Of a stretch of DNA of 47,180 nt, positions 1 to 47,180 are shown in pieces; position 1 is the first letter of the stretch, and each line of letters opens with the position of its first letter. Source of the stretch: a virus; IMG/VR virus record IMGVR_UViG_3300033145_000210, positions 1-47,180 of that record; one strand, written 5' to 3'. A model generated the notes under the pieces. The model was given only the letters and a program-made list of their open reading frames with translations. It was not told the DNA's origin and made no database searches. A program made the translations under genes and the position numbers.

Positions 1-114
1 AGGGGATGGTAGCCACCGGCTAATGTGATCTCTCCATCAGAGGCTTGTAGTGTGATTTCTTCAGCTTCTTCCCTAGGAGCATGATGGTTGGAGAGATTGA
101 AATGTACTTCATCT
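1..114. repeat. Left copy of the 114-bp terminal direct repeat
   Basis: Bases 1-114 are identical to 47067-47180. The reading frame of the giant virion gene is preserved when the ends are joined, so the repeat most simply reflects a circular or circularly permuted molecule, or an assembly overlap, rather than a duplication in the virion DNA. Confidence 0.95.
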
Positions 115-3100
115 ATTCTTGAGAAGTGTGATTCAGTTATATCCCAAAGAGATTGTATAGCCTGTAATTCTTTTTTGGTGAAGAGGCTGGTTAAAATACC
201 TATTTGATCTTGTGTATAGCCGTAGCTATTGTCAAGCGCTAGGCGATTATTCTTGGTTCCAAGATTCTGGATGAGTGCGATAATCTGATCTACCGACCAC
301 TTATATTGTCTGATAGCGTGCATTTCTATAGCTACGGCTACATCGGGTACATCAAAAAGAGGACCTCCAAATTGTGTTTCGATACGTCGTTTCGCCCGTT
401 GTAACACCCGCCAATGAGGTGTAGAGGAATTGACCATTTTTGCGAGTAACACTTTGCTGTTTACGGCTGCTTCACGGAGATAAGAGTGTAGTGTAAGAAG
501 TGGACCCATTTTACCTGTTTTTTGATACACATGACCATCAAGTCGGGCAAACACAAATTCTGTAATTCGACCTGCCTCAAGAATTTGTTCTAATTTGTCA
601 AGAACTACGTCTTTATAACCACTTCGGATGTCGTGTTTTTCTTTTGATTTCAGGGTGTTTCCTAATGCTATTGAAGCATCTCTCATTTGGCTAAAAGACT
701 CTTTTTTTTCACCCCATTTCGAGCGTAGAGTATCGTCGCCAAAGCGTTCTATAGCTTTTAGTGTATTATTCAGTTCTATGAGCCTTTCAAGTGAGAGGTC
801 TTTCCATGATTTGTAGTCTTCGGGTTTTTCTTTATTTATGATCCATTCAGGAATCATAGCGTATAGACTGGGCGCGTCTTCTCTGATTATATTAAGAGGA
901 GTTTTTTCTTGCATCCATGAGGATTTTAGTGTATCGCCTGTACTGAGTTGGTAAACGAGAACGAGGTCTATAATAGCTTCTCGATAATTGTACTCCACGC
1001 CTTTTTGTTTAGTTCGCGTGCTGCCTTCAAGCCGTGCTGTTAATTTGCGAGAACCATATTGAGCTTTTATCTTTTCTACCTTTACTCGTGCTTTAATCGA
1101 AGCTAGCATGAGTGCATGATTCATGATTTGCAGATTCTTTAGCTCATGTGCTTTTTCTAACTCGCCTTTTTTCAGCGCTTCATAGGACTGTTGAGAGAGT
1201 CGCTGTGCGGCCCGAGCAAATTTATAATAGCTAATCGCTTCTTTCACACTCTTACCATCTATGATTTGAATGGCGGCATCTTTAATCGCCTGTTCTCGCA
1301 CTCGACGCTCAGATTTTTGTTCCTCTTGACCTAATGCTCGTTCCAATGCTACCTGTTCTGCTATTAAGGTAGAGATATGAGCTTCGGAAGTGAATGCCTC
1401 ATCGCCAGGAGTAGTTTCACGTTCTGCGCGATCTTGTCTAAGTCTGACTAATGTTTCTTGTTTCCACGCTTCTAGTATTTGGTTTATAGCCTCTTGTTTT
1501 TTGGCTGCTTTGGTTATAAGTTCAAGTAGCTTGTCGGCATCCATTCCGTATTCGGCTGCTAAAGTTGTGATGTCCACCGGTCCTTTTGTTGTAAGCATAT
1601 CTTGACCGTGCTTTTGTAACTGTTTGATAAAGTTAGTATCGAACTCAGCTAGTGATAAGCCGCCCTTTGCTTTTATTTCAGTTATAGCTTTGTAGACAGG
1701 TACGTCTTCTATAACAGCAGTAGCTCTTGCGCGGAGTGCCGCTTTACCACCTTCAGCGATTAGATAGTCTTTGTAGGCTCGCGCTATTTGACGATCAAGA
1801 GCTTCTTCTTGCGATCGCTTTTGTTTTTTCTCGACATTTCTTTTTTCTGTTTCAGTTACACCAGGAACGATATTAATCCAATTCATAGTATTCTGATATA
1901 ATTGCTGTACTTCCATGATCTCTTCTTCAGAAGCCAGCATACGGTCGAATACATCGCTAACTTCTGGAGAGAGTTTGACTTTGAGTATATTGAGATTCTT
2001 GTAAATTGCTGTAAGCCAATCTCTGAATCGCCTGAACGCATCGGCAAGCTTCATCGAGGGGGCTTTACCTTCTTGCAGATATTTCTCAAAGGCGCCAGCG
2101 ATCTTCTCCATTCCTGCGTCATCGAGCTTGCCGTCTGCGAAGGCAAGGAGCGTGTCGTAGTCACGTTGTAGTTGCGGATCACCTAACTTCGCTTTGATAA
2201 TTGCTTCCATGTCATGGATGAAGATGTGATTTACTTCATGGATAAGCGTTGAATGATCGGCGGTGTTCTTAAACAGATCAATGATTGTTTCTGTTTTCTC
2301 AAAGGATACTGCACCACGACGTTTTTGTTGTCCCAAAGCTCCTTCAATTTCAACAGCCTCTTCGCCTATTCGCAGTTTTGGATTCACGCGATCGAACCAT
2401 TGCTGAAGATTCTCCCCGCGTTGCTTACTGAGCTGTGTGGCCCCTGCCATGAACACGGCGAGCATGGCGTCAGCGTCGTCAGCGGATAGACCAAAGCCCT
2501 TGTCGCGCTTCTTAGTCATAAGCTGTACGCGCATGGTCTCAATCTGTGTGGGGAGGTCGCCGAGTTCTGTTTGCTGTTCAGTGCGTAGGGCTTGAAGGTT
2601 TTTACGCATTTGAGCTACTACCCCAGGAAGCTTATCGTTTTCAATGCCTGTAAGTCCTTCAGGAGTAAAGCGAATATGCGGGTTGAGAGCTATACCGATA
2701 TCTTCACCAGCGAGTGTCTTTAACCATGCGGCTGCTGAAATCTCTATCTCACCGCCCGTTGCTTCAGCTTCCGTTATCTCGGCTTCCGTTACTCCAAGTT
2801 CGTCTATTAATTCATTAAAATCTTTAGGGACTTTTTGGTATAGTTTTTTAATCTCATTAGGGTCGATTTGGTAGGTATCGGATATACCATGATCTTTCAT
2901 TACTTGTTCTGCGAAGGGGGCAAGACCATCAGGATTTTTAGCTAACGTGAATAAATCGACTCGTTTTTGGTGGAACTTTAAGTCTCTACTGTACTGTTTT
3001 CCTCTGGCCACAAGATTTCCAGAACCTATCGCTCCTGCGACTAACGCGGCTATAAAACCTTCGTATAAGCCCTGCTTAAAGGTTTCCAACGTCAAGGAGC

Positions 3101-4268
3101 CTTTCAAACTTTCGTAGAAACTGGAAAACTGAGCCTCAAAACTGTCGTTCTCTTCTTGAGCAGTGGCCCATAGGCGTGTAGTTTCTTCTGGGAAGGCTTG
3201 TAGAGTTTCAGTTAAGACTTCAACCCCAGCGGCTTCAAAGTATTTAGCTAAAGCCAGCTTAATACCTTTTGTCTTTACGACCTTCATTATTTTGCTGATA
3301 CCAATAGCTTCTAATGGAGCTTGAAGCATTGCATTTACGAGTCCTGATCGCCTCGCCTTATACTCTGATACGCCTTGTTCTCGCAGGGTCAAGTAGGTGT
3401 CTCCATATATGTATGCGCCCATAAACATTGCAGCGCCTACAGGAGTACCACCTGTGAGTAGGGAAGAGACGATTGCGCCAGCGACTTGAGGCAGCATCGC
3501 CATCGCATCGAGAAATACTTGACGGGCTCCGCCTACGTCTGGTAAGACTTCGGATTTGAGTAATGCGCTACTTGCTATGTCGGTGAAGGGTTCTCGTATT
3601 TTACGTTTCGTTCTGGCAACTAGCTCCTGGTCCTCTTCGGACAAGAGGTTTTTCATAAGGATATCGGTTGCGATTAAAGCTGGATTCGCGTACATAGCCA
3701 TCTCTGGTATGGCGGTTAGTATACCACTAGCTATCCGTTTTGTAGAATCCGAGAGTGTGTATGCCGAGGCTTCAAATAACGAACCATAGTAGGCGATGGC
3801 ATCTGCTTCGAGTTCGGCCATTGCTTTTATATCATCTTTTGCTGCTGCCATTTTCTCTGGCTGGACAACCCAGTTATACAGCGATTCGTAACGTAAGTTT
3901 CCATCCTCATTGCGCTGAGTTACAAGGTCTCTAATCCATTTCGCCTGTTCGCGTGTCTCAATATCTTTGTAGTTATCTTTTACTGTATCCCAGGGTAATC
4001 CAGTGTCTTCAGCCAACTTGCTTATTTTTTCTGCCACAACAGGATCGAAACCCATAGCAAATTCAAGAGCTGGACCAAGACTCCGAGTGACACGAAGCGC
4101 CAGTTCTGGATCGCCACGGTTTATTAGTAACTGCTCGGTAAGCGGATCAGCTTGGTATGCCGGACGTATCGCCGATGGAATGCTTCTTGATGGCGGACGA
4201 CGATAGCTGAGTATCTGTCGTTTGGGCTTTTCCTTTGGCGCTAGTTTTTGTGATGGAGGTATCTTCAT
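1..4268 (-). CDS. Giant polyvalent virion protein, N-terminal two thirds (gene continues at 47066-45611)
   Basis: Open from ATG at 4268 to the window edge. It continues in frame from 47066 down to the stop at 45611, giving 1,907 codons on the circular map. It sits where T7-like phages encode gp16, so it is probably an ejected internal virion protein. HEVNH at residues 677-681 fits the HExxH zinc-metallopeptidase motif, and metallopeptidase domains are common in phage polyvalent proteins. Hydrophobic alanine/glycine-rich stretches lie upstream of it, and long charged, probably coiled-coil helices follow. The start overlaps the stop of the upstream gene as TAATG, which suggests translational coupling. 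Structure and position support the call; proteolysis is inferred from the motif alone. Confidence 0.85.
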   Translation of the reverse strand, partial: MKIPPSQKLAPKEKPKRQILSYRRPPSRSIPSAIRPAYQADPLTEQLLINRGDPELALRVTRSLGPALEFAMGFDPVVAEKISKLAEDTGLPWDTVKDNYKDIETREQAKWIRDLVTQRNEDGNLRYESLYNWVVQPEKMAAAKDDIKAMAELEADAIAYYGSLFEASAYTLSDSTKRIASGILTAIPEMAMYANPALIATDILMKNLLSEEDQELVARTKRKIREPFTDIASSALLKSEVLPDVGGARQVFLDAMAMLPQVAGAIVSSLLTGGTPVGAAMFMGAYIYGDTYLTLREQGVSEYKARRSGLVNAMLQAPLEAIGISKIMKVVKTKGIKLALAKYFEAAGVEVLTETLQAFPEETTRLWATAQEENDSFEAQFSSFYESLKGSLTLETFKQGLYEGFIAALVAGAIGSGNLVARGKQYSRDLKFHQKRVDLFTLAKNPDGLAPFAEQVMKDHGISDTYQIDPNEIKKLYQKVPKDFNELIDELGVTEAEITEAEATGGEIEISAAAWLKTLAGEDIGIALNPHIRFTPEGLTGIENDKLPGVVAQMRKNLQALRTEQQTELGDLPTQIETMRVQLMTKKRDKGFGLSADDADAMLAVFMAGATQLSKQRGENLQQWFDRVNPKLRIGEEAVEIEGALGQQKRRGAVSFEKTETIIDLFKNTADHSTLIHEVNHIFIHDMEAIIKAKLGDPQLQRDYDTLLAFADGKLDDAGMEKIAGAFEKYLQEGKAPSMKLADAFRRFRDWLTAIYKNLNILKVKLSPEVSDVFDRMLASEEEIMEVQQLYQNTMNWINIVPGVTETEKRNVEKKQKRSQEEALDRQIARAYKDYLIAEGGKAALRARATAVIEDVPVYKAITEIKAKGGLSLAEFDTNFIKQLQKHGQDMLTTKGPVDITTLAAEYGMDADKLLELITKAAKKQEAINQILEAWKQETLVRLRQDRAERETTPGDEAFTSEAHISTLIAEQVALERALGQEEQKSERRVREQAIKDAAIQIIDGKSVKEAISYYKFARAAQRLSQQSYEALKKGELEKAHELKNLQIMNHALMLASIKARVKVEKIKAQYGSRKLTARLEGSTRTKQKGVEYNYREAIIDLVLVYQLSTGDTLKSSWMQEKTPLNIIREDAPSLYAMIPEWIINKEKPEDYKSWKDLSLERLIELNNTLKAIERFGDDTLRSKWGEKKESFSQMRDASIALGNTLKSKEKHDIRSGYKDVVLDKLEQILEAGRITEFVFARLDGHVYQKTGKMGPLLTLHSYLREAAVNSKVLLAKMVNSSTPHWRVLQRAKRRIETQFGGPLFDVPDVAVAIEMHAIRQYKWSVDQIIALIQNLGTKNNRLALDNSYGYTQDQIGILTSLFTKKELQAIQSLWDITESHFSRIDEVHFNLSNHHAPREEAEEITLQASDGEITLAGGYHP

Positions 4269-6310
4269 TATCTCCCCGGACCTCTAGCATACGCATCTGC
4301 GGCGTATGCTGAAGGGAAGGTTATGTATTCAGTGGTTTTGAGCGCGTATCTTAGAGCTTCTTTTGGTGGTAACTCAATTAAATTCCCCTCAAGCATGACT
4401 GTGGTTGGGAAAGCGATAAACTTTCCTTGAACCTTTGCCCACATCATTCTATGTGTATCAAACGAATCCTCTAACATCGGGCGGTCAAGCGGGGGAGTTT
4501 CAGACTTATCGACAAATTTTGAATTATTTACCGCTTGTTTTAGTTTATCTAAGCGTGCTTTGACACCCACATTGTAAGTGTACTCCATAAATTGGAATTC
4601 TAGACTCGGAGTAGTAAATACGTTTTTTGGTCTAAAGAGTTCTTTCATTTCTTGTTCTATTCGTTGTGTCTCTTCCGCTGTGAATGGAAGGATTTCAATT
4701 TGTATGAGTCCTCCGACTTCACTATAGAGCTTGTTAGTTTCAGGAGTCCACCAGCCTTCATAAAATATACCGTCTCGTGTTGTTGAAAGCCATATTGCTT
4801 GGTTAGGAACTTCTCGTGGCGGCGTGGCGTCTACTGGATTGAGCATCTGTTCACCAGCGGCAATCGCAAGATAACGAGCCATTTTGCCGCCGCCCTTAAT
4901 GTGGTATTCTTCTAGTATGTTTTCGCCCATTGTGAAAAGTAGATTGGGATCATTTTGATTCTCATTCGGCATGTTGCTACGCTCTTCATCGAACGTAAGC
5001 ATAAAAGCTATTTTTTCATCTTTTTTGTCATCTTTATCTAATTTGTGACTGCCGATAAGACCACTCATAACTTTAGTTGGGGTGAGAAGTCTTTTTAACT
5101 CAGTATCTTTTTTCTTGTTGGCGGCAGCTATTATGTTGAGTATTCTGAGCGAAAGCATAGGACCCATACGAGCTATTTGTTCCTTCGTGAGTTTTAGATT
5201 TTTAATTGCGTCTATATCCGTAACAGCTAACTCCATCAGTTCTGCATAGAGAGCGGTATCAACATTCCATATCTGTCCTGATGGTGATAACCACGTTTGA
5301 CCTACGGCTCGTTCTTCGTCTGTGGTCAATTCACTCCGTCTACCAAAACCATCAAGGGTATCATTATCCAGCATAAATTTAAGAGCCGATTGATAAAGCT
5401 CGTTTTGTTTTGTTTGTTCGATCTTATCTCTAGCAGTATTCATCTTGCCCAGGTATGCGTTCGTTGCGGTCCATTCGTCAGCATCGGTTATAGCATTTAA
5501 TCCTTTTAACTGTTTTTCGGGCGTCAAAAGTGCGAGTTCTTTAGCTTGTTGGAGTGCAGTATCTTTAAGTACCAAGTCATCTAACTTATTCTTTAACCCG
5601 CTCTCTGCGCTCCCGAACTTGCCGAGGTTAGCTTCAAAGAATGCCAACGCCCCTTTAGGATCGGTGAGCATTTGATGTTTGATTACATGTGTGTAGAGAT
5701 TGGCTTTTGCTACAGCTATCATAGCGTCCGATAGTTTTTTTCCTAAGTGCTCAGTCTGATTCCGAGTATTCGTTGTCGTCACAAATAAAGACTCTTTGAA
5801 AACTTCTTTATCTCCTGGTGCGATCTTAGCCTTATCAATCGCAATCTCTTTTTCTGCCTCATTTGTGATCTGCTCATGAACTATGATATTACGTTGCTCA
5901 ACACGGAAAATGTGTTTCATGGATTGCAGGTGACTTGGATCAGCAGACGCACGAAACATATTCTTCATGTTCTGACTGGATAAAGATTCAGTAGCTTTAT
6001 TTTTCAGAGCATCAAGGTCTTTCTGTATTCTACCCGCCATGTTAATACCATCTACACCTTTAAGCGCAGTCGCAGTATTCATAATCTCCTGTTTTGCTTC
6101 TTCGTATTCAACAAGAGCATCATGCACCAGCACCTTATCTGCTCGATCCTTATAGCGCACTATATGATCCGCAGCTATATCCGAAACATACTGTACTCCT
6201 TGGCCTAATTGCTGTAACGCCGCAGCATCAGCACCGCCGAAAGTCTTGTTCGTGATATTCGTCGGAACTCGCATTGGATCAGTTCCAACTTTTCGTTCAC
6301 CATATCTCAT
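4268..6310 (-). CDS. Internal virion protein, gp15-like by position (680 aa)
   Basis: A large, mostly helical, charged protein with no signal peptide or membrane segment. It lies between a gp14-like protein and the giant gp16-position protein, the order in which T7-like phages encode the ejected core proteins gp14, gp15 and gp16. The N-terminal third is rich in Ala, Glu and Lys and probably coiled-coil. The stop overlaps the next start (TAATG). Function is inferred from order and size; no catalytic motif is visible. Confidence 0.75.
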   Translation of the reverse strand: MRYGERKVGTDPMRVPTNITNKTFGGADAAALQQLGQGVQYVSDIAADHIVRYKDRADKVLVHDALVEYEEAKQEIMNTATALKGVDGINMAGRIQKDLDALKNKATESLSSQNMKNMFRASADPSHLQSMKHIFRVEQRNIIVHEQITNEAEKEIAIDKAKIAPGDKEVFKESLFVTTTNTRNQTEHLGKKLSDAMIAVAKANLYTHVIKHQMLTDPKGALAFFEANLGKFGSAESGLKNKLDDLVLKDTALQQAKELALLTPEKQLKGLNAITDADEWTATNAYLGKMNTARDKIEQTKQNELYQSALKFMLDNDTLDGFGRRSELTTDEERAVGQTWLSPSGQIWNVDTALYAELMELAVTDIDAIKNLKLTKEQIARMGPMLSLRILNIIAAANKKKDTELKRLLTPTKVMSGLIGSHKLDKDDKKDEKIAFMLTFDEERSNMPNENQNDPNLLFTMGENILEEYHIKGGGKMARYLAIAAGEQMLNPVDATPPREVPNQAIWLSTTRDGIFYEGWWTPETNKLYSEVGGLIQIEILPFTAEETQRIEQEMKELFRPKNVFTTPSLEFQFMEYTYNVGVKARLDKLKQAVNNSKFVDKSETPPLDRPMLEDSFDTHRMMWAKVQGKFIAFPTTVMLEGNLIELPPKEALRYALKTTEYITFPSAYAADAYARGPGR

Positions 6311-6814
6311 TTAGTCCACCATATATCTGTAGTTGGCGTATTGGTTTCCAAATCGAGTCGCACCTGTAAGAAGAGTAGCACTTCCCGCAAGAAGTGGACT
6401 CTGTGTCATTTCAGCATTAGCTTGTGACTCGTAAGCCCATGCTTCTTTTTGCGCATTGTACCGAATCGTCAATGCGTCGAGGTTGCCAAGATACGCGCTC
6501 TCTTCAATAACACCAAAGGCTGATCCGACATCGACTTTGACTCCTGATGCAGCAAAGCCTGTACGCTGTTTTCCAATGAACTGATCTACAGCCATCCGGT
6601 GCTTCGATTCTTTCTCCTGTCCTCTGGCTATCGCGTCTTCTGCTTGGAGTTTAGCGAGATCAGAGCGATACTCCGCCGCTTTATTCGCGGAGACAGTCTG
6701 CATGACCATTCCAGTTGTGGCTACTGCCGTTCCCATGAGCGACGCGGCTAAAGTCGCATTCATAGCCGCAGCCATACTAGCCGATATTCCTACTCCGGCA
6801 GTTATAAAGCACAT
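6311..6814 (-). CDS. Internal virion protein, gp14-like (167 aa)
   Basis: Short protein with a hydrophobic, Ala/Met/Thr-rich N terminus (about residues 5-42) and then a helical charged region containing the segment KHRMAVDQFIGKQRTGFAAS. This arrangement is typical of T7 gp14-type internal core proteins, which enter the host outer membrane during genome ejection. The gene directly precedes the gp15-position gene and follows a gp13-like gene with a 7-bp gap. The call rests on sequence character plus gene order. Confidence 0.75.
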   Translation of the reverse strand: MCFITAGVGISASMAAAMNATLAASLMGTAVATTGMVMQTVSANKAAEYRSDLAKLQAEDAIARGQEKESKHRMAVDQFIGKQRTGFAASGVKVDVGSAFGVIEESAYLGNLDALTIRYNAQKEAWAYESQANAEMTQSPLLAGSATLLTGATRFGNQYANYRYMVD

Positions 6815-6821
6815 ATCTATA

Positions 6822-7274
6822 TCACTCCCTTCGCATCCAGAAACGGTGAAATAGCTTTTCGTTCATGCCATAATAGACGGGATGTTCTACGTGGAACCCA
6901 CACCATTTCAACCATTTAATTGAGATAAGGTTCTTTGCATCTACGAAATTCTCCAAGTAGGAGTATAGGCCAAGCATCTGATGAATGTATTGACGACTCC
7001 GTCGTAGAACCTGATGGCCTACTTCGATGATTCGATCTGTGGCGAGAAGCCACGGAACTCCGTAGGGAACTACGCCGCCAGCCCCGAACATCAAAATAGG
7101 TTCATCGTCGATAAATCCTGTCCAGACTAATTGTGAATGATCGAAGGAGAGTTGAAGCGCTTCATCAGCAGAGATATGCGCGACGGCTTGACACTCCTGC
7201 TCATCAGCTACACGAAGTTTGCCTTGTAGCTTAATCACATCAGCCTGAGTAGCTTGTCGTACTTTAGTCTCCAT
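6822..7274 (-). CDS. T7 gp13-like protein with GNAT-like fold (150 aa)
   Basis: Resembles the phage gp13 family (DUF2833), small proteins with an acetyltransferase-like core that assist assembly of the internal virion. The segment LMFGAGGVVPYGVPWLLATD and the C-terminal LISIKWLKWCGFHVEHPVYY match the usual family pattern. The start lies 11 bases inside the end of the nozzle gene, so the two are probably translationally coupled. Whether it binds acyl-CoA cannot be told from sequence. Confidence 0.75.
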   Translation of the reverse strand: METKVRQATQADVIKLQGKLRVADEQECQAVAHISADEALQLSFDHSQLVWTGFIDDEPILMFGAGGVVPYGVPWLLATDRIIEVGHQVLRRSRQYIHQMLGLYSYLENFVDAKNLISIKWLKWCGFHVEHPVYYGMNEKLFHRFWMRRE

Positions 7275-9840
7275 AGTCTACATCCGCTATCACTGCTGCT
7301 AGAGTTATAGGTAACGGATCAGTATTCTGAATGAGTATAGTATCAGTCTCCTTACTACCAGGTCGGAGACTTATTCGCTTGTTGCCGGTGAACAGTCGAG
7401 TAGGATCACCAAGTAGTTCATCTGTTCTGAAATTTACTTCGACAAGACTATCCACGTTTGGACCGACGTTCAGAGCACGAGTATTCTCCAAGCTAAAGAC
7501 CGCCTTGGCGATGCTGGATAATTTACCCTGCGTTGTACCCTTTTGGTCATTGACAATGAAATGGAGTAGTTCCAGCGTTGATGTATAAGCCAATCCGACG
7601 TGCACTTTGGAAGCAGCAGTTGAGAGTGTAATGGCCCCGCTTGATACCGTCTTCCCCGAGACCACGTTGCCGTTAGCTAAAACTGCTACATCTTCACCTT
7701 CCAGATGATCCAATCCCGATATCGACGTAACCGCTTCACGCGCTTTGCCACCTGAGATATATGTCGTGTAGCCGGTTCCGTCAATGTCATTATCATCTTC
7801 ATCAGCAAGTTTGAAGTAATTTGTTCCTTTATCCGTGACCTTAAAACGTCGTCCGTTCAGTTCCGTCATTCCAGCGACTTCAACAATGTCAACAAGATCA
7901 CCATTACTCAACCCATGTGCACTACTTGTGATTACAACCGGGTCTGCTTTAGTCGCAGCAGTGATTGTAAGTGGGACATCTAAAGAGAGGCCGCAGTCTA
8001 CAAAGAATGCGTCTTGGATATCGTAAGTGCTTATATCAGTCATTGGAAGCCGGGGCTCGAATCGCTCAATGTACTTTACGGTTGAGCCGTCGATAACCCG
8101 CTCCACTATCGCGTAGAGTTCGTCGTCTCCGTCTCCATTAGTGATACTGGCTACGGAGATGAACAGTCCATCGGTCTCATGAAGATGCCAACCCCACACT
8201 TCATGTTCTCGATAGTATGTTAGACCAAGGAGTTTACCATCACTGCGAACACACCAGATAATCGAATCGGGAGATTTCTGGTAGGCCCAATTAACTAACG
8301 TGAATCCTTTGAAGAGGTGGTTAGCCATAATCGTGATATCGTTACCTGCGTAACCGTCTGTCTCGTAGGTATAACGAAGATCACGGATAATATGCTGAGA
8401 GCGTCCGATGAATAGAATAGTGTCGCCAACGATAACCGGCTGGATTTGCGCCGAGCCCCATTTGCTCTGAGGCAGGAGTAATACGCTGGATGGGGTAATT
8501 GCATCGGATGATCCGCCAGGCGACATAAACCATTCGCTTCCTGATGTGCCAATCAGCATGCCCTTAATGAGCGGGATGAGCCAACGGATTTCATTGATCT
8601 GAAGATCATTCATCGTGAACGTGAAAGAATCATCGTCTTGCAACGGTGTAGAAGTATTCAAATTCTCGAAGAGACCCGTCATCGAGCCAAGGATTGTTTG
8701 TGGAGCACTATTTGCACGAGCAAAGACTAATCGCTGTTCATGGAATGCACATACGCCAGGTCTATTATCTGCTCCATCAAGAGGATCACGGCCTTCTGGC
8801 GGAGATTTAGCGTAATCAGGTCGAAGTCCGTAGTCATCTATTCTTGGGTCCTGCCATTGTTCATCAACTGCGTATCCGACCCACCCAAAAGCTTCACTCA
8901 GAGCCGAGTCCTTGTATATATTATAGTGATCTGCTCCAGCCCGAGCGTCCCACGTCAAAATACTATTGACTGGAGTCGATATAATTGAGGTTCGTGTAGA
9001 CTCTTCTCCGTTAAGCTTTACCGCAGTTACCGTATATTTTGCAGTATGTCCTGCCCCGGCTCCGTTAGAATTAAAGTTCGCAGGAGGGTTGATACTTGAT
9101 CCGAAGGAGATTGTTTCTATGCTCCACCTATCATGGTCTGTCCGCGTGATCTTACGTGGGGCATAGTCGGGATGACAGACATAAAGCGTATCTGCGCTTT
9201 GAGCAAAGTAGAGAGTAGCTAAGTCGGCTGCGAGATAAGGAGTCACAATCTCTTCAATATACCCTGCTTCTAAATGCCCATCGCCTTTGGTGTCTGGATC
9301 AGTGCTATCTACCAGACGAGCATAAATAGTATTATAGCCAAGGGAATCATTATTACCATATGCCCACCAAAAAGGAGAGAGTGACCCTGGAGTACCTTTA
9401 TACATTGCGGAGTTAGATTCATAGACTTTTTCTGGTTCGTCCAACTCTGGATCACCACCGGCAAGGAGTTCAAGATGGTATTCGCTTGTACCAGAGCTTG
9501 AAAGAGTCCACTTATATACTGCTGCATCTACGATGTCTAGTCCGGCATCAGCAGATTCTATAACTAATCCACCATCTTTGATGACGCGCATGTAATACCT
9601 ACCAAACTCAAGAATGTAGGACTGGTAGACAGAGAATTGAAAAGGAACAAGCCGACTACGCTGTGAAGAAGTCTTTACTTCCGTAATGAATTTCGTACCC
9701 CCGCGATTAGACACCGGGCCGTGGGGATGGATTATCATATTCTCTAATCTTTTGACAGCGGTATTGTACTTAGCCAAGTCAGACCTGGCATGCAGATTTG
9801 GAGCCCATACGCCGCCTGTGAATGAGAGTTTTGGGAGCAA
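7264..9840 (-). CDS. Tail nozzle / tail tubular protein B-like (858 aa)
   Basis: The N terminus has the family signature FTGGVWAPNLHARSDLAKY, then GPVSNRGGTKFI, seen in gp12-like tail tubular B (nozzle) proteins of podoviruses. Its 858 residues are a little longer than T7 gp12. The protein should cap the short tail below the adaptor. A mid-region stretch, DPVVITSSAHGLSNGDLVDI, resembles a small beta module common in nozzle and fibre proteins. It follows the adaptor gene by 2 bp and overlaps the gp13-like gene, in classic podovirus order. Confidence 0.88.
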   Translation of the reverse strand: MLPKLSFTGGVWAPNLHARSDLAKYNTAVKRLENMIIHPHGPVSNRGGTKFITEVKTSSQRSRLVPFQFSVYQSYILEFGRYYMRVIKDGGLVIESADAGLDIVDAAVYKWTLSSSGTSEYHLELLAGGDPELDEPEKVYESNSAMYKGTPGSLSPFWWAYGNNDSLGYNTIYARLVDSTDPDTKGDGHLEAGYIEEIVTPYLAADLATLYFAQSADTLYVCHPDYAPRKITRTDHDRWSIETISFGSSINPPANFNSNGAGAGHTAKYTVTAVKLNGEESTRTSIISTPVNSILTWDARAGADHYNIYKDSALSEAFGWVGYAVDEQWQDPRIDDYGLRPDYAKSPPEGRDPLDGADNRPGVCAFHEQRLVFARANSAPQTILGSMTGLFENLNTSTPLQDDDSFTFTMNDLQINEIRWLIPLIKGMLIGTSGSEWFMSPGGSSDAITPSSVLLLPQSKWGSAQIQPVIVGDTILFIGRSQHIIRDLRYTYETDGYAGNDITIMANHLFKGFTLVNWAYQKSPDSIIWCVRSDGKLLGLTYYREHEVWGWHLHETDGLFISVASITNGDGDDELYAIVERVIDGSTVKYIERFEPRLPMTDISTYDIQDAFFVDCGLSLDVPLTITAATKADPVVITSSAHGLSNGDLVDIVEVAGMTELNGRRFKVTDKGTNYFKLADEDDNDIDGTGYTTYISGGKAREAVTSISGLDHLEGEDVAVLANGNVVSGKTVSSGAITLSTAASKVHVGLAYTSTLELLHFIVNDQKGTTQGKLSSIAKAVFSLENTRALNVGPNVDSLVEVNFRTDELLGDPTRLFTGNKRISLRPGSKETDTILIQNTDPLPITLAAVIADVDYGD

Positions 9841-9842
9841 TG

Positions 9843-10424
9843 TTACCTCGAATCTAAGATTGAACTATCGCTATTTGGTACTTCATAATCTTCCCGAGCA
9901 TTAATCGCTTCAGCTTGGCCTTGAAGTCGCTGGTAGTCAAAAATCCGTTTTTCTTTAAGCTCTTCATTATTACAAACTGGAACGGCAAGTTCAACAGCCA
10001 AAGCGTAAGCCAGCATCTCAACGAACTCAGGACTATACATATTCACATTAGTAATCTCTGCGGTGTAGACGAGGATTGCATCCTCTACATCTGTGAGAAT
10101 AATACGAGCATCCTTATCGGCGTTGGATCGTATCTCAAAAGGAAGGCGGGGAGAACCCGCACTGTTGTATATCCGTCGCGCCTTGACACAATCAGTTGGA
10201 TAGGCGTAAGCGTATGACCAACCCGAATACTCGTCACCGGTATCCGCAAGGGTCTCGGTCTTTGTAGCAAAATTCCACATGAACTTTGCCAACACTGCAT
10301 CACGAACGATCTCAAAATGGCGCTTACATTCTAACCCTTCTACAGACGTGTCGTCTATTGATTGGATAGACGCTGCTCGAACATGAGAAAGGGCTTGATT
10401 GCATATGTCAATTATCGTCGCCAT
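9843..10424 (-). CDS. Head-tail adaptor, tail tubular protein A (gp11)-like (193 aa)
   Basis: Begins IIDICNQALSHV and contains VRDAVLAKFMWNFATK and YAYAYPTDCVKARRIYN, all recognisable in the gp11/gpA adaptor family. This protein forms a dodecameric ring joining portal to nozzle. Length is normal for the family. It lies just upstream of the nozzle gene. The final residues (SNSDSSILDSR) are polar and probably disordered. Confidence 0.88.
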   Translation of the reverse strand: MATIIDICNQALSHVRAASIQSIDDTSVEGLECKRHFEIVRDAVLAKFMWNFATKTETLADTGDEYSGWSYAYAYPTDCVKARRIYNSAGSPRLPFEIRSNADKDARIILTDVEDAILVYTAEITNVNMYSPEFVEMLAYALAVELAVPVCNNEELKEKRIFDYQRLQGQAEAINAREDYEVPNSDSSILDSR

Positions 10425-10432
10425 CGTTCTCC

Positions 10433-10666
10433 TTATAACCCCGGAGTTACTAACTTGATGATAGATATATCCGGAGTCTCGATGTCAGAACTTGATTTAG
10501 CTGTTGCTCGTGTACCATCAGGTTTAGAAAGCGACATTTCACTTTTACGACCAAACCCCGGCTGGTAAGTCGCACTGTTACCATCAGGTGCGATCCGTAG
10601 TTCGGACACACAGCTACAAGCGAAGACAAGAATCAATAGGGCTATGAGCTTGATTGATCTAACCAT
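10433..10666 (-). CDS. Small predicted lipoprotein (77 aa)
   Basis: A basic start, a hydrophobic stretch (IALLILVFA) and Cys17/Cys19 look like a signal peptidase II signal (VFAC or ACSC). The mature part is polar and rich in Ser, Asp and Pro. An AAGGAG lies 10 bases before the ATG, inside the end of the upstream papain-like peptidase gene. It could be an outer-membrane lipoprotein in lysis (spanin-like) or one that blocks superinfection; neither is shown. A lipoprotein within the tail gene block is typical of BPP-1-like phages. Confidence 0.65.
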   Translation of the reverse strand: MVRSIKLIALLILVFACSCVSELRIAPDGNSATYQPGFGRKSEMSLSKPDGTRATAKSSSDIETPDISIIKLVTPGL

Positions 10667-11328
10667 GAGATTAAAACTCCTTTCTTCTCACAGACGATTT
10701 TACTATAAGGCCCAGCCAAGATATCGACTGGTGCAATCCGCTGGAAGTTCACTCGGGGGTCTTCATGGAATAAAGTCTCTCGGGACCCATGCAGCACTTC
10801 GGGCTTGAGATAGTTTATCATCATTCCTGTCGGACTCCAGCATTTAGCGACCAGAGACGAGCAAATAAGCTTCTTCGGATTATCGAAGGGGGGTGTATAG
10901 CGGTCGATAAATCGTCGAAATGGACGAAAGACTCTAGACCCCCAAAATCCTGCGATCTCACCTATGTCATAAAGGACTCCTTCTTCTACATACTTCTTAG
11001 CCCGACGTACCGCAAGCTTCTGAGCCTTTACTTGATCGGCTCTGGAGAGAAAGATATCAGGATCGAGACGCACGACATACTTTAGGTCGGGGCTAATCCA
11101 TACGTCAAAGCGTTCTCGAACAATGCTCGAACCTTTAAAGAACTTAGGTAGAGCCATATGGATTTTCATGAAATCATCATGACTTCGACGTTCCAATAAA
11201 CCCGTGTGCGTAGCGTCTACATCCTTCTGAAGCTCTTTGCTGAATTTTCCAGTAAAGAGCTTTATAAACTTGGCGAACCAATGGTCAGCCAAGTCGACAA
11301 AACAATCCCCCTGTTGGAGTAAGTGCAT
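10642..11328 (-). CDS. Permuted papain-like (YiiX/NlpC-type) cysteine peptidase or amidase (228 aa)
   Basis: The N terminus LLQQGDCFVDLADHW is followed by ATHTGLLE (candidate catalytic His). Much later comes LICSSLVAKCW, which resembles the CSELV-type catalytic cysteine motif of circularly permuted NlpC/P60-like enzymes, in the His-before-Cys order expected. Such enzymes cleave peptide or amide bonds, often in cell wall or lipid-linked substrates. The ATG overlaps the preceding stop (TAATG). It may be a virion or lysis enzyme; no signal peptide is present. Confidence 0.6.
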   Translation of the reverse strand: MHLLQQGDCFVDLADHWFAKFIKLFTGKFSKELQKDVDATHTGLLERRSHDDFMKIHMALPKFFKGSSIVRERFDVWISPDLKYVVRLDPDIFLSRADQVKAQKLAVRRAKKYVEEGVLYDIGEIAGFWGSRVFRPFRRFIDRYTPPFDNPKKLICSSLVAKCWSPTGMMINYLKPEVLHGSRETLFHEDPRVNFQRIAPVDILAGPYSKIVCEKKGVLISWLDQSSS

Positions 11329-11597
11329 TATCCAAGCATCCCTTCAGACTTATCGACAGGAGGACCTTCAGTTGGCGGCTCTTCAACAAGCGCGACAGAC
11401 TTAATTGCTTTTTCTTCAGCGTCCTGTATTGAGGCCAGTGTTTCAGGCTCTTCGACTGGAACCTCTTCGACTGGAGTGATTGCATCAACCATCTTGAAAT
11501 ACGCCGGACATTTCTCGCCATCAGCGAGTGTCCGAAGTTCTCCTTCTCGCCACTCCCGGATATCAAAGCATCGCTTCGTGCATATGCACTTTGACAT
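11328..11597 (-). CDS. Small protein with Cys-rich N terminus and acidic Pro-rich tail (89 aa)
   Basis: Starts MSKCICTKRCFD (three cysteines in ten residues), perhaps a metal-binding knuckle, followed by a Glu/Pro-rich segment (PVEEVPVEEPETL) that is probably disordered. A good ribosome-binding site precedes the ATG. Position in the head-tail block suggests a minor structural or assembly protein, but no family is recognised. Confidence 0.6.
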   Translation of the reverse strand: MSKCICTKRCFDIREWREGELRTLADGEKCPAYFKMVDAITPVEEVPVEEPETLASIQDAEEKAIKSVALVEEPPTEGPPVDKSEGMLG

Positions 11598-11609
11598 TTG
11601 TTTCTCCTC

Positions 11610-12068
11610 TCATTTAGCCAGCAGGTAGACGTCGATTGCTCCTTCAGTCCAAGCAGTAATCATGATCTTCACGAAAAACGGAACTGCGGTAATGGTTGTA
11701 GCTCCGTCAGTTGTTATGTCTGAACCAATTTGGAATCCGTCGAAGGTGTCCACAGGAACACCAAGGCCAGGATCGGATGATACAGTTCTGTTAGTTCCCC
11801 GGACTTGAATTGTAGCGGCGGTGATCCCGGCGACTTCAAGACTGAGTTCGTCATAGTCATGGACGTCGATCCAGTAGGCTTCTATCGTTTGAGCCTGCGC
11901 GTCAACGCAATGGAACACCGCGACGTTCGTACCTTCAGAAGTGTTGTACTGCGCTGAGACAGCAGCTTCAGCGTTCAGTATGTGCGAGCTGGAAGTAACA
12001 ATACCGATAAGGACCATCACTCCCAAAGCTATCGCAAGAAACGCAGACTTAAATCTCTGGTCTCTCAT
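11610..12068 (-). CDS. Signal-peptide or N-anchored beta-rich protein next to capsid genes (152 aa)
   Basis: The N terminus RFKSAFLAIALGVMVLIGIV followed by ALNAEAA-like residues (actual: ILNAEAAVSA) reads as a Sec signal peptide with an Ala-x-Ala cleavage site. The mature part (about 115 residues) is beta-rich and Thr/Val/Ile-rich. It lies directly downstream of the Bbp16-like gene, where a head decoration protein could be expected, yet it appears exported. It may be a decoration-like fold bearing an export signal or a host-surface protein. Confidence 0.65.
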   Translation of the reverse strand: MRDQRFKSAFLAIALGVMVLIGIVTSSSHILNAEAAVSAQYNTSEGTNVAVFHCVDAQAQTIEAYWIDVHDYDELSLEVAGITAATIQVRGTNRTVSSDPGLGVPVDTFDGFQIGSDITTDGATTITAVPFFVKIMITAWTEGAIDVYLLAK

Positions 12069-12096
12069 AGGTTTGTCACTCCTTGATACAGGATAA

Positions 12097-12116
12097 GGGG
12101 CGAGTAGCCCCGCCCC
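12097..12116 (-). terminator. GC-rich hairpin between capsid-associated genes
   Basis: GGGGCG and CGCCCC arms (6 bp) around an 8-base loop, in the gap between the Bbp16-like and signal-peptide genes. It is followed on the minus strand by TTATCC rather than a clean U-tract, so it is more likely a weak or partial terminator, or an mRNA-stabilising hairpin that adjusts capsid gene dosage. Confidence 0.4.
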
Positions 12117-12131
12117 ATCCCGTAATTGTAC

Positions 12132-12569
12132 TTAGGTTCTGGCTGCTCCAGCAACATTCGTGTCGCCTGAGAGCTTAAGTCCGGCATCAACTGCGCCAGC
12201 CGTCATGTCGGCAGTTGCCACCGTGTAAGTACAGCGGATATACCGCTGGACATCAATCGGCAGACGCATGTTGACCAATGAATATCCCGCCACAGCTACG
12301 GTGGCGAGGGCAAGGGTTGCGCTGGTGAAGAGCGCCCGAGCCGAGCCAAAAGCCACGTCCATGTCGTCTTCAACGAGTAGAACCAACGTGGCTGCACCGC
12401 TCGAAGTGAAAGCGGTTTGGACAGTAGCGAATAGTTCCATAATAGAACCACCCGCGCCCCTGAGTCCAAGCGCGTCCACGCCAAGATCGATGACATTAGT
12501 GGAGATGGCTTCTGCTTGTGCTGTGAACGCTTGCGCTTCACTCATCATATGCTGCTTATCAAGTATCAT
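12132..12569 (-). CDS. Bbp16-like capsid-associated protein (145 aa)
   Basis: Starts MILDKQHMMSEAQAF and contains VALGVDALGLRG-like text (actual: IDLGVDALGLRGAGG) and LPIDVQRYIRCTYTVA, matching the Bbp16 family found immediately downstream of the major capsid gene in BPP-1-like podoviruses. It is thought to be a capsid cement or decoration protein. Length and position are as expected for the family. Confidence 0.78.
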   Translation of the reverse strand: MILDKQHMMSEAQAFTAQAEAISTNVIDLGVDALGLRGAGGSIMELFATVQTAFTSSGAATLVLLVEDDMDVAFGSARALFTSATLALATVAVAGYSLVNMRLPIDVQRYIRCTYTVATADMTAGAVDAGLKLSGDTNVAGAART

Positions 12570-12609
12570 ACTAAACTCCTTTCACGAAGTTTACATTTCA
12601 GTTTTCGGA

Positions 12610-12627
12610 CTCACCGATTTAGGTGAG
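12610..12627 (-). other. Hairpin spanning the capsid stop codon
   Basis: CTCACC and GGTGAG arms (6 bp) enclose the loop TAAATC, which contains the TAA stop of the major capsid gene. There is no U-tract. It could protect the abundant capsid mRNA from 3' exonucleases. Confidence 0.4.
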
Positions 12628-13614
12628 CGCAGCTTCCGCGTCCAGGATAGCGTCGCAACGTCTGACAGGAATTCCGTTGAAACGCAAAACTGGTTTTCCA
12701 CCTGCTGTATCGAAGGTCAGATTGACGTTGGCTTTGTTGATGATCTGCAACTGAAGCCAAGTCTGAATACCCTCGTTACAATAGAAGGCCATTCTGCCGG
12801 GAACGCCAGTTTTTGTGGCCTTCCCGATAGCCTGAACCATCAATGTGATAAGGTCTGCGCCAGTTGCGGCCCCCTTCACGATGTCGGACACTTCAATATT
12901 GCAAATGCGGACCGTAGAACGCCAATCACGAACGACAAGGCCGCAGTCCCATTTGAAATGCGATCTGTAGCCCTCGTAATGACCACCAGCTGCATCATCC
13001 AGAGTAACCTGTCCCTTATCTTCGTGATGCAACCCAACCTGAGAACCCTTCGGGAAAATACCGTGGGTCGCAAGATCACCCCACGTAATCAGCCAGATCG
13101 AAGTGTTATCAGTATCATTAGTACCCCCATTAAGGATATTCTCGATGTTGGCGTTCGATGTAATTGCGCTGTATCTCGGTGAAAGTCCCATGAACTTTTC
13201 GGGGTCAGTCCCGGTGTTTCCATAGAACAACGTCGAAGCGAAATCTTGATTCATCGCCTCAAGAAACGCCTGATCTTCAGACCAGCGGAAAGCCGGTGTG
13301 TCGCCGTTAAGATCGGCCAGCGCTTTGTCTACATCGGAATATGCTTCAAGCATCCCGCACGAGTCTGTGACTTGGACGGTTTTGGACTTACTCGGCTGGA
13401 CACCATAATTCAGTAAACGCCACGTTACTGAGGGAAGTCCCGAACGAATCGTAGTTCTATGGCCGGTCGGCAAATTGCCTTCAACCCATACCATGTCTTC
13501 GAGGATTTCGTTTCTCGCGCTGAGAAGTTCGACGATAGCCGCGACTTTCTTGTCAGTGCCTTGCCGTTTGATCCAATCAGCGAGTGTGAGATTGCCCTGA
13601 TTTAGAGTTGCCAT
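12619..13614 (-). CDS. Major capsid protein (Bbp17-like, 331 aa)
   Basis: Starts MATLNQGNLTLADWIKRQG and contains ILEDMVWVEGNLPTGHRTT and FLEAMNQDFASTLFYGNT, characteristic of the HK97-fold major capsid proteins of BPP-1-like podoviruses. Length is typical. AAGGAG precedes the ATG with good spacing. It follows the scaffold and precedes the Bbp16-like protein, the conserved order for this head module. Confidence 0.9.
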   Translation of the reverse strand: MATLNQGNLTLADWIKRQGTDKKVAAIVELLSARNEILEDMVWVEGNLPTGHRTTIRSGLPSVTWRLLNYGVQPSKSKTVQVTDSCGMLEAYSDVDKALADLNGDTPAFRWSEDQAFLEAMNQDFASTLFYGNTGTDPEKFMGLSPRYSAITSNANIENILNGGTNDTDNTSIWLITWGDLATHGIFPKGSQVGLHHEDKGQVTLDDAAGGHYEGYRSHFKWDCGLVVRDWRSTVRICNIEVSDIVKGAATGADLITLMVQAIGKATKTGVPGRMAFYCNEGIQTWLQLQIINKANVNLTFDTAGGKPVLRFNGIPVRRCDAILDAEAALT

Positions 13615-13627
13615 ATGCTAGTTCTCC

Positions 13628-14386
13628 TTACTTTTTCGTTTTTCCATACATAACTTCCGCAGGGGATTGAGGTTCATCTTCTGATGCTCCTCCATCTACT
13701 ATCTTATCTTCTCTGATCGCTTTGTCCACTCTCGTCAACAGCTTGATAAGCGCCGGATGATTTCCGGTGATTGGCCCGTCGAGCGCGGCTTTTAGCTCAC
13801 CATCAGGATCGAAGCGCTTCATGGCCCGTTGTGAGCTTGCCACAGTTTCGTCCATTTTGGCTCCGCCAAACTCCTTATCTGCTTTAATCTCACCAACCCA
13901 TTTCTGGTTTAGCTCATCCCAAGCTGTAACCTGCTGCTCGAACTGTTCGGTGTAGTTCTTAACGGCAAGATCGACATACTTCTGCGCGGTTTCTTGAGAT
14001 AAATTGTCTGTCTTCGCCAACGCGTTAAAGGCATCACGGGATTCTTCAGTGAGTTCGACCCCTTCAGGAAGAGTGAAGTCCTCATACTTCTCAGGAGCAT
14101 CGTCATCCTTTTTGTCGTCCTTTTTGTCAACTTTTTTATCGTCAGAACTCTTGTCGTCATCAGACTTTGTGTCTTTGCCGTCATCAGACTTGTCGTCCTT
14201 CTTGTCATCAGACTTGTCATCCTTCTTGTCATCAGACTTGTCGTCCTTCTTGTCATCAGACTTGTCGTCCTTCTTGTCATCAGACTTGTCGTCCGTCAGC
14301 AGAGTGGACTTATCGCTACTCTGATCCTGCTTGTTGCCATCGTCGTCAGTGTTAGTTTTAGACGCGGCATCTTGTGAATCAGTCAT
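13628..14386 (-). CDS. Scaffolding protein with Lys-Asp repeat tract (252 aa)
   Basis: Located just upstream of the major capsid gene. The N-terminal third is an extreme low-complexity tract of an eight-residue unit, KKDDKSDD, repeated about five times and continuing in degenerate form to residue 97. A helical region follows (DFTLPEGVELTEES, NYTEQFEQQVTAWDELNQKW), typical of phage head scaffolds. The charged tail presumably stays disordered within the procapsid. The start overlaps the preceding stop (ATGA). Confidence 0.85.
   Translation of the reverse strand: MTDSQDAASKTNTDDDGNKQDQSSDKSTLLTDDKSDDKKDDKSDDKKDDKSDDKKDDKSDDKKDDKSDDGKDTKSDDDKSSDDKKVDKKDDKKDDDAPEKYEDFTLPEGVELTEESRDAFNALAKTDNLSQETAQKYVDLAVKNYTEQFEQQVTAWDELNQKWVGEIKADKEFGGAKMDETVASSQRAMKRFDPDGELKAALDGPITGNHPALIKLLTRVDKAIREDKIVDGGASEDEPQSPAEVMYGKTKK
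14181..14293. repeat. 24-bp tandem repeat in the scaffold gene
   Basis: The unit TCATCAGACTTGTCGTCCTT plus CTTG recurs at 14181, 14205, 14229, 14253 and 14277 with single-base differences (one copy reads TCATCC). Near-identity at DNA level implies recent expansion by slippage or unequal exchange, so copy number may vary between isolates. Confidence 0.85.
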
Positions 14387-14709
14387 AACTCACTTTCCTT
14401 TCCTGTTTGGTCTTTAGTCTCTTGTGGGTTTGTTAAAACTTCAGCGACTTTTTGAGGAGCCACTTGTTCTATCTTAGCCAATAGCCTCAAGACGAAGTTT
14501 CGTTCTCCTTCCAAGAAGAATGTCCGACTGTTCCCAGTGAATGAAGACCTAAACATCCCACCATCTCGAAGCATCCCACGGAAGAAACGAACGCCAGCCG
14601 GAGTGTTGAGTATATCCCGAAGGTCTTCATGCTCCTGTAAAAGAACTAACTTCTCCTTCTCTTCTCGGGATGCTACAGCGCCTTCATCCGCAGCGTTGAA
14701 TGGTGTCAT
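14383..14709 (-). CDS. Bbp19-like head protein (108 aa)
   Basis: Contains LRDILNTPAGVRFFRGMLRD and FLEGERNFVLRLLAKIEQVA, matching the small Bbp19-like proteins encoded between portal and scaffold in BPP-1-like podoviruses. It overlaps both neighbours by four bases (ATGA) and is probably translationally coupled. Exact role in head assembly is unknown. Confidence 0.75.
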   Translation of the reverse strand: MTPFNAADEGAVASREEKEKLVLLQEHEDLRDILNTPAGVRFFRGMLRDGGMFRSSFTGNSRTFFLEGERNFVLRLLAKIEQVAPQKVAEVLTNPQETKDQTGKESEL

Positions 14710-16376
14710 CCTGCACCTACCCCTTGAGTCAATGTACCGAGTAGGTTAGCGTCGGTTGGCTCTGTATCACTTAATGTCTTTGCACCCTCCGCAGCTGCAA
14801 GAGCTTGTTGTATTTGCTGGTTTCTTTGTTCCTGCGCAGCGCGTTGCTTTCTAATCTCAGCTACGGTATCATCACTCACAATTATTTTAGGCGGTGTCCC
14901 ATTCATCGCGGCGAATTGGTCAAGCGCCTCGTCCGCATCAAACTTATCAAGGATGTTAGGCTTTATCGCCGCCAGGTTGCCTACAAACTCGGCCGTTCGG
15001 AGAATAACCGGTGTCCCTACCATCCTTTGCGCCTGTGCAAGAGTGCTGATGTATTCAATATTAATCTCTATTCCTTCTAACTCGCGCGGAGCAGGAGGAA
15101 AAATATCGAAGCGCATACAGATGTCAAACACTCGGGAGATCGCAGGGCTATGAATTTCATTCTGTAAGCGTTCGAGCACAGGGCCAAGAATCAACATCGT
15201 CTCTTCTTCTCGCATAGCCGTTTCTGTGGCTGTCATGCGCTTTGTAGTATCGAGAAGCGAAAGGAAAAGGTGATTATAGAATGTTTTTTGTATCCTTTTC
15301 TCAACTCGTTCAATCTCAACAGAGATAGACTGGAGATTAGCATCAATTTGATATGTAGGAACAAAACCCTGCATACCCTGCTGGTTATCTACATAGTTCA
15401 CCGCGCCAGGGATAATAGAACCCCCTTGTCCCTTCATGGCAGTCGGAGCATTCATCGCTGGATCGACATGCTTATCTATTTTCTTGATCTTCTTTTCTTC
15501 TAACTTTTGCAGCATCTTAATGTCGCCAAGTGCATCCATAGCCGGACAGCTACCATAAACATCAACACCGGCAAAGTCCCATCGGCCAGCTACAAAAGGC
15601 TTACCATCATAGCCGCTTTCTCGAAGGAATTTATCATTATTTTCTTTTAGCTCAAAGTAAACAGACTCGTAGCTCATACCTGCTACGCCTGCCTGAGTGG
15701 AATCGACATCGTTTTTAGGTTGGATGCAGTGAATTATCTCAAATAGAGTTTCGCCCTGGTTATTGTCGTAGGCTGTTTGAACGCTAATAGAACACTGCTC
15801 TCTTCCAAACTCACTAATCACCTGCCGAGCGGTAAGACTAAATTGTCGATAAAGTGCGTTGGCACGATACCGAGAATCTAAGCCGAGCATGTATTCACCG
15901 ATCGTAAATAATCGGAAACGTACTATTGTTTCAAAATCTTCTTCAATCAGCATAGCGGTTGTACCAAATCCCGCAATTTCTGTATAGCACCCGTGCATTG
16001 AGTCATAGAAATTAGAGCCATGAAGTACGTCAAGCATAATATTCCGAACGGTATGAAGCCAATAGCGAACTGCTCCTATTTCCATTAACTCTTCATTCCC
16101 GAGCTTCAGTACAAACCAGGGGCGAGAAGGTGAGGTCATTCCGCCCTGCATTCCTGCGGAGAGGACGCGAACACTATCTTTAGCTGACCCATTTATGATC
16201 TTCTGATGTTTCTTCTTCCCTTCGTTCCTTTTATCCTCGTCGCCGGTCAGATATCGACCTTTTTCAGGAAGTAGATAATCACATATGTCTTTCCAGTGTG
16301 ACCGCCAATTTGATGTACTGGCATATAGCTGCTTGAATCGAGTACGATACTTTTCTTGCTTCGTGGTAGTAGTCAT
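14706..16376 (-). CDS. Portal (head-to-tail connector) protein (556 aa)
   Basis: Matches the T7-type head-tail connecting protein family. The N terminus has NWRSHWKDICDYLLPEKGRY and SVRVLSAGMQGGMTSPSRPW; later TTKRMTATETAMREEETMLI marks the conserved TATE-type helix. It should form the dodecameric DNA entry ring. Length is within the family range. It overlaps the Bbp19-like gene and follows a small Pro-rich gene by one base. Confidence 0.93.
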   Translation of the reverse strand: MTTTTKQEKYRTRFKQLYASTSNWRSHWKDICDYLLPEKGRYLTGDEDKRNEGKKKHQKIINGSAKDSVRVLSAGMQGGMTSPSRPWFVLKLGNEELMEIGAVRYWLHTVRNIMLDVLHGSNFYDSMHGCYTEIAGFGTTAMLIEEDFETIVRFRLFTIGEYMLGLDSRYRANALYRQFSLTARQVISEFGREQCSISVQTAYDNNQGETLFEIIHCIQPKNDVDSTQAGVAGMSYESVYFELKENNDKFLRESGYDGKPFVAGRWDFAGVDVYGSCPAMDALGDIKMLQKLEEKKIKKIDKHVDPAMNAPTAMKGQGGSIIPGAVNYVDNQQGMQGFVPTYQIDANLQSISVEIERVEKRIQKTFYNHLFLSLLDTTKRMTATETAMREEETMLILGPVLERLQNEIHSPAISRVFDICMRFDIFPPAPRELEGIEINIEYISTLAQAQRMVGTPVILRTAEFVGNLAAIKPNILDKFDADEALDQFAAMNGTPPKIIVSDDTVAEIRKQRAAQEQRNQQIQQALAAAEGAKTLSDTEPTDANLLGTLTQGVGAG

Positions 16377-16377
16377 A

Positions 16378-16557
16378 TCACTGTCCCAATAGTGTCTTCT
16401 GCTGCGTCATGGCTGTTCCGGGTGCTCCAAGAGGACTTGTTAGAATCGTGCTATCTTCTCCCGGTCTTGGTCGCTTCTGCTTTTTTCGCTTCTCTGCATA
16501 ATCAGCATACTCGGGCGGTGGAATCGGGTCGGGTATACTAGGAGTTGATAAGCACAT
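16378..16557 (-). CDS. Small Pro-rich peptide between terL and portal (59 aa)
   Basis: Starts MCLSTPSIPDPIPPPEYADY and ends in QQKTLLGQ, with TILTSPLGAPG in the middle. This Pro-rich start with a C-terminal TLLGQ-like end is common in small genes between terminase and portal in T7-portal-type podoviruses. A GGAGGATAACT lies before the ATG. Function unknown; probably a minor head-tail component. Confidence 0.75.
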   Translation of the reverse strand: MCLSTPSIPDPIPPPEYADYAEKRKKQKRPRPGEDSTILTSPLGAPGTAMTQQKTLLGQ

Positions 16558-16562
16558 AGTAG

Positions 16563-18047
16563 TTATCCTCCAAATAGATCATAGTCCATCTCAGCCATAC
16601 AAGGATCCCCGGTGACACCTGCAAATTCAGATTTAGCAATCACAGGCCCGCCGAATGTTAGAGCAAGACCGTCACCATCGTCAGGACTAGAGAGCCCGCG
16701 CTTTTTCATGTCTTCTTTTCGCTCAAGCTGAATCTTTCCAAGTAGAGTCATGTGGTATTCAGGCCCGGTTAAATCGTCGAGGATACTTTGCTCTTTCGGA
16801 ATAGCCGATCCAAGCTCCAGCCAATCCTTCATTTCTCCCCACATTTCAGCACGTTTGTTATGGTATTTAGGAATCAGCGGCTTTCCGCCAAACCATACAG
16901 GAATCGGATTTCGACCAAGACGCCGTAGCTGGTCGATTACTCCCGTTCCCACACCAGCATCAACGAAAGTCGCATCAGTCTGAAGTTCGTCCTCATACTG
17001 GCCCACGATCCCCGCAGTAGTAATACTATCGACTTCTCGCATCGACCATAGCCGCTTCGACATAAGTCCTTGACGATACCAGATAACACTCCGGTCATCG
17101 CCATACCAAGCTACATCAACTCCAAGAATCTTGGGTGCGAAGTCGTACAGGCTTGGAGGTAAATGCTTACCCATCGCCGCTTCGACAATATCATTCGGAA
17201 TGAACTGACAAACAGCAGCCCGTGGAAATTGACCGGTTACACGAACGCGCACGAAGTCACTGTCAATCCCATAATCTTCGATCCAAGTTCTAAAAACTTC
17301 CTTATTTGTGCCTTCTACATCCCGGCTGTCGATATGGCCACTTAACCAGCGCCGTTTCATTTGAGAGAAAATACGACGGAAGAATCCGGTGTTCCTGGTC
17401 GGGTTGCCGAATTGAAACCACATCGGTTCACCATCTGTGAGTCCGCCCTGTGCAACCTCATGAATCTTTTCAGGGATCGCACTGGCCTCGTCGAATATGA
17501 AAAAAGGAGTCGCCGTGGCTGCATGGAGCCCGGCGAATGACTCTGAGTTCTCCTCTCGACAAGTGAGTGCGTCACAGCGCCATGTCTCAGGTGAATCGAT
17601 ATTGTACAACGACATATTACCGCGTGAGTTCTTATACTCGAAGAGCGATTTGGTGACACTCATGTTATGCCATTTCGCTAATTCTCCCCAGGTCTTTGTC
17701 CGAAGCTGATCCGAAGTGTTCGCAGTCACAACCCCTTTTGAGTTCGGCCGGGTGTCAAGGATAAACTTAATGAGCCATGCAGTCAACGCAGATTTGCCGA
17801 TCCCGTGACCAGAGGCTCGGGCCATCAGGATAGGGGATACCGGATTGACGCCGTCAAAATGACGAGCTTTTATCTGCATCCCAAGGGTGACAAGAAACTC
17901 TTTCTGCCAGGGACGAGGGCCGGAAAATTTTTCGAGAGTCGTACCCTCGCGTCGCCAGGGGAACGCCCACATGACATATCCATATGGATCGTCGTAATAT
18001 TTGGCTAAATCTTCAGCCAGCATCTTCATGTCTTCACGGCGACTCAC
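16563..18047 (-). CDS. terL: Terminase large subunit (494 aa)
   Basis: DNA packaging motor. The ATPase domain has Walker A GHGIGKS (residues 80-86), Walker B FFIFDEA (182-188, catalytic Glu187) and a coupling-type segment FGNPTRNTG near 213-221. The C-terminal RNase H-like nuclease has candidate metal ligands Asp311 (ILGVDVAW), Asp363 (TFVDAG) and the acidic cluster SPDDGDG near 454-460. The start is GTG overlapping the terS stop (TAGTG); an ATG at codon 7 is an alternative. Confidence 0.95.
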   Translation of the reverse strand: MSRREDMKMLAEDLAKYYDDPYGYVMWAFPWRREGTTLEKFSGPRPWQKEFLVTLGMQIKARHFDGVNPVSPILMARASGHGIGKSALTAWLIKFILDTRPNSKGVVTANTSDQLRTKTWGELAKWHNMSVTKSLFEYKNSRGNMSLYNIDSPETWRCDALTCREENSESFAGLHAATATPFFIFDEASAIPEKIHEVAQGGLTDGEPMWFQFGNPTRNTGFFRRIFSQMKRRWLSGHIDSRDVEGTNKEVFRTWIEDYGIDSDFVRVRVTGQFPRAAVCQFIPNDIVEAAMGKHLPPSLYDFAPKILGVDVAWYGDDRSVIWYRQGLMSKRLWSMREVDSITTAGIVGQYEDELQTDATFVDAGVGTGVIDQLRRLGRNPIPVWFGGKPLIPKYHNKRAEMWGEMKDWLELGSAIPKEQSILDDLTGPEYHMTLLGKIQLERKEDMKKRGLSSPDDGDGLALTFGGPVIAKSEFAGVTGDPCMAEMDYDLFGG

Positions 18048-18589
18048 TACTTACTCTCTCCATTTTTTGGAGCTTCTATCAACCCGAGTTCAACTCGATC
18101 TGCCTGGTGAAGCATAATCTGCTTTCTCGCACTTTTCACTGCGTCGCCGAGGGTACTATCCAACTGCTTGAACTCGTAGCGATCGCGCCATTCTTCAGGG
18201 ACTCGATTCTTCATCCATATGAACGCCGCGCCAGTATCAGGCGGTAGTTGCTTCACGACGACACGCTTTCGATACTCAGGTTCGGATTCCATTGTGTCAT
18301 CATCGAGCATATGTAAATCAATCCGGCGTCCGGTTGCCTCAAATGTGACTTCTCTGACGGTGGAGCCTATCGCTCGCTCGTACAACGCACGTTCGACTCT
18401 TGCGTTGGCGATAACTTTCCACTGGCTCAAATTCTCAAAGAACTCAGGATGACTTTTCTTCCATCGCTCCCATGAAGACTCGGAAACACCAAAGAACCGG
18501 GCCATAAATCTATCATCGTGACCGTGCTCAGCGAGAAGCTGAACTTGCAGCATGTCTAGGTTTTCGAGTGTATCAGCCGCCTGTCCCAT
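18047..18589 (-). CDS. terS: Terminase small subunit (180 aa)
   Basis: The N-terminal helix-turn-helix (HDDRFMARFFGVSESSWERW) recognises packaging sites. It is followed by a helical segment with ALYERAIGSTVREVTFEATG, the usual small-terminase pattern. It overlaps both the upstream membrane-protein stop (TAATG) and the terL start. Length is normal for this terminase type. Confidence 0.85.
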   Translation of the reverse strand: MGQAADTLENLDMLQVQLLAEHGHDDRFMARFFGVSESSWERWKKSHPEFFENLSQWKVIANARVERALYERAIGSTVREVTFEATGRRIDLHMLDDDTMESEPEYRKRVVVKQLPPDTGAAFIWMKNRVPEEWRDRYEFKQLDSTLGDAVKSARKQIMLHQADRVELGLIEAPKNGESK

Positions 18590-18945
18590 TATTCAGTTCC
18601 CAGGAGTTTCTTAACACCCGTCCACAGCGCGAAGAACGCAGCGCCGACAAGGGACGATAAAATAGCAAACGCCAACGCGGTCGATAGCTTTTCGCTTCGT
18701 TCGCGTTGGCGTTTGAGCCACTTATGATTAGCCCGGATTGATTCGATGCCCCCGGCTACGCGCCCTTCTCCAATATCTTCCACCATTCCTAATAGGTGTC
18801 CGGCTTCTTGAGCTTGTTCCTCCGTGACGGTTGAAAACCGGCAATGCAACAGGTGATTTTCTAACTCTTCTCTTACGACTTGACGGAGTTGGTCTGCCCA
18901 ATCTGGTGGAAAATCTTGAAAGAAGCGCTCTGTGTCTGCTCCCAA
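18589..18945 (-). CDS. Small membrane protein, possible holin (118 aa)
   Basis: A soluble N-terminal part, then one strong transmembrane segment near the C terminus (LAFAILSSLVGAAFFALWTG, about residues 90-109) ending in a basic tail. The start is TTG with GGAG six bases upstream; an in-frame stop just before it excludes a longer protein. It is the first gene behind the late promoter at 18994-19021. Holin function is a guess from size and topology; such a protein upstream of terS is frequent in podoviruses. Confidence 0.65.
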   Translation of the reverse strand: MGADTERFFQDFPPDWADQLRQVVREELENHLLHCRFSTVTEEQAQEAGHLLGMVEDIGEGRVAGGIESIRANHKWLKRQRERSEKLSTALAFAILSSLVGAAFFALWTGVKKLLGTE

Positions 18946-18993
18946 ACTCTACTCCATATACATTTCTCCCTCTAAATGTCGGGGTATATGGAC

Positions 18994-19021
18994 ATTATAC
19001 CACAACATCTTGTGTTGTCAA
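18994..19021 (-). promoter_or_regulatory. Late-operon sigma70 promoter with internal palindrome
   Basis: On the minus strand TTGACA (19021-19016) and TATAAT (18999-18994), both perfect, are separated by 16 bp. The spacer and -35 contain an inverted repeat ACAACA / TGTTGT (19002-19007 and 19013-19018), a likely operator. It directs transcription into the small membrane protein, terminase and the whole structural operon. Confidence 0.85.
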
Positions 19022-19030
19022 GCAAAATCC

Positions 19031-19351
19031 CTAATTAGTCTTATCTTCTTTACGTTCAGAAGCTCTTTGATCCAGTTTACAGATTGTAACTGTTTCAATA
19101 GGCTTTAGCCATTTTTTTGCAGCGCTTTTAGCAGTACGTTTTGCTCCAAATGTTGTCGCCAATGCGTCACCGGTATTTAAGTTCATTCCAGTCTTGAGTT
19201 CAAGAACGCACCAACTTTTACCCCTGACACTAAGTTTGAGAACAGCGGGTAGTTTTCCTATATGAGTAGCATCATAGACGAACCGGACCCAATACCCGCT
19301 GTCATCACTATTGTAATAGCGAAACAGCCATTTGTCCCAGTGAACCTTCAT
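19031..19351 (-). CDS. Hypothetical protein, basic C terminus (106 aa)
   Basis: No family recognised. Aromatic beta-rich N-terminal half (WDKWLFRYYNSDDSGYWVRF), then a Lys/Arg-rich region (FGAKRTAKSAAKKWL) that could bind nucleic acid. The start overlaps the preceding stop (ATGA). Last gene of the minus-strand early/middle region; its end lies just before the late promoter. Confidence 0.7.
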   Translation of the reverse strand: MKVHWDKWLFRYYNSDDSGYWVRFVYDATHIGKLPAVLKLSVRGKSWCVLELKTGMNLNTGDALATTFGAKRTAKSAAKKWLKPIETVTICKLDQRASERKEDKTN

Positions 19352-19701
19352 CGGATTTCTCCTTCCCGATTAAACAAAATTGTATACACCCCACGAATTC
19401 TTGGATCAAGCGTTAACAGTGCAGTTATTCCTGAATCACATAGCACTGTGATACGTACTTCACAGCATATACGCAAAACTGCATCATGCGCGATATCCTC
19501 TATGAAATATATCTCACCCCCCTCAGCCGACGCACCAACTTTACCAGCAATAATAGGCAAAGGTGAATCAGAATTATCATCCCATGTAGGAATTAATGTA
19601 CTACATAGAATTTTAGTTCGTTGGACGAAAAGGTCTTTTAATACAGCAAGACACTTTGGGCAATATATGTAGCTAGTAACAAAAGAACCACGTTCACTCA
19701 T
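19348..19701 (-). CDS. Hypothetical Cys-containing protein (117 aa)
   Basis: Contains YCPKC near the N terminus and further cysteines (RICCEV, VLCDSG), so may bind a metal. GGAGG precedes the ATG. No family recognised; coupled to the next gene by a four-base overlap. Confidence 0.65.
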   Translation of the reverse strand: MSERGSFVTSYIYCPKCLAVLKDLFVQRTKILCSTLIPTWDDNSDSPLPIIAGKVGASAEGGEIYFIEDIAHDAVLRICCEVRITVLCDSGITALLTLDPRIRGVYTILFNREGEIR

Positions 19702-19722
19702 TTACTCTTTCACCTCCCTCTC

Positions 19723-19896
19723 CTAGTCCAGCATACCTTTATCAAGCCGCTCAACCGACTTCTCTTCCCCAAACAAAATGAGCCGGAGTAGATCGGACAT
19801 AGTACGTTTGCGCTTAATTGCTCTTTGAGCGAGAGCTTCCATTTCAACGGCAGTCAGCCGGAGTGAGACCACAACTTCTCGTGTATCTGTTGTCAT
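19723..19896 (-). CDS. Ribbon-helix-helix-like DNA-binding protein (57 aa)
   Basis: REVVVSLRLTAVEMEALAQR forms a beta strand plus helix, then KRTMSDLLRLILF the second helix, the MetJ/Arc layout. ATG at 19896 has AAGGAG at good spacing; a longer start at 20001 would lie inside the neighbouring gene and is rejected. A candidate regulator for the promoters or palindromes described elsewhere, but its target is unknown. Confidence 0.7.
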   Translation of the reverse strand: MTTDTREVVVSLRLTAVEMEALAQRAIKRKRTMSDLLRLILFGEEKSVERLDKGMLD

Positions 19897-19900
19897 AAGG

Positions 19901-20428
19901 TTACTCCTTTTCGTTCGGTTTGTAGTTATATGCACGGCAGAATGCGAGAGCTTTAGCTGTTTGAGACTGCTCGATTGCAAGCGTGATAGCTTTAACTTCA
20001 ATCGCTTTACAACGTACCTTTATACCTCTATAATCTGGTTTTTTACCCGCGTCCAGATCGGATAAAGCTGCATCAATCCTACTTGATATACAACTCTGTT
20101 CGGCTTCAGAAAAAGATGCTCGAAACTTTTTTTGTATACTTCGTTCAGCCACGTCGTAAATCAAAAATCGCGTGAGGTCTAACAGATTTACAGTCGCCCA
20201 CGCTAAGCCAAACTCCAGTTCTACAAAAGCCTTTACGCAGTTCTCAGGAGTGACATCAACGCCATCAGGCCATACATCCCGAAACACAGTAGCTTCCTTG
20301 ATATAAGCGCCTGTACTTTTTAACTTTTCAAATGTGATTTTGCCTGTAACTCCAGTTATGTGGTATTTACCCTCGCCTTGAAACTTTGGTTCTTCTCTCT
20401 CCTTCCAACTCCAATTTATTATACTCAT
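19901..20428 (-). CDS. Hypothetical protein (175 aa)
   Basis: Not recognised. A mixed alpha/beta protein with a beta-rich first half (KYHITGVTGKITFEKLKSTG) and a helical acidic/basic second half. GGAG and an ATGA overlap with the upstream gene set the start. It lies in a run of small genes that all read towards the late promoter. Confidence 0.7.
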   Translation of the reverse strand: MSIINWSWKEREEPKFQGEGKYHITGVTGKITFEKLKSTGAYIKEATVFRDVWPDGVDVTPENCVKAFVELEFGLAWATVNLLDLTRFLIYDVAERSIQKKFRASFSEAEQSCISSRIDAALSDLDAGKKPDYRGIKVRCKAIEVKAITLAIEQSQTAKALAFCRAYNYKPNEKE

Positions 20429-20610
20429 TCCTCTGCTCCTTTCATTGAGAATAGGGCTTTATACTTACTGCCTGGAAATTTGGTACGGATAGATGTCACA
20501 AATGAGATACGCTCTAATTCACACAAAAGCCAAAGGTGGTTATTCACCCTTCCGTACTGGCTCCCGAACAGAGTTAGGTCCCAGGTGTTAAGGTACTCGG
20601 TAATTTGCAT
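20425..20610 (-). CDS. Hypothetical small protein (61 aa)
   Basis: No family recognised. Strong Shine-Dalgarno (AAAGGAGG) ahead of the ATG and a four-base overlap with the next gene support it. Rich in aromatic residues (YLNTWDLTLFGSQYG). Confidence 0.6.
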   Translation of the reverse strand: MQITEYLNTWDLTLFGSQYGRVNNHLWLLCELERISFVTSIRTKFPGSKYKALFSMKGAEE

Positions 20611-20614
20611 TCGC

Positions 20615-21085
20615 CTATCCTCCTTTCAGACGGAAAGCTTCTCCCGATGATTGATTTCTTTCATACTCGTTTGTTTTGGTAAGCCATTCAGGCAAAACGG
20701 GATTGCATTTACGGCAACGAGTAAGCTCTTGCCTCATTATCTGTATTTCGATTTCATCCTCAGTGATGTACATCATCCTAGAGTAGGTATCTTTACAATT
20801 CCAACACTGGACCTTCATTCGCCATAGAGATTTGTCCTTTTTAATAGGCTTGGGGCCGATAGCTTTTTTCAGTTCTTGCAGAACATCTTTAGAACCCGGA
20901 ACTACATTCGCAGAGGCTAATAGCTCTTCAGTTAAGTCTCGCATTTGGTCTACATCACCGCTTTTCATAGCAGTAAGTACGTCAGTAGCAAACTTATCAT
21001 ATATTACCGAAGTTGCCTTAACTGCTCGTACTTTCTCATGCACATGACTCATATACAGCATTTTTAGTATATCAGGTATAGGCAT
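20615..21085 (-). CDS. Zinc-ribbon-like protein (156 aa)
   Basis: Helical N-terminal half, then CWNCKDTYSRM and, after about 30 residues, TRCRKCNPVLP: two CxxC knuckles that should bind one zinc. The ATG follows AAAGGAGG. Possibly a nucleic-acid-binding or adaptor protein; no named family. Confidence 0.7.
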   Translation of the reverse strand: MPIPDILKMLYMSHVHEKVRAVKATSVIYDKFATDVLTAMKSGDVDQMRDLTEELLASANVVPGSKDVLQELKKAIGPKPIKKDKSLWRMKVQCWNCKDTYSRMMYITEDEIEIQIMRQELTRCRKCNPVLPEWLTKTNEYERNQSSGEAFRLKGG

Positions 21086-21098
21086 CGTGATCCTCCTT

Positions 21099-21386
21099 TC
21101 AATGAGTTATCAGCCAGTTAATAATCGTCTCCCCGTGGCATCGTTTTGGTGTACACCAGCAATACAGCTTGTGACCACGAAGCGCTAAAACAGCTTCTTT
21201 GAACGCCTTATCTCGGGCGATACGTTCGTAGAAATACGCTTCGTATTTATCGCAGGCTTCATCCCGACTACAATCATCAGTAATAGGAAATTGGTGGTTG
21301 CCAAAGATCGTTTTCCGATCAATCCGAGTAACACTATCTCGTTTCGAGAGTGATATATCACCCAAGTGACCTAACGTCGTTGTCAT
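21099..21386 (-). CDS. DUF4326-like protein (95 aa)
   Basis: The pattern of a fully conserved acidic helix (RDEACDKYEAYFYERIARD) followed by LRGHKLYCWCTPKRCHGETI is the DUF4326 signature. The Cys/His cluster CWC...RCHG suggests metal binding. Members are frequent in phages; their activity is unknown. The ATG at 21386 has GGAGG upstream. Confidence 0.8.
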   Translation of the reverse strand: MTTTLGHLGDISLSKRDSVTRIDRKTIFGNHQFPITDDCSRDEACDKYEAYFYERIARDKAFKEAVLALRGHKLYCWCTPKRCHGETIINWLITH

Positions 21387-21403
21387 TTACTCATTCCTCC
21401 TCT

Positions 21404-21511
21404 CTAAAAACACTCACCACTAATCTGATAAACCGAGAATCTGACAATAGAACTTAGCGGGGCGGCAGCAGCCAAAAAGCCAATGTCTCTAAAAACTTTG
21501 ACGTTAAGCAT
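21404..21511 (-). CDS. Micro-protein (35 aa)
   Basis: A 35-codon reading frame with a very strong ribosome-binding site (AAAGGAGGAAAT before ATG). The peptide has an Ala-rich hydrophobic centre (GFLAAAAPLSS). Function unknown. It fits neatly into the 136-bp gap between its neighbours. Confidence 0.5.
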   Translation of the reverse strand: MLNVKVFRDIGFLAAAAPLSSIVRFSVYQISGECF

Positions 21512-21522
21512 ATTTCCTCCTT

Positions 21523-21762
21523 TCAAATACCACTACCACTCTTTGCTATAACAAGCGCTCCAAGAGCAGCAAGCTTTTCTGAGTCTGCCTTACAGGACCC
21601 ACATATATCAAGAGTTAATGTTTTGTTGCTCGGGTAGCCTGTTTCTTCGAGTAGAGGAATTCGCTCCCATTCATCATCTCTCCGAGCCCCGTGTATACCA
21701 GTTAATTCAACCCCACAAGTGTCGCAGGTAAGAGTGTACATGACTGTGGTTCTAATACTCAT
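21523..21762 (-). CDS. Zinc-knuckle protein (79 aa)
   Basis: LTCDTCGVELTG and, 40 residues later, LDICGSCKADSE form two CxxC knuckles, a four-Cys zinc site. Small zinc-ribbon proteins are common in phage early regions. No specific family assigned. Confidence 0.7.
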   Translation of the reverse strand: MSIRTTVMYTLTCDTCGVELTGIHGARRDDEWERIPLLEETGYPSNKTLTLDICGSCKADSEKLAALGALVIAKSGSGI

Positions 21763-21777
21763 AGTCTGATTCTCCTT

Positions 21778-21969
21778 TCAGTCAACGCTCATGATGTCTT
21801 GCAGGACGTCAAGAATCGCTTCGGCATTGTCGCCACTATTAACCACGATGATTAGTTCTTGGACCCGTATGGGCTTTACCCGGCTGGTCTTGTATGCTGA
21901 TATCGCTGCGGTGAAGGCGCTGATAGCGATAAAAGTAAGCATCACGTAGAAGAAGATCAATTCTTTCAT
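21778..21969 (-). CDS. Small inner-membrane protein (63 aa)
   Basis: The N terminus LIFFYVMLTFIAISAFTAAI is a clear transmembrane helix, followed by a soluble tail of about 40 residues (IIVVNSGDNAEAILDVLQDI). Good Shine-Dalgarno. Possibly a host-takeover or exclusion protein; no family recognised. Confidence 0.65.
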   Translation of the reverse strand: MKELIFFYVMLTFIAISAFTAAISAYKTSRVKPIRVQELIIVVNSGDNAEAILDVLQDIMSVD

Positions 21970-21972
21970 ATC

Positions 21973-22152
21973 TCAATTCTCCTTTACTAACTGTCTCATT
22001 TCATGAATTGCCATACATTCTGGACACTGCGCTCTATGAGCTTTTTGGTATATCCCATGTTCATCATATTGCCTATAATGACGACGCGCCATACTGCGCG
22101 AGTCTTCAAAAGCTTTTATCCATTTGTGTAATTGTTTCTTTGTGATTGTCAT
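21973..22152 (-). CDS. Small Cys/His protein (59 aa)
   Basis: The start chosen at 22152 lies just after a repeated hairpin leader and its GAAAGGAAAA. The peptide is basic, with QCPECMAIHEM near the C terminus (single CxxC). A longer start at 22206 would run through the leader repeat and is less likely. Confidence 0.6.
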   Translation of the reverse strand: MTITKKQLHKWIKAFEDSRSMARRHYRQYDEHGIYQKAHRAQCPECMAIHEMRQLVKEN

Positions 22153-22159
22153 TCGCTTT

Positions 22160-22187
22160 TCCTTTCGGCCAAATGACCCCTTTGCGG
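22160..22187 (-). promoter_or_regulatory. Repeated hairpin leader, copy 1
   Basis: Minus-strand core CCGCAAAGGGGTCATTTGGC then CGAAAGGA directly before the gene starting at 22152. It is the most diverged of five related leaders; the left arm reads GGTCA, which leaves a G-U pair in the stem against TGGCC. Confidence 0.75.
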
Positions 22188-22250
22188 ATTCATCAATATG
22201 CTCCAAGACACATGCGTCAAGGACTCATACCCTTGTTGACTGCTGATCTG

Positions 22251-22451
22251 TCAGCCTAGTCGTTCAATTACCGCAGAGACCGACAACTCAAACACTGGAC
22301 AACTCTCTTCATGCTCTGGAAAGTGCTTATCACAGAAACGAACACAGTCACGATTTCCACAAGGAGTTGCTACAATGCAATCCTCTGTCGAAGCTTTTCC
22401 ACGATTTCGTTTTTTCCAATGCGCGTACATAATCCTTTCACGAATAGTCAT
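22251..22451 (-). CDS. Cys/His-rich small protein (66 aa)
   Basis: Contains ATPCGNRDCVRFCDKHFPEH followed by ESC, a compact cluster likely to bind zinc. The ATG at 22451 follows AAGGAGGAATTAGACTG. The basic N-terminal half (HWKKRNRGK) suggests nucleic-acid contact. Confidence 0.65.
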   Translation of the reverse strand: MTIRERIMYAHWKKRNRGKASTEDCIVATPCGNRDCVRFCDKHFPEHEESCPVFELSVSAVIERLG

Positions 22452-22474
22452 CAGTCTAATTCCTCCTTCTCTGT

Positions 22475-22711
22475 TTAGATAAAATACTTCATATTCTGAA
22501 TCTCTGCGTCCATTTCCTTGTAGTACCATTGCGCAGCGGCAGCGTTGCAAAGGACTGACATGATCGCTTTTGGTAGCGCGTAGCTACCAGCTTCTTGACT
22601 TTCCAGGTCGAGACAACCAGCTTTGAGGAGCTTGTCCAAGTCTTCTTGCATCTGTTTCGTTGTCTTTTCAATCAACTCTTTTGTCAAGGTGTAGCATTGT
22701 AGATCGGTCAT
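22475..22711 (-). CDS. Hypothetical helical protein (78 aa)
   Basis: Helical, with Ala-rich SVLCNAAAAQWYYKEMDAE near the C terminus. Its ATG overlaps the stop of the upstream 54-residue gene (ATGA) and follows AAAGGAGAA. No family recognised. Confidence 0.65.
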   Translation of the reverse strand: MTDLQCYTLTKELIEKTTKQMQEDLDKLLKAGCLDLESQEAGSYALPKAIMSVLCNAAAAQWYYKEMDAEIQNMKYFI

Positions 22712-22872
22712 TTCTTGATTCTCCTTTCAATCCAGTGCTCATGCTCAGGCCAGTCCTTGTTGGCCCTGTCGGCCTGCTCCTGCGCGTCAGCCTTAGTGAA
22801 TAGCGTTGTGTTGCCACCCTCATAGCCGGTTATCTTACTCCTCCACCGGATCACATATTGTTTTTCACTCAT
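22708..22872 (-). CDS. Small hypothetical protein (54 aa)
   Basis: A compact 54-codon frame, overlapping both neighbours by four bases, with GGAGGGAAAG before the ATG. Begins MSEKQYVIRWRSKITGYEGG: a short beta-rich domain with a helical tail ending in basic residues, resembling small phage proteins of unknown function. Confidence 0.65.
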   Translation of the reverse strand: MSEKQYVIRWRSKITGYEGGNTTLFTKADAQEQADRANKDWPEHEHWIERRIKK

Positions 22873-23168
22873 TCGTCTTTCCCTCCTCCCTGGGATGCCT
22901 CAATCTTAGATTGCTCTCTTTCTTGTTGTTTTTGCATGGCTTCATATGGCACCTTCCCTATCCGCCCCGTCCATATGGCGGCGAGGAATGCCGCTATCCA
23001 AAAAACAACTGCAAGCGGTATAAGGTACTCATACATCCTGTCGAGGAACAGACAGCCTTTATCAAGAAGCTCCTCTATCTTGCCAGACACTCTCATTGTC
23101 AGCCTCCCAGTGGTCGAGGGAAGGGTAAGGACTTTCTTGGGAGTGCGCTTCTTTCGCTGCTTGTTCAT
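22869..23168 (-). CDS. Single-pass membrane protein (99 aa)
   Basis: A very basic N terminus (MNKQRKKRTPKKVL) is followed by a transmembrane helix (LIPLAVVFWIAAFLAAIWTG) and a Glu/Gln/Lys-rich probable coiled-coil tail. The AAGGAGG leader is strong. Possibly a host-membrane modifier. Confidence 0.65.
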   Translation of the reverse strand: MNKQRKKRTPKKVLTLPSTTGRLTMRVSGKIEELLDKGCLFLDRMYEYLIPLAVVFWIAAFLAAIWTGRIGKVPYEAMQKQQEREQSKIEASQGGGKDE

Positions 23169-23169
23169 T

Positions 23170-23256
23170 TTATTTATCCTCCTTGATTCGGATGAGCAGA
23201 GCGGCAGCCTTGCGCGCGTCCCCGATAGTGATATACTTCCCGTTTATACCATACAT
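23170..23256 (-). CDS. Micro-protein (28 aa, possibly 47 aa)
   Basis: ATG at 23256 lies seven bases after the previous stop and the frame runs to TAA at 23170, just ahead of the next gene: MYGINGKYITIGDARKAAAL plus a short basic tail. A TTG at 23313 with GGAG upstream would add 19 residues but overlaps the upstream gene. Weak evidence either way. Confidence 0.4.
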   Translation of the reverse strand: MYGINGKYITIGDARKAAALLIRIKEDK

Positions 23257-23260
23257 GGAC

Positions 23261-23455
23261 TTATTGTCGCTTTGCTTCTCGATCGCGCTGATGCTGCTGC
23301 GCTGCTCTCCCAATTTTCTCCGCACATTCTGAGCAGAGGCTAATAGCCACAGGATTCGTAAACATTGGTAGAGATTTGAACAAGCGTACTACTATCGGCT
23401 TGTCCTGTTCGCACTCCGTACACTTTTCGATCTCACTACCTTCGATAAGAAGCAT
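23261..23455 (-). CDS. Four-cysteine zinc-ribbon micro-protein (64 aa)
   Basis: KCTECEQDKP and SLCSECAEKI give two CxxC pairs about 30 residues apart. The start at 23455 is set by the hairpin leader repeat and GAAAGGAAAA just upstream. A longer frame from 23548 would cover that leader and is rejected. Confidence 0.65.
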   Translation of the reverse strand: MLLIEGSEIEKCTECEQDKPIVVRLFKSLPMFTNPVAISLCSECAEKIGRAAQQHQRDREAKRQ

Positions 23456-23464
23456 GTCGTTTTT

Positions 23465-23491
23465 TCCTTTCGGCCAAATGGCCCCTATGCG
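23465..23491 (-). promoter_or_regulatory. Repeated hairpin leader, copy 2
   Basis: CGCATAGGGGCCATTTGGCC followed by GAAAGGA on the minus strand. The palindrome GGCCA-TT-TGGCC sits three bases 5' of the Shine-Dalgarno of the four-cysteine gene. Identical to copy 3 over 27 bp. Confidence 0.85.
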
Positions 23492-23499
23492 ATATTCCT

Positions 23500-24297
23500 C
23501 TACGTTTCCATTGCAAAGAAGTCCATCGGGGCACCACACTGTATGCACAGAACCTTACTCTCTCTAGTCTCTTTGTCCCACTTGATCCGCCAGATCGGAC
23601 CCTTCACGTCCCGGCCGTCCTCTATGTCGTGGAAGCTGTACCCCGCGTCGTAACTATCAAATACAGCAGTGCAGGGCTTTGCTTCAATGGCTTCCACTTC
23701 CAGGAAAAGCAACTGTCCCCGCTCACGATCCGCTATGAATGGGTCGGGGTGTCCTGTGCAAAATACTGTTACATCCACCATTGCACAGTGGAAGTAGTCG
23801 CCTATCATGAATATCTGCGGCGAACCATATCCGCCTCGGAGATCACACCCGCCGTGGACTTGAATTACTACCATGTCCACATCGTCATGTTCAAACTCCC
23901 AATATGCAAAGGGCTGGTCGAGAAGTGTATCCGGGTCTGTCAGTCCGTGATTCGTGACGGTTAGGCCCCGGTGCCTGAAAAACGCCTCAAGCACATCTTC
24001 CCATGCCTCATGCTTCCGCTTCGGATAGTTGGCGAATTTGTGAAGAGCCCTGTTCAACTGTTCACTCTCTTTCGTCAAGTTCAAGTGTGTTCGCATGAAA
24101 TGGTAAAGATTGAGATAAACCGACACGTCACCAAAACTATCAACTGTAACGGATATGGCATCCTCGGCGGGAAAGTCTCTTGACCGATTCCACTGCCAGT
24201 GGCGACCACCGGAACCCCCACTGTCGAGCATATGTGCTCCCGTATCCTCGCAAAGCATCGCTGCTACTCTCCGGTTTAGCTTTTTCTGTATGTCCAT
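23500..24297 (-). CDS. Hypothetical protein (265 aa)
   Basis: Largest unassigned gene in this block. No family recognised. It is acidic and aromatic-rich with several beta segments, and ends VLCIQCGAPMDFFAMET (one CxxC). ATG at 24297 is nine bases after AAAGGAG; a TTG six bases earlier is too close to it. Preceded by hairpin leader copy 3, followed by copy 2. Confidence 0.7.
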   Translation of the reverse strand: MDIQKKLNRRVAAMLCEDTGAHMLDSGGSGGRHWQWNRSRDFPAEDAISVTVDSFGDVSVYLNLYHFMRTHLNLTKESEQLNRALHKFANYPKRKHEAWEDVLEAFFRHRGLTVTNHGLTDPDTLLDQPFAYWEFEHDDVDMVVIQVHGGCDLRGGYGSPQIFMIGDYFHCAMVDVTVFCTGHPDPFIADRERGQLLFLEVEAIEAKPCTAVFDSYDAGYSFHDIEDGRDVKGPIWRIKWDKETRESKVLCIQCGAPMDFFAMET

Positions 24298-24307
24298 GTC
24301 CAATTTC

Positions 24308-24334
24308 TCCTTTCGGCCAAATGGCCCCTATGCG
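24308..24334 (-). promoter_or_regulatory. Repeated hairpin leader, copy 3
   Basis: Same 27-bp core as copy 2, including palindrome GGCCATTTGGCC and AAAGGA, in front of the 265-residue gene. Preceded by GAACCCG; copy 4 shares the ACCCG part of that extension. Confidence 0.85.
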
Positions 24335-24359
24335 GGTTCGTTATTACCCCCTTAAACAA

Positions 24360-24539
24360 TCAGCCCTCTATTTTATTAAGTATTATTTGACACGTTTTGC
24401 AATTACATTCTATGGAAGTGCCATTTTCTATGTCCTCTAAAACCGCATCTTCCGTCGCTTCTGTTATACTCCAAGCTAGTAAATGCACAAGCTCGGCTTT
24501 TGTGAGTTTACGCCATTTCTTTTCACTATTTGTGCTCAT
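24360..24539 (-). CDS. Small Cys-containing protein (59 aa)
   Basis: Begins MSTNSEKKWRKLTKAELVHL and has IECNCKTCQI near the C terminus (three cysteines), perhaps a metal knuckle. AAAGGAGAA precedes the ATG at 24539, as part of hairpin leader copy 4. Not assigned to a family. Confidence 0.65.
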   Translation of the reverse strand: MSTNSEKKWRKLTKAELVHLLAWSITEATEDAVLEDIENGTSIECNCKTCQIILNKIEG

Positions 24540-24548
24540 AACTAATTC

Positions 24549-24575
24549 TCCTTTCGATCAAATGGCCCCTACGCG
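24549..24575 (-). promoter_or_regulatory. Repeated hairpin leader, copy 4
   Basis: CGCGTAGGGGCCATTTGATC then GAAAGGA. Here the TAG inside the repeat is the stop codon of the upstream gene. The right arm reads TGATC, so the hairpin is weakened relative to copies 2 and 3. Confidence 0.8.
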
Positions 24576-24850
24576 GGTTTGTCCACTTCGATTCGCACTG
24601 TTTCAAGGTGTTCGAGTCTGTTTGCGATCTCACGAAACAGCAGCGCAAGGTCGGTAGCACTTCCTGCAAGGTATACGGGAGCTGTCGAGCCTATTTGCTT
24701 GGAGTACACCTCTACCATAGCAGAGGACACCCCTGCCTCAATGTCGATAAACGGGCCGATGGTGACGAATACGCTATGAGCACGCGCCGCCCCGTTTCGA
24801 CCTCTAAACATAATTTCTCGTTCTTGCCCGTCAAGTCTGAAATGTGCCAT
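24569..24850 (-). CDS. Hypothetical protein (93 aa)
   Basis: Alpha/beta protein of unknown function: beta-rich first part (HSVFVTIGPFIDIEAG) and a helix (ATDLALLFREIANRLEHLET). AAAGGAAAAG precedes the ATG. Its stop codon lies inside hairpin leader copy 4. Confidence 0.65.
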   Translation of the reverse strand: MAHFRLDGQEREIMFRGRNGAARAHSVFVTIGPFIDIEAGVSSAMVEVYSKQIGSTAPVYLAGSATDLALLFREIANRLEHLETVRIEVDKPA

Positions 24851-24909
24851 ATCGCTTTTCCTTTCAGTACCCGGTTCCTAGATATGCTGAGCAGAATTGA
24901 CTCATTCTT

Positions 24910-25065
24910 TTACTTATCGTCCCATGTTTCACCTTTCAACTCCCATGCTGTAGTTGAGCCGTCACCGTTGCTTAACTGTCCAGATGTGTTACCATCAGCG
25001 ATAGTTCGCCCGATTTCTTCTAGCACCTCGTCTCTTATAGCTTCTGGAATCTCAATATTACCCAT
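24910..25065 (-). CDS. Small hypothetical protein (51 aa)
   Basis: Begins MGNIEIPEAIRDEVLEEIGR and ends in WELKGETWDDK; helical start with a Trp-rich tail. The ATG follows AAGGAGAATTGAGAC in hairpin leader copy 5. No family assigned. Confidence 0.6.
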   Translation of the reverse strand: MGNIEIPEAIRDEVLEEIGRTIADGNTSGQLSNGDGSTTAWELKGETWDDK

Positions 25066-25075
25066 GTCTCAATTC

Positions 25076-25099
25076 TCCTTCCAGCCAAATGGCTCCTTA
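25076..25099 (-). promoter_or_regulatory. Repeated hairpin leader, copy 5
   Basis: TAAGGAGCCATTTGGCTGGA then AGGA on the minus strand. The palindrome is changed on both arms together (AGCCA / TGGCT), so the stem is kept by compensatory change. This supports a role for the hairpin itself. Confidence 0.75.
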
Positions 25100-25103
25100 C
25101 CTG

Positions 25104-25274
25104 TTATGCTCTCGCCAACTCACTTATTTGAAAATAGCCCGAATAGTCATATTCAGGAACGTCCACAAACCAGACTGGTCGCGCATCGCAGCAGCGCGTC
25201 TCCACTGCATCTGTCCAACCAAAGATGGTTGCTCCGTCAGTCCACCATTTTGGCATAATTACTTTGATCTGCAT
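25104..25274 (-). CDS. Small hypothetical protein (56 aa)
   Basis: Begins MQIKVIMPKWWTDGATIFGW, with RCCDARP in the middle and a Tyr/Asp-rich C-terminal part (DVPEYDYSGYFQ). AAGGAAGGAG precedes the ATG. Its strand-like pattern hints at a compact beta domain; no family assigned. Confidence 0.6.
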   Translation of the reverse strand: MQIKVIMPKWWTDGATIFGWTDAVETRCCDARPVWFVDVPEYDYSGYFQISELARA

Positions 25275-25290
25275 ATCCCGGGCTCCTTCC

Positions 25291-25554
25291 TTACTTTGAG
25301 TATTTCGCCACCACTCGGCATCCCGGATTATTTGTTTTCAAGTCGGCAAGCACCGCTTGCACAAAGACTTTGGGCCTGTCCCAATACATGGTATGGTAAA
25401 TGACATTACTCCCTTTTGTGCTCAATTGCCCTGTGCAGATGCTAGCCGAGCATCCGTCTACCATGAACCGGACAGGTTTACAGCTCTTGCTTATCTCTTT
25501 GGGCAGCGCGTCGAGTTGTTTTAGTGTCAGTGGATTGCATTTCGTCCCGTTCAT
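25291..25554 (-). CDS. Hypothetical protein (87 aa)
   Basis: Mixed alpha/beta protein with several cysteines (KSCKPVRF, DGCSASICTG, GCRVVAKY). GAAAGGACA precedes the ATG at 25554. Function unknown. Confidence 0.6.
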   Translation of the reverse strand: MNGTKCNPLTLKQLDALPKEISKSCKPVRFMVDGCSASICTGQLSTKGSNVIYHTMYWDRPKVFVQAVLADLKTNNPGCRVVAKYSK

Positions 25555-25580
25555 GACCTAGTGTCCTTTCCCTGTCGTTG

Positions 25581-25802
25581 TCATGACTCGTGGCGATTAG
25601 TGACCCACATATCAGGAACCCAACAGACGGTTGAGCTACCGCCCGAAACGCCGGTACAAACCAACCATGCCATCATACCACCAGAGAATCCGACAACCGA
25701 AAGACGCACGGGCTCCGATATTGGGGTAGATTTTACTGTGATTGATTTAATCCAGTACACCATATCCATTGTTTCTTGTACTGCCTCTAGTCCTGTTCGC
25801 AT
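25581..25802 (-). CDS. Small hydrophobic protein (73 aa)
   Basis: ATG at 25802 is preceded by GGGGGG at normal spacing. The mid-region VGFSGGMMAWLVCTGVSGGS is hydrophobic enough for a short membrane helix. No family assigned. Confidence 0.5.
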   Translation of the reverse strand: MRTGLEAVQETMDMVYWIKSITVKSTPISEPVRLSVVGFSGGMMAWLVCTGVSGGSSTVCWVPDMWVTNRHES

Positions 25803-25861
25803 AATCTTACCCCCCAAATGATAATAAGCTTTATTATGTTGCTCCTTACTCGTGTGGGCGA

Positions 25862-26077
25862 TTAGGCTTTACTTTTCCATATCATCCATCGGCCCGCGCA
25901 CTCACAGGTCACGCCTATTGATAATAAGCTAAGGCCCACAGTAGTAGTGGGGAAGTGATGACAGACTCGATTTGTGGAATTAAGCTCAAACACCCGCCCG
26001 CAGTGTGGACATGTAGCTGTGGGTTTGCATATCGCTCCGGGCTTGTGCCGGGTATGTGTCCATACTTGTTTGTTCAT
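25862..26077 (-). CDS. Zinc-ribbon-like protein (71 aa)
   Basis: TCPHCGRVFEL, then RVCHHF and TCECAGRW: several Cys and His spaced as in small zinc ribbons. GGGAGAGAAG precedes the ATG; the leader shares the linker found before two neighbouring genes. Confidence 0.6.
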   Translation of the reverse strand: MNKQVWTHTRHKPGAICKPTATCPHCGRVFELNSTNRVCHHFPTTTVGLSLLSIGVTCECAGRWMIWKSKA

Positions 26078-26094
26078 AGTCTCTTCTCTCCCAA

Positions 26095-26119
26095 GTTTAG
26101 GTCGTGCGCTTATTTATGG
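26095..26119 (-). repeat. Conserved intergenic linker, copy A
   Basis: Minus strand CCATAAATAAGCGCACGACC followed by TAAAC. It is almost identical (23 of 25 bases) to 26529-26553 and partly conserved at 26310-26335. It includes the last codons of the upstream gene plus the spacer before the next ribosome-binding site. Confidence 0.75.
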
Positions 26120-26298
26120 CTCAACCATTTATAGGAATCCGCCGTAGCTATATCCTGTTGATCTGCTGCGTACATGGTATCAAAACCGGTTGAATTGGGC
26201 ATATCATTTACGATGTACGAAAACGACCGCCTTGAAATCCATTGGCCCTTGAGATTTTGAAAAATACGACAGCGTTTTGAGGTTATTTTAGTAGCCAT
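26110..26298 (-). CDS. Hypothetical protein (62 aa)
   Basis: Basic, aromatic small protein (LKGQWISRRSFSYIVND). AGAGGAGCAACACGAC precedes the ATG, with the shared linker further upstream. No family assigned. Confidence 0.6.
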   Translation of the reverse strand: MATKITSKRCRIFQNLKGQWISRRSFSYIVNDMPNSTGFDTMYAADQQDIATADSYKWLSHK

Positions 26299-26330
26299 GT
26301 CGTGTTGCTCCTCTTGTTTAGGTCATGTAG

Positions 26331-26510
26331 TTAGAATTTAGCCCAAGCCGCACTTTCAATCTTTGCACTTTCAAGTGTGGTATAATGGAGCGTACAATCG
26401 CCCATAGCCCACAGTCCACGATTTGTCCGATGGGTTTGCACCCGATGGACAAACCAGCCGGGTTTATCTTTCTCTCTGTAAATGCGATATGTTCTTGTCA
26501 ATACTTTCAT
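26331..26510 (-). CDS. Hypothetical protein (59 aa)
   Basis: Starts MKVLTRTYRIYREKDKPGWF; basic and aromatic. AAAGGAGCGACACAAC lies before the ATG at 26510; a longer start at 26546 would cover that site. First gene after the candidate origin region. Confidence 0.6.
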   Translation of the reverse strand: MKVLTRTYRIYREKDKPGWFVHRVQTHRTNRGLWAMGDCTLHYTTLESAKIESAAWAKF

Positions 26511-26528
26511 GTTGTGTCGCTCCTTTCG

Positions 26529-26553
26529 TTTAGGTCGTGCGTTCATTTATGGT
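26529..26553 (-). repeat. Conserved intergenic linker, copy B
   Basis: CCATAAATGAACGCACGACC followed by TAAAC, the near-duplicate of the linker at 26095-26119, although here no gene lies upstream. This implies the linker moved as a unit with the downstream ribosome-binding site. Confidence 0.75.
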
Positions 26554-26555
26554 AT

Positions 26556-26583
26556 AGTATAGCAATATGTATGCCAACGTAAA
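26556..26583 (-). promoter_or_regulatory. Possible promoter for the 26510-19031 gene block
   Basis: TTTACG (26583-26578) and TATACT (26561-26556) with a 16-bp spacer on the minus strand, about 40 bases before the first gene of the block. Four of six -35 bases match consensus. The 16-bp spacing matches the clear promoters at 18994 and 34791. Confidence 0.4.
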
Positions 26584-26910
26584 CAATAACTATAAGTCAT
26601 TAGCATTGCTCTATTTGTGATTTACTTAGTCTTTTAAGCGAGTAGATACTTTGCCCAAATGGCATTACAAGATTGTAAAGTAGATGTTGTAAGTGCTTGC
26701 AGTTATTAGACTTGTAGGCTATTGAGTCTTGGTTGTCGCATTGTCATAATGGCAATTAAGTATAAGAGCATGAGACTAATAGACTTATAGTGTATGCTGG
26801 TTGATAATGATTGTCATTTGGGCATGGGTGAGAATGTCTCAGTTATGAGATAGTCTCAGTTATGAGATAGTCTCATAGTTGGTGGACTATAAGCATGCGT
26901 GGCTTGGCGG

Positions 26911-27000
26911 AATGCAGCGAGATCATGCGCTATTCGACAGGATGCAGCGAGATCATGCGCTATTCGACAGGATGCAGCGAGATCATGCGCTATTCGACAG
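26911..27000. repeat. Three 30-bp tandem repeats (iterons)
   Basis: The unit begins GATGCAGCGAGATCATGCGC and ends TATTCGACAG. Copies at 26911, 26941 and 26971 are identical except for the first base of copy 1. A fourth start (GATCATGG) follows at 27001. There are no unique spacers, so this is not CRISPR. Confidence 0.95.
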
Positions 27001-27140
27001 GATCATGGTGACTAGAGGCATACTCAACTCTTTTCCCTAATAGCTGACAGGCTCTCAGGACTGACGATCTCTCATAACTGAGACAGTCTCATTATCGACC
27101 GATCGATCAGGATTATCAATCTCATAGGCGCGTGGGCGAC

Positions 27141-27166
27141 GGGGGGCGACCCCCCGGCGGGGGGCC
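27141..27166. other. G6-C6-G6 alternative hairpin island
   Basis: GGGGGG-CGA-CCCCCC-GGC-GGGGGG: the central C-tract can pair with either flanking G-tract, giving two mutually exclusive hairpins. Lies between the iteron region and the zinc-finger gene at 27236. Confidence 0.6.
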
Positions 27167-27235
27167 TAAGAAGGAGAGGGAGGGGCGTGACACATGAGGC
27201 TCTTGTCCTATTTACTATTTATGTCCTACGTCGTA

Positions 27236-27466
27236 TTACTCTTTCTCTTTTCTATGACGCATCTCGTGAGCCTTAATATACCGCTTCGGAACTTTCTTCT
27301 TACAAATTGAACACACCTCCTTTTTCATATCCTCACTTTCATTCTCCTCGAAGCACTCTTCGCATAAGTAACCCTGCCAAAGAACCTTCTCTCCCTCGTA
27401 GGAAGCTATCTCGTAGCAAAGGTCTCTTATGACATCCCGACAAACTACACACACCCTATCACCCAT
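27236..27466 (-). CDS. Zinc-finger protein with three CxxC knuckles (76 aa)
   Basis: VCVVCRDVI, YLCEECFEEN and VCSICKKKVP, followed by AHEMRHRKEKE: the last Cys pair plus two His could form a C2H2-like finger, the first two a ribbon. ATG at 27466 follows AAAAGGAGACAAAAGTG; GTG at 27469 is also possible. Probably nucleic-acid binding. Confidence 0.65.
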   Translation of the reverse strand: MGDRVCVVCRDVIRDLCYEIASYEGEKVLWQGYLCEECFEENESEDMKKEVCSICKKKVPKRYIKAHEMRHRKEKE

Positions 27467-27516
27467 CACTTTTGTCTCCTTTTCCATAGTTTACCAAAAC
27501 CCCGACGAATAGGATG

Positions 27517-27657
27517 TCACCCTACTGGATAGTCTCCCTGGGGTCTCGGTGGCTTATGAGGACCAGAGTCGACGCCCTCGTCTCCTTTCTCACTCGCTAT
27601 ATCCACTCCATAACAGTCCTCACATAAGTAATGCCGCCAAATAAGTTCTCCCTCTAT
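27517..27657 (-). pseudogene. Truncated paralogue of the adjacent zinc-finger gene
   Basis: An open frame without a usable start encodes IEGELIWRHYLCEDCYGVDI and a polar tail. It aligns with EGEKVLWQGYLCEECFEEN of the gene at 27236-27466, but lacks the first Cys pair and the C-terminal finger. Best explained as the remnant of a tandem duplication. Confidence 0.55.
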
Positions 27658-28193
27658 TTATCTCCCCCATAAGGCTTCACAAACGTCCTGGCTTCCTCAT
27701 AGGCTTCCCGGAGCCTGTCTGCCCGGAACTCATACTCCGCTCCGTACTGCTCGATCTGTTCGACAAGCCTCTTGAGTATAATCGCAGCAGCCCATTCTCT
27801 TGTTGTTTGCTTAACCCACGCCCCCTTCCCGCGTTGCCTCCCGGACTCATAAATCCACCGCCATCGATTTTGTCCAAGTAGAGGATAGACTTGTTGAAAT
27901 ACTGGATGAGCCTCTTCATCTTTTTTCCTCAACTCCTCTTGTCTCTTATCTCCTCTCACATAAGAGAGTATGTAATGAAGTGAAGGTGCTCTCGGCCCAT
28001 CTCCGACAGGATGAAGCGCATCAGAGATTTCTTGCGTAAGCTTCTGAACCCGCAGAAGAGTTTGAAATCTCTCTTCAACTACCCGCTCCAAATCCGCGAT
28101 GGCCTTCAGCCAATTAGTCGCCCAATCCAAAGAACCAGTATTCCTACGAAACAAACGCAAAAAAGCCTTCAAATCCTGCAAATGGTCACTCAT
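27654..28193 (-). CDS. Hypothetical helical protein (179 aa)
   Basis: Highly helical and charged, with a Trp/Arg-rich middle (LLGQNRWRWIYESGRQRGKG) and a probable coiled coil near the C terminus (FRADRLREAYEEARTF). ATG at 28193 overlaps the stop of the RuvC-like gene (ATGA), so it is probably co-translated with the resolvase. No family recognised. Confidence 0.7.
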   Translation of the reverse strand: MSDHLQDLKAFLRLFRRNTGSLDWATNWLKAIADLERVVEERFQTLLRVQKLTQEISDALHPVGDGPRAPSLHYILSYVRGDKRQEELRKKDEEAHPVFQQVYPLLGQNRWRWIYESGRQRGKGAWVKQTTREWAAAIILKRLVEQIEQYGAEYEFRADRLREAYEEARTFVKPYGGDK

Positions 28194-28714
28194 TCCAACA
28201 TTCCCCTTTCGCTTTGTGCTCCCGTCCAAGTAACCGCCACGGCTAATGCCGCCCAAAGATCATCCTTGAAGCCGTAGAGGGGCCCAGGCTGCTGCTTTGT
28301 TCCTATTCCTGGTGTCTTCCCCCCTCCTGTCTGTGGAAATCGTTCTATGAGCGCCGCACGAATGTTCTTATCCTTCGCTCTAGTATTCCCACACAAGCAC
28401 ATTTTGACATCCTTGCGATCGACCTTACACCAATCACAACCCCAAGCCTGAACAAATCGTCCGATCCAACAAACTGTAGTGACCAATTGGCTCGTAAGCA
28501 TTTGACCACGAGGCTCGGGATACTCGATCACAAGTCTCTGAACTTCTTGCCCGCTGGTTTGAAATGTAGGACTTCGAGTTTCAGTAGAAAAGAAGATTAA
28601 AAGTGTCTCATTACCCACCCGCCCTTTACCAAGTATCACATCTTGTATTGTGTCGTATGCCACATATGCGCTCCGCTCTGATCCGGGATCGATTGCTAAT
28701 ATGTTCACTTTCAT
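28190..28714 (-). CDS. RuvC-like Holliday junction resolvase (174 aa)
   Basis: RNase H-fold nuclease: Asp9 in ILAIDPGSERSAYVAYD, Glu64 in LVIEYPEPRG, and a C-terminal acidic pair in GFKDDLWAALAVA (about residues 151-152). These fit the RuvC catalytic set, although the usual HDxxDA reads KDDLWAA. It should resolve branched DNA before packaging. ATG at 28714 follows AAAGGAGA. A GC-rich competing-hairpin leader lies upstream. Confidence 0.82.
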   Translation of the reverse strand: MKVNILAIDPGSERSAYVAYDTIQDVILGKGRVGNETLLIFFSTETRSPTFQTSGQEVQRLVIEYPEPRGQMLTSQLVTTVCWIGRFVQAWGCDWCKVDRKDVKMCLCGNTRAKDKNIRAALIERFPQTGGGKTPGIGTKQQPGPLYGFKDDLWAALAVAVTWTGAQSERGMLE

Positions 28715-29139
28715 TCTCCTTTCGCCGCCCCTCCCATAGACAAGTGGGGGTGTGGCGGCTCCACAGAGCCACCCCCCTCTTGGGGGGGGGTGGACAGGCA
28801 CCACAGGTCGTTACTCCTGCTGCGCCAACACTTTATGAGATAGTTACCCAACCAACTATTTCTACTTTCCTGTAATTGGTAAGTTGTTGTGTCCCAACGA
28901 GATAAGCCAGAAGACGTTTTCCGGGGCGAAATCTCGAAATAGTTATAAGTCCTTACTCCCCTATAAGATAAGAATGAAAGTAGGTCTCGAAAAGGCCCTT
29001 TCTGGCTTATCTTTTCCGTAGGACAACAGAACATCTTATCTTTCAGGCACTTAGCGATTTGCATTTTCGACTTACAAAGACGAAAAAAGACGTTCCCAAG
29101 TGAGGGTAACTTTCGCACGGTAACTATCTTATAAGTCAT
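28711..29139 (-). other. Doubtful open frame upstream of the resolvase
   Basis: Open for 142 codons from an ATG with a weak Shine-Dalgarno, ending at ATGA over the resolvase start. The peptide has noncoding-like composition and its last 25 residues translate the G/C hairpins. An inverted repeat of 13 bp (28900-28912 with 29000-29012) lies within it. More likely a leader region than a gene. Confidence 0.3.
28746..28790 (-). other. GC-rich competing hairpins before the resolvase gene
   Basis: On the minus strand a C9 tract, AAGA, then G6 can form one hairpin. The same G6 followed by TGGC can instead pair with GCCACACCCCC further downstream. The two folds exclude each other, as in an attenuator. 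They end about 30 bases before the resolvase ribosome-binding site. Confidence 0.5.
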
Positions 29140-29434
29140 TGTGCCCTGTACCTTTAGCGATTTGACCTTCTCCAAATATACTTGTAACTTTTTGGTAGGA
29201 CATTATAAACTCCTGCGCCCCAAGCACTTAGCGACGTATCCTTTTGACTTAACCCTCTAGTTGGATTGTAGGGGGTCTTAGCCCGATTACGTTGTATGAC
29301 ATACATTCTTCACAAAAGCGTACTTAACGCTTTTCTACTAAAGGACTTAACTGCTCTCAAATCTATTGACGTTTGGTGATTAATATACATTAGCTCAACA
29401 TGAATATTAGCTCTTCAGCTTCAATGTATGACAT
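29129..29434 (-). other. Intergenic stretch with duplicated start signals and micro-frames
   Basis: The sequence GGAGTTTATAATGTC occurs at 29446-29430 and 29215-29199, each followed by a TAC codon. The frames give MSYIEAEELIFMLS (14 aa, 29434-29390) and MSYQKVTSIFGEGQIAKGTG plus four residues (29203-29129). Direct repeats GCACTTAGCGA (29047 and 29224) and TTAGCGATTTG (29051 and 29154) lie nearby. It looks like remnants of duplicated small genes; no firm gene. Confidence 0.4.
29314..29334. terminator. Bidirectional terminator-like hairpin
   Basis: Perfect 8-bp arms AAAAGCGT / ACGCTTTT with a 5-base loop. The A-rich and T-rich ends give a short U-run in both directions. Low GC content makes it a modest terminator at best. 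Confidence 0.45.
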
Positions 29435-29488
29435 TATAAACTCCTCCACGACGTGTGCCTTTTCAGATAACGTATATGCCGACAAAGA

Positions 29489-29833
29489 TCACAGCAGTCG
29501 TCGCTGTTCTTCGAGTTGCGAATAGCTTTTGATGTTCGTGCTTCGTAATGCCCACAATCGCAGCGTACTACCCCATCGCGTCTTCCCTTTTCCATTTCTC
29601 TTACCCCTCTCATTCCTCGCTTCTGCCAACACGCCGATCACAACAAGACTCTCTTGTCGCCTTCCGATAAGGTTAGGCATATTCTTTTTCCTAGGAAGTG
29701 TACTGAGTAGTGGACAAATTTCCCAATGTCCCCGAGTAGTCTTTTTATCCGGCGCGTACTGAAATCCGGGAGACATCACTTGTTTAGCAGTTCTATCGAT
29801 CGGGAGCGATGTCAGAACTTTATCTATATCCAT
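29489..29833 (-). CDS. Zinc-ribbon protein, apparently frameshifted (114 aa as read)
   Basis: ATG at 29833 follows GGAAGCAGGAG. As read, the protein ends at 29489 with a non-sensible basic tail. Removing one G from the GGGG run at 29571-29574 restores TRWVVRCDCGHYEARTSKAI, then DDCCDLCRHIRYLKR, with the four cysteines of a zinc ribbon, and extends the gene to TAA at 29434 (132 aa). Either a sequencing error in the homopolymer or a true mutation. Small phage zinc-ribbon family; function unknown. Confidence 0.65.
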   Translation of the reverse strand: MDIDKVLTSLPIDRTAKQVMSPGFQYAPDKKTTRGHWEICPLLSTLPRKKNMPNLIGRRQESLVVIGVLAEARNERGKRNGKGKTRWGSTLRLWALRSTNIKSYSQLEEQRRLL

Positions 29834-30152
29834 CTCCTGCTTCCTTCTCAATCGCAGTGGTGAGTTTATAATCACAGATAGTATCTTGCTGAGATGAGTG
29901 TCCTTTTTCTATCCACTCCTCCTTTGTAAAGTCTTCTCTATCCTCTCGATTTATCTCAGCGTTGCCGGCGATCACTTTTGCATATCCTACCAAGCCTTCA
30001 AAATCTTCTGGCCAACCCTCCATTGATTCTTGTCTGTGTAGTTGGATTTGAGCTTCAGCACCATCTTTTGCCTCAGCTTCCATTGTGACAAGATAGGCTT
30101 CAAAATAGTTAGGATTTGATGTTGTGGGGTCAAATACTATCCATTTCATCAT
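29820..30152 (-). CDS. Hypothetical acidic protein (110 aa)
   Basis: Begins with strands (WIVFDPTTSNPNYFEAYLVT) followed by an acidic helical part (EINREDREDFTKEEW). The start ATGATG overlaps the preceding stop. No family assigned. Confidence 0.65.
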   Translation of the reverse strand: MMKWIVFDPTTSNPNYFEAYLVTMEAEAKDGAEAQIQLHRQESMEGWPEDFEGLVGYAKVIAGNAEINREDREDFTKEEWIEKGHSSQQDTICDYKLTTAIEKEAGDGYR

Positions 30153-30352
30153 CCTTCCCCTTTCTCCGCGAAGCTACCACACTGTAATGACACAGCTACA
30201 TACATCGCTACCCTAATATTGCTCCAGCCGCTTTCTTCATGGTTGACCATAAATTCAGCATACTTATGCCTTATCGGTGTGAGTCTTTCGCTGATGAAGG
30301 CTAAATGCTCACACACCTTGCCGTGGATACATTTTTCACATTTAATCAGCAT
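30149..30352 (-). CDS. Small Cys/His protein (67 aa)
   Basis: MLIKCEKCIHGKVCEHLAFI carries three Cys and two His near the N terminus, a probable metal site. The start at 30352 has AAGGGAAGG immediately upstream. Overlaps the next gene by four bases. Confidence 0.6.
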   Translation of the reverse strand: MLIKCEKCIHGKVCEHLAFISERLTPIRHKYAEFMVNHEESGWSNIRVAMYVAVSLQCGSFAEKGEG

Positions 30353-30365
30353 CCTTCCCTTTTTC

Positions 30366-30476
30366 TTATTGAAGTGCTTTGGCAATCTCCCATAAAGGAA
30401 TGCTAATATCCACTAAAATTCCCGCCATGAAAAATAAGGCCGCAGCAATGGAAAATAAAGATATAGTAACACGCAT
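30366..30476 (-). CDS. Membrane micro-protein (36 aa)
   Basis: ISLFSIAAALFFMAGILVDI is a single transmembrane helix taking up most of the peptide. AAGGAG lies before the ATG, which overlaps the upstream stop (TAATG). Hydrophobic micro-proteins of this kind often disturb host membranes or regulate membrane enzymes; no function assigned. Confidence 0.6.
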   Translation of the reverse strand: MRVTISLFSIAAALFFMAGILVDISIPLWEIAKALQ

Positions 30477-30697
30477 TACTCTCCTTCTTTCGTCTCTGTG
30501 AAGATGGCAGCATGGATTGGGCAATCTGGATTTGGGGCAGCCATAAAGTTATGTACAGGACATTCATTGCTTACGTGGTAAATGCCTGACCTGCCATCCC
30601 AATTATCAGGTGGTGGATTCTGACAGTCACATACTTTTGTGCAGGTACACAACCACCACTCTTTGATCGTCTGCCAAAATTTAATTATCGTTTTCAT
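30476..30697 (-). CDS. Cys-rich small protein (73 aa)
   Basis: WWLCTCTKVCDCQNPPPDNW, then ECPVHNF and DCPIHAA: six Cys and two CPxH motifs, suggesting two metal sites. The start overlaps the end of the upstream micro-gene. No family recognised. Confidence 0.6.
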   Translation of the reverse strand: MKTIIKFWQTIKEWWLCTCTKVCDCQNPPPDNWDGRSGIYHVSNECPVHNFMAAPNPDCPIHAAIFTETKEGE

Positions 30698-30842
30698 CTT
30701 CTGCTCCTTTCATTTCCTCGAAGTCAGCGGCAGCGTTGTATGCCTCCTCCATACTATCTTCAATAAAGACACATAGAGGTTTCCCAAACAACATAATTTG
30801 GATTGCGTGTTTTCCGTCGTGTTGCCTACAGAATCTTCGCAC
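30681..30842 (-). CDS. Small hypothetical protein with GTG start (53 aa)
   Basis: GTG three bases after the previous stop, with GGGGA upstream; frame ends at TAA 30681 within the next gene. Contains IQIMLFGKPLCVFIEDSMEE and an acidic tail. ATG at codon 17 is an alternative start. Supported only by tight packing between genes. Confidence 0.45.
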   Translation of the reverse strand: MRRFCRQHDGKHAIQIMLFGKPLCVFIEDSMEEAYNAAADFEEMKGAEDENDN

Positions 30843-30845
30843 TCT

Positions 30846-31160
30846 TTAATCGTCCCCATCTTCTGCTCCCTTCTCAAGCGCGGCGTGGAGGATACTATCC
30901 ACTTTTCTTATAGTTTCTTTTACACCTTGATAATATCGCGTTGAGGCGTCCATATTTAAGATACTACGCAATGTTCCAATGGTCGCTGACATCGCTCCCT
31001 TCAACCTCTCACATCCCTCACAGATCAGTGGACTGTGTATTGGACAAGGCATTCCGTCTTTACAATCGCGCATTAGATTGGCGGCTATATTGTAGCTCTC
31101 TAATTCTCCAATGCGCTTCTTGAGCGCAGCGATCTCATTATACTTATCATGAAGTGTCAT
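30846..31160 (-). CDS. Coiled-coil protein with Cys cluster (104 aa)
   Basis: N-terminal coiled coil (EIAALKKRIGELESY), then DCKDGMPCPIHSPLICEGCE, a likely metal-binding loop, then helices. The ATG at 31160 overlaps the primase stop (ATGA), so the two may be co-translated and could work together. Confidence 0.65.
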   Translation of the reverse strand: MTLHDKYNEIAALKKRIGELESYNIAANLMRDCKDGMPCPIHSPLICEGCERLKGAMSATIGTLRSILNMDASTRYYQGVKETIRKVDSILHAALEKGAEDGDD

Positions 31161-33202
31161 TTTTTCCTCATCCCCCTTGTCTTCATCGGTTGCAATTCCC
31201 ATGGCCCCATGAACTCATCGGCTATTACTGGTGGATCGTCCACACTCCCGAGCATATCGTCTACAGACCATTCTCGACACAGGACAAAATGTCGTGTTCT
31301 CTTACTCTCGTCGAGTTGGTATGTGAACGCAACTTGCTCATTCATGACCTTGCCTGTTTTGAGCAGAGCTATAATCCATCTTCGTCCTTTGTCTGCGGAT
31401 GAATAGCGCCGAAACAAGTGAGCGTAGCGTGGGTCGGTTGTGACTTGGATATGTACGTCATTAACACTCATGCACTCTCCGGGTTTCAGTAGTGTAGTTA
31501 GTGCGCTGGTAAGGTCTTGAATCGTGCTTTCGTGCATTTCCAATTTCTTCTGCTCTGCCATTGACGCCATAGGGACGCGCTGAAGAGTTCCTACGAAGTC
31601 GCCGTTAGCCAATTCGACATTGACCTTTTGAAACCAGTCTGCGCGTATCGCTGGTGGTTGGAGATTTGCCTTCGCGTTATCTAATCGGATGTACCATCGT
31701 CTCCGCGCCTCTGCAACTCCAAAGCTTTCTGCTTCTTCTTCTGTCATGGTACTGATGATATGAGCTACACGAGCGGCGTAGACTAAGGCAGATGCGCCTC
31801 GGGCGATGTCCATGTCTGCATCAGAACTTGTCGTATCCGCTCGTGGTCCCACTTTCCTGCTATGGTGAACCAGACCCACAGCGCAATTAGCTCTTTCAGC
31901 GATTTGTTGGAAGGCCCAAACGACTTTATCGATCGCCATATTATCATTCTCGGATACTTCATGTGTTCTTACAAAGGGATCGGCGATAATTAGTCTGATC
32001 CGATGATTTCGAATATAATTGATTGTAGTGTCAATCGCTTTTTGGTTTACCAGCAATCCATCTCTACTTCCTTTGACTAGGATAAAAGGATTGTCGCGTC
32101 CTGATGTGATATGGACTTTAGCCATATTATTGAGTGGAATTTCATAGTGCATGCTGAGCGCGATGATCCTTCTCTTCAGTTCATCTATTGGGTCTTCTGT
32201 GTTGTATATCCATACAGCGCCCTGGCTGGCTACCGGGAAGCCCGTAAGCTCTTCTCCGGTAGCCACTGCCACGGCGTCGAGCATAGTAAGTATGCTCTTC
32301 CCAACCCCGCCAGGGGAAATGATAACTGAAATAAATCCACCGATGTACCTATTCCTCATTATCCAATCTCGCTTGACGACCGTGAGGGGATCGATTGAGT
32401 CTGCTGTAAGTGCGAGAGAAGTGGGTTCCGGTACATCGGCGAAATCTGCTGCGGCTTTTGCGTCTCGGGGTTCGTAGCGACTGATCGACTTAGCGATTTT
32501 GATTACCTCGCTATCGGCTAATGGTTCTTCAAACTGATGTTCATTCACGGCGATCAATGCGGCGGATATAGCCTCGAAGCCCATATTGCGACTTCGCATC
32601 GTTCCCGCAAGACTGGTAAGAGTGACATTTCTTTTGCCTTCGAGAACTGGCTCGTTGCTAATCGGTGCGGCGGGCTCGGGGCTTTGTGCTAATAGTCCAG
32701 TGAGCCAGGGAGGAAGGGGAGCAACGTCATGAGTTTTGCTGATTGTGTACGCTCGATCGTCTATTCGACTTCCCGGAGCGACCACATAGCCGCCTGTTCC
32801 CCGAGTATCCAGACTTGTGCCGAGAAGTCCTGCTGTATTCCTACCCTCTCCAGCGAAGTATATATGGTAGCCGCCTGTAGGGGTTTCGACTATGAGGGTG
32901 TTAGGAAGTTCAACATTATGCTTATGGAGCAGCGCCTTGAAGGTTGCTGTGCCAGTCTTTTTATCCTTGTTGTCCACGTCGACTACAAGCAGATCGGACC
33001 CGCCGCAATAGCAGCCCCAATTATGATCGGGGTTGGCAGTACCAAAATCTCTTATGCGCTGTTCTGTCGCGTTTTCCGCCCATTGCTGCCAGCCGGAAAA
33101 CGCGGGTACTTTTGCATTTGAAGTGAGCGGGAATACCTTATAGCCACGCGCCACAAGCCATAACGCTCCGTCCACCGGAACTCGAAATTCAATTGGAGGC
33201 AT
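31157..33202 (-). CDS. Bifunctional primase-polymerase / RepA-like helicase (681 aa)
   Basis: N-terminal prim-pol domain: metal ligands in LLVVDVDNKD (Asp75, Asp77) and His113 in GGYHIYF. C-terminal RecA/RepA-like AAA domain: Walker A ISPGGVGKS (GGVGKS at 298-303) and Walker B RLIIADPF (Asp408). The combination supplies primers and unwinds DNA at the fork, replacing separate primase and helicase. It is on the strand opposite to the DNA polymerase operon. The C-terminal 100 residues look like a winged-helix region. Confidence 0.88.
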   Translation of the reverse strand: MPPIEFRVPVDGALWLVARGYKVFPLTSNAKVPAFSGWQQWAENATEQRIRDFGTANPDHNWGCYCGGSDLLVVDVDNKDKKTGTATFKALLHKHNVELPNTLIVETPTGGYHIYFAGEGRNTAGLLGTSLDTRGTGGYVVAPGSRIDDRAYTISKTHDVAPLPPWLTGLLAQSPEPAAPISNEPVLEGKRNVTLTSLAGTMRSRNMGFEAISAALIAVNEHQFEEPLADSEVIKIAKSISRYEPRDAKAAADFADVPEPTSLALTADSIDPLTVVKRDWIMRNRYIGGFISVIISPGGVGKSILTMLDAVAVATGEELTGFPVASQGAVWIYNTEDPIDELKRRIIALSMHYEIPLNNMAKVHITSGRDNPFILVKGSRDGLLVNQKAIDTTINYIRNHRIRLIIADPFVRTHEVSENDNMAIDKVVWAFQQIAERANCAVGLVHHSRKVGPRADTTSSDADMDIARGASALVYAARVAHIISTMTEEEAESFGVAEARRRWYIRLDNAKANLQPPAIRADWFQKVNVELANGDFVGTLQRVPMASMAEQKKLEMHESTIQDLTSALTTLLKPGECMSVNDVHIQVTTDPRYAHLFRRYSSADKGRRWIIALLKTGKVMNEQVAFTYQLDESKRTRHFVLCREWSVDDMLGSVDDPPVIADEFMGPWELQPMKTRGMRKK

Positions 33203-33215
33203 TCGGGATAACCCT

Positions 33216-33461
33216 TCATGACATATAGATTTCTCTTTGAATACTTCTGTGATTTTTTAATGCGCCGTGTAGAACACGACTATTGGCGAGGCGAGGGAGT
33301 GAGCGTGCTCTATAAGGGTAGTAGGCTTTTTGTCTTGATTCGCTGTGTCCTAGTTGTAGGGCTACAGGTCTACCCTCGTTTAGTGGTGGAGTGCGTAATA
33401 GCTCATCGTCTGGTAGCGTTGCTCCTTCTGGTTCCATCATACCCCATTGATTGTCGTCCAT
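33216..33461 (-). CDS. Hypothetical protein (81 aa)
   Basis: Begins MDDNQWGMMEPEGATLPDDE; polar start and Arg-rich C-terminal part. ATG at 33461 follows AAAAGGAGAATGCCGAC. This leader is the best match seen to the candidate small RNA at 34833-34925. No family recognised. Confidence 0.6.
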   Translation of the reverse strand: MDDNQWGMMEPEGATLPDDELLRTPPLNEGRPVALQLGHSESRQKAYYPYRARSLPRLANSRVLHGALKNHRSIQREIYMS

Positions 33462-33483
33462 GTCGGCATTCTCCTTTTCTACT

Positions 33484-33726
33484 TTACATATCAGCGGTTT
33501 TAGCTGGATGTGTATGCTGCCAGATACGGATGCGTGATAAGTGTATCCCAAGTGAGTATATAACCTCTGTATCATGGTCGGGTAGAGCTTCAGTGAGTGT
33601 GATGTAGGCTTTGATGATCGGTTCTGCTAATCGATCTTGTCCCCTGAGTAAGAACACGGGCTCATCAGCGGGGATAAGATGTGCGGGGTCTTGGATACGA
33701 TTGTAATCGTCTCTTGCATGTTTCAT
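33484..33726 (-). CDS. Conserved-looking phage protein (80 aa)
   Basis: The segment RIQDPAHLIPADEPVFLLRG followed by QDRLAEPIIKAY resembles a small protein found in many phage early regions, annotated only as hypothetical. AAAAGGAGAA precedes the ATG. Confidence 0.65.
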   Translation of the reverse strand: MKHARDDYNRIQDPAHLIPADEPVFLLRGQDRLAEPIIKAYITLTEALPDHDTEVIYSLGIHLSRIRIWQHTHPAKTADM

Positions 33727-33740
33727 GATCTATTCTCCTT

Positions 33741-34010
33741 TTATGGTTTGAGGATGCCCAGGTTCACAAGGACATTGACTCCGGTTTGTGTGAGTAGATT
33801 GAATCCTGATGTTCTGTTAGCATATCCCACTTTCACTAAATGATCTCTATGATTTTTTGAAATCAGTTTTCCATCCCGAATTGGACCATCGAGAAATTGT
33901 ATGAGTTGGTCGAGACAGCTGGCCGATGTGATACTGCATTGCGCCTCTACCTCTTCAGAAAGTTCGACATATGCGACAACAGGTCCGGGCTCAAGGTCTA
34001 AATCTCTCAT
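33741..34010 (-). CDS. Hypothetical protein (89 aa)
   Basis: Acidic N terminus followed by a possible winged-helix segment (ISKNHRDHLVKVGYANRTSG, LLTQTGVNVLVNLGI). It could be a DNA-binding regulator. AAGGATG lies upstream of the ATG. Not assigned to a family. Confidence 0.55.
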   Translation of the reverse strand: MRDLDLEPGPVVAYVELSEEVEAQCSITSASCLDQLIQFLDGPIRDGKLISKNHRDHLVKVGYANRTSGFNLLTQTGVNVLVNLGILKP

Positions 34011-34026
34011 GCCAGCATCCTTCTTT

Positions 34027-34284
34027 TCAGCTTCCTGTCTTTAGTTGTTTTGGACTACCAAAAAAAGCCGGGTGCGCCGTGGTCTCGTTGCAGAGCCATT
34101 CTGTCCAGGGGATTAAGTCTTCAAGGACCTCGGCGCTGCACGTCTCTAACAATCTGGCACGTCCCTGACTGACACGGCGCTCCCGGTGTAGTATCATGCT
34201 TAGATTTTGTGTGGTGATACCAGCTAATTTAGCCAGTCGTTTACGCTGTCTGTATTTCCAAAAGGTTGTTGGTTTTATGGTCAT
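34027..34284 (-). CDS. Cro/YdaS-like helix-turn-helix regulator (85 aa)
   Basis: KRLAKLAGITTQNLSMILHR is a helix-turn-helix (LAKLAGITTQNLSMIL), followed by ERRVSQGRARLLE as the next helix. Size is right for a Cro-type repressor. It lies close to the divergent promoter region and is a natural candidate to bind the 17-bp palindrome at 35002-35018. Overlaps the MazG-like gene by four bases. Binding is inferred. Confidence 0.7.
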   Translation of the reverse strand: MTIKPTTFWKYRQRKRLAKLAGITTQNLSMILHRERRVSQGRARLLETCSAEVLEDLIPWTEWLCNETTAHPAFFGSPKQLKTGS

Positions 34285-34592
34285 GCGCTGTTGTCCTTTT
34301 TGAGAATGCCTCTAGCTATTGAGTAACCTGAGTATTTAAGTAGTTTGGCTTTTTTAGCTCTTATTTTTTGAGCCAGTTCTTTTTGACTTATTATAGGTAT
34401 AACTCCGGAAGCTTCAAGCAAAGATACAACAGCAGTAAGGTCTATGAGTTCGTTTCTGATGTCGTCTGCGTTAGTTGAATGGTTGTCAGGATGGCCTTCG
34501 TCTAATCCAAATCTTAGCGCCTTAGAAGCTGAGTATTGTATCTCACTAAGTTCTTCTATTAGACAGACGAGTAAGTATTCGCGAGAGTTCAT
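34281..34592 (-). CDS. MazG-like NTP pyrophosphohydrolase (103 aa)
   Basis: All-alpha NTP-PPase signature EExxE (Glu13, Glu14, Glu17 in LIEELSEIQYSASKALRFG) and ExxD (Glu48, Asp51 in RNELIDLTAVV). Such enzymes hydrolyse nucleoside triphosphates and, in phages, are proposed to adjust host nucleotide or alarmone pools. The start overlaps the SEC-C peptide stop (TAATG). Confidence 0.75.
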   Translation of the reverse strand: MNSREYLLVCLIEELSEIQYSASKALRFGLDEGHPDNHSTNADDIRNELIDLTAVVSLLEASGVIPIISQKELAQKIRAKKAKLLKYSGYSIARGILKKDNSA

Positions 34593-34750
34593 TAGCTTGT
34601 CTCTTTTCCGCAACATTGCTTGAATCGTTTTCCACTGTCACAAGGACATCGGCTGTTTCGTGTGAGGAGTAGTATATGCTTCTTTTCCATTTGACGACGA
34701 GTTTTAATGGGGATGGAGCGGGGACTGAGAGGCTTGATGATTTGTTGCAT
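34592..34750 (-). CDS. SEC-C motif peptide (52 aa)
   Basis: Short gene directly behind a consensus promoter. The second half, CPCDSGKRFKQCCGK (Cys35, Cys37, Cys46, Cys47), is the zinc-binding SEC-C motif known from the C terminus of SecA, where it contacts SecB. A free SEC-C peptide could bind host SecB or other partners; this is inference. AAAAGGAG lies before the ATG. Confidence 0.75.
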   Translation of the reverse strand: MQQIIKPLSPRSIPIKTRRQMEKKHILLLTRNSRCPCDSGKRFKQCCGKETS

Positions 34751-34790
34751 AGTAACTCCTTTTCAAAGTTCTCTAGTGTTGATACCTAAT

Positions 34791-34818
34791 ATTATACACA
34801 TATTCTTGGGTTTGTCAA
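34791..34818 (-). promoter_or_regulatory. Early sigma70 promoter for the minus-strand operon
   Basis: TTGACA (34818-34813) and TATAAT (34796-34791), both perfect, with a 16-bp spacer, ending 40 bases before the SEC-C gene start. Drives SEC-C, MazG-like, Cro-like and downstream genes. Confidence 0.88.
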
Positions 34819-34832
34819 GTGCTGGAAGGTTT

Positions 34833-34925
34833 ATAGAGAAAAGGGGCTACGTTATGCAGCCCCTTTCCAGCGTGCTCTACCATAGAGGTAGAGCTAACAC
34901 AAAGGAGAAACCCGACATGAGGGTT
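34833..34925 (-). ncRNA. Candidate phage small RNA with anti-ribosome-binding-site sequence
   Basis: Predicted transcript of about 93 nt from the perfect promoter at 34932-34960 to the terminator at 34840-34866. Its 5' part contains CATGTCGGGTTTCTCCTTT, complementary to AAAGGAGAAACCCGACATG. A middle hairpin has 8-bp arms GCTCTACC / GGTAGAGC (34874-34881, 34887-34894). No gene fits inside it on this strand. Function inferred: it could pair with the many AAAGGAGAA...GACATG leaders of this phage. Confidence 0.55.
34840..34866 (-). terminator. Rho-independent terminator
   Basis: Minus strand AAAGGGGCT / AGCCCCTTT, a 9-bp perfect stem with a 9-base loop, followed by TTCTCTATAA so that the 3' side reads CCCCTTTTCTCT. 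It lies between two minus-strand promoters and should stop transcripts from the upstream one. Confidence 0.75.
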
Positions 34926-34931
34926 ATTTGT

Positions 34932-34960
34932 ATTATATCTTATATCCCGGTGTGTGTCAA
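34932..34960 (-). promoter_or_regulatory. Perfect-consensus sigma70 promoter for the small RNA
   Basis: TTGACA (34960-34955), 17-bp spacer, TATAAT (34937-34932) on the minus strand: an exact match to consensus, the strongest promoter in the window. No protein gene follows before the terminator at 34840-34866. Confidence 0.85.
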
Positions 34961-35001
34961 GTTCTTTCTCCTTGAAGTGGTAGAAAAAGTGATTTGAAAA
35001 A

Positions 35002-35018
35002 GTCTCTTGACAAGAGAC
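35002..35018. promoter_or_regulatory. 17-bp perfect palindromic operator
   Basis: GTCTCTTG-A-CAAGAGAC, 8-bp arms around one base, lying over the -35 box of the plus-strand promoter. A bound repressor would block RNA polymerase. The Cro-like or ribbon-helix-helix protein of this phage are candidate ligands. Confidence 0.75.
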
Positions 35019-35035
35019 GTTTTATGTGCTATACT
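35007..35035 (+). promoter_or_regulatory. Sigma70 promoter of the replication operon
   Basis: TTGACA (35007-35012), 17-bp spacer, TATACT (35030-35035). It precedes a 115-base leader and the SNF2 helicase gene. The operator palindrome overlaps it. Confidence 0.88.
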
Positions 35036-35045
35036 GTTTTTGGTT

Positions 35046-35112
35046 GGGGGAGCCTAAGTCAGATTGCAGCAGAGTACGCGACTCTGTATCGCAAGAGCGC
35101 TTTCGCTCCCCC
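35046..35112 (+). ncRNA. Long structured 5' leader hairpin
   Basis: Starting within a few bases of the predicted transcription start: outer stem GGGGGAG / CTCCCCC (35046-35052, 35106-35112), inner TTGC / GCAA (35064-35067, 35091-35094) and apical CAGAGT-ACGCG-ACTCTG (35070-35086). It resembles a tRNA in size but has no T arm. It probably protects the mRNA 5' end or regulates the helicase operon. Confidence 0.55.
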
Positions 35113-35156
35113 GGCCATCAATATTGTCAAAATTGTCGAAGCTGTCGAAAGGTCTT

Positions 35157-36839
35157 ATGCCTAAAGCTCCTTTTCTCGGGTATAGTGAAAAGCAGAATCT
35201 TTTTTGTTTCCTCTGTAGCTATGAAGACAACAGTTTTGCCCGACGTGCCGGTTTTGGATGGGATAAGAAACACCGGTATTGGGTCACACCGTTTGCTGAT
35301 GTCGCTGCGAAAGTTCTCAAACGCCTCCCCCCGAAAGCTGCTAAAATTATTGCGACTGTTAAAGAGCGGGAGCGGCGCCGTGTTCTTTGTAGTCATGCTG
35401 TAGCGCCGGAAGGATTAGATGGGGATCAATTTGCTCCTAGCGATCATTCATACTACCCCTTCCAGATCGCCGGGATTGAGTACATGCTCCACCAGCACAG
35501 TATCCTTCTCAGCGATCAAATGGGTCTTGGTAAAACAATTCAAGTTATTGGTCTTTGTAATCTGCTCTGGTCTACGGGAGATGCGCTCTCGTCTGTCCTC
35601 ATAGTCTGTCCGGCTAAAGGTAAGTCCCATTGGTATGCTACATGGGACGAATGGAGTTTGACTGAGCAGTCAATAGACTTTGTAGAAGGGCGGCGCAATG
35701 AAGCTGCTTTCAAAGCTGATGTGGTTATTATTAATTACGATCTTCTTACTTCCTATAAGAAGCAGCTATATGCGCAAAAGTGGGACTTAGTTGTACTCGA
35801 TGAAGCGCACTATATTAAAAATCCTGATACCCAACGCGCCCGAGCCCTTGTAGGACACGGATACGGGCCTCGTGCGGTTGAGGGTATCCAGGCTCGAATC
35901 AAAATTGCTACAACTGGAACGCCCATTGTGAATCGTCCTATTGAACTCTTCACCGCTTTACATTATCTTGATCCCATTGCGTGGCCTCGTCGCTTTGACT
36001 TTGGCAAACGCTACTGCGGCGGCTATCAGGGAGAGTGGGGATGGGATTTTCAGGGTTCATCGAATGCTGAAGAGCTTCAATATCGGCTTCGTGCTACACT
36101 AATGATTCGTCGTTTGAAGCAGTTCGTCCTTCCCGACTTACCACCTAAAGTACGGCAGGTTATTGAGATTCAGGATAGTGGTGTGGAGAAGTATATGAAA
36201 GTTGAGAATCAATTATGGGGTCGTGTGCTTGATCGACTTGGAGAGATAGACGACAGTGTACTGAACGAAGAACAATATCGTCAGGCTATGCGTCTGCTTC
36301 GAGGTGGTGACAAGTTACTGTTCGATCAGATGTCGATAGCTCGGCATGAAACGGCGAGGGTCAAAATTCCTTTTATTATCGAGCATTTGCATGAAGCGAT
36401 TGAGTCCAGCGGCAAGGTCGTATGTTTTTGTCATCATAAGGTTGTTGTGAATGCGCTTATGGCTGAATTTGGCGAAGGGGCTGTAAAGCTGGATGGGAGT
36501 ACATCTGATAGAGTTGGGGCTTTAGCTAGGAAGCGATTTCAGTCTGAAGAGGGTATAAAGCTTTTCGTTGGTAACATAGAAGCTGCAGGAACGGTTATTG
36601 ATCTCACAGCAGCCTCTCATGTTGTGTTCGCCGAGCTTGATTGGGTTCCCGGCAACGTGACTCAGGCTGAAGATCGTTGTCATCGGATAGGAACAGTAGA
36701 TTCGGTGCTCGTTCAGCATTTAGTTTTAGCTGGTTCAATTGATGCAAAAATGGCAGAGACTATAGTCCATAAACAGGGGGTGATTGATAATGCGATAGAT
36801 GATACTGATGCCGCAGAAGTAGCAGTGATGTTGAGTTAA
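35157..36839 (+). CDS. SNF2-family DNA helicase/translocase (560 aa)
   Basis: Superfamily 2 motifs in order: DQMGLGKT (GLGKT at 123-127), LDEAH (DEAH at 215-218), TTGTPIVNRP, and QAEDRCHRIG at 503-512, typical of SMARCAL1-like annealing helicases. It probably remodels forks or displaces proteins. The start is ATG 35157 with GAAAGG four bases upstream; a TTG 93 bases earlier would run through the structured leader and is rejected. First gene of the plus operon. Confidence 0.9.
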   Translation: MPKAPFLGYSEKQNLFCFLCSYEDNSFARRAGFGWDKKHRYWVTPFADVAAKVLKRLPPKAAKIIATVKERERRRVLCSHAVAPEGLDGDQFAPSDHSYYPFQIAGIEYMLHQHSILLSDQMGLGKTIQVIGLCNLLWSTGDALSSVLIVCPAKGKSHWYATWDEWSLTEQSIDFVEGRRNEAAFKADVVIINYDLLTSYKKQLYAQKWDLVVLDEAHYIKNPDTQRARALVGHGYGPRAVEGIQARIKIATTGTPIVNRPIELFTALHYLDPIAWPRRFDFGKRYCGGYQGEWGWDFQGSSNAEELQYRLRATLMIRRLKQFVLPDLPPKVRQVIEIQDSGVEKYMKVENQLWGRVLDRLGEIDDSVLNEEQYRQAMRLLRGGDKLLFDQMSIARHETARVKIPFIIEHLHEAIESSGKVVCFCHHKVVVNALMAEFGEGAVKLDGSTSDRVGALARKRFQSEEGIKLFVGNIEAAGTVIDLTAASHVVFAELDWVPGNVTQAEDRCHRIGTVDSVLVQHLVLAGSIDAKMAETIVHKQGVIDNAIDDTDAAEVAVMLS

Positions 36840-36857
36840 GGAGAAAGGAGAAGAGTA

Positions 36858-37592
36858 ATGGCTATTGAAGTCGATTTGAATCGTATCGCGTTGGCTTTGG
36901 AGAGTCTTGTAGAGATCGGAGCCGATATTCTTGGGAAGTTAAGGGGAACTGAAGCAGTCGAACAGCTTTCAGCTTCCACTCAGCAACAGCTTCCCGATCC
37001 TGTGATGGTCGAGCTAACTAAACTAACTCGGGTAGAGCTTATGGAGCGGCTGAAAGAGCGAGGGCTGAAGACTGGTGGCAACAAGGCGCAGCTTATTAGC
37101 CTTTTGTGGGAGTCAATGCGGCTTGAGAAGCAGCAAGACGCAGAAGAGCGGAAGATGTCTGACAAAGAGTCAGAGCAAAAAGCTGCTACTGAAGTGCCCC
37201 TCGCCGAGGAGTCTGTGACTACGGCTCCAGGCCACATGGCAGCAATGGAAGCGAATGAAGCGGCTGCTACCCAAGATCCCGGTGTTGAGTATACGGTACT
37301 TCGAGAACTCGCAGAGAAGCATTTCTCTATCGCTGGAAAAGTTGACCTGAGGAAGTGGTTCAAGAAGGCTGCACCAGGGGTAGAGAAGCTTACCAAAATG
37401 ACGCAGGAGCAGCAGGATAGGCTTTATGAGATACTGGTAGTTCTTGAATGGGCTCGTAGCCAGCCTGGGCTTTTTGCGGTTGAAGCTCAAAAGCTCAATG
37501 CTGATGCCAAGGCTCTGGAAACTCAGGATGCTATCGCTGACGCGCTAACTTCGGCAGACTGGTCGGCGCTTTTCCTACTGGTCATAGGATAG
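36858..37592 (+). CDS. SAP-domain protein (244 aa)
   Basis: A SAP motif (LTRVELMERLKERGLKTGGN followed by KAQLISLLWES, about residues 54-84) predicts DNA binding. Before it is a helical stretch, after it an acidic linker and a helical C-terminal domain. Between the SNF2 helicase and the nuclease, it is probably a DNA-tethering cofactor of the replisome. Strong double ribosome-binding site (GGAGAAAGGAG). Confidence 0.8.
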   Translation: MAIEVDLNRIALALESLVEIGADILGKLRGTEAVEQLSASTQQQLPDPVMVELTKLTRVELMERLKERGLKTGGNKAQLISLLWESMRLEKQQDAEERKMSDKESEQKAATEVPLAEESVTTAPGHMAAMEANEAAATQDPGVEYTVLRELAEKHFSIAGKVDLRKWFKKAAPGVEKLTKMTQEQQDRLYEILVVLEWARSQPGLFAVEAQKLNADAKALETQDAIADALTSADWSALFLLVIG

Positions 37593-37604
37593 GGGGTGCT
37601 TAGA

Positions 37605-38801
37605 GTGGCGGGTAAACATGCAAAATTAGCTCCAAGTGCCGCTCACCGATGGCTTGCTTGTCCTGGTTGTCTTGCGCTTTGCGAACAAATTCCTGAGAAG
37701 CCTGATTCGCCGTATGCTCGTGAGGGCTCCGCTGCTCATGTCCTTGGAGAAGAGGCGTTGCAGCGATCGAGAAAACCGGATGAGTATGTAGGAGAAGTGC
37801 TTGGTGAGTACAAAGACTGGCCGGTAACTGAGGAGATGGCGGAAGCAGTTGGGGTTTATGTAGATTTTGTGCGTTCGCTTTCTCCCCGAGTTAACTGTAT
37901 ACCAGAGGTTGAGCATAAGTTTAATCTCAATTGGCTCTATCCTGGAATTTGGGGTACGCTCGATTGTTCGGTTTTTGATGCCGAGAGAAAGCTCCTGACA
38001 ATAGTGGACTATAAGCATGGTTCTGGTGTATCTGTTCAGGCAGAACAAAATCCACAGCTTATGATTTACGCACTTGGAGCGCTACGGACTCTTTGGGATA
38101 AAGTTCCCGGTGATCCGATGTGGCAAAGGGTCCATCGAGTCAATATGGTTATCGTGCAACCTCGTGTGTTTGGGGAAGCTGCGATTCGAGAGTGGACAAT
38201 TCCTACGACAGAGCTTTACTTTTGGGGGCTTCATGTCTTGGCTCCCGGCGCTCGGGCGGCGTTGACAGAAGGCGCAGAGCTAAACGCTGGAGAGCATTGT
38301 CGATTCTGTGATGCGATGGCTATTTGCCCTGAACAGGCGGAGCAAGCTCTGGCTCTGGCGAAGACTGATTTCTCTAACCCGGTGTTACCACCTCCGAATG
38401 AAATGACGCCGGAGGTGGTTATGAAAGTGTACCATCTGGCAAAGCAATTTAGTAGTTGGGCTGGAGAAGTCGAGCAGTTCATGCAGAATCAGATGGAGAT
38501 GGGGGTAGCGTATCCGGGCTTCAAGCTGGTTCCGCGTAAGTCAAATCGGAAGTGGATTGATGAGAAGAAAGCAGAAAAGGAGATCGGGGGGATACTCGGA
38601 TTGGCGGCGTATGCGCCAAAGAAACTACTCTCTGTCGCTCAAGCGGAGAAGGTACTAGCGAAGGGCAAGTTGCGAGTTCCTGAGAATCTTTACGAGAAGC
38701 CTGATACTGGACTCACTGTGGCTCCGTTGACGGATAAGCGTGAAGCAGTCGTACCTAAGACGGCGATCGAGTTCATTAAAAACGATACGATGTTTGGCTG
38801 A
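37605..38801 (+). CDS. DUF2800 family PD-(D/E)XK exonuclease (398 aa)
   Basis: RecB/Cas4-like nuclease: Asp120 (GTLDCSVFD) and Asp135-Tyr-Lys137 (IVDYKHG), with downstream QLMIYALGAL. Cysteines in CPGC (19-22) and CRFCDAMAIC (232, 235, 241) may hold an iron-sulfur cluster as in Cas4/AddB. Usual partner of the DUF2815 single-strand-binding protein in phage recombination/replication modules. Start: GTG at 37605 (GGGGG upstream) gives the family-typical HAKLAPSAAHRWLAC start; GTG 37596 is possible. Confidence 0.88.
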   Translation: MAGKHAKLAPSAAHRWLACPGCLALCEQIPEKPDSPYAREGSAAHVLGEEALQRSRKPDEYVGEVLGEYKDWPVTEEMAEAVGVYVDFVRSLSPRVNCIPEVEHKFNLNWLYPGIWGTLDCSVFDAERKLLTIVDYKHGSGVSVQAEQNPQLMIYALGALRTLWDKVPGDPMWQRVHRVNMVIVQPRVFGEAAIREWTIPTTELYFWGLHVLAPGARAALTEGAELNAGEHCRFCDAMAICPEQAEQALALAKTDFSNPVLPPPNEMTPEVVMKVYHLAKQFSSWAGEVEQFMQNQMEMGVAYPGFKLVPRKSNRKWIDEKKAEKEIGGILGLAAYAPKKLLSVAQAEKVLAKGKLRVPENLYEKPDTGLTVAPLTDKREAVVPKTAIEFIKNDTMFG

Positions 38802-38816
38802 AAGGAGAGGTGTAGA

Positions 38817-39404
38817 ATGGCTGAAAAGGAAATTACGCCGAGAGGTCGAGTAAGTTTCCCTGATCTGTTTGAAGCTACAAAGTTTGAAGGGGGCGAACTG
38901 AGGTACCGTGTGACACTGCTTTTCCCAAAGGACACTGATCTGACTAAACTCAGGAATTTGGCGAATGCAGCGGTTCTCAAGAAATGGCCGGATAAGAGCA
39001 CTCGTCCAAAACTCTCAGGTCCGTTTCTGGATGGGGATGAGTATACATACGCTGGTTTTCCGGGTCATACATTCATCCGGCTTACGTCGAAACAGCGACC
39101 AGGTGTTGTTGATGTAAACAGGGAACGAATCAATCCAGAAGATGAGTCGATGTATGCCGGGTGCTATGCTCATGCGTCTGTGAACGCTTTCACATTCAAC
39201 AAGGCAGGGAATGCGGGTGTCCGTTTCGGGCTTAACAACATTCAGAAGCTTGCTGAGGGTGAGCCCTTCACCGGACGTTCGACGCCGGAAGAGGATTTTG
39301 AGCCTGTCGCCGGTGCGGGTGCGCCTGCTGGTGGGGATGATATGTTTGGCGACGAGCCTTCACGCGATTCGAGTTATGATGAGTCTGATGACATTCTGTT
39401 TTAA
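38817..39404 (+). CDS. DUF2815 family ssDNA-binding protein (195 aa)
   Basis: TPRGRVSFPDLFEATKFEGG and FPGHTFIRLTSKQRPGVVD match the DUF2815 OB-fold family. A Gly/Pro/Asp-rich acidic tail ends DESDDILF, like the acidic C-terminal tails by which SSBs recruit partners. AAAGGAGAGG precedes the ATG. Sits directly after its usual DUF2800 partner. Confidence 0.88.
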   Translation: MAEKEITPRGRVSFPDLFEATKFEGGELRYRVTLLFPKDTDLTKLRNLANAAVLKKWPDKSTRPKLSGPFLDGDEYTYAGFPGHTFIRLTSKQRPGVVDVNRERINPEDESMYAGCYAHASVNAFTFNKAGNAGVRFGLNNIQKLAEGEPFTGRSTPEEDFEPVAGAGAPAGGDDMFGDEPSRDSSYDESDDILF

Positions 39405-39415
39405 GCTCATTGATG

Positions 39416-39442
39416 AAGCGGCTCTGCGAGGCAGGGCCGCTT
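39416..39442 (+). other. Strong intergenic hairpin
   Basis: AAGCGGC / GCCGCTT outer arms and CTGC / GCAG inner arms separated by one mismatch. Located between the ssDNA-binding protein gene and the next start; followed by GGAAAAGGAGA rather than T residues, so likely an mRNA-processing or stability element rather than a terminator. Confidence 0.6.
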
Positions 39443-39460
39443 GGAAAAGGAGATTTTGAC

Positions 39461-39778
39461 ATGGAGTTTAATAGTCATGCCTGCTGTTATTGTTACGCGA
39501 TTTTTGGAATGCCTGTGCTTGTAGAAAGGCGGTACGGAGAATCACATGATACGTACTACTGTCCATATTGCCGAGGTGCGCATTGGTTTTCGGGAAAGAC
39601 CAAAGAAGAGAAGCTGAAGGTGGATTTAAGAGAAGCGAAGAGAGTTGCTGCTTCTCGGCTTAATCGAATACAGTCTGAACAAGATACTATTGAACATCAG
39701 AAACGTCGGATAGCTGCGTTAAAAGGGCATTTGACACGGAGAAAGAATGAAGCTACTAATCGACATGGAGACTCGTAG
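39461..39778 (+). CDS. Zinc-ribbon coiled-coil protein (105 aa)
   Basis: Cysteines in ACCYCYAIFG and YYCPYCRGAHW form a zinc ribbon, then a long basic coiled coil (RLNRIQSEQDTIEHQKRRIA). AAAAGGAG lies before ATG 39461. Its 3' end overlaps the DNA polymerase start by 32 bases, so it may be a polymerase cofactor. Confidence 0.7.
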   Translation: MEFNSHACCYCYAIFGMPVLVERRYGESHDTYYCPYCRGAHWFSGKTKEEKLKVDLREAKRVAASRLNRIQSEQDTIEHQKRRIAALKGHLTRRKNEATNRHGDS

Positions 39779-41726
39779 TCGAGTTGATCTTAAGAAGACT
39801 GGCGTGTATCCATACGCCGAGCATAAATCTACAGATATCCTTTGCATCGCTGTAAAAGTGGATGATAAGGCTCCTGGTATTTGGGTTAATGAAGATTTTT
39901 TTCATATACTCCGTGGGCAAGATACCAAACTTCCATTAATTGATCCCGTTTATATGGTGCATTTGGCTCATCAAGTCGCCGACGGGATTCATGCGCATAA
40001 CGTCCAATTCGAGCGCGTGATGTGGCAAAAGATTATGGTCGAGCGCTATGGCTTTGCGCCTATTTCCTTCGAGAAGTGGCGGGATACTGCTGCTAAAGCT
40101 GCGGCTCATGCACTCCCTCGTGATCTCTTTCGTGCCTGTAAAGTCCTTGGTCTGAGTGAGCAGAAGGATATGACGGGCCATAGGATTATGATGAAGATGT
40201 GTAAGCCAAAGCGTAACGGTGAGTGGCATGAAGATGCTCAAGATTTTTTGGCTCTTTGCCATTATTGCTTGCAGGATGTAGAATCTGAATACGCGCTCGA
40301 TCAGGTGCTTTACGATCTTAGTTCAAGCGAACTTGAAGTTTGGAGACTCGATCAGATAGTCAACGATCGAGGAATTCAGATAGACGTACCGGCGATCAGG
40401 AATCTTATCTATAAAATTCAGGAGAAGGAGCGATTGCTTCTTGCTGAAGTGCCGGTGATAACGAATGGCGCGATAGAATCGGTTCGGCAGGTTGAGGCAA
40501 TGCGTGAGTGGTTGCAGAGCCAGGGGCTTGATCTTCCTGATCTTACGAAGGATACTGTAGCTGATGCTCTCACCAAAGAAGTAACTCCTAAGATAAAGCG
40601 TCTACTTCAAATTCGGCAGTCACTTGCTAAAAGTTCAGTTTCTAAGTTTGCTACGATGCTCCGCATGGTGTGTAGAGACGGTCGTGTTCGTGGGGTGACG
40701 CTGTATCATGCGGCTAGTACCGGGCGTTTTGGGGGCCGGGGTATCCAGCCACAGAATCTCCCTCGGGCTAGTCATGGGTCTGAAGCGATAGAAGCGATTC
40801 TGCAAAACGGGATCGCTGAAGTAGAAAAGGTTAGTGGTAACTGTGTGATCCAGGAAGCATCGAAATGTATTCGGGGGATGCTGATAGCTAAAAAGGGTCA
40901 TACATTCATTTGTACGGACTACGCTTCTATCGAGGCTATTAAGCTTGCATGGATCGCAGGTGAGGAGAAGGTACTTCAAGATTTTCGTAACGGACTCGAT
41001 CTTTATAAGACTGCTGCGATGGACGTGTACAAGAAGAGCTATGAAGATATTAATACTAAAGAGCGGTTTGTTGGGAAAACTATCGTACTCGCATGTGGCT
41101 ACCAGGGATGGGTGAATGCTTTTCGGCAGATAGGCAGTGATGAAGTAAATCAAATGTCTGACGAAGAGATTGCAGAGATCATTGGAGCATGGCGGGGGGT
41201 TCGAGTTGCTACAGTTCGCTTTTGGCGTGGAGTTGAGGCGGCTGCACTCCAGACTGTTCAAGACGGGAAGCCTCATAGTTATGGTCGTGTGAAATTTGGT
41301 ATTCGTGGACGTTTTCTCCATTGTCGTCTTCCTTCTGGTCGTATCCTTTCTTACTACAATCCTTCGATTCGTAATCAGGAGTCTCCTTATGGGAAAATGC
41401 GAAGAGTTGTTTCTTTTATGGGTGTAAACTCGATGACTCATAAGTGGGAACGGCAGTATACTTATGGTGGAAAACTAACAGAGAATATCGTACAAGCACT
41501 CTCCAGAGATACGCTGGTTGAGGCTATGAAGCGCGTAGAGCAAGCTAAATTTCCGATTGTGCTTCATGTTCATGACGAGATTATGGCTGAAGTACCTTTG
41601 TCCTGGGGGCAGAGTGAGGAGAAGGTTGCTGAGTTTGAACGACTGATGACACAAGTGCCTACATGGGCTCCGGGTTGTCCAATAAAAGCTGAGAGTTGGA
41701 TTGGAGGCAGGTATCGAAAGGGGTAG
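39747..41726 (+). CDS. Family A DNA polymerase with 3'-5' exonuclease (659 aa)
   Basis: Exonuclease motifs: IDMETR (Asp6, Glu8), HNVQFE (84-89) and YCLQDV (Asp177). Polymerase motifs: A, TDYASIE (Asp391); B, KTIVLACGYQG; C, HVHDE (His609-Asp610-Glu611). No 5' nuclease domain. Replicative polymerase of the phage. ATG 39747 lies inside the preceding gene, with GGAGAAAGA upstream. Confidence 0.93.
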   Translation: MKLLIDMETRSRVDLKKTGVYPYAEHKSTDILCIAVKVDDKAPGIWVNEDFFHILRGQDTKLPLIDPVYMVHLAHQVADGIHAHNVQFERVMWQKIMVERYGFAPISFEKWRDTAAKAAAHALPRDLFRACKVLGLSEQKDMTGHRIMMKMCKPKRNGEWHEDAQDFLALCHYCLQDVESEYALDQVLYDLSSSELEVWRLDQIVNDRGIQIDVPAIRNLIYKIQEKERLLLAEVPVITNGAIESVRQVEAMREWLQSQGLDLPDLTKDTVADALTKEVTPKIKRLLQIRQSLAKSSVSKFATMLRMVCRDGRVRGVTLYHAASTGRFGGRGIQPQNLPRASHGSEAIEAILQNGIAEVEKVSGNCVIQEASKCIRGMLIAKKGHTFICTDYASIEAIKLAWIAGEEKVLQDFRNGLDLYKTAAMDVYKKSYEDINTKERFVGKTIVLACGYQGWVNAFRQIGSDEVNQMSDEEIAEIIGAWRGVRVATVRFWRGVEAAALQTVQDGKPHSYGRVKFGIRGRFLHCRLPSGRILSYYNPSIRNQESPYGKMRRVVSFMGVNSMTHKWERQYTYGGKLTENIVQALSRDTLVEAMKRVEQAKFPIVLHVHDEIMAEVPLSWGQSEEKVAEFERLMTQVPTWAPGCPIKAESWIGGRYRKG

Positions 41727-41730
41727 GAAT

Positions 41731-42078
41731 ATGACACCAGAAAGATTTCAGGGGGTTGTAGATCGTCGTTTGAAGGCTATAAAATTAGTATTAGAACAGA
41801 AGAATAAAGAGCAGTATGCGACTGTGAAGGATGCTCTCCATAACTTTCACGCTGCTGCGAAGAGGCGTGGAGTTAGTCCGGCAGAGGCTCTTCAAGGTAT
41901 GGTGGTCAAGCATGAAATTGCTCTTGACGATATGATACGCAGAAGAGCACCAGTTAGTCACAAGCGCGTTGATGAAGTTCTCGGCGATATTATTGTGTAT
42001 GCGATTTTGCAGGAAGGAAATCTTACTGAGTCACTGGATAACCATGGTGGAGTACCACACTATTATCAGCAATTATGA
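41731..42078 (+). CDS. Nucleotide-modification-associated domain 1 (DUF1599)-like protein (115 aa)
   Basis: KNKEQYATVKDALHNFHAAA and SPAEALQGMVVKHEIALDDM match the pattern of DUF1599, a family linked to modified nucleotides in phage DNA. ATG 41731 follows AAAGGGGTAGGAAT. Last gene of the plus operon; its end overlaps the convergent DUF5675 gene by 56 bp. Whether this phage modifies its bases is unknown; no base-modifying enzyme was recognised. Confidence 0.7.
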   Translation: MTPERFQGVVDRRLKAIKLVLEQKNKEQYATVKDALHNFHAAAKRRGVSPAEALQGMVVKHEIALDDMIRRRAPVSHKRVDEVLGDIIVYAILQEGNLTESLDNHGGVPHYYQQL

Positions 42079-42472
42079 TTCTTAGTACAAAAGTCTCACG
42101 ATCTTTAAGCGCAAGCATAAAAGCCTCAAATGCTTTTCGTGATTCGAGGATCATATGTTTTCCGAATCGTTGTCCGAGTAGGATGCAGCCACTCGTATCC
42201 TGGATCGTGTTACCTACATGGAAAAGAATATGAGATCGGTTAGGAACATTTCTTACTATGAAAGCAATTCCGAAGCGCGGAGAGTGAATGCGCTGGCAGA
42301 GATAAGAGCCTACGGGAATGCAGGAGATGTTGCGTTGGTTGTCATGCCAAGGAAGTTCCAGGGCTACGCAGAATGCTTCGTCTTGAAGTGTTAAGGCGCT
42401 AAACGTACCTTGTGGGTTTTGGGCTACTCGAATTATGTTTACTACATAAGGGCCGGGATGGTTAATAACCAT
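42023..42472 (-). CDS. DUF5675 family protein (149 aa)
   Basis: LELPWHDNQRNISCIPVGSY, SPRFGIAF and GCILLGQRFG are the conserved DUF5675 segments. Members occur near lysis and tail genes in phages; activity is unproven. The ATG overlaps the preceding gene's end and has no clear Shine-Dalgarno, suggesting coupling. Last gene of the late operon. Could act in cell-wall attack, which is inference. Confidence 0.8.
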   Translation of the reverse strand: MVINHPGPYVVNIIRVAQNPQGTFSALTLQDEAFCVALELPWHDNQRNISCIPVGSYLCQRIHSPRFGIAFIVRNVPNRSHILFHVGNTIQDTSGCILLGQRFGKHMILESRKAFEAFMLALKDRETFVLRIIIADNSVVLHHGYPVTQ

Positions 42473-43703
42473 AATATTTCAAACCGTCGCTATCGAGCCG
42501 AAAGCCGCCTGACACTACGATTGAACCCCAAGGGTCAAACGTGGCGTCGAGTTCCGGGGCGTTGGCGGCTGAGTCATCGTAAGTGGATGAAGTCTTATAT
42601 TCCCCCCCCGCTGCATCGCCAAGATGAATGCGGATGCCGACATATTTATCCTCTGAGTGTGTCGGGTCATACTCGTAATCGTCAATTGCTTCCTGAAGTG
42701 AGTCGGACATATCATCCGAGTCGTACCAGACACCCGCTGTCCAGCTACCGATAGCCCATGTGTCATAAACGGTACTCAAAGGAATGGCGGCAATCGCGTT
42801 GCCGTCCGAGTAATTTCCTGTCGAGAATCCGGAGACTTCCCACTTATTGTCTTTTTGCAGTGTGTATATCCATGCGTTCCAACCACTCGTTGCGTTACTG
42901 CTGTAAGCCTTGACAGACAAATTTGACGCAGTGATTTTGCTCGCCCTGGGGATGTTCAAGATATATCTCGCGTAAAAATTGAGGTGCTGATGATATCCGG
43001 TCGTTGTGTGGCCAAACCAGCCATACGCAAGAGTTGGATTATTAGAACTAAGATCAACTTGGCGGCTGGCGGAATCATCGGCGCTTGCCGCCACGTCGAA
43101 TGTTGGATCAACGATAACGGGGAAGAGCCGCTTCGAGATATCTTCCTTGATGCTGTACGTCAACACTCCCGCGCTTTCAGAGGTCGCAATCGAAACAGGC
43201 GGCCATGTCTCGTCTGCTGAATAGGCATAGACCGGGCGTATCCATTCATCCTGCCACTTCGCGGACTTGGAGACGCGGAACTCAAACTCTTTGGGAGCCG
43301 CGTCGGACATGAGGATAATGTCCACCTTCACGCCGTAATCGCGGACAGTAAATCTGAGGTTGGTGTCCGTCCAGTAGTCCGGGAAATAAAGCTCATTGGC
43401 CGCCGAAGCCGTAAGAATAGGAAGATGATTCAAGGGTTCAAACTCCGCCCATTCACCCTCATACTCGTACCTGAAAGCGTCTGCGCCGAACTTGGCGACA
43501 AAGAGGTCACCGCCCGCCTTCTTGGAAAAGCCCGGCTCAAGAGATTGCACAAGGTAGGTGCGCGTTTCCGGCACAAGGTCGATGGGGTTGAGCTTGAAAA
43601 CCTTCTCAATCGGCGCGGGTTCCTCTATCGCCTTGATTTCCGGCTGCGCATATACAGAACATGATAAAAATACAGAGATTAGAAAAGCAGTTAAATATCT
43701 CAT
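42462..43703 (-). CDS. Exported beta-rich protein with DNRLRE-like region (413 aa)
   Basis: YLTAFLISVFLSCSVYAQPE is a Sec signal peptide with cleavage after VYA. The following part is beta-rich; FDVAASADDSASRQVDLSSN and ILNIPRASKITASNLSVKAY resemble the DNRLRE-type surface domain. Translationally coupled (ATGA) to the fibre gene upstream. A phage late protein with a clean signal peptide may be secreted or placed on the cell surface (exclusion or receptor masking), or be a fibre component with a co-opted domain. Confidence 0.7.
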   Translation of the reverse strand: MRYLTAFLISVFLSCSVYAQPEIKAIEEPAPIEKVFKLNPIDLVPETRTYLVQSLEPGFSKKAGGDLFVAKFGADAFRYEYEGEWAEFEPLNHLPILTASAANELYFPDYWTDTNLRFTVRDYGVKVDIILMSDAAPKEFEFRVSKSAKWQDEWIRPVYAYSADETWPPVSIATSESAGVLTYSIKEDISKRLFPVIVDPTFDVAASADDSASRQVDLSSNNPTLAYGWFGHTTTGYHQHLNFYARYILNIPRASKITASNLSVKAYSSNATSGWNAWIYTLQKDNKWEVSGFSTGNYSDGNAIAAIPLSTVYDTWAIGSWTAGVWYDSDDMSDSLQEAIDDYEYDPTHSEDKYVGIRIHLGDAAGGEYKTSSTYDDSAANAPELDATFDPWGSIVVSGGFRLDSDGLKYYGY

Positions 43704-45061
43704 GATTTTGTGTACCTTATATGACCTTCACCTATTAAGTATGCGTCTCCGTTATCAAGGTTCACTTCAATCTTTATCCAAATCCAGTCACCTGCTGCGT
43801 AGTTCGCGTCAGTCTCAGTTATTTGGTCTGAGGCTTCTGCCCAAGTGGAATCTGATCCCGGTTCTATATCCGCAGCATTTACTCCATCATCAACATCGCC
43901 GGTATCGTCGTACACTGACATCGTGATCGTGTTATTAGCTCGATCGGTGGAATAGACCTGGACCCATATATTCGTACCAGCGTAGAAGGAATCAAAGTCG
44001 GGTGGGAGTTGTACGCCCAGGTACATTGAGCTTGCCGTGTCTGCGCCTGAGAGTGCCTTTCTTCTTGCATACGTGCGATATCCGGGCGACGCCCAGTCCT
44101 GCCGAAAGTCGATAACATCGTTGTTATTGCCGGTACTTGGAGGCACGCCTAGCCGCATTTCAAAGGGGAGGTAGGCATTGCCACCGTTGTCTGGTAGATT
44201 TCCGATTTGTACTCTTTTTTTGTTATATGAGTCTTCGCTATCTTCGATAATAAACACATCTGCGGATACTGGCGTTCCTTTTTCGGAGATTGTATAAATT
44301 TCAGATGCTATGCTTTTATGGATCGCGTTGGCATCTGTCTCACTGATTACTACTGTTACACTTCCATCTCCGTTGTCAGTAACAGCACCGTTTGTGAATT
44401 TTAGGGTAGTAAAATGGTTGATCGTGGGTGTTCCATCTATGTCTTGAACTGTGGTGAATTTAGCATGCCACTCGAAGTCTCCAGTAGTAGCTTCGTAAGT
44501 GAGGGCGTATTCATCAACGGCGCTATTAACGCATTTGAGCAAAGCTTCTGTGATCGCGTTGTTGACGATGGAGACTGCGCCGGAAGCTACAGAGAAAAAG
44601 TCAGAGACGAAAGAAGCGATACCTTTAACTCCGGTAGTGGCGTCTTTATATACTCCTGCTGCAAGCTCTCCAGCGTCTACACGTTCATAGCTCGAACCGT
44701 CTGCTATGTCGTCAAGGTCTAGTTGAGCGGATTCCCATGAGTTTCCATCAGCGCGAAGTACATTTCCGTCTGTAGCAGTTGTATCTCCTACATCAGATAA
44801 ATCGTTAAGCTCCGCTGCCCCTGCTCCTCCACCAAGTAGGAGGTTACTCTCTTCTCCTTCATCATTTTGAAAATAGGGTTTACCATCAGTCTTTGGGTAA
44901 AAAGCTCCGAAGCCTGATAACGGTGGCGGTTGAGAAGTGACTTCCTGAACGTACAAGAAGGAGCTTATTCTCAATGAGAGAGCATTGTTGGGAAACCACA
45001 TGAGTCCCACAACGGCGATTAGCGTAAAGACAGTAAGAAGTTTCCAAGTTCCTTTTCTCAT
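43700..45061 (-). CDS. Tail-fibre-like protein with N-terminal hydrophobic signal (453 aa)
   Basis: N terminus KLLTVFTLIAVVGLMWF is a signal anchor or signal peptide. Then FGAFYPKTDGKPYFQND and AELNDLSDVGDTTATDGNVL are typical of phage fibre and collar-type repeats, and the C-terminal 150 residues are beta-rich. Overlaps both neighbours (ATGA). The combination of export signal and fibre sequence is unusual. Confidence 0.7.
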   Translation of the reverse strand: MRKGTWKLLTVFTLIAVVGLMWFPNNALSLRISSFLYVQEVTSQPPPLSGFGAFYPKTDGKPYFQNDEGEESNLLLGGGAGAAELNDLSDVGDTTATDGNVLRADGNSWESAQLDLDDIADGSSYERVDAGELAAGVYKDATTGVKGIASFVSDFFSVASGAVSIVNNAITEALLKCVNSAVDEYALTYEATTGDFEWHAKFTTVQDIDGTPTINHFTTLKFTNGAVTDNGDGSVTVVISETDANAIHKSIASEIYTISEKGTPVSADVFIIEDSEDSYNKKRVQIGNLPDNGGNAYLPFEMRLGVPPSTGNNNDVIDFRQDWASPGYRTYARRKALSGADTASSMYLGVQLPPDFDSFYAGTNIWVQVYSTDRANNTITMSVYDDTGDVDDGVNAADIEPGSDSTWAEASDQITETDANYAAGDWIWIKIEVNLDNGDAYLIGEGHIRYTKS

Positions 45062-45606
45062 ATTCTTGTATCCTCCACTCCAGCTTTTACGAAGACAAAA
45101 TCTCCGTCGTCTAAGTATAAGTAGGTGTCCGGGTAATTAGTCTTATCGAGATACAGCTTTGTTCCATCCCATAATAGGACAATGTTTACAGCGGCCACTT
45201 CTCCATCACCTGTGACTGAAACTAAGAAGGCTCTGCTGATCTTTTCTTCAAGTTGTTGAACCAACATGACTGCATAGTCGAGCGCGCCTTCTATTGTGGC
45301 GGGAGACCAGGGGCCTTGCATGATGAAGTCGGAGAGTTGTTTGTAGGGTGCGTCTCTATAGATTGCGATTGTTGAGCCTGTGGGAAGTGGATCACCTGCG
45401 ATCGGGTATGTGACATTTCCACCATCCTCTTCGCCAACGTCTGATACAGAGTAGTCTGTGTCGAGTACGAGTAGGGTTTGTTTATCGTCTGCATCGGCTA
45501 TAAGGACGACTAGATGTTTTGCATCGTTGATCTTATAGGTGTAGGGGAATATGGTGGTAGAATCGTTTCCGCTGTATTTGACTTTACAAGTTTCTGTCGA
45601 GATCAT
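45058..45606 (-). CDS. Tail fibre N-terminal adaptor protein (T7 gp17-type N domain, 182 aa)
   Basis: VKYSGNDSTTIFPYTYKIND, then GSTIAIYRDAPYKQLSDFIM and a helix GALDYAVMLVQQLEEKISRA: the N-terminal fibre domain that docks on the tail in T7-like phages. In T7 it is fused to a long fibre; here it stands alone, so receptor binding must come from a downstream protein. AAAGGAATAAACC precedes the ATG. Confidence 0.85.
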   Translation of the reverse strand: MISTETCKVKYSGNDSTTIFPYTYKINDAKHLVVLIADADDKQTLLVLDTDYSVSDVGEEDGGNVTYPIAGDPLPTGSTIAIYRDAPYKQLSDFIMQGPWSPATIEGALDYAVMLVQQLEEKISRAFLVSVTGDGEVAAVNIVLLWDGTKLYLDKTNYPDTYLYLDDGDFVFVKAGVEDTRI

Positions 45607-45610
45607 AGGT

Positions 45611-47180
45611 TTATTCCTTTTTCTCTTCTATATTTTCCCACAAACGAAAAAGGTCTCTTGGTACATTCGACACATTCACGCCTTTGAAAAATTCTAACAT
45701 GAGGTAAAAGTCGAAGGCTGCTTTGCTCCATGCTTGACCACTCTCGGGAGACCAGAATCCACTTTCCCATCCAGAAGTAACAACTCTCATAGCGTCTCTA
45801 GGAATCCTAAGACCCCTATTTACACCTTCAAACACCGGGGAGCGTCCTATGGGTGTGCCATATTTATACCAGCCTCCAACTTCTCGTGCGAAAGGGACCC
45901 AGGATACTGTTGCTTCGGCTGATCCGAATATGAGTTCCCAAGGATCGGGAAGATCACCATCAAAGAGTAATGAGGATATTAAGACTGCGCCCCAAGGGGC
46001 TGCCATGAGTTCGTATAAAAGGTGTCTGGTATATTGCTTAAAATCTATTGCTCCATCTCGCCACATTTCGTATTGTGCTCGGTAGATATTTCCTTGCTTT
46101 ATTTGCCAGGTCATAAACATTGTGAAGAGTCTGAGCATTCCTTCACTACGTTGGAGCTTACTTAGATCAAGTGGCAACGCACTTGGCTGTGTGGTACTGA
46201 CTAGGTGATTAGCTTTTTGTACCGCGTCTTTCATTCGTTGGTCTTCGGTCATACCCATATCCGTGTTTTTATCCATCGCGATATTAAATCCAGCAAGCCA
46301 TACGGTTCCGACTACGGCGCGGTCATTCATCTGTATCCACTCAAACATGAAGTCCTGCACATTTTTCCATGTGAATTTGTGACCCGCCACTTCAAATTCT
46401 CGGACAAGGGGGTTAAAGATGTTGGTTGTGTCGTTTACTTCCCGGTCAAAAGTACGCGCCCGTACTTTCATAAAATCAGACATACTTATGATGCTCTGCC
46501 ATTGATCGCTGCCTTTTAATCCAAAGACTCCAGTTTTTATCCCCATCTGACCTGAAGCTTGTAGGATTGCTGCGAGACTTGTTTGTCTTATCGCTGATGC
46601 CATAGAGAGCCGCTGTTTTAGCCCCACGGACATTCTCATAGAGAGCATGGCAGCGGTAGCTAATTTTCGATTTGTTTCAAGTAATTTGCCAAATATCCCG
46701 TCATGGTTATGTCGTTCAGGAAGTGAAAGGTAGGCCGCCCAGTCTCTTATCTCATTATAAGCATGACGACCTGCTTTGTCTTCTACCATATTTGCCCACT
46801 CTTCGTCGGCTATAAGTCTATTCAGATCATGGAGTATTTCTGCATGAGAAGTATAGTGTGTAACATCTTTTATATGGTCATGCCAAACAGAGACCCGGAG
46901 CATTGGCGGGAGCGAATGACCCGTAATCCGTGCATGCACGAATCCATCTTCCGGTGTGACACGTCGGAGTATTGCGCCGTGTCTATTCTCTTGAATGGCA
47001 AGGTCTCTATTTTTCCGGGCCTCTCTATTCTTTTCAGCAAGACGGCTTATTCGATGGTCGAATATCAGGGGATGGTAGCCACCGGCTAATGTGATCTCTC
47101 CATCAGAGGCTTGTAGTGTGATTTCTTCAGCTTCTTCCCTAGGAGCATGATGGTTGGAGAGATTGAAATGTACTTCATCT
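45611..47180 (-). CDS. Giant polyvalent virion protein, C-terminal third
   Basis: Continuation of the gene entering at 1-4268; in the circular map codons run from 47066 to the TAG/TAA stop at 45611. The C-terminal region has helical, Met/Trp-rich stretches (MLRLFTMFMTWQIKQGNIYR, YELMAAPWGAVLISSLLFDG) resembling the large polyvalent-protein-associated C-terminal domains of podoviruses. The tail fibre adaptor gene follows four bases later. Bases 47067-47180 duplicate 1-114. Confidence 0.85.
   Translation of the reverse strand, partial: DEVHFNLSNHHAPREEAEEITLQASDGEITLAGGYHPLIFDHRISRLAEKNREARKNRDLAIQENRHGAILRRVTPEDGFVHARITGHSLPPMLRVSVWHDHIKDVTHYTSHAEILHDLNRLIADEEWANMVEDKAGRHAYNEIRDWAAYLSLPERHNHDGIFGKLLETNRKLATAAMLSMRMSVGLKQRLSMASAIRQTSLAAILQASGQMGIKTGVFGLKGSDQWQSIISMSDFMKVRARTFDREVNDTTNIFNPLVREFEVAGHKFTWKNVQDFMFEWIQMNDRAVVGTVWLAGFNIAMDKNTDMGMTEDQRMKDAVQKANHLVSTTQPSALPLDLSKLQRSEGMLRLFTMFMTWQIKQGNIYRAQYEMWRDGAIDFKQYTRHLLYELMAAPWGAVLISSLLFDGDLPDPWELIFGSAEATVSWVPFAREVGGWYKYGTPIGRSPVFEGVNRGLRIPRDAMRVVTSGWESGFWSPESGQAWSKAAFDFYLMLEFFKGVNVSNVPRDLFRLWENIEEKKE
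47067..47180. repeat. Right copy of the 114-bp terminal direct repeat
   Basis: Identical to 1-114. Joining the ends at this overlap restores one continuous coding frame of the giant virion protein. Confidence 0.95.

Follow-up and report, generated by a model that had tools for sequence, protein, structure and literature searches.

Does the control region between two divergent operons of an uncultured phage encode a free-standing small RNA (sRNA), and, if so, what does that RNA pair with? To our knowledge, phage-encoded small RNAs are few and come mostly from temperate phages of enterobacteria, and the sRNA locus described here, in an uncultured podovirus-like phage, offers a candidate that is both compact and testable. 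The window, i.e., the whole stretch of DNA that was analyzed, is the 47,180-base record IMGVR_UViG_3300033145_000210, which apparently derives from a podovirus-like tailed phage. It encodes a portal protein with ~40% identity to the portals of epsilon15-type phages, a DNA polymerase, a primase, and an SNF2-type helicase, and no RNA polymerase or integrase was found among the window proteins examined. Most genes are oriented leftward, beginning at 34,750, and a helicase-polymerase operon is oriented rightward from 35,157; the sRNA locus lies in the control region between these divergent operons. Its features are as follows.

34932-34960, minus strand: sigma-70 promoter of the sRNA, TTGACA-17-TATAAT, a 12/12 match, with the -35 element at 34960-34955 and the -10 element at 34937-34932.
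34833-34925, minus strand: predicted sRNA of ~93 nt with three hairpins and a single-stranded linker, based on the sequence, the fold (z score, -7.6), and per-base unpaired probabilities.
34909-34925, minus strand: hairpin 1, AACCC-UCAUGUC-GGGUU (-4.6 kcal/mol), with a loop complementary to GACATGA.
34901-34908, minus strand: single-stranded linker (seed) UCUCCUUU, complementary to AAAGGAGA, the pairing running on into hairpin 1 as UUUCUCCUUU.
34870-34900, minus strand: hairpin 2, GUGUUAGCUCUACC-UCUAU-GGUAGAGCACGC (-16.0 kcal/mol), with one G-U pair.
34838-34868, minus strand: intrinsic terminator with a 13-bp stem, GGAAAGGGGCUGC-AUAAC-GUAGCCCCUUUUC (-21.4 kcal/mol), two G-U pairs, and UUUU in the 3' arm.
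34791-34818, minus strand: second perfect promoter, TTGACA-16-TATAAT, which drives the leftward operon (SEC-C protein, MazG-like protein, HTH protein, and primase).
35007-35035, plus strand: rightward promoter, TTGACA-17-TATACT, with its -35 element inside a perfect dyad, GTCTCTTG-A-CAAGAGAC (35002-35018).

The layout agrees with the earlier note on this DNA, which had described a perfect TTGACA-17-TATAAT promoter reading into ~93 bases without a protein gene, a strong terminator, and then a second promoter (that at 34818) that starts the operon proper. The predicted transcription start near 34925 is the first base of hairpin 1, and the RNA ends before the second promoter. A 100-nt fold of the sRNA reached -44.5 kcal/mol, compared with -22.2 ± 2.9 kcal/mol for shuffled sequences (z = -7.6), and none of 200 shuffles equaled it. 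The linker between hairpins 1 and 2 (UUUCUCCUU) has an unpaired probability of ~0.9 or more at each base. Three of the 30 pairs in the sRNA are G-U pairs, whose plus-strand equivalents are A-C mismatches, and the plus strand (88 nt) folds to only -34.8 kcal/mol; the G-U pairs and this asymmetry of fold energy favor the minus-strand RNA as the selected folded molecule. The idea of a free-standing RNA, put forward in that note, is therefore supported as a structured, strand-specific unit by the promoter, fold, terminator, and G-U asymmetry.

No minus-strand open reading frame (ORF) of at least 40 amino acids lies within the sRNA, where we found just a 13-codon frame lacking a Shine-Dalgarno site. 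A leader-peptide attenuator built on this frame (MSGFSFVLALPLW) was set aside, given the missing Shine-Dalgarno site and a leader of 7 nt. At the level of sequence, the locus thus has what defines an independently transcribed sRNA, namely, its own promoter, an intrinsic terminator, and no protein-coding ORF. No tRNA or tmRNA was detected, and no Rfam family reached its gathering threshold at the locus, where the matches were at chance level (DapZ, 18.8 versus 56; BTnc231, 18.2 versus 80.4). In our judgment, a real transcription unit very probably exists here.

Perfect sigma-70 promoters (TTGACA-16/18-TATAAT) are in excess in the window as a whole, with three found (at 34960, 34818, and 19021, all on the minus strand) versus 0.027 expected, and two of the three sit at the sRNA locus. 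The third (18994-19021, minus strand; TTGACAACACAAGATGTTGTGGTATAAT) includes a CAACA-TGTTG dyad and lies ahead of gene 18945, with the structural genes farther downstream. Several other regulatory-looking elements were observed. The dyad that spans the -35 element of the rightward promoter resembles a repressor operator, and an HTH gene (HTH_3/YdaS-like, sub-threshold; 34027-34284) belongs to the leftward operon. In the helicase mRNA leader (35041-35118, plus strand), a long hairpin is predicted, with 13 bp closing it (-48 kcal/mol; z = -4.1). Three 30-bp tandem repeats of the ATCCTGTCGAATAGCGCATGATCTCGCTGC type (26894-27003) lie within an ORF-poor block of ~650 bp that may be a replication origin or have a regulatory role. 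Another ORF-poor and modestly structured block (28800-29400, minus strand; z = -2.1 with 20 shuffles) precedes a Holliday junction resolvase-like gene and had no Rfam match.

To ask what the RNA might pair with, we called start regions by a simple rule (a Shine-Dalgarno site, a start codon, and an ORF of at least 30 codons), which yielded 58 regions, some of them possibly wrong calls. The mean longest exact complement between the sRNA and these regions was 7.1 nt, compared with 5.73 ± 0.36 nt in dinucleotide shuffles (7 of 2,000 as high), and runs of at least 9 bases occurred in 12 start regions versus 0.83 in shuffles (1 of 2,000 reaching that number). In the comparison with shuffled controls that had been proposed for this RNA, its pairing energy with the start regions beat all 300 dinucleotide shuffles (0/300 as low). 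When the UUUCUCCUUUG core was kept and the remainder was shuffled, the P value for pairing energy was 0.007 to 0.013; the Shine-Dalgarno core therefore accounts for much of the signal, with a modest contribution from bases that extend the match towards GACATG. Once the cost of opening was included, start regions bound at a net -10.1 kcal/mol, compared with -4.5 kcal/mol for segments inside coding sequences (P = 5e-13). An unpaired anti-Shine-Dalgarno motif and a pairing excess over shuffles, the two properties of anti-Shine-Dalgarno trans-acting sRNAs that we checked, are thus both present. Like the promoter, fold, terminator, and strand asymmetry, this excess complementarity is either read from the DNA or computed from it. 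The sites concerned are the following.

24295-24313, minus strand: start region of the 265-amino-acid gene 24297, the best predicted trans target (net -23.3 kcal/mol, including opening costs).
25063-25080, minus strand: start region of gene 25065, a predicted trans target (-20.4 kcal/mol).
33459-33477, minus strand: start region of gene 33461, a predicted trans target (9 + 8 bases; -20.2 kcal/mol).
34901-34919, plus strand: near-ideal translation start region AAAGGAGAAACCCGACATG, opposite the sRNA, with AAAGGAG, 9 nt, and ATG.

The complementarity of the 5' part of the RNA to AAAGGAGAAACCCGACATG that had been pointed out is exact by construction, and the 33461 leader matches just as described (AAAGGAGAA, two mismatches, CCGACATG). 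The accompanying statement that many early genes carry AAAGGAGAA...GACATG was too broad: both parts are present only at 24297 and 33461, 26298 comes within three mismatches, and looser variants precede 25065 (AAGGAGAATTGAGACATG) and 39461 (AAAGGAGATTTTGACATG). The shorter AAGGAGAA is common in the window (20 copies versus 2.5 expected). A second contact, between the hairpin 2 loop CCUCUAUGG and CAUAGGGG in the 24297 leader, was not relied on because a rough estimate puts its occurrence by chance at a few percent and because a hairpin of -16 kcal/mol would need to be opened. Five leftward genes (25065, 24539, 24297, 23455, and 22152; 22146-25097, minus strand) share a leader repeat of ~36 to 42 nt, GGGGCCATTTGGCCGAAAGGAGAA, which has a short GGCC-AUUU-GGCC hairpin directly before the Shine-Dalgarno site; the repeated leader GGCCATTTGGCCGAAAGGA had no match in other viral contigs.

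Is this complementarity specific to the phage? The AAAGGAG starts of the window and 36 such starts of other phages, from which loci fetched by the sRNA's own 16-mer were excluded, both pair with the sRNA at -18.5 kcal/mol (P = 0.59). The proposal of the earlier note that the RNA is antisense to the phage's own ribosome-binding-site consensus is not upheld in that form, and own-consensus specificity is rejected: the match is general and not tuned to the phage. Moreover, antisense sequences of the phage's own gene starts perform nearly as well, the sRNA ranking among the best 12 to 16% of those. The 16-mer CACAAAGGAGAAACCC (plus strand) occurs at 19 places across 2.9 million viral contigs, and 13 of these 19 other viral copies (6 of 12 distinct sequences) directly precede an ATG with at least 73 codons. 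The motif is therefore one that phage start regions commonly have, and at the locus a plus-strand start accounts for it as well as a minus-strand antisense seed does. The control with starts of other phages illustrates a general pitfall, in that complementarity to the ribosome-binding consensus alone reveals little about targets.

Relatives of the phage in the collections were distant (helicase, up to 47 to 49%; portal, up to 53%). One of them, IMGVR_UViG_3300028920_000119 (G012), has the same divergent order, with HTH protein, primase, and SEC-C protein genes leftward and a helicase gene rightward; its HTH protein is 43% identical to that of the window, and both contain the motif IPWxxWLxNxTTxHPAF. 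The G012 intergenic region (~140 bp between the operons) showed no sign of the sRNA and no match to a covariance model, which was built from the single sRNA sequence and matched nothing but itself. The same gene order without the sRNA makes the sRNA and the adjoining genes look like an addition in this phage lineage and not like a component of the conserved switch. Where the window has the sRNA, G012 (23500-27000; locus L093) has a short intergenic region with a GGGTACCC-type palindrome.

The search for conservation in related phages that had been suggested as a check turned up no homolog in 26 records and 15 architecture-pattern hits, together ~0.8 Mb of loci that are related or match the pattern, and, with the one same-order relative also lacking the sRNA, neither conservation nor covariation supports the RNA. 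None of the 19 places with CACAAAGGAGAAACCC shared the promoter or the hairpins of the sRNA; most of them represent the reverse reading of an ordinary gene start. A pattern that takes structure into account (TATAAT, hairpin, and TCTCC) retrieved 15 places, of which only one, L097, was similar (hairpin, linker, and terminator); it was rejected as a relative, as the TATAAT there apparently belongs to the end of a gene. A helicase search of 84,980 genomes found no host or prophage relative, and there was no DNA match in phage or plasmid records.

The plus strand itself suggests another use for the RNA, since the start region opposite the linker opens a short frame.

34917-34997, plus strand: 26-codon hydrophobic frame MRVICIISYIPVCVKFFLLEVVEKVI (GRAVY, 1.72), a possible cis target.

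Here the minus-strand RNA would silence the start of the 26-amino-acid peptide by full-length pairing, as a cis antisense pair resembling a type I toxin-antitoxin system. The locus does hold a small hydrophobic ORF with its own Shine-Dalgarno site opposite an antisense RNA, full complementarity would be worth -72 kcal/mol, and the tendency of the 16-mer to precede real ORFs speaks for a plus-strand start. Among the 285 ATG frames of 20 to 35 codons in the window, none has a higher GRAVY value than this peptide, which also exceeds 97.8% of composition-matched shuffles, but part of this hydrophobicity is to be expected of a frame that lies opposite a promoter and is T rich. As coding sequence, the frame scored no differently from shuffles (P = 0.27), although the scores of real short genes extend into the same range, and a search of 50,697 phage records revealed nothing related to the peptide. 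The sole plus-strand promoter upstream, TTGATA-16-TATTCT, matches at 9/12, a grade found 29 times versus 22.1 expected per 17 kb. Translation and conservation of this frame had been named as an outcome that would count against the sRNA; the near-ideal start and the hydrophobic peptide fit that alternative, whereas the chance-level promoter and the lack of a relative do not, and we consider a cis pair rather unlikely. If cis action were true, a phage control region would here contain a type I toxin-antitoxin-like pair of very small size.

Other explanations keep the RNA and move its partner or discount its function. That a real sRNA has its main partner elsewhere (host mRNAs, a host small RNA, or a protein), the match of CUCCUUU to Shine-Dalgarno sites being generic as in host anti-Shine-Dalgarno sRNAs, would fit both the tie with starts of other phages and the fact that reported phage sRNAs, such as PreS, VpdS, and AgvB, often have host targets or host sRNAs as partners (PMC12197685), yet the clear net binding advantage at phage start regions argues against it, and we regard it as unlikely. 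The strong promoter and strong terminator just upstream of an operon, together with an inverted repeat (GCTGGAA/TTCCAGC) that flanks the terminator and could refold in a read-through RNA, might instead mark an attenuated leader like the lambda pR'-6S RNA, with read-through by an antitermination factor and a short RNA of little function as the by-product of a transcription switch. Read-through is unnecessary for the leftward operon, however, because the perfect promoter at 34818 directly follows the terminator; no antiterminator gene was recognized among the proteins searched, and a switch leaves unexplained both the open linker and why hairpin 1 starts exactly at +1, so that we find this reading decidedly unlikely. 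It is very improbable that there is no RNA function at all, with the complementarity a matter of chance or a relic plus-strand start region and the transcript tolerated noise. The lack of conservation in the collections searched would suit such noise, as would a core-independent match of only P ~0.01, picked after the data were seen, but three independent signals (the perfect promoter, the z = -7.6 fold with strand-specific G-U pairs, and the terminator) coincide in a 130-bp unit.

The explanation that we tentatively prefer, with a probability of about 0.4, is that of a lineage-specific, free-standing phage sRNA that blocks ribosome loading in trans via Shine-Dalgarno pairing. Host sigma-70 RNA polymerase would transcribe the sRNA from the control region that separates the two operons, and the 5' hairpin and the terminator would stabilize it. 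The exposed UUUCUCCUUU linker would then base pair with Shine-Dalgarno regions, a contact that hairpin 1 could lengthen onto GACAUG start codons through its UCAUGUC loop, so that ribosome loading would be blocked in trans, chiefly on a few leftward genes (24297, 25065, and 33461). We infer the transcription of the sRNA, its pairing in vivo, repression, or the titration that the earlier note also proposed, as the effect, and the timing. This explanation is weakened because foreign AAAGGAG starts pair as well and because antisense sequences of the phage's own starts are nearly as good. A broader version, in which the sRNA pairs with many phage (and perhaps host) start regions as a global translation brake that sets the order of early gene expression, seems improbable to us. 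As to its class, the RNA is best read as a phage-encoded antisense or anti-Shine-Dalgarno sRNA, a known kind, with a putative function.

Several known systems share parts of this arrangement. At lambda pR', a strong promoter yields a short terminated RNA (6S) upstream of an operon. The sRNA locus is alike in its strong promoter, short terminated RNA, and downstream operon, and it differs in having a second perfect promoter after the terminator and no recognized Q-like gene. Lambda OOP RNA, an antisense RNA to the cII gene that favors cleavage by RNase III (PMC12197685), likewise is short, has its own promoter, and comes from a control/replication region, whereas no gene with promoter support lies opposite the sRNA described here. 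The small phage RNAs sar of P22 and c4 of P1/P7 keep the ant mRNA from being translated by pairing with it, c4 near the ribosome-binding site (PMC12197685). Our sRNA is predicted to be a small phage antisense-type RNA as well, but sar and c4 belong to temperate phages and have a single defined target, an ant mRNA, and no ant gene was recognized in the window. The prophage type I toxin-antitoxin loci hokW-sokW and yonT/SR6 (PMC8621323, PMC5848175) also have an antisense RNA of ~100 nt opposite a tiny hydrophobic ORF, with the overlap in our case at the start region; unlike those loci, the one studied here has no credible toxin promoter and no toxin homology, and its toxin is putative.

The closest resemblance in mode of action would be to the alpha-r14 or "cuckoo" anti-Shine-Dalgarno sRNAs of rhizobia (NfeR1), which are bacterial, conserved, and equipped with three copies of CCUCCUCCC (PMC10746234). 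Both are short, trans-type RNAs with three hairpins and an unpaired anti-Shine-Dalgarno motif within reach of many start regions (PMC10746234). In contrast to alpha-r14, the sRNA is phage borne, has a single UUUCUCCUUU linker, and bears no sequence relation to that family, and its trans action is predicted; the CCUCCUCCC motif in three loops is absent from it, as is any Rfam family at the gathering threshold. By this analogy, the sRNA would work like alpha-r14 RNAs without being a member of their family. If its trans action is true, it would be a phage counterpart of the anti-Shine-Dalgarno sRNAs, with one RNA repressing several start regions.
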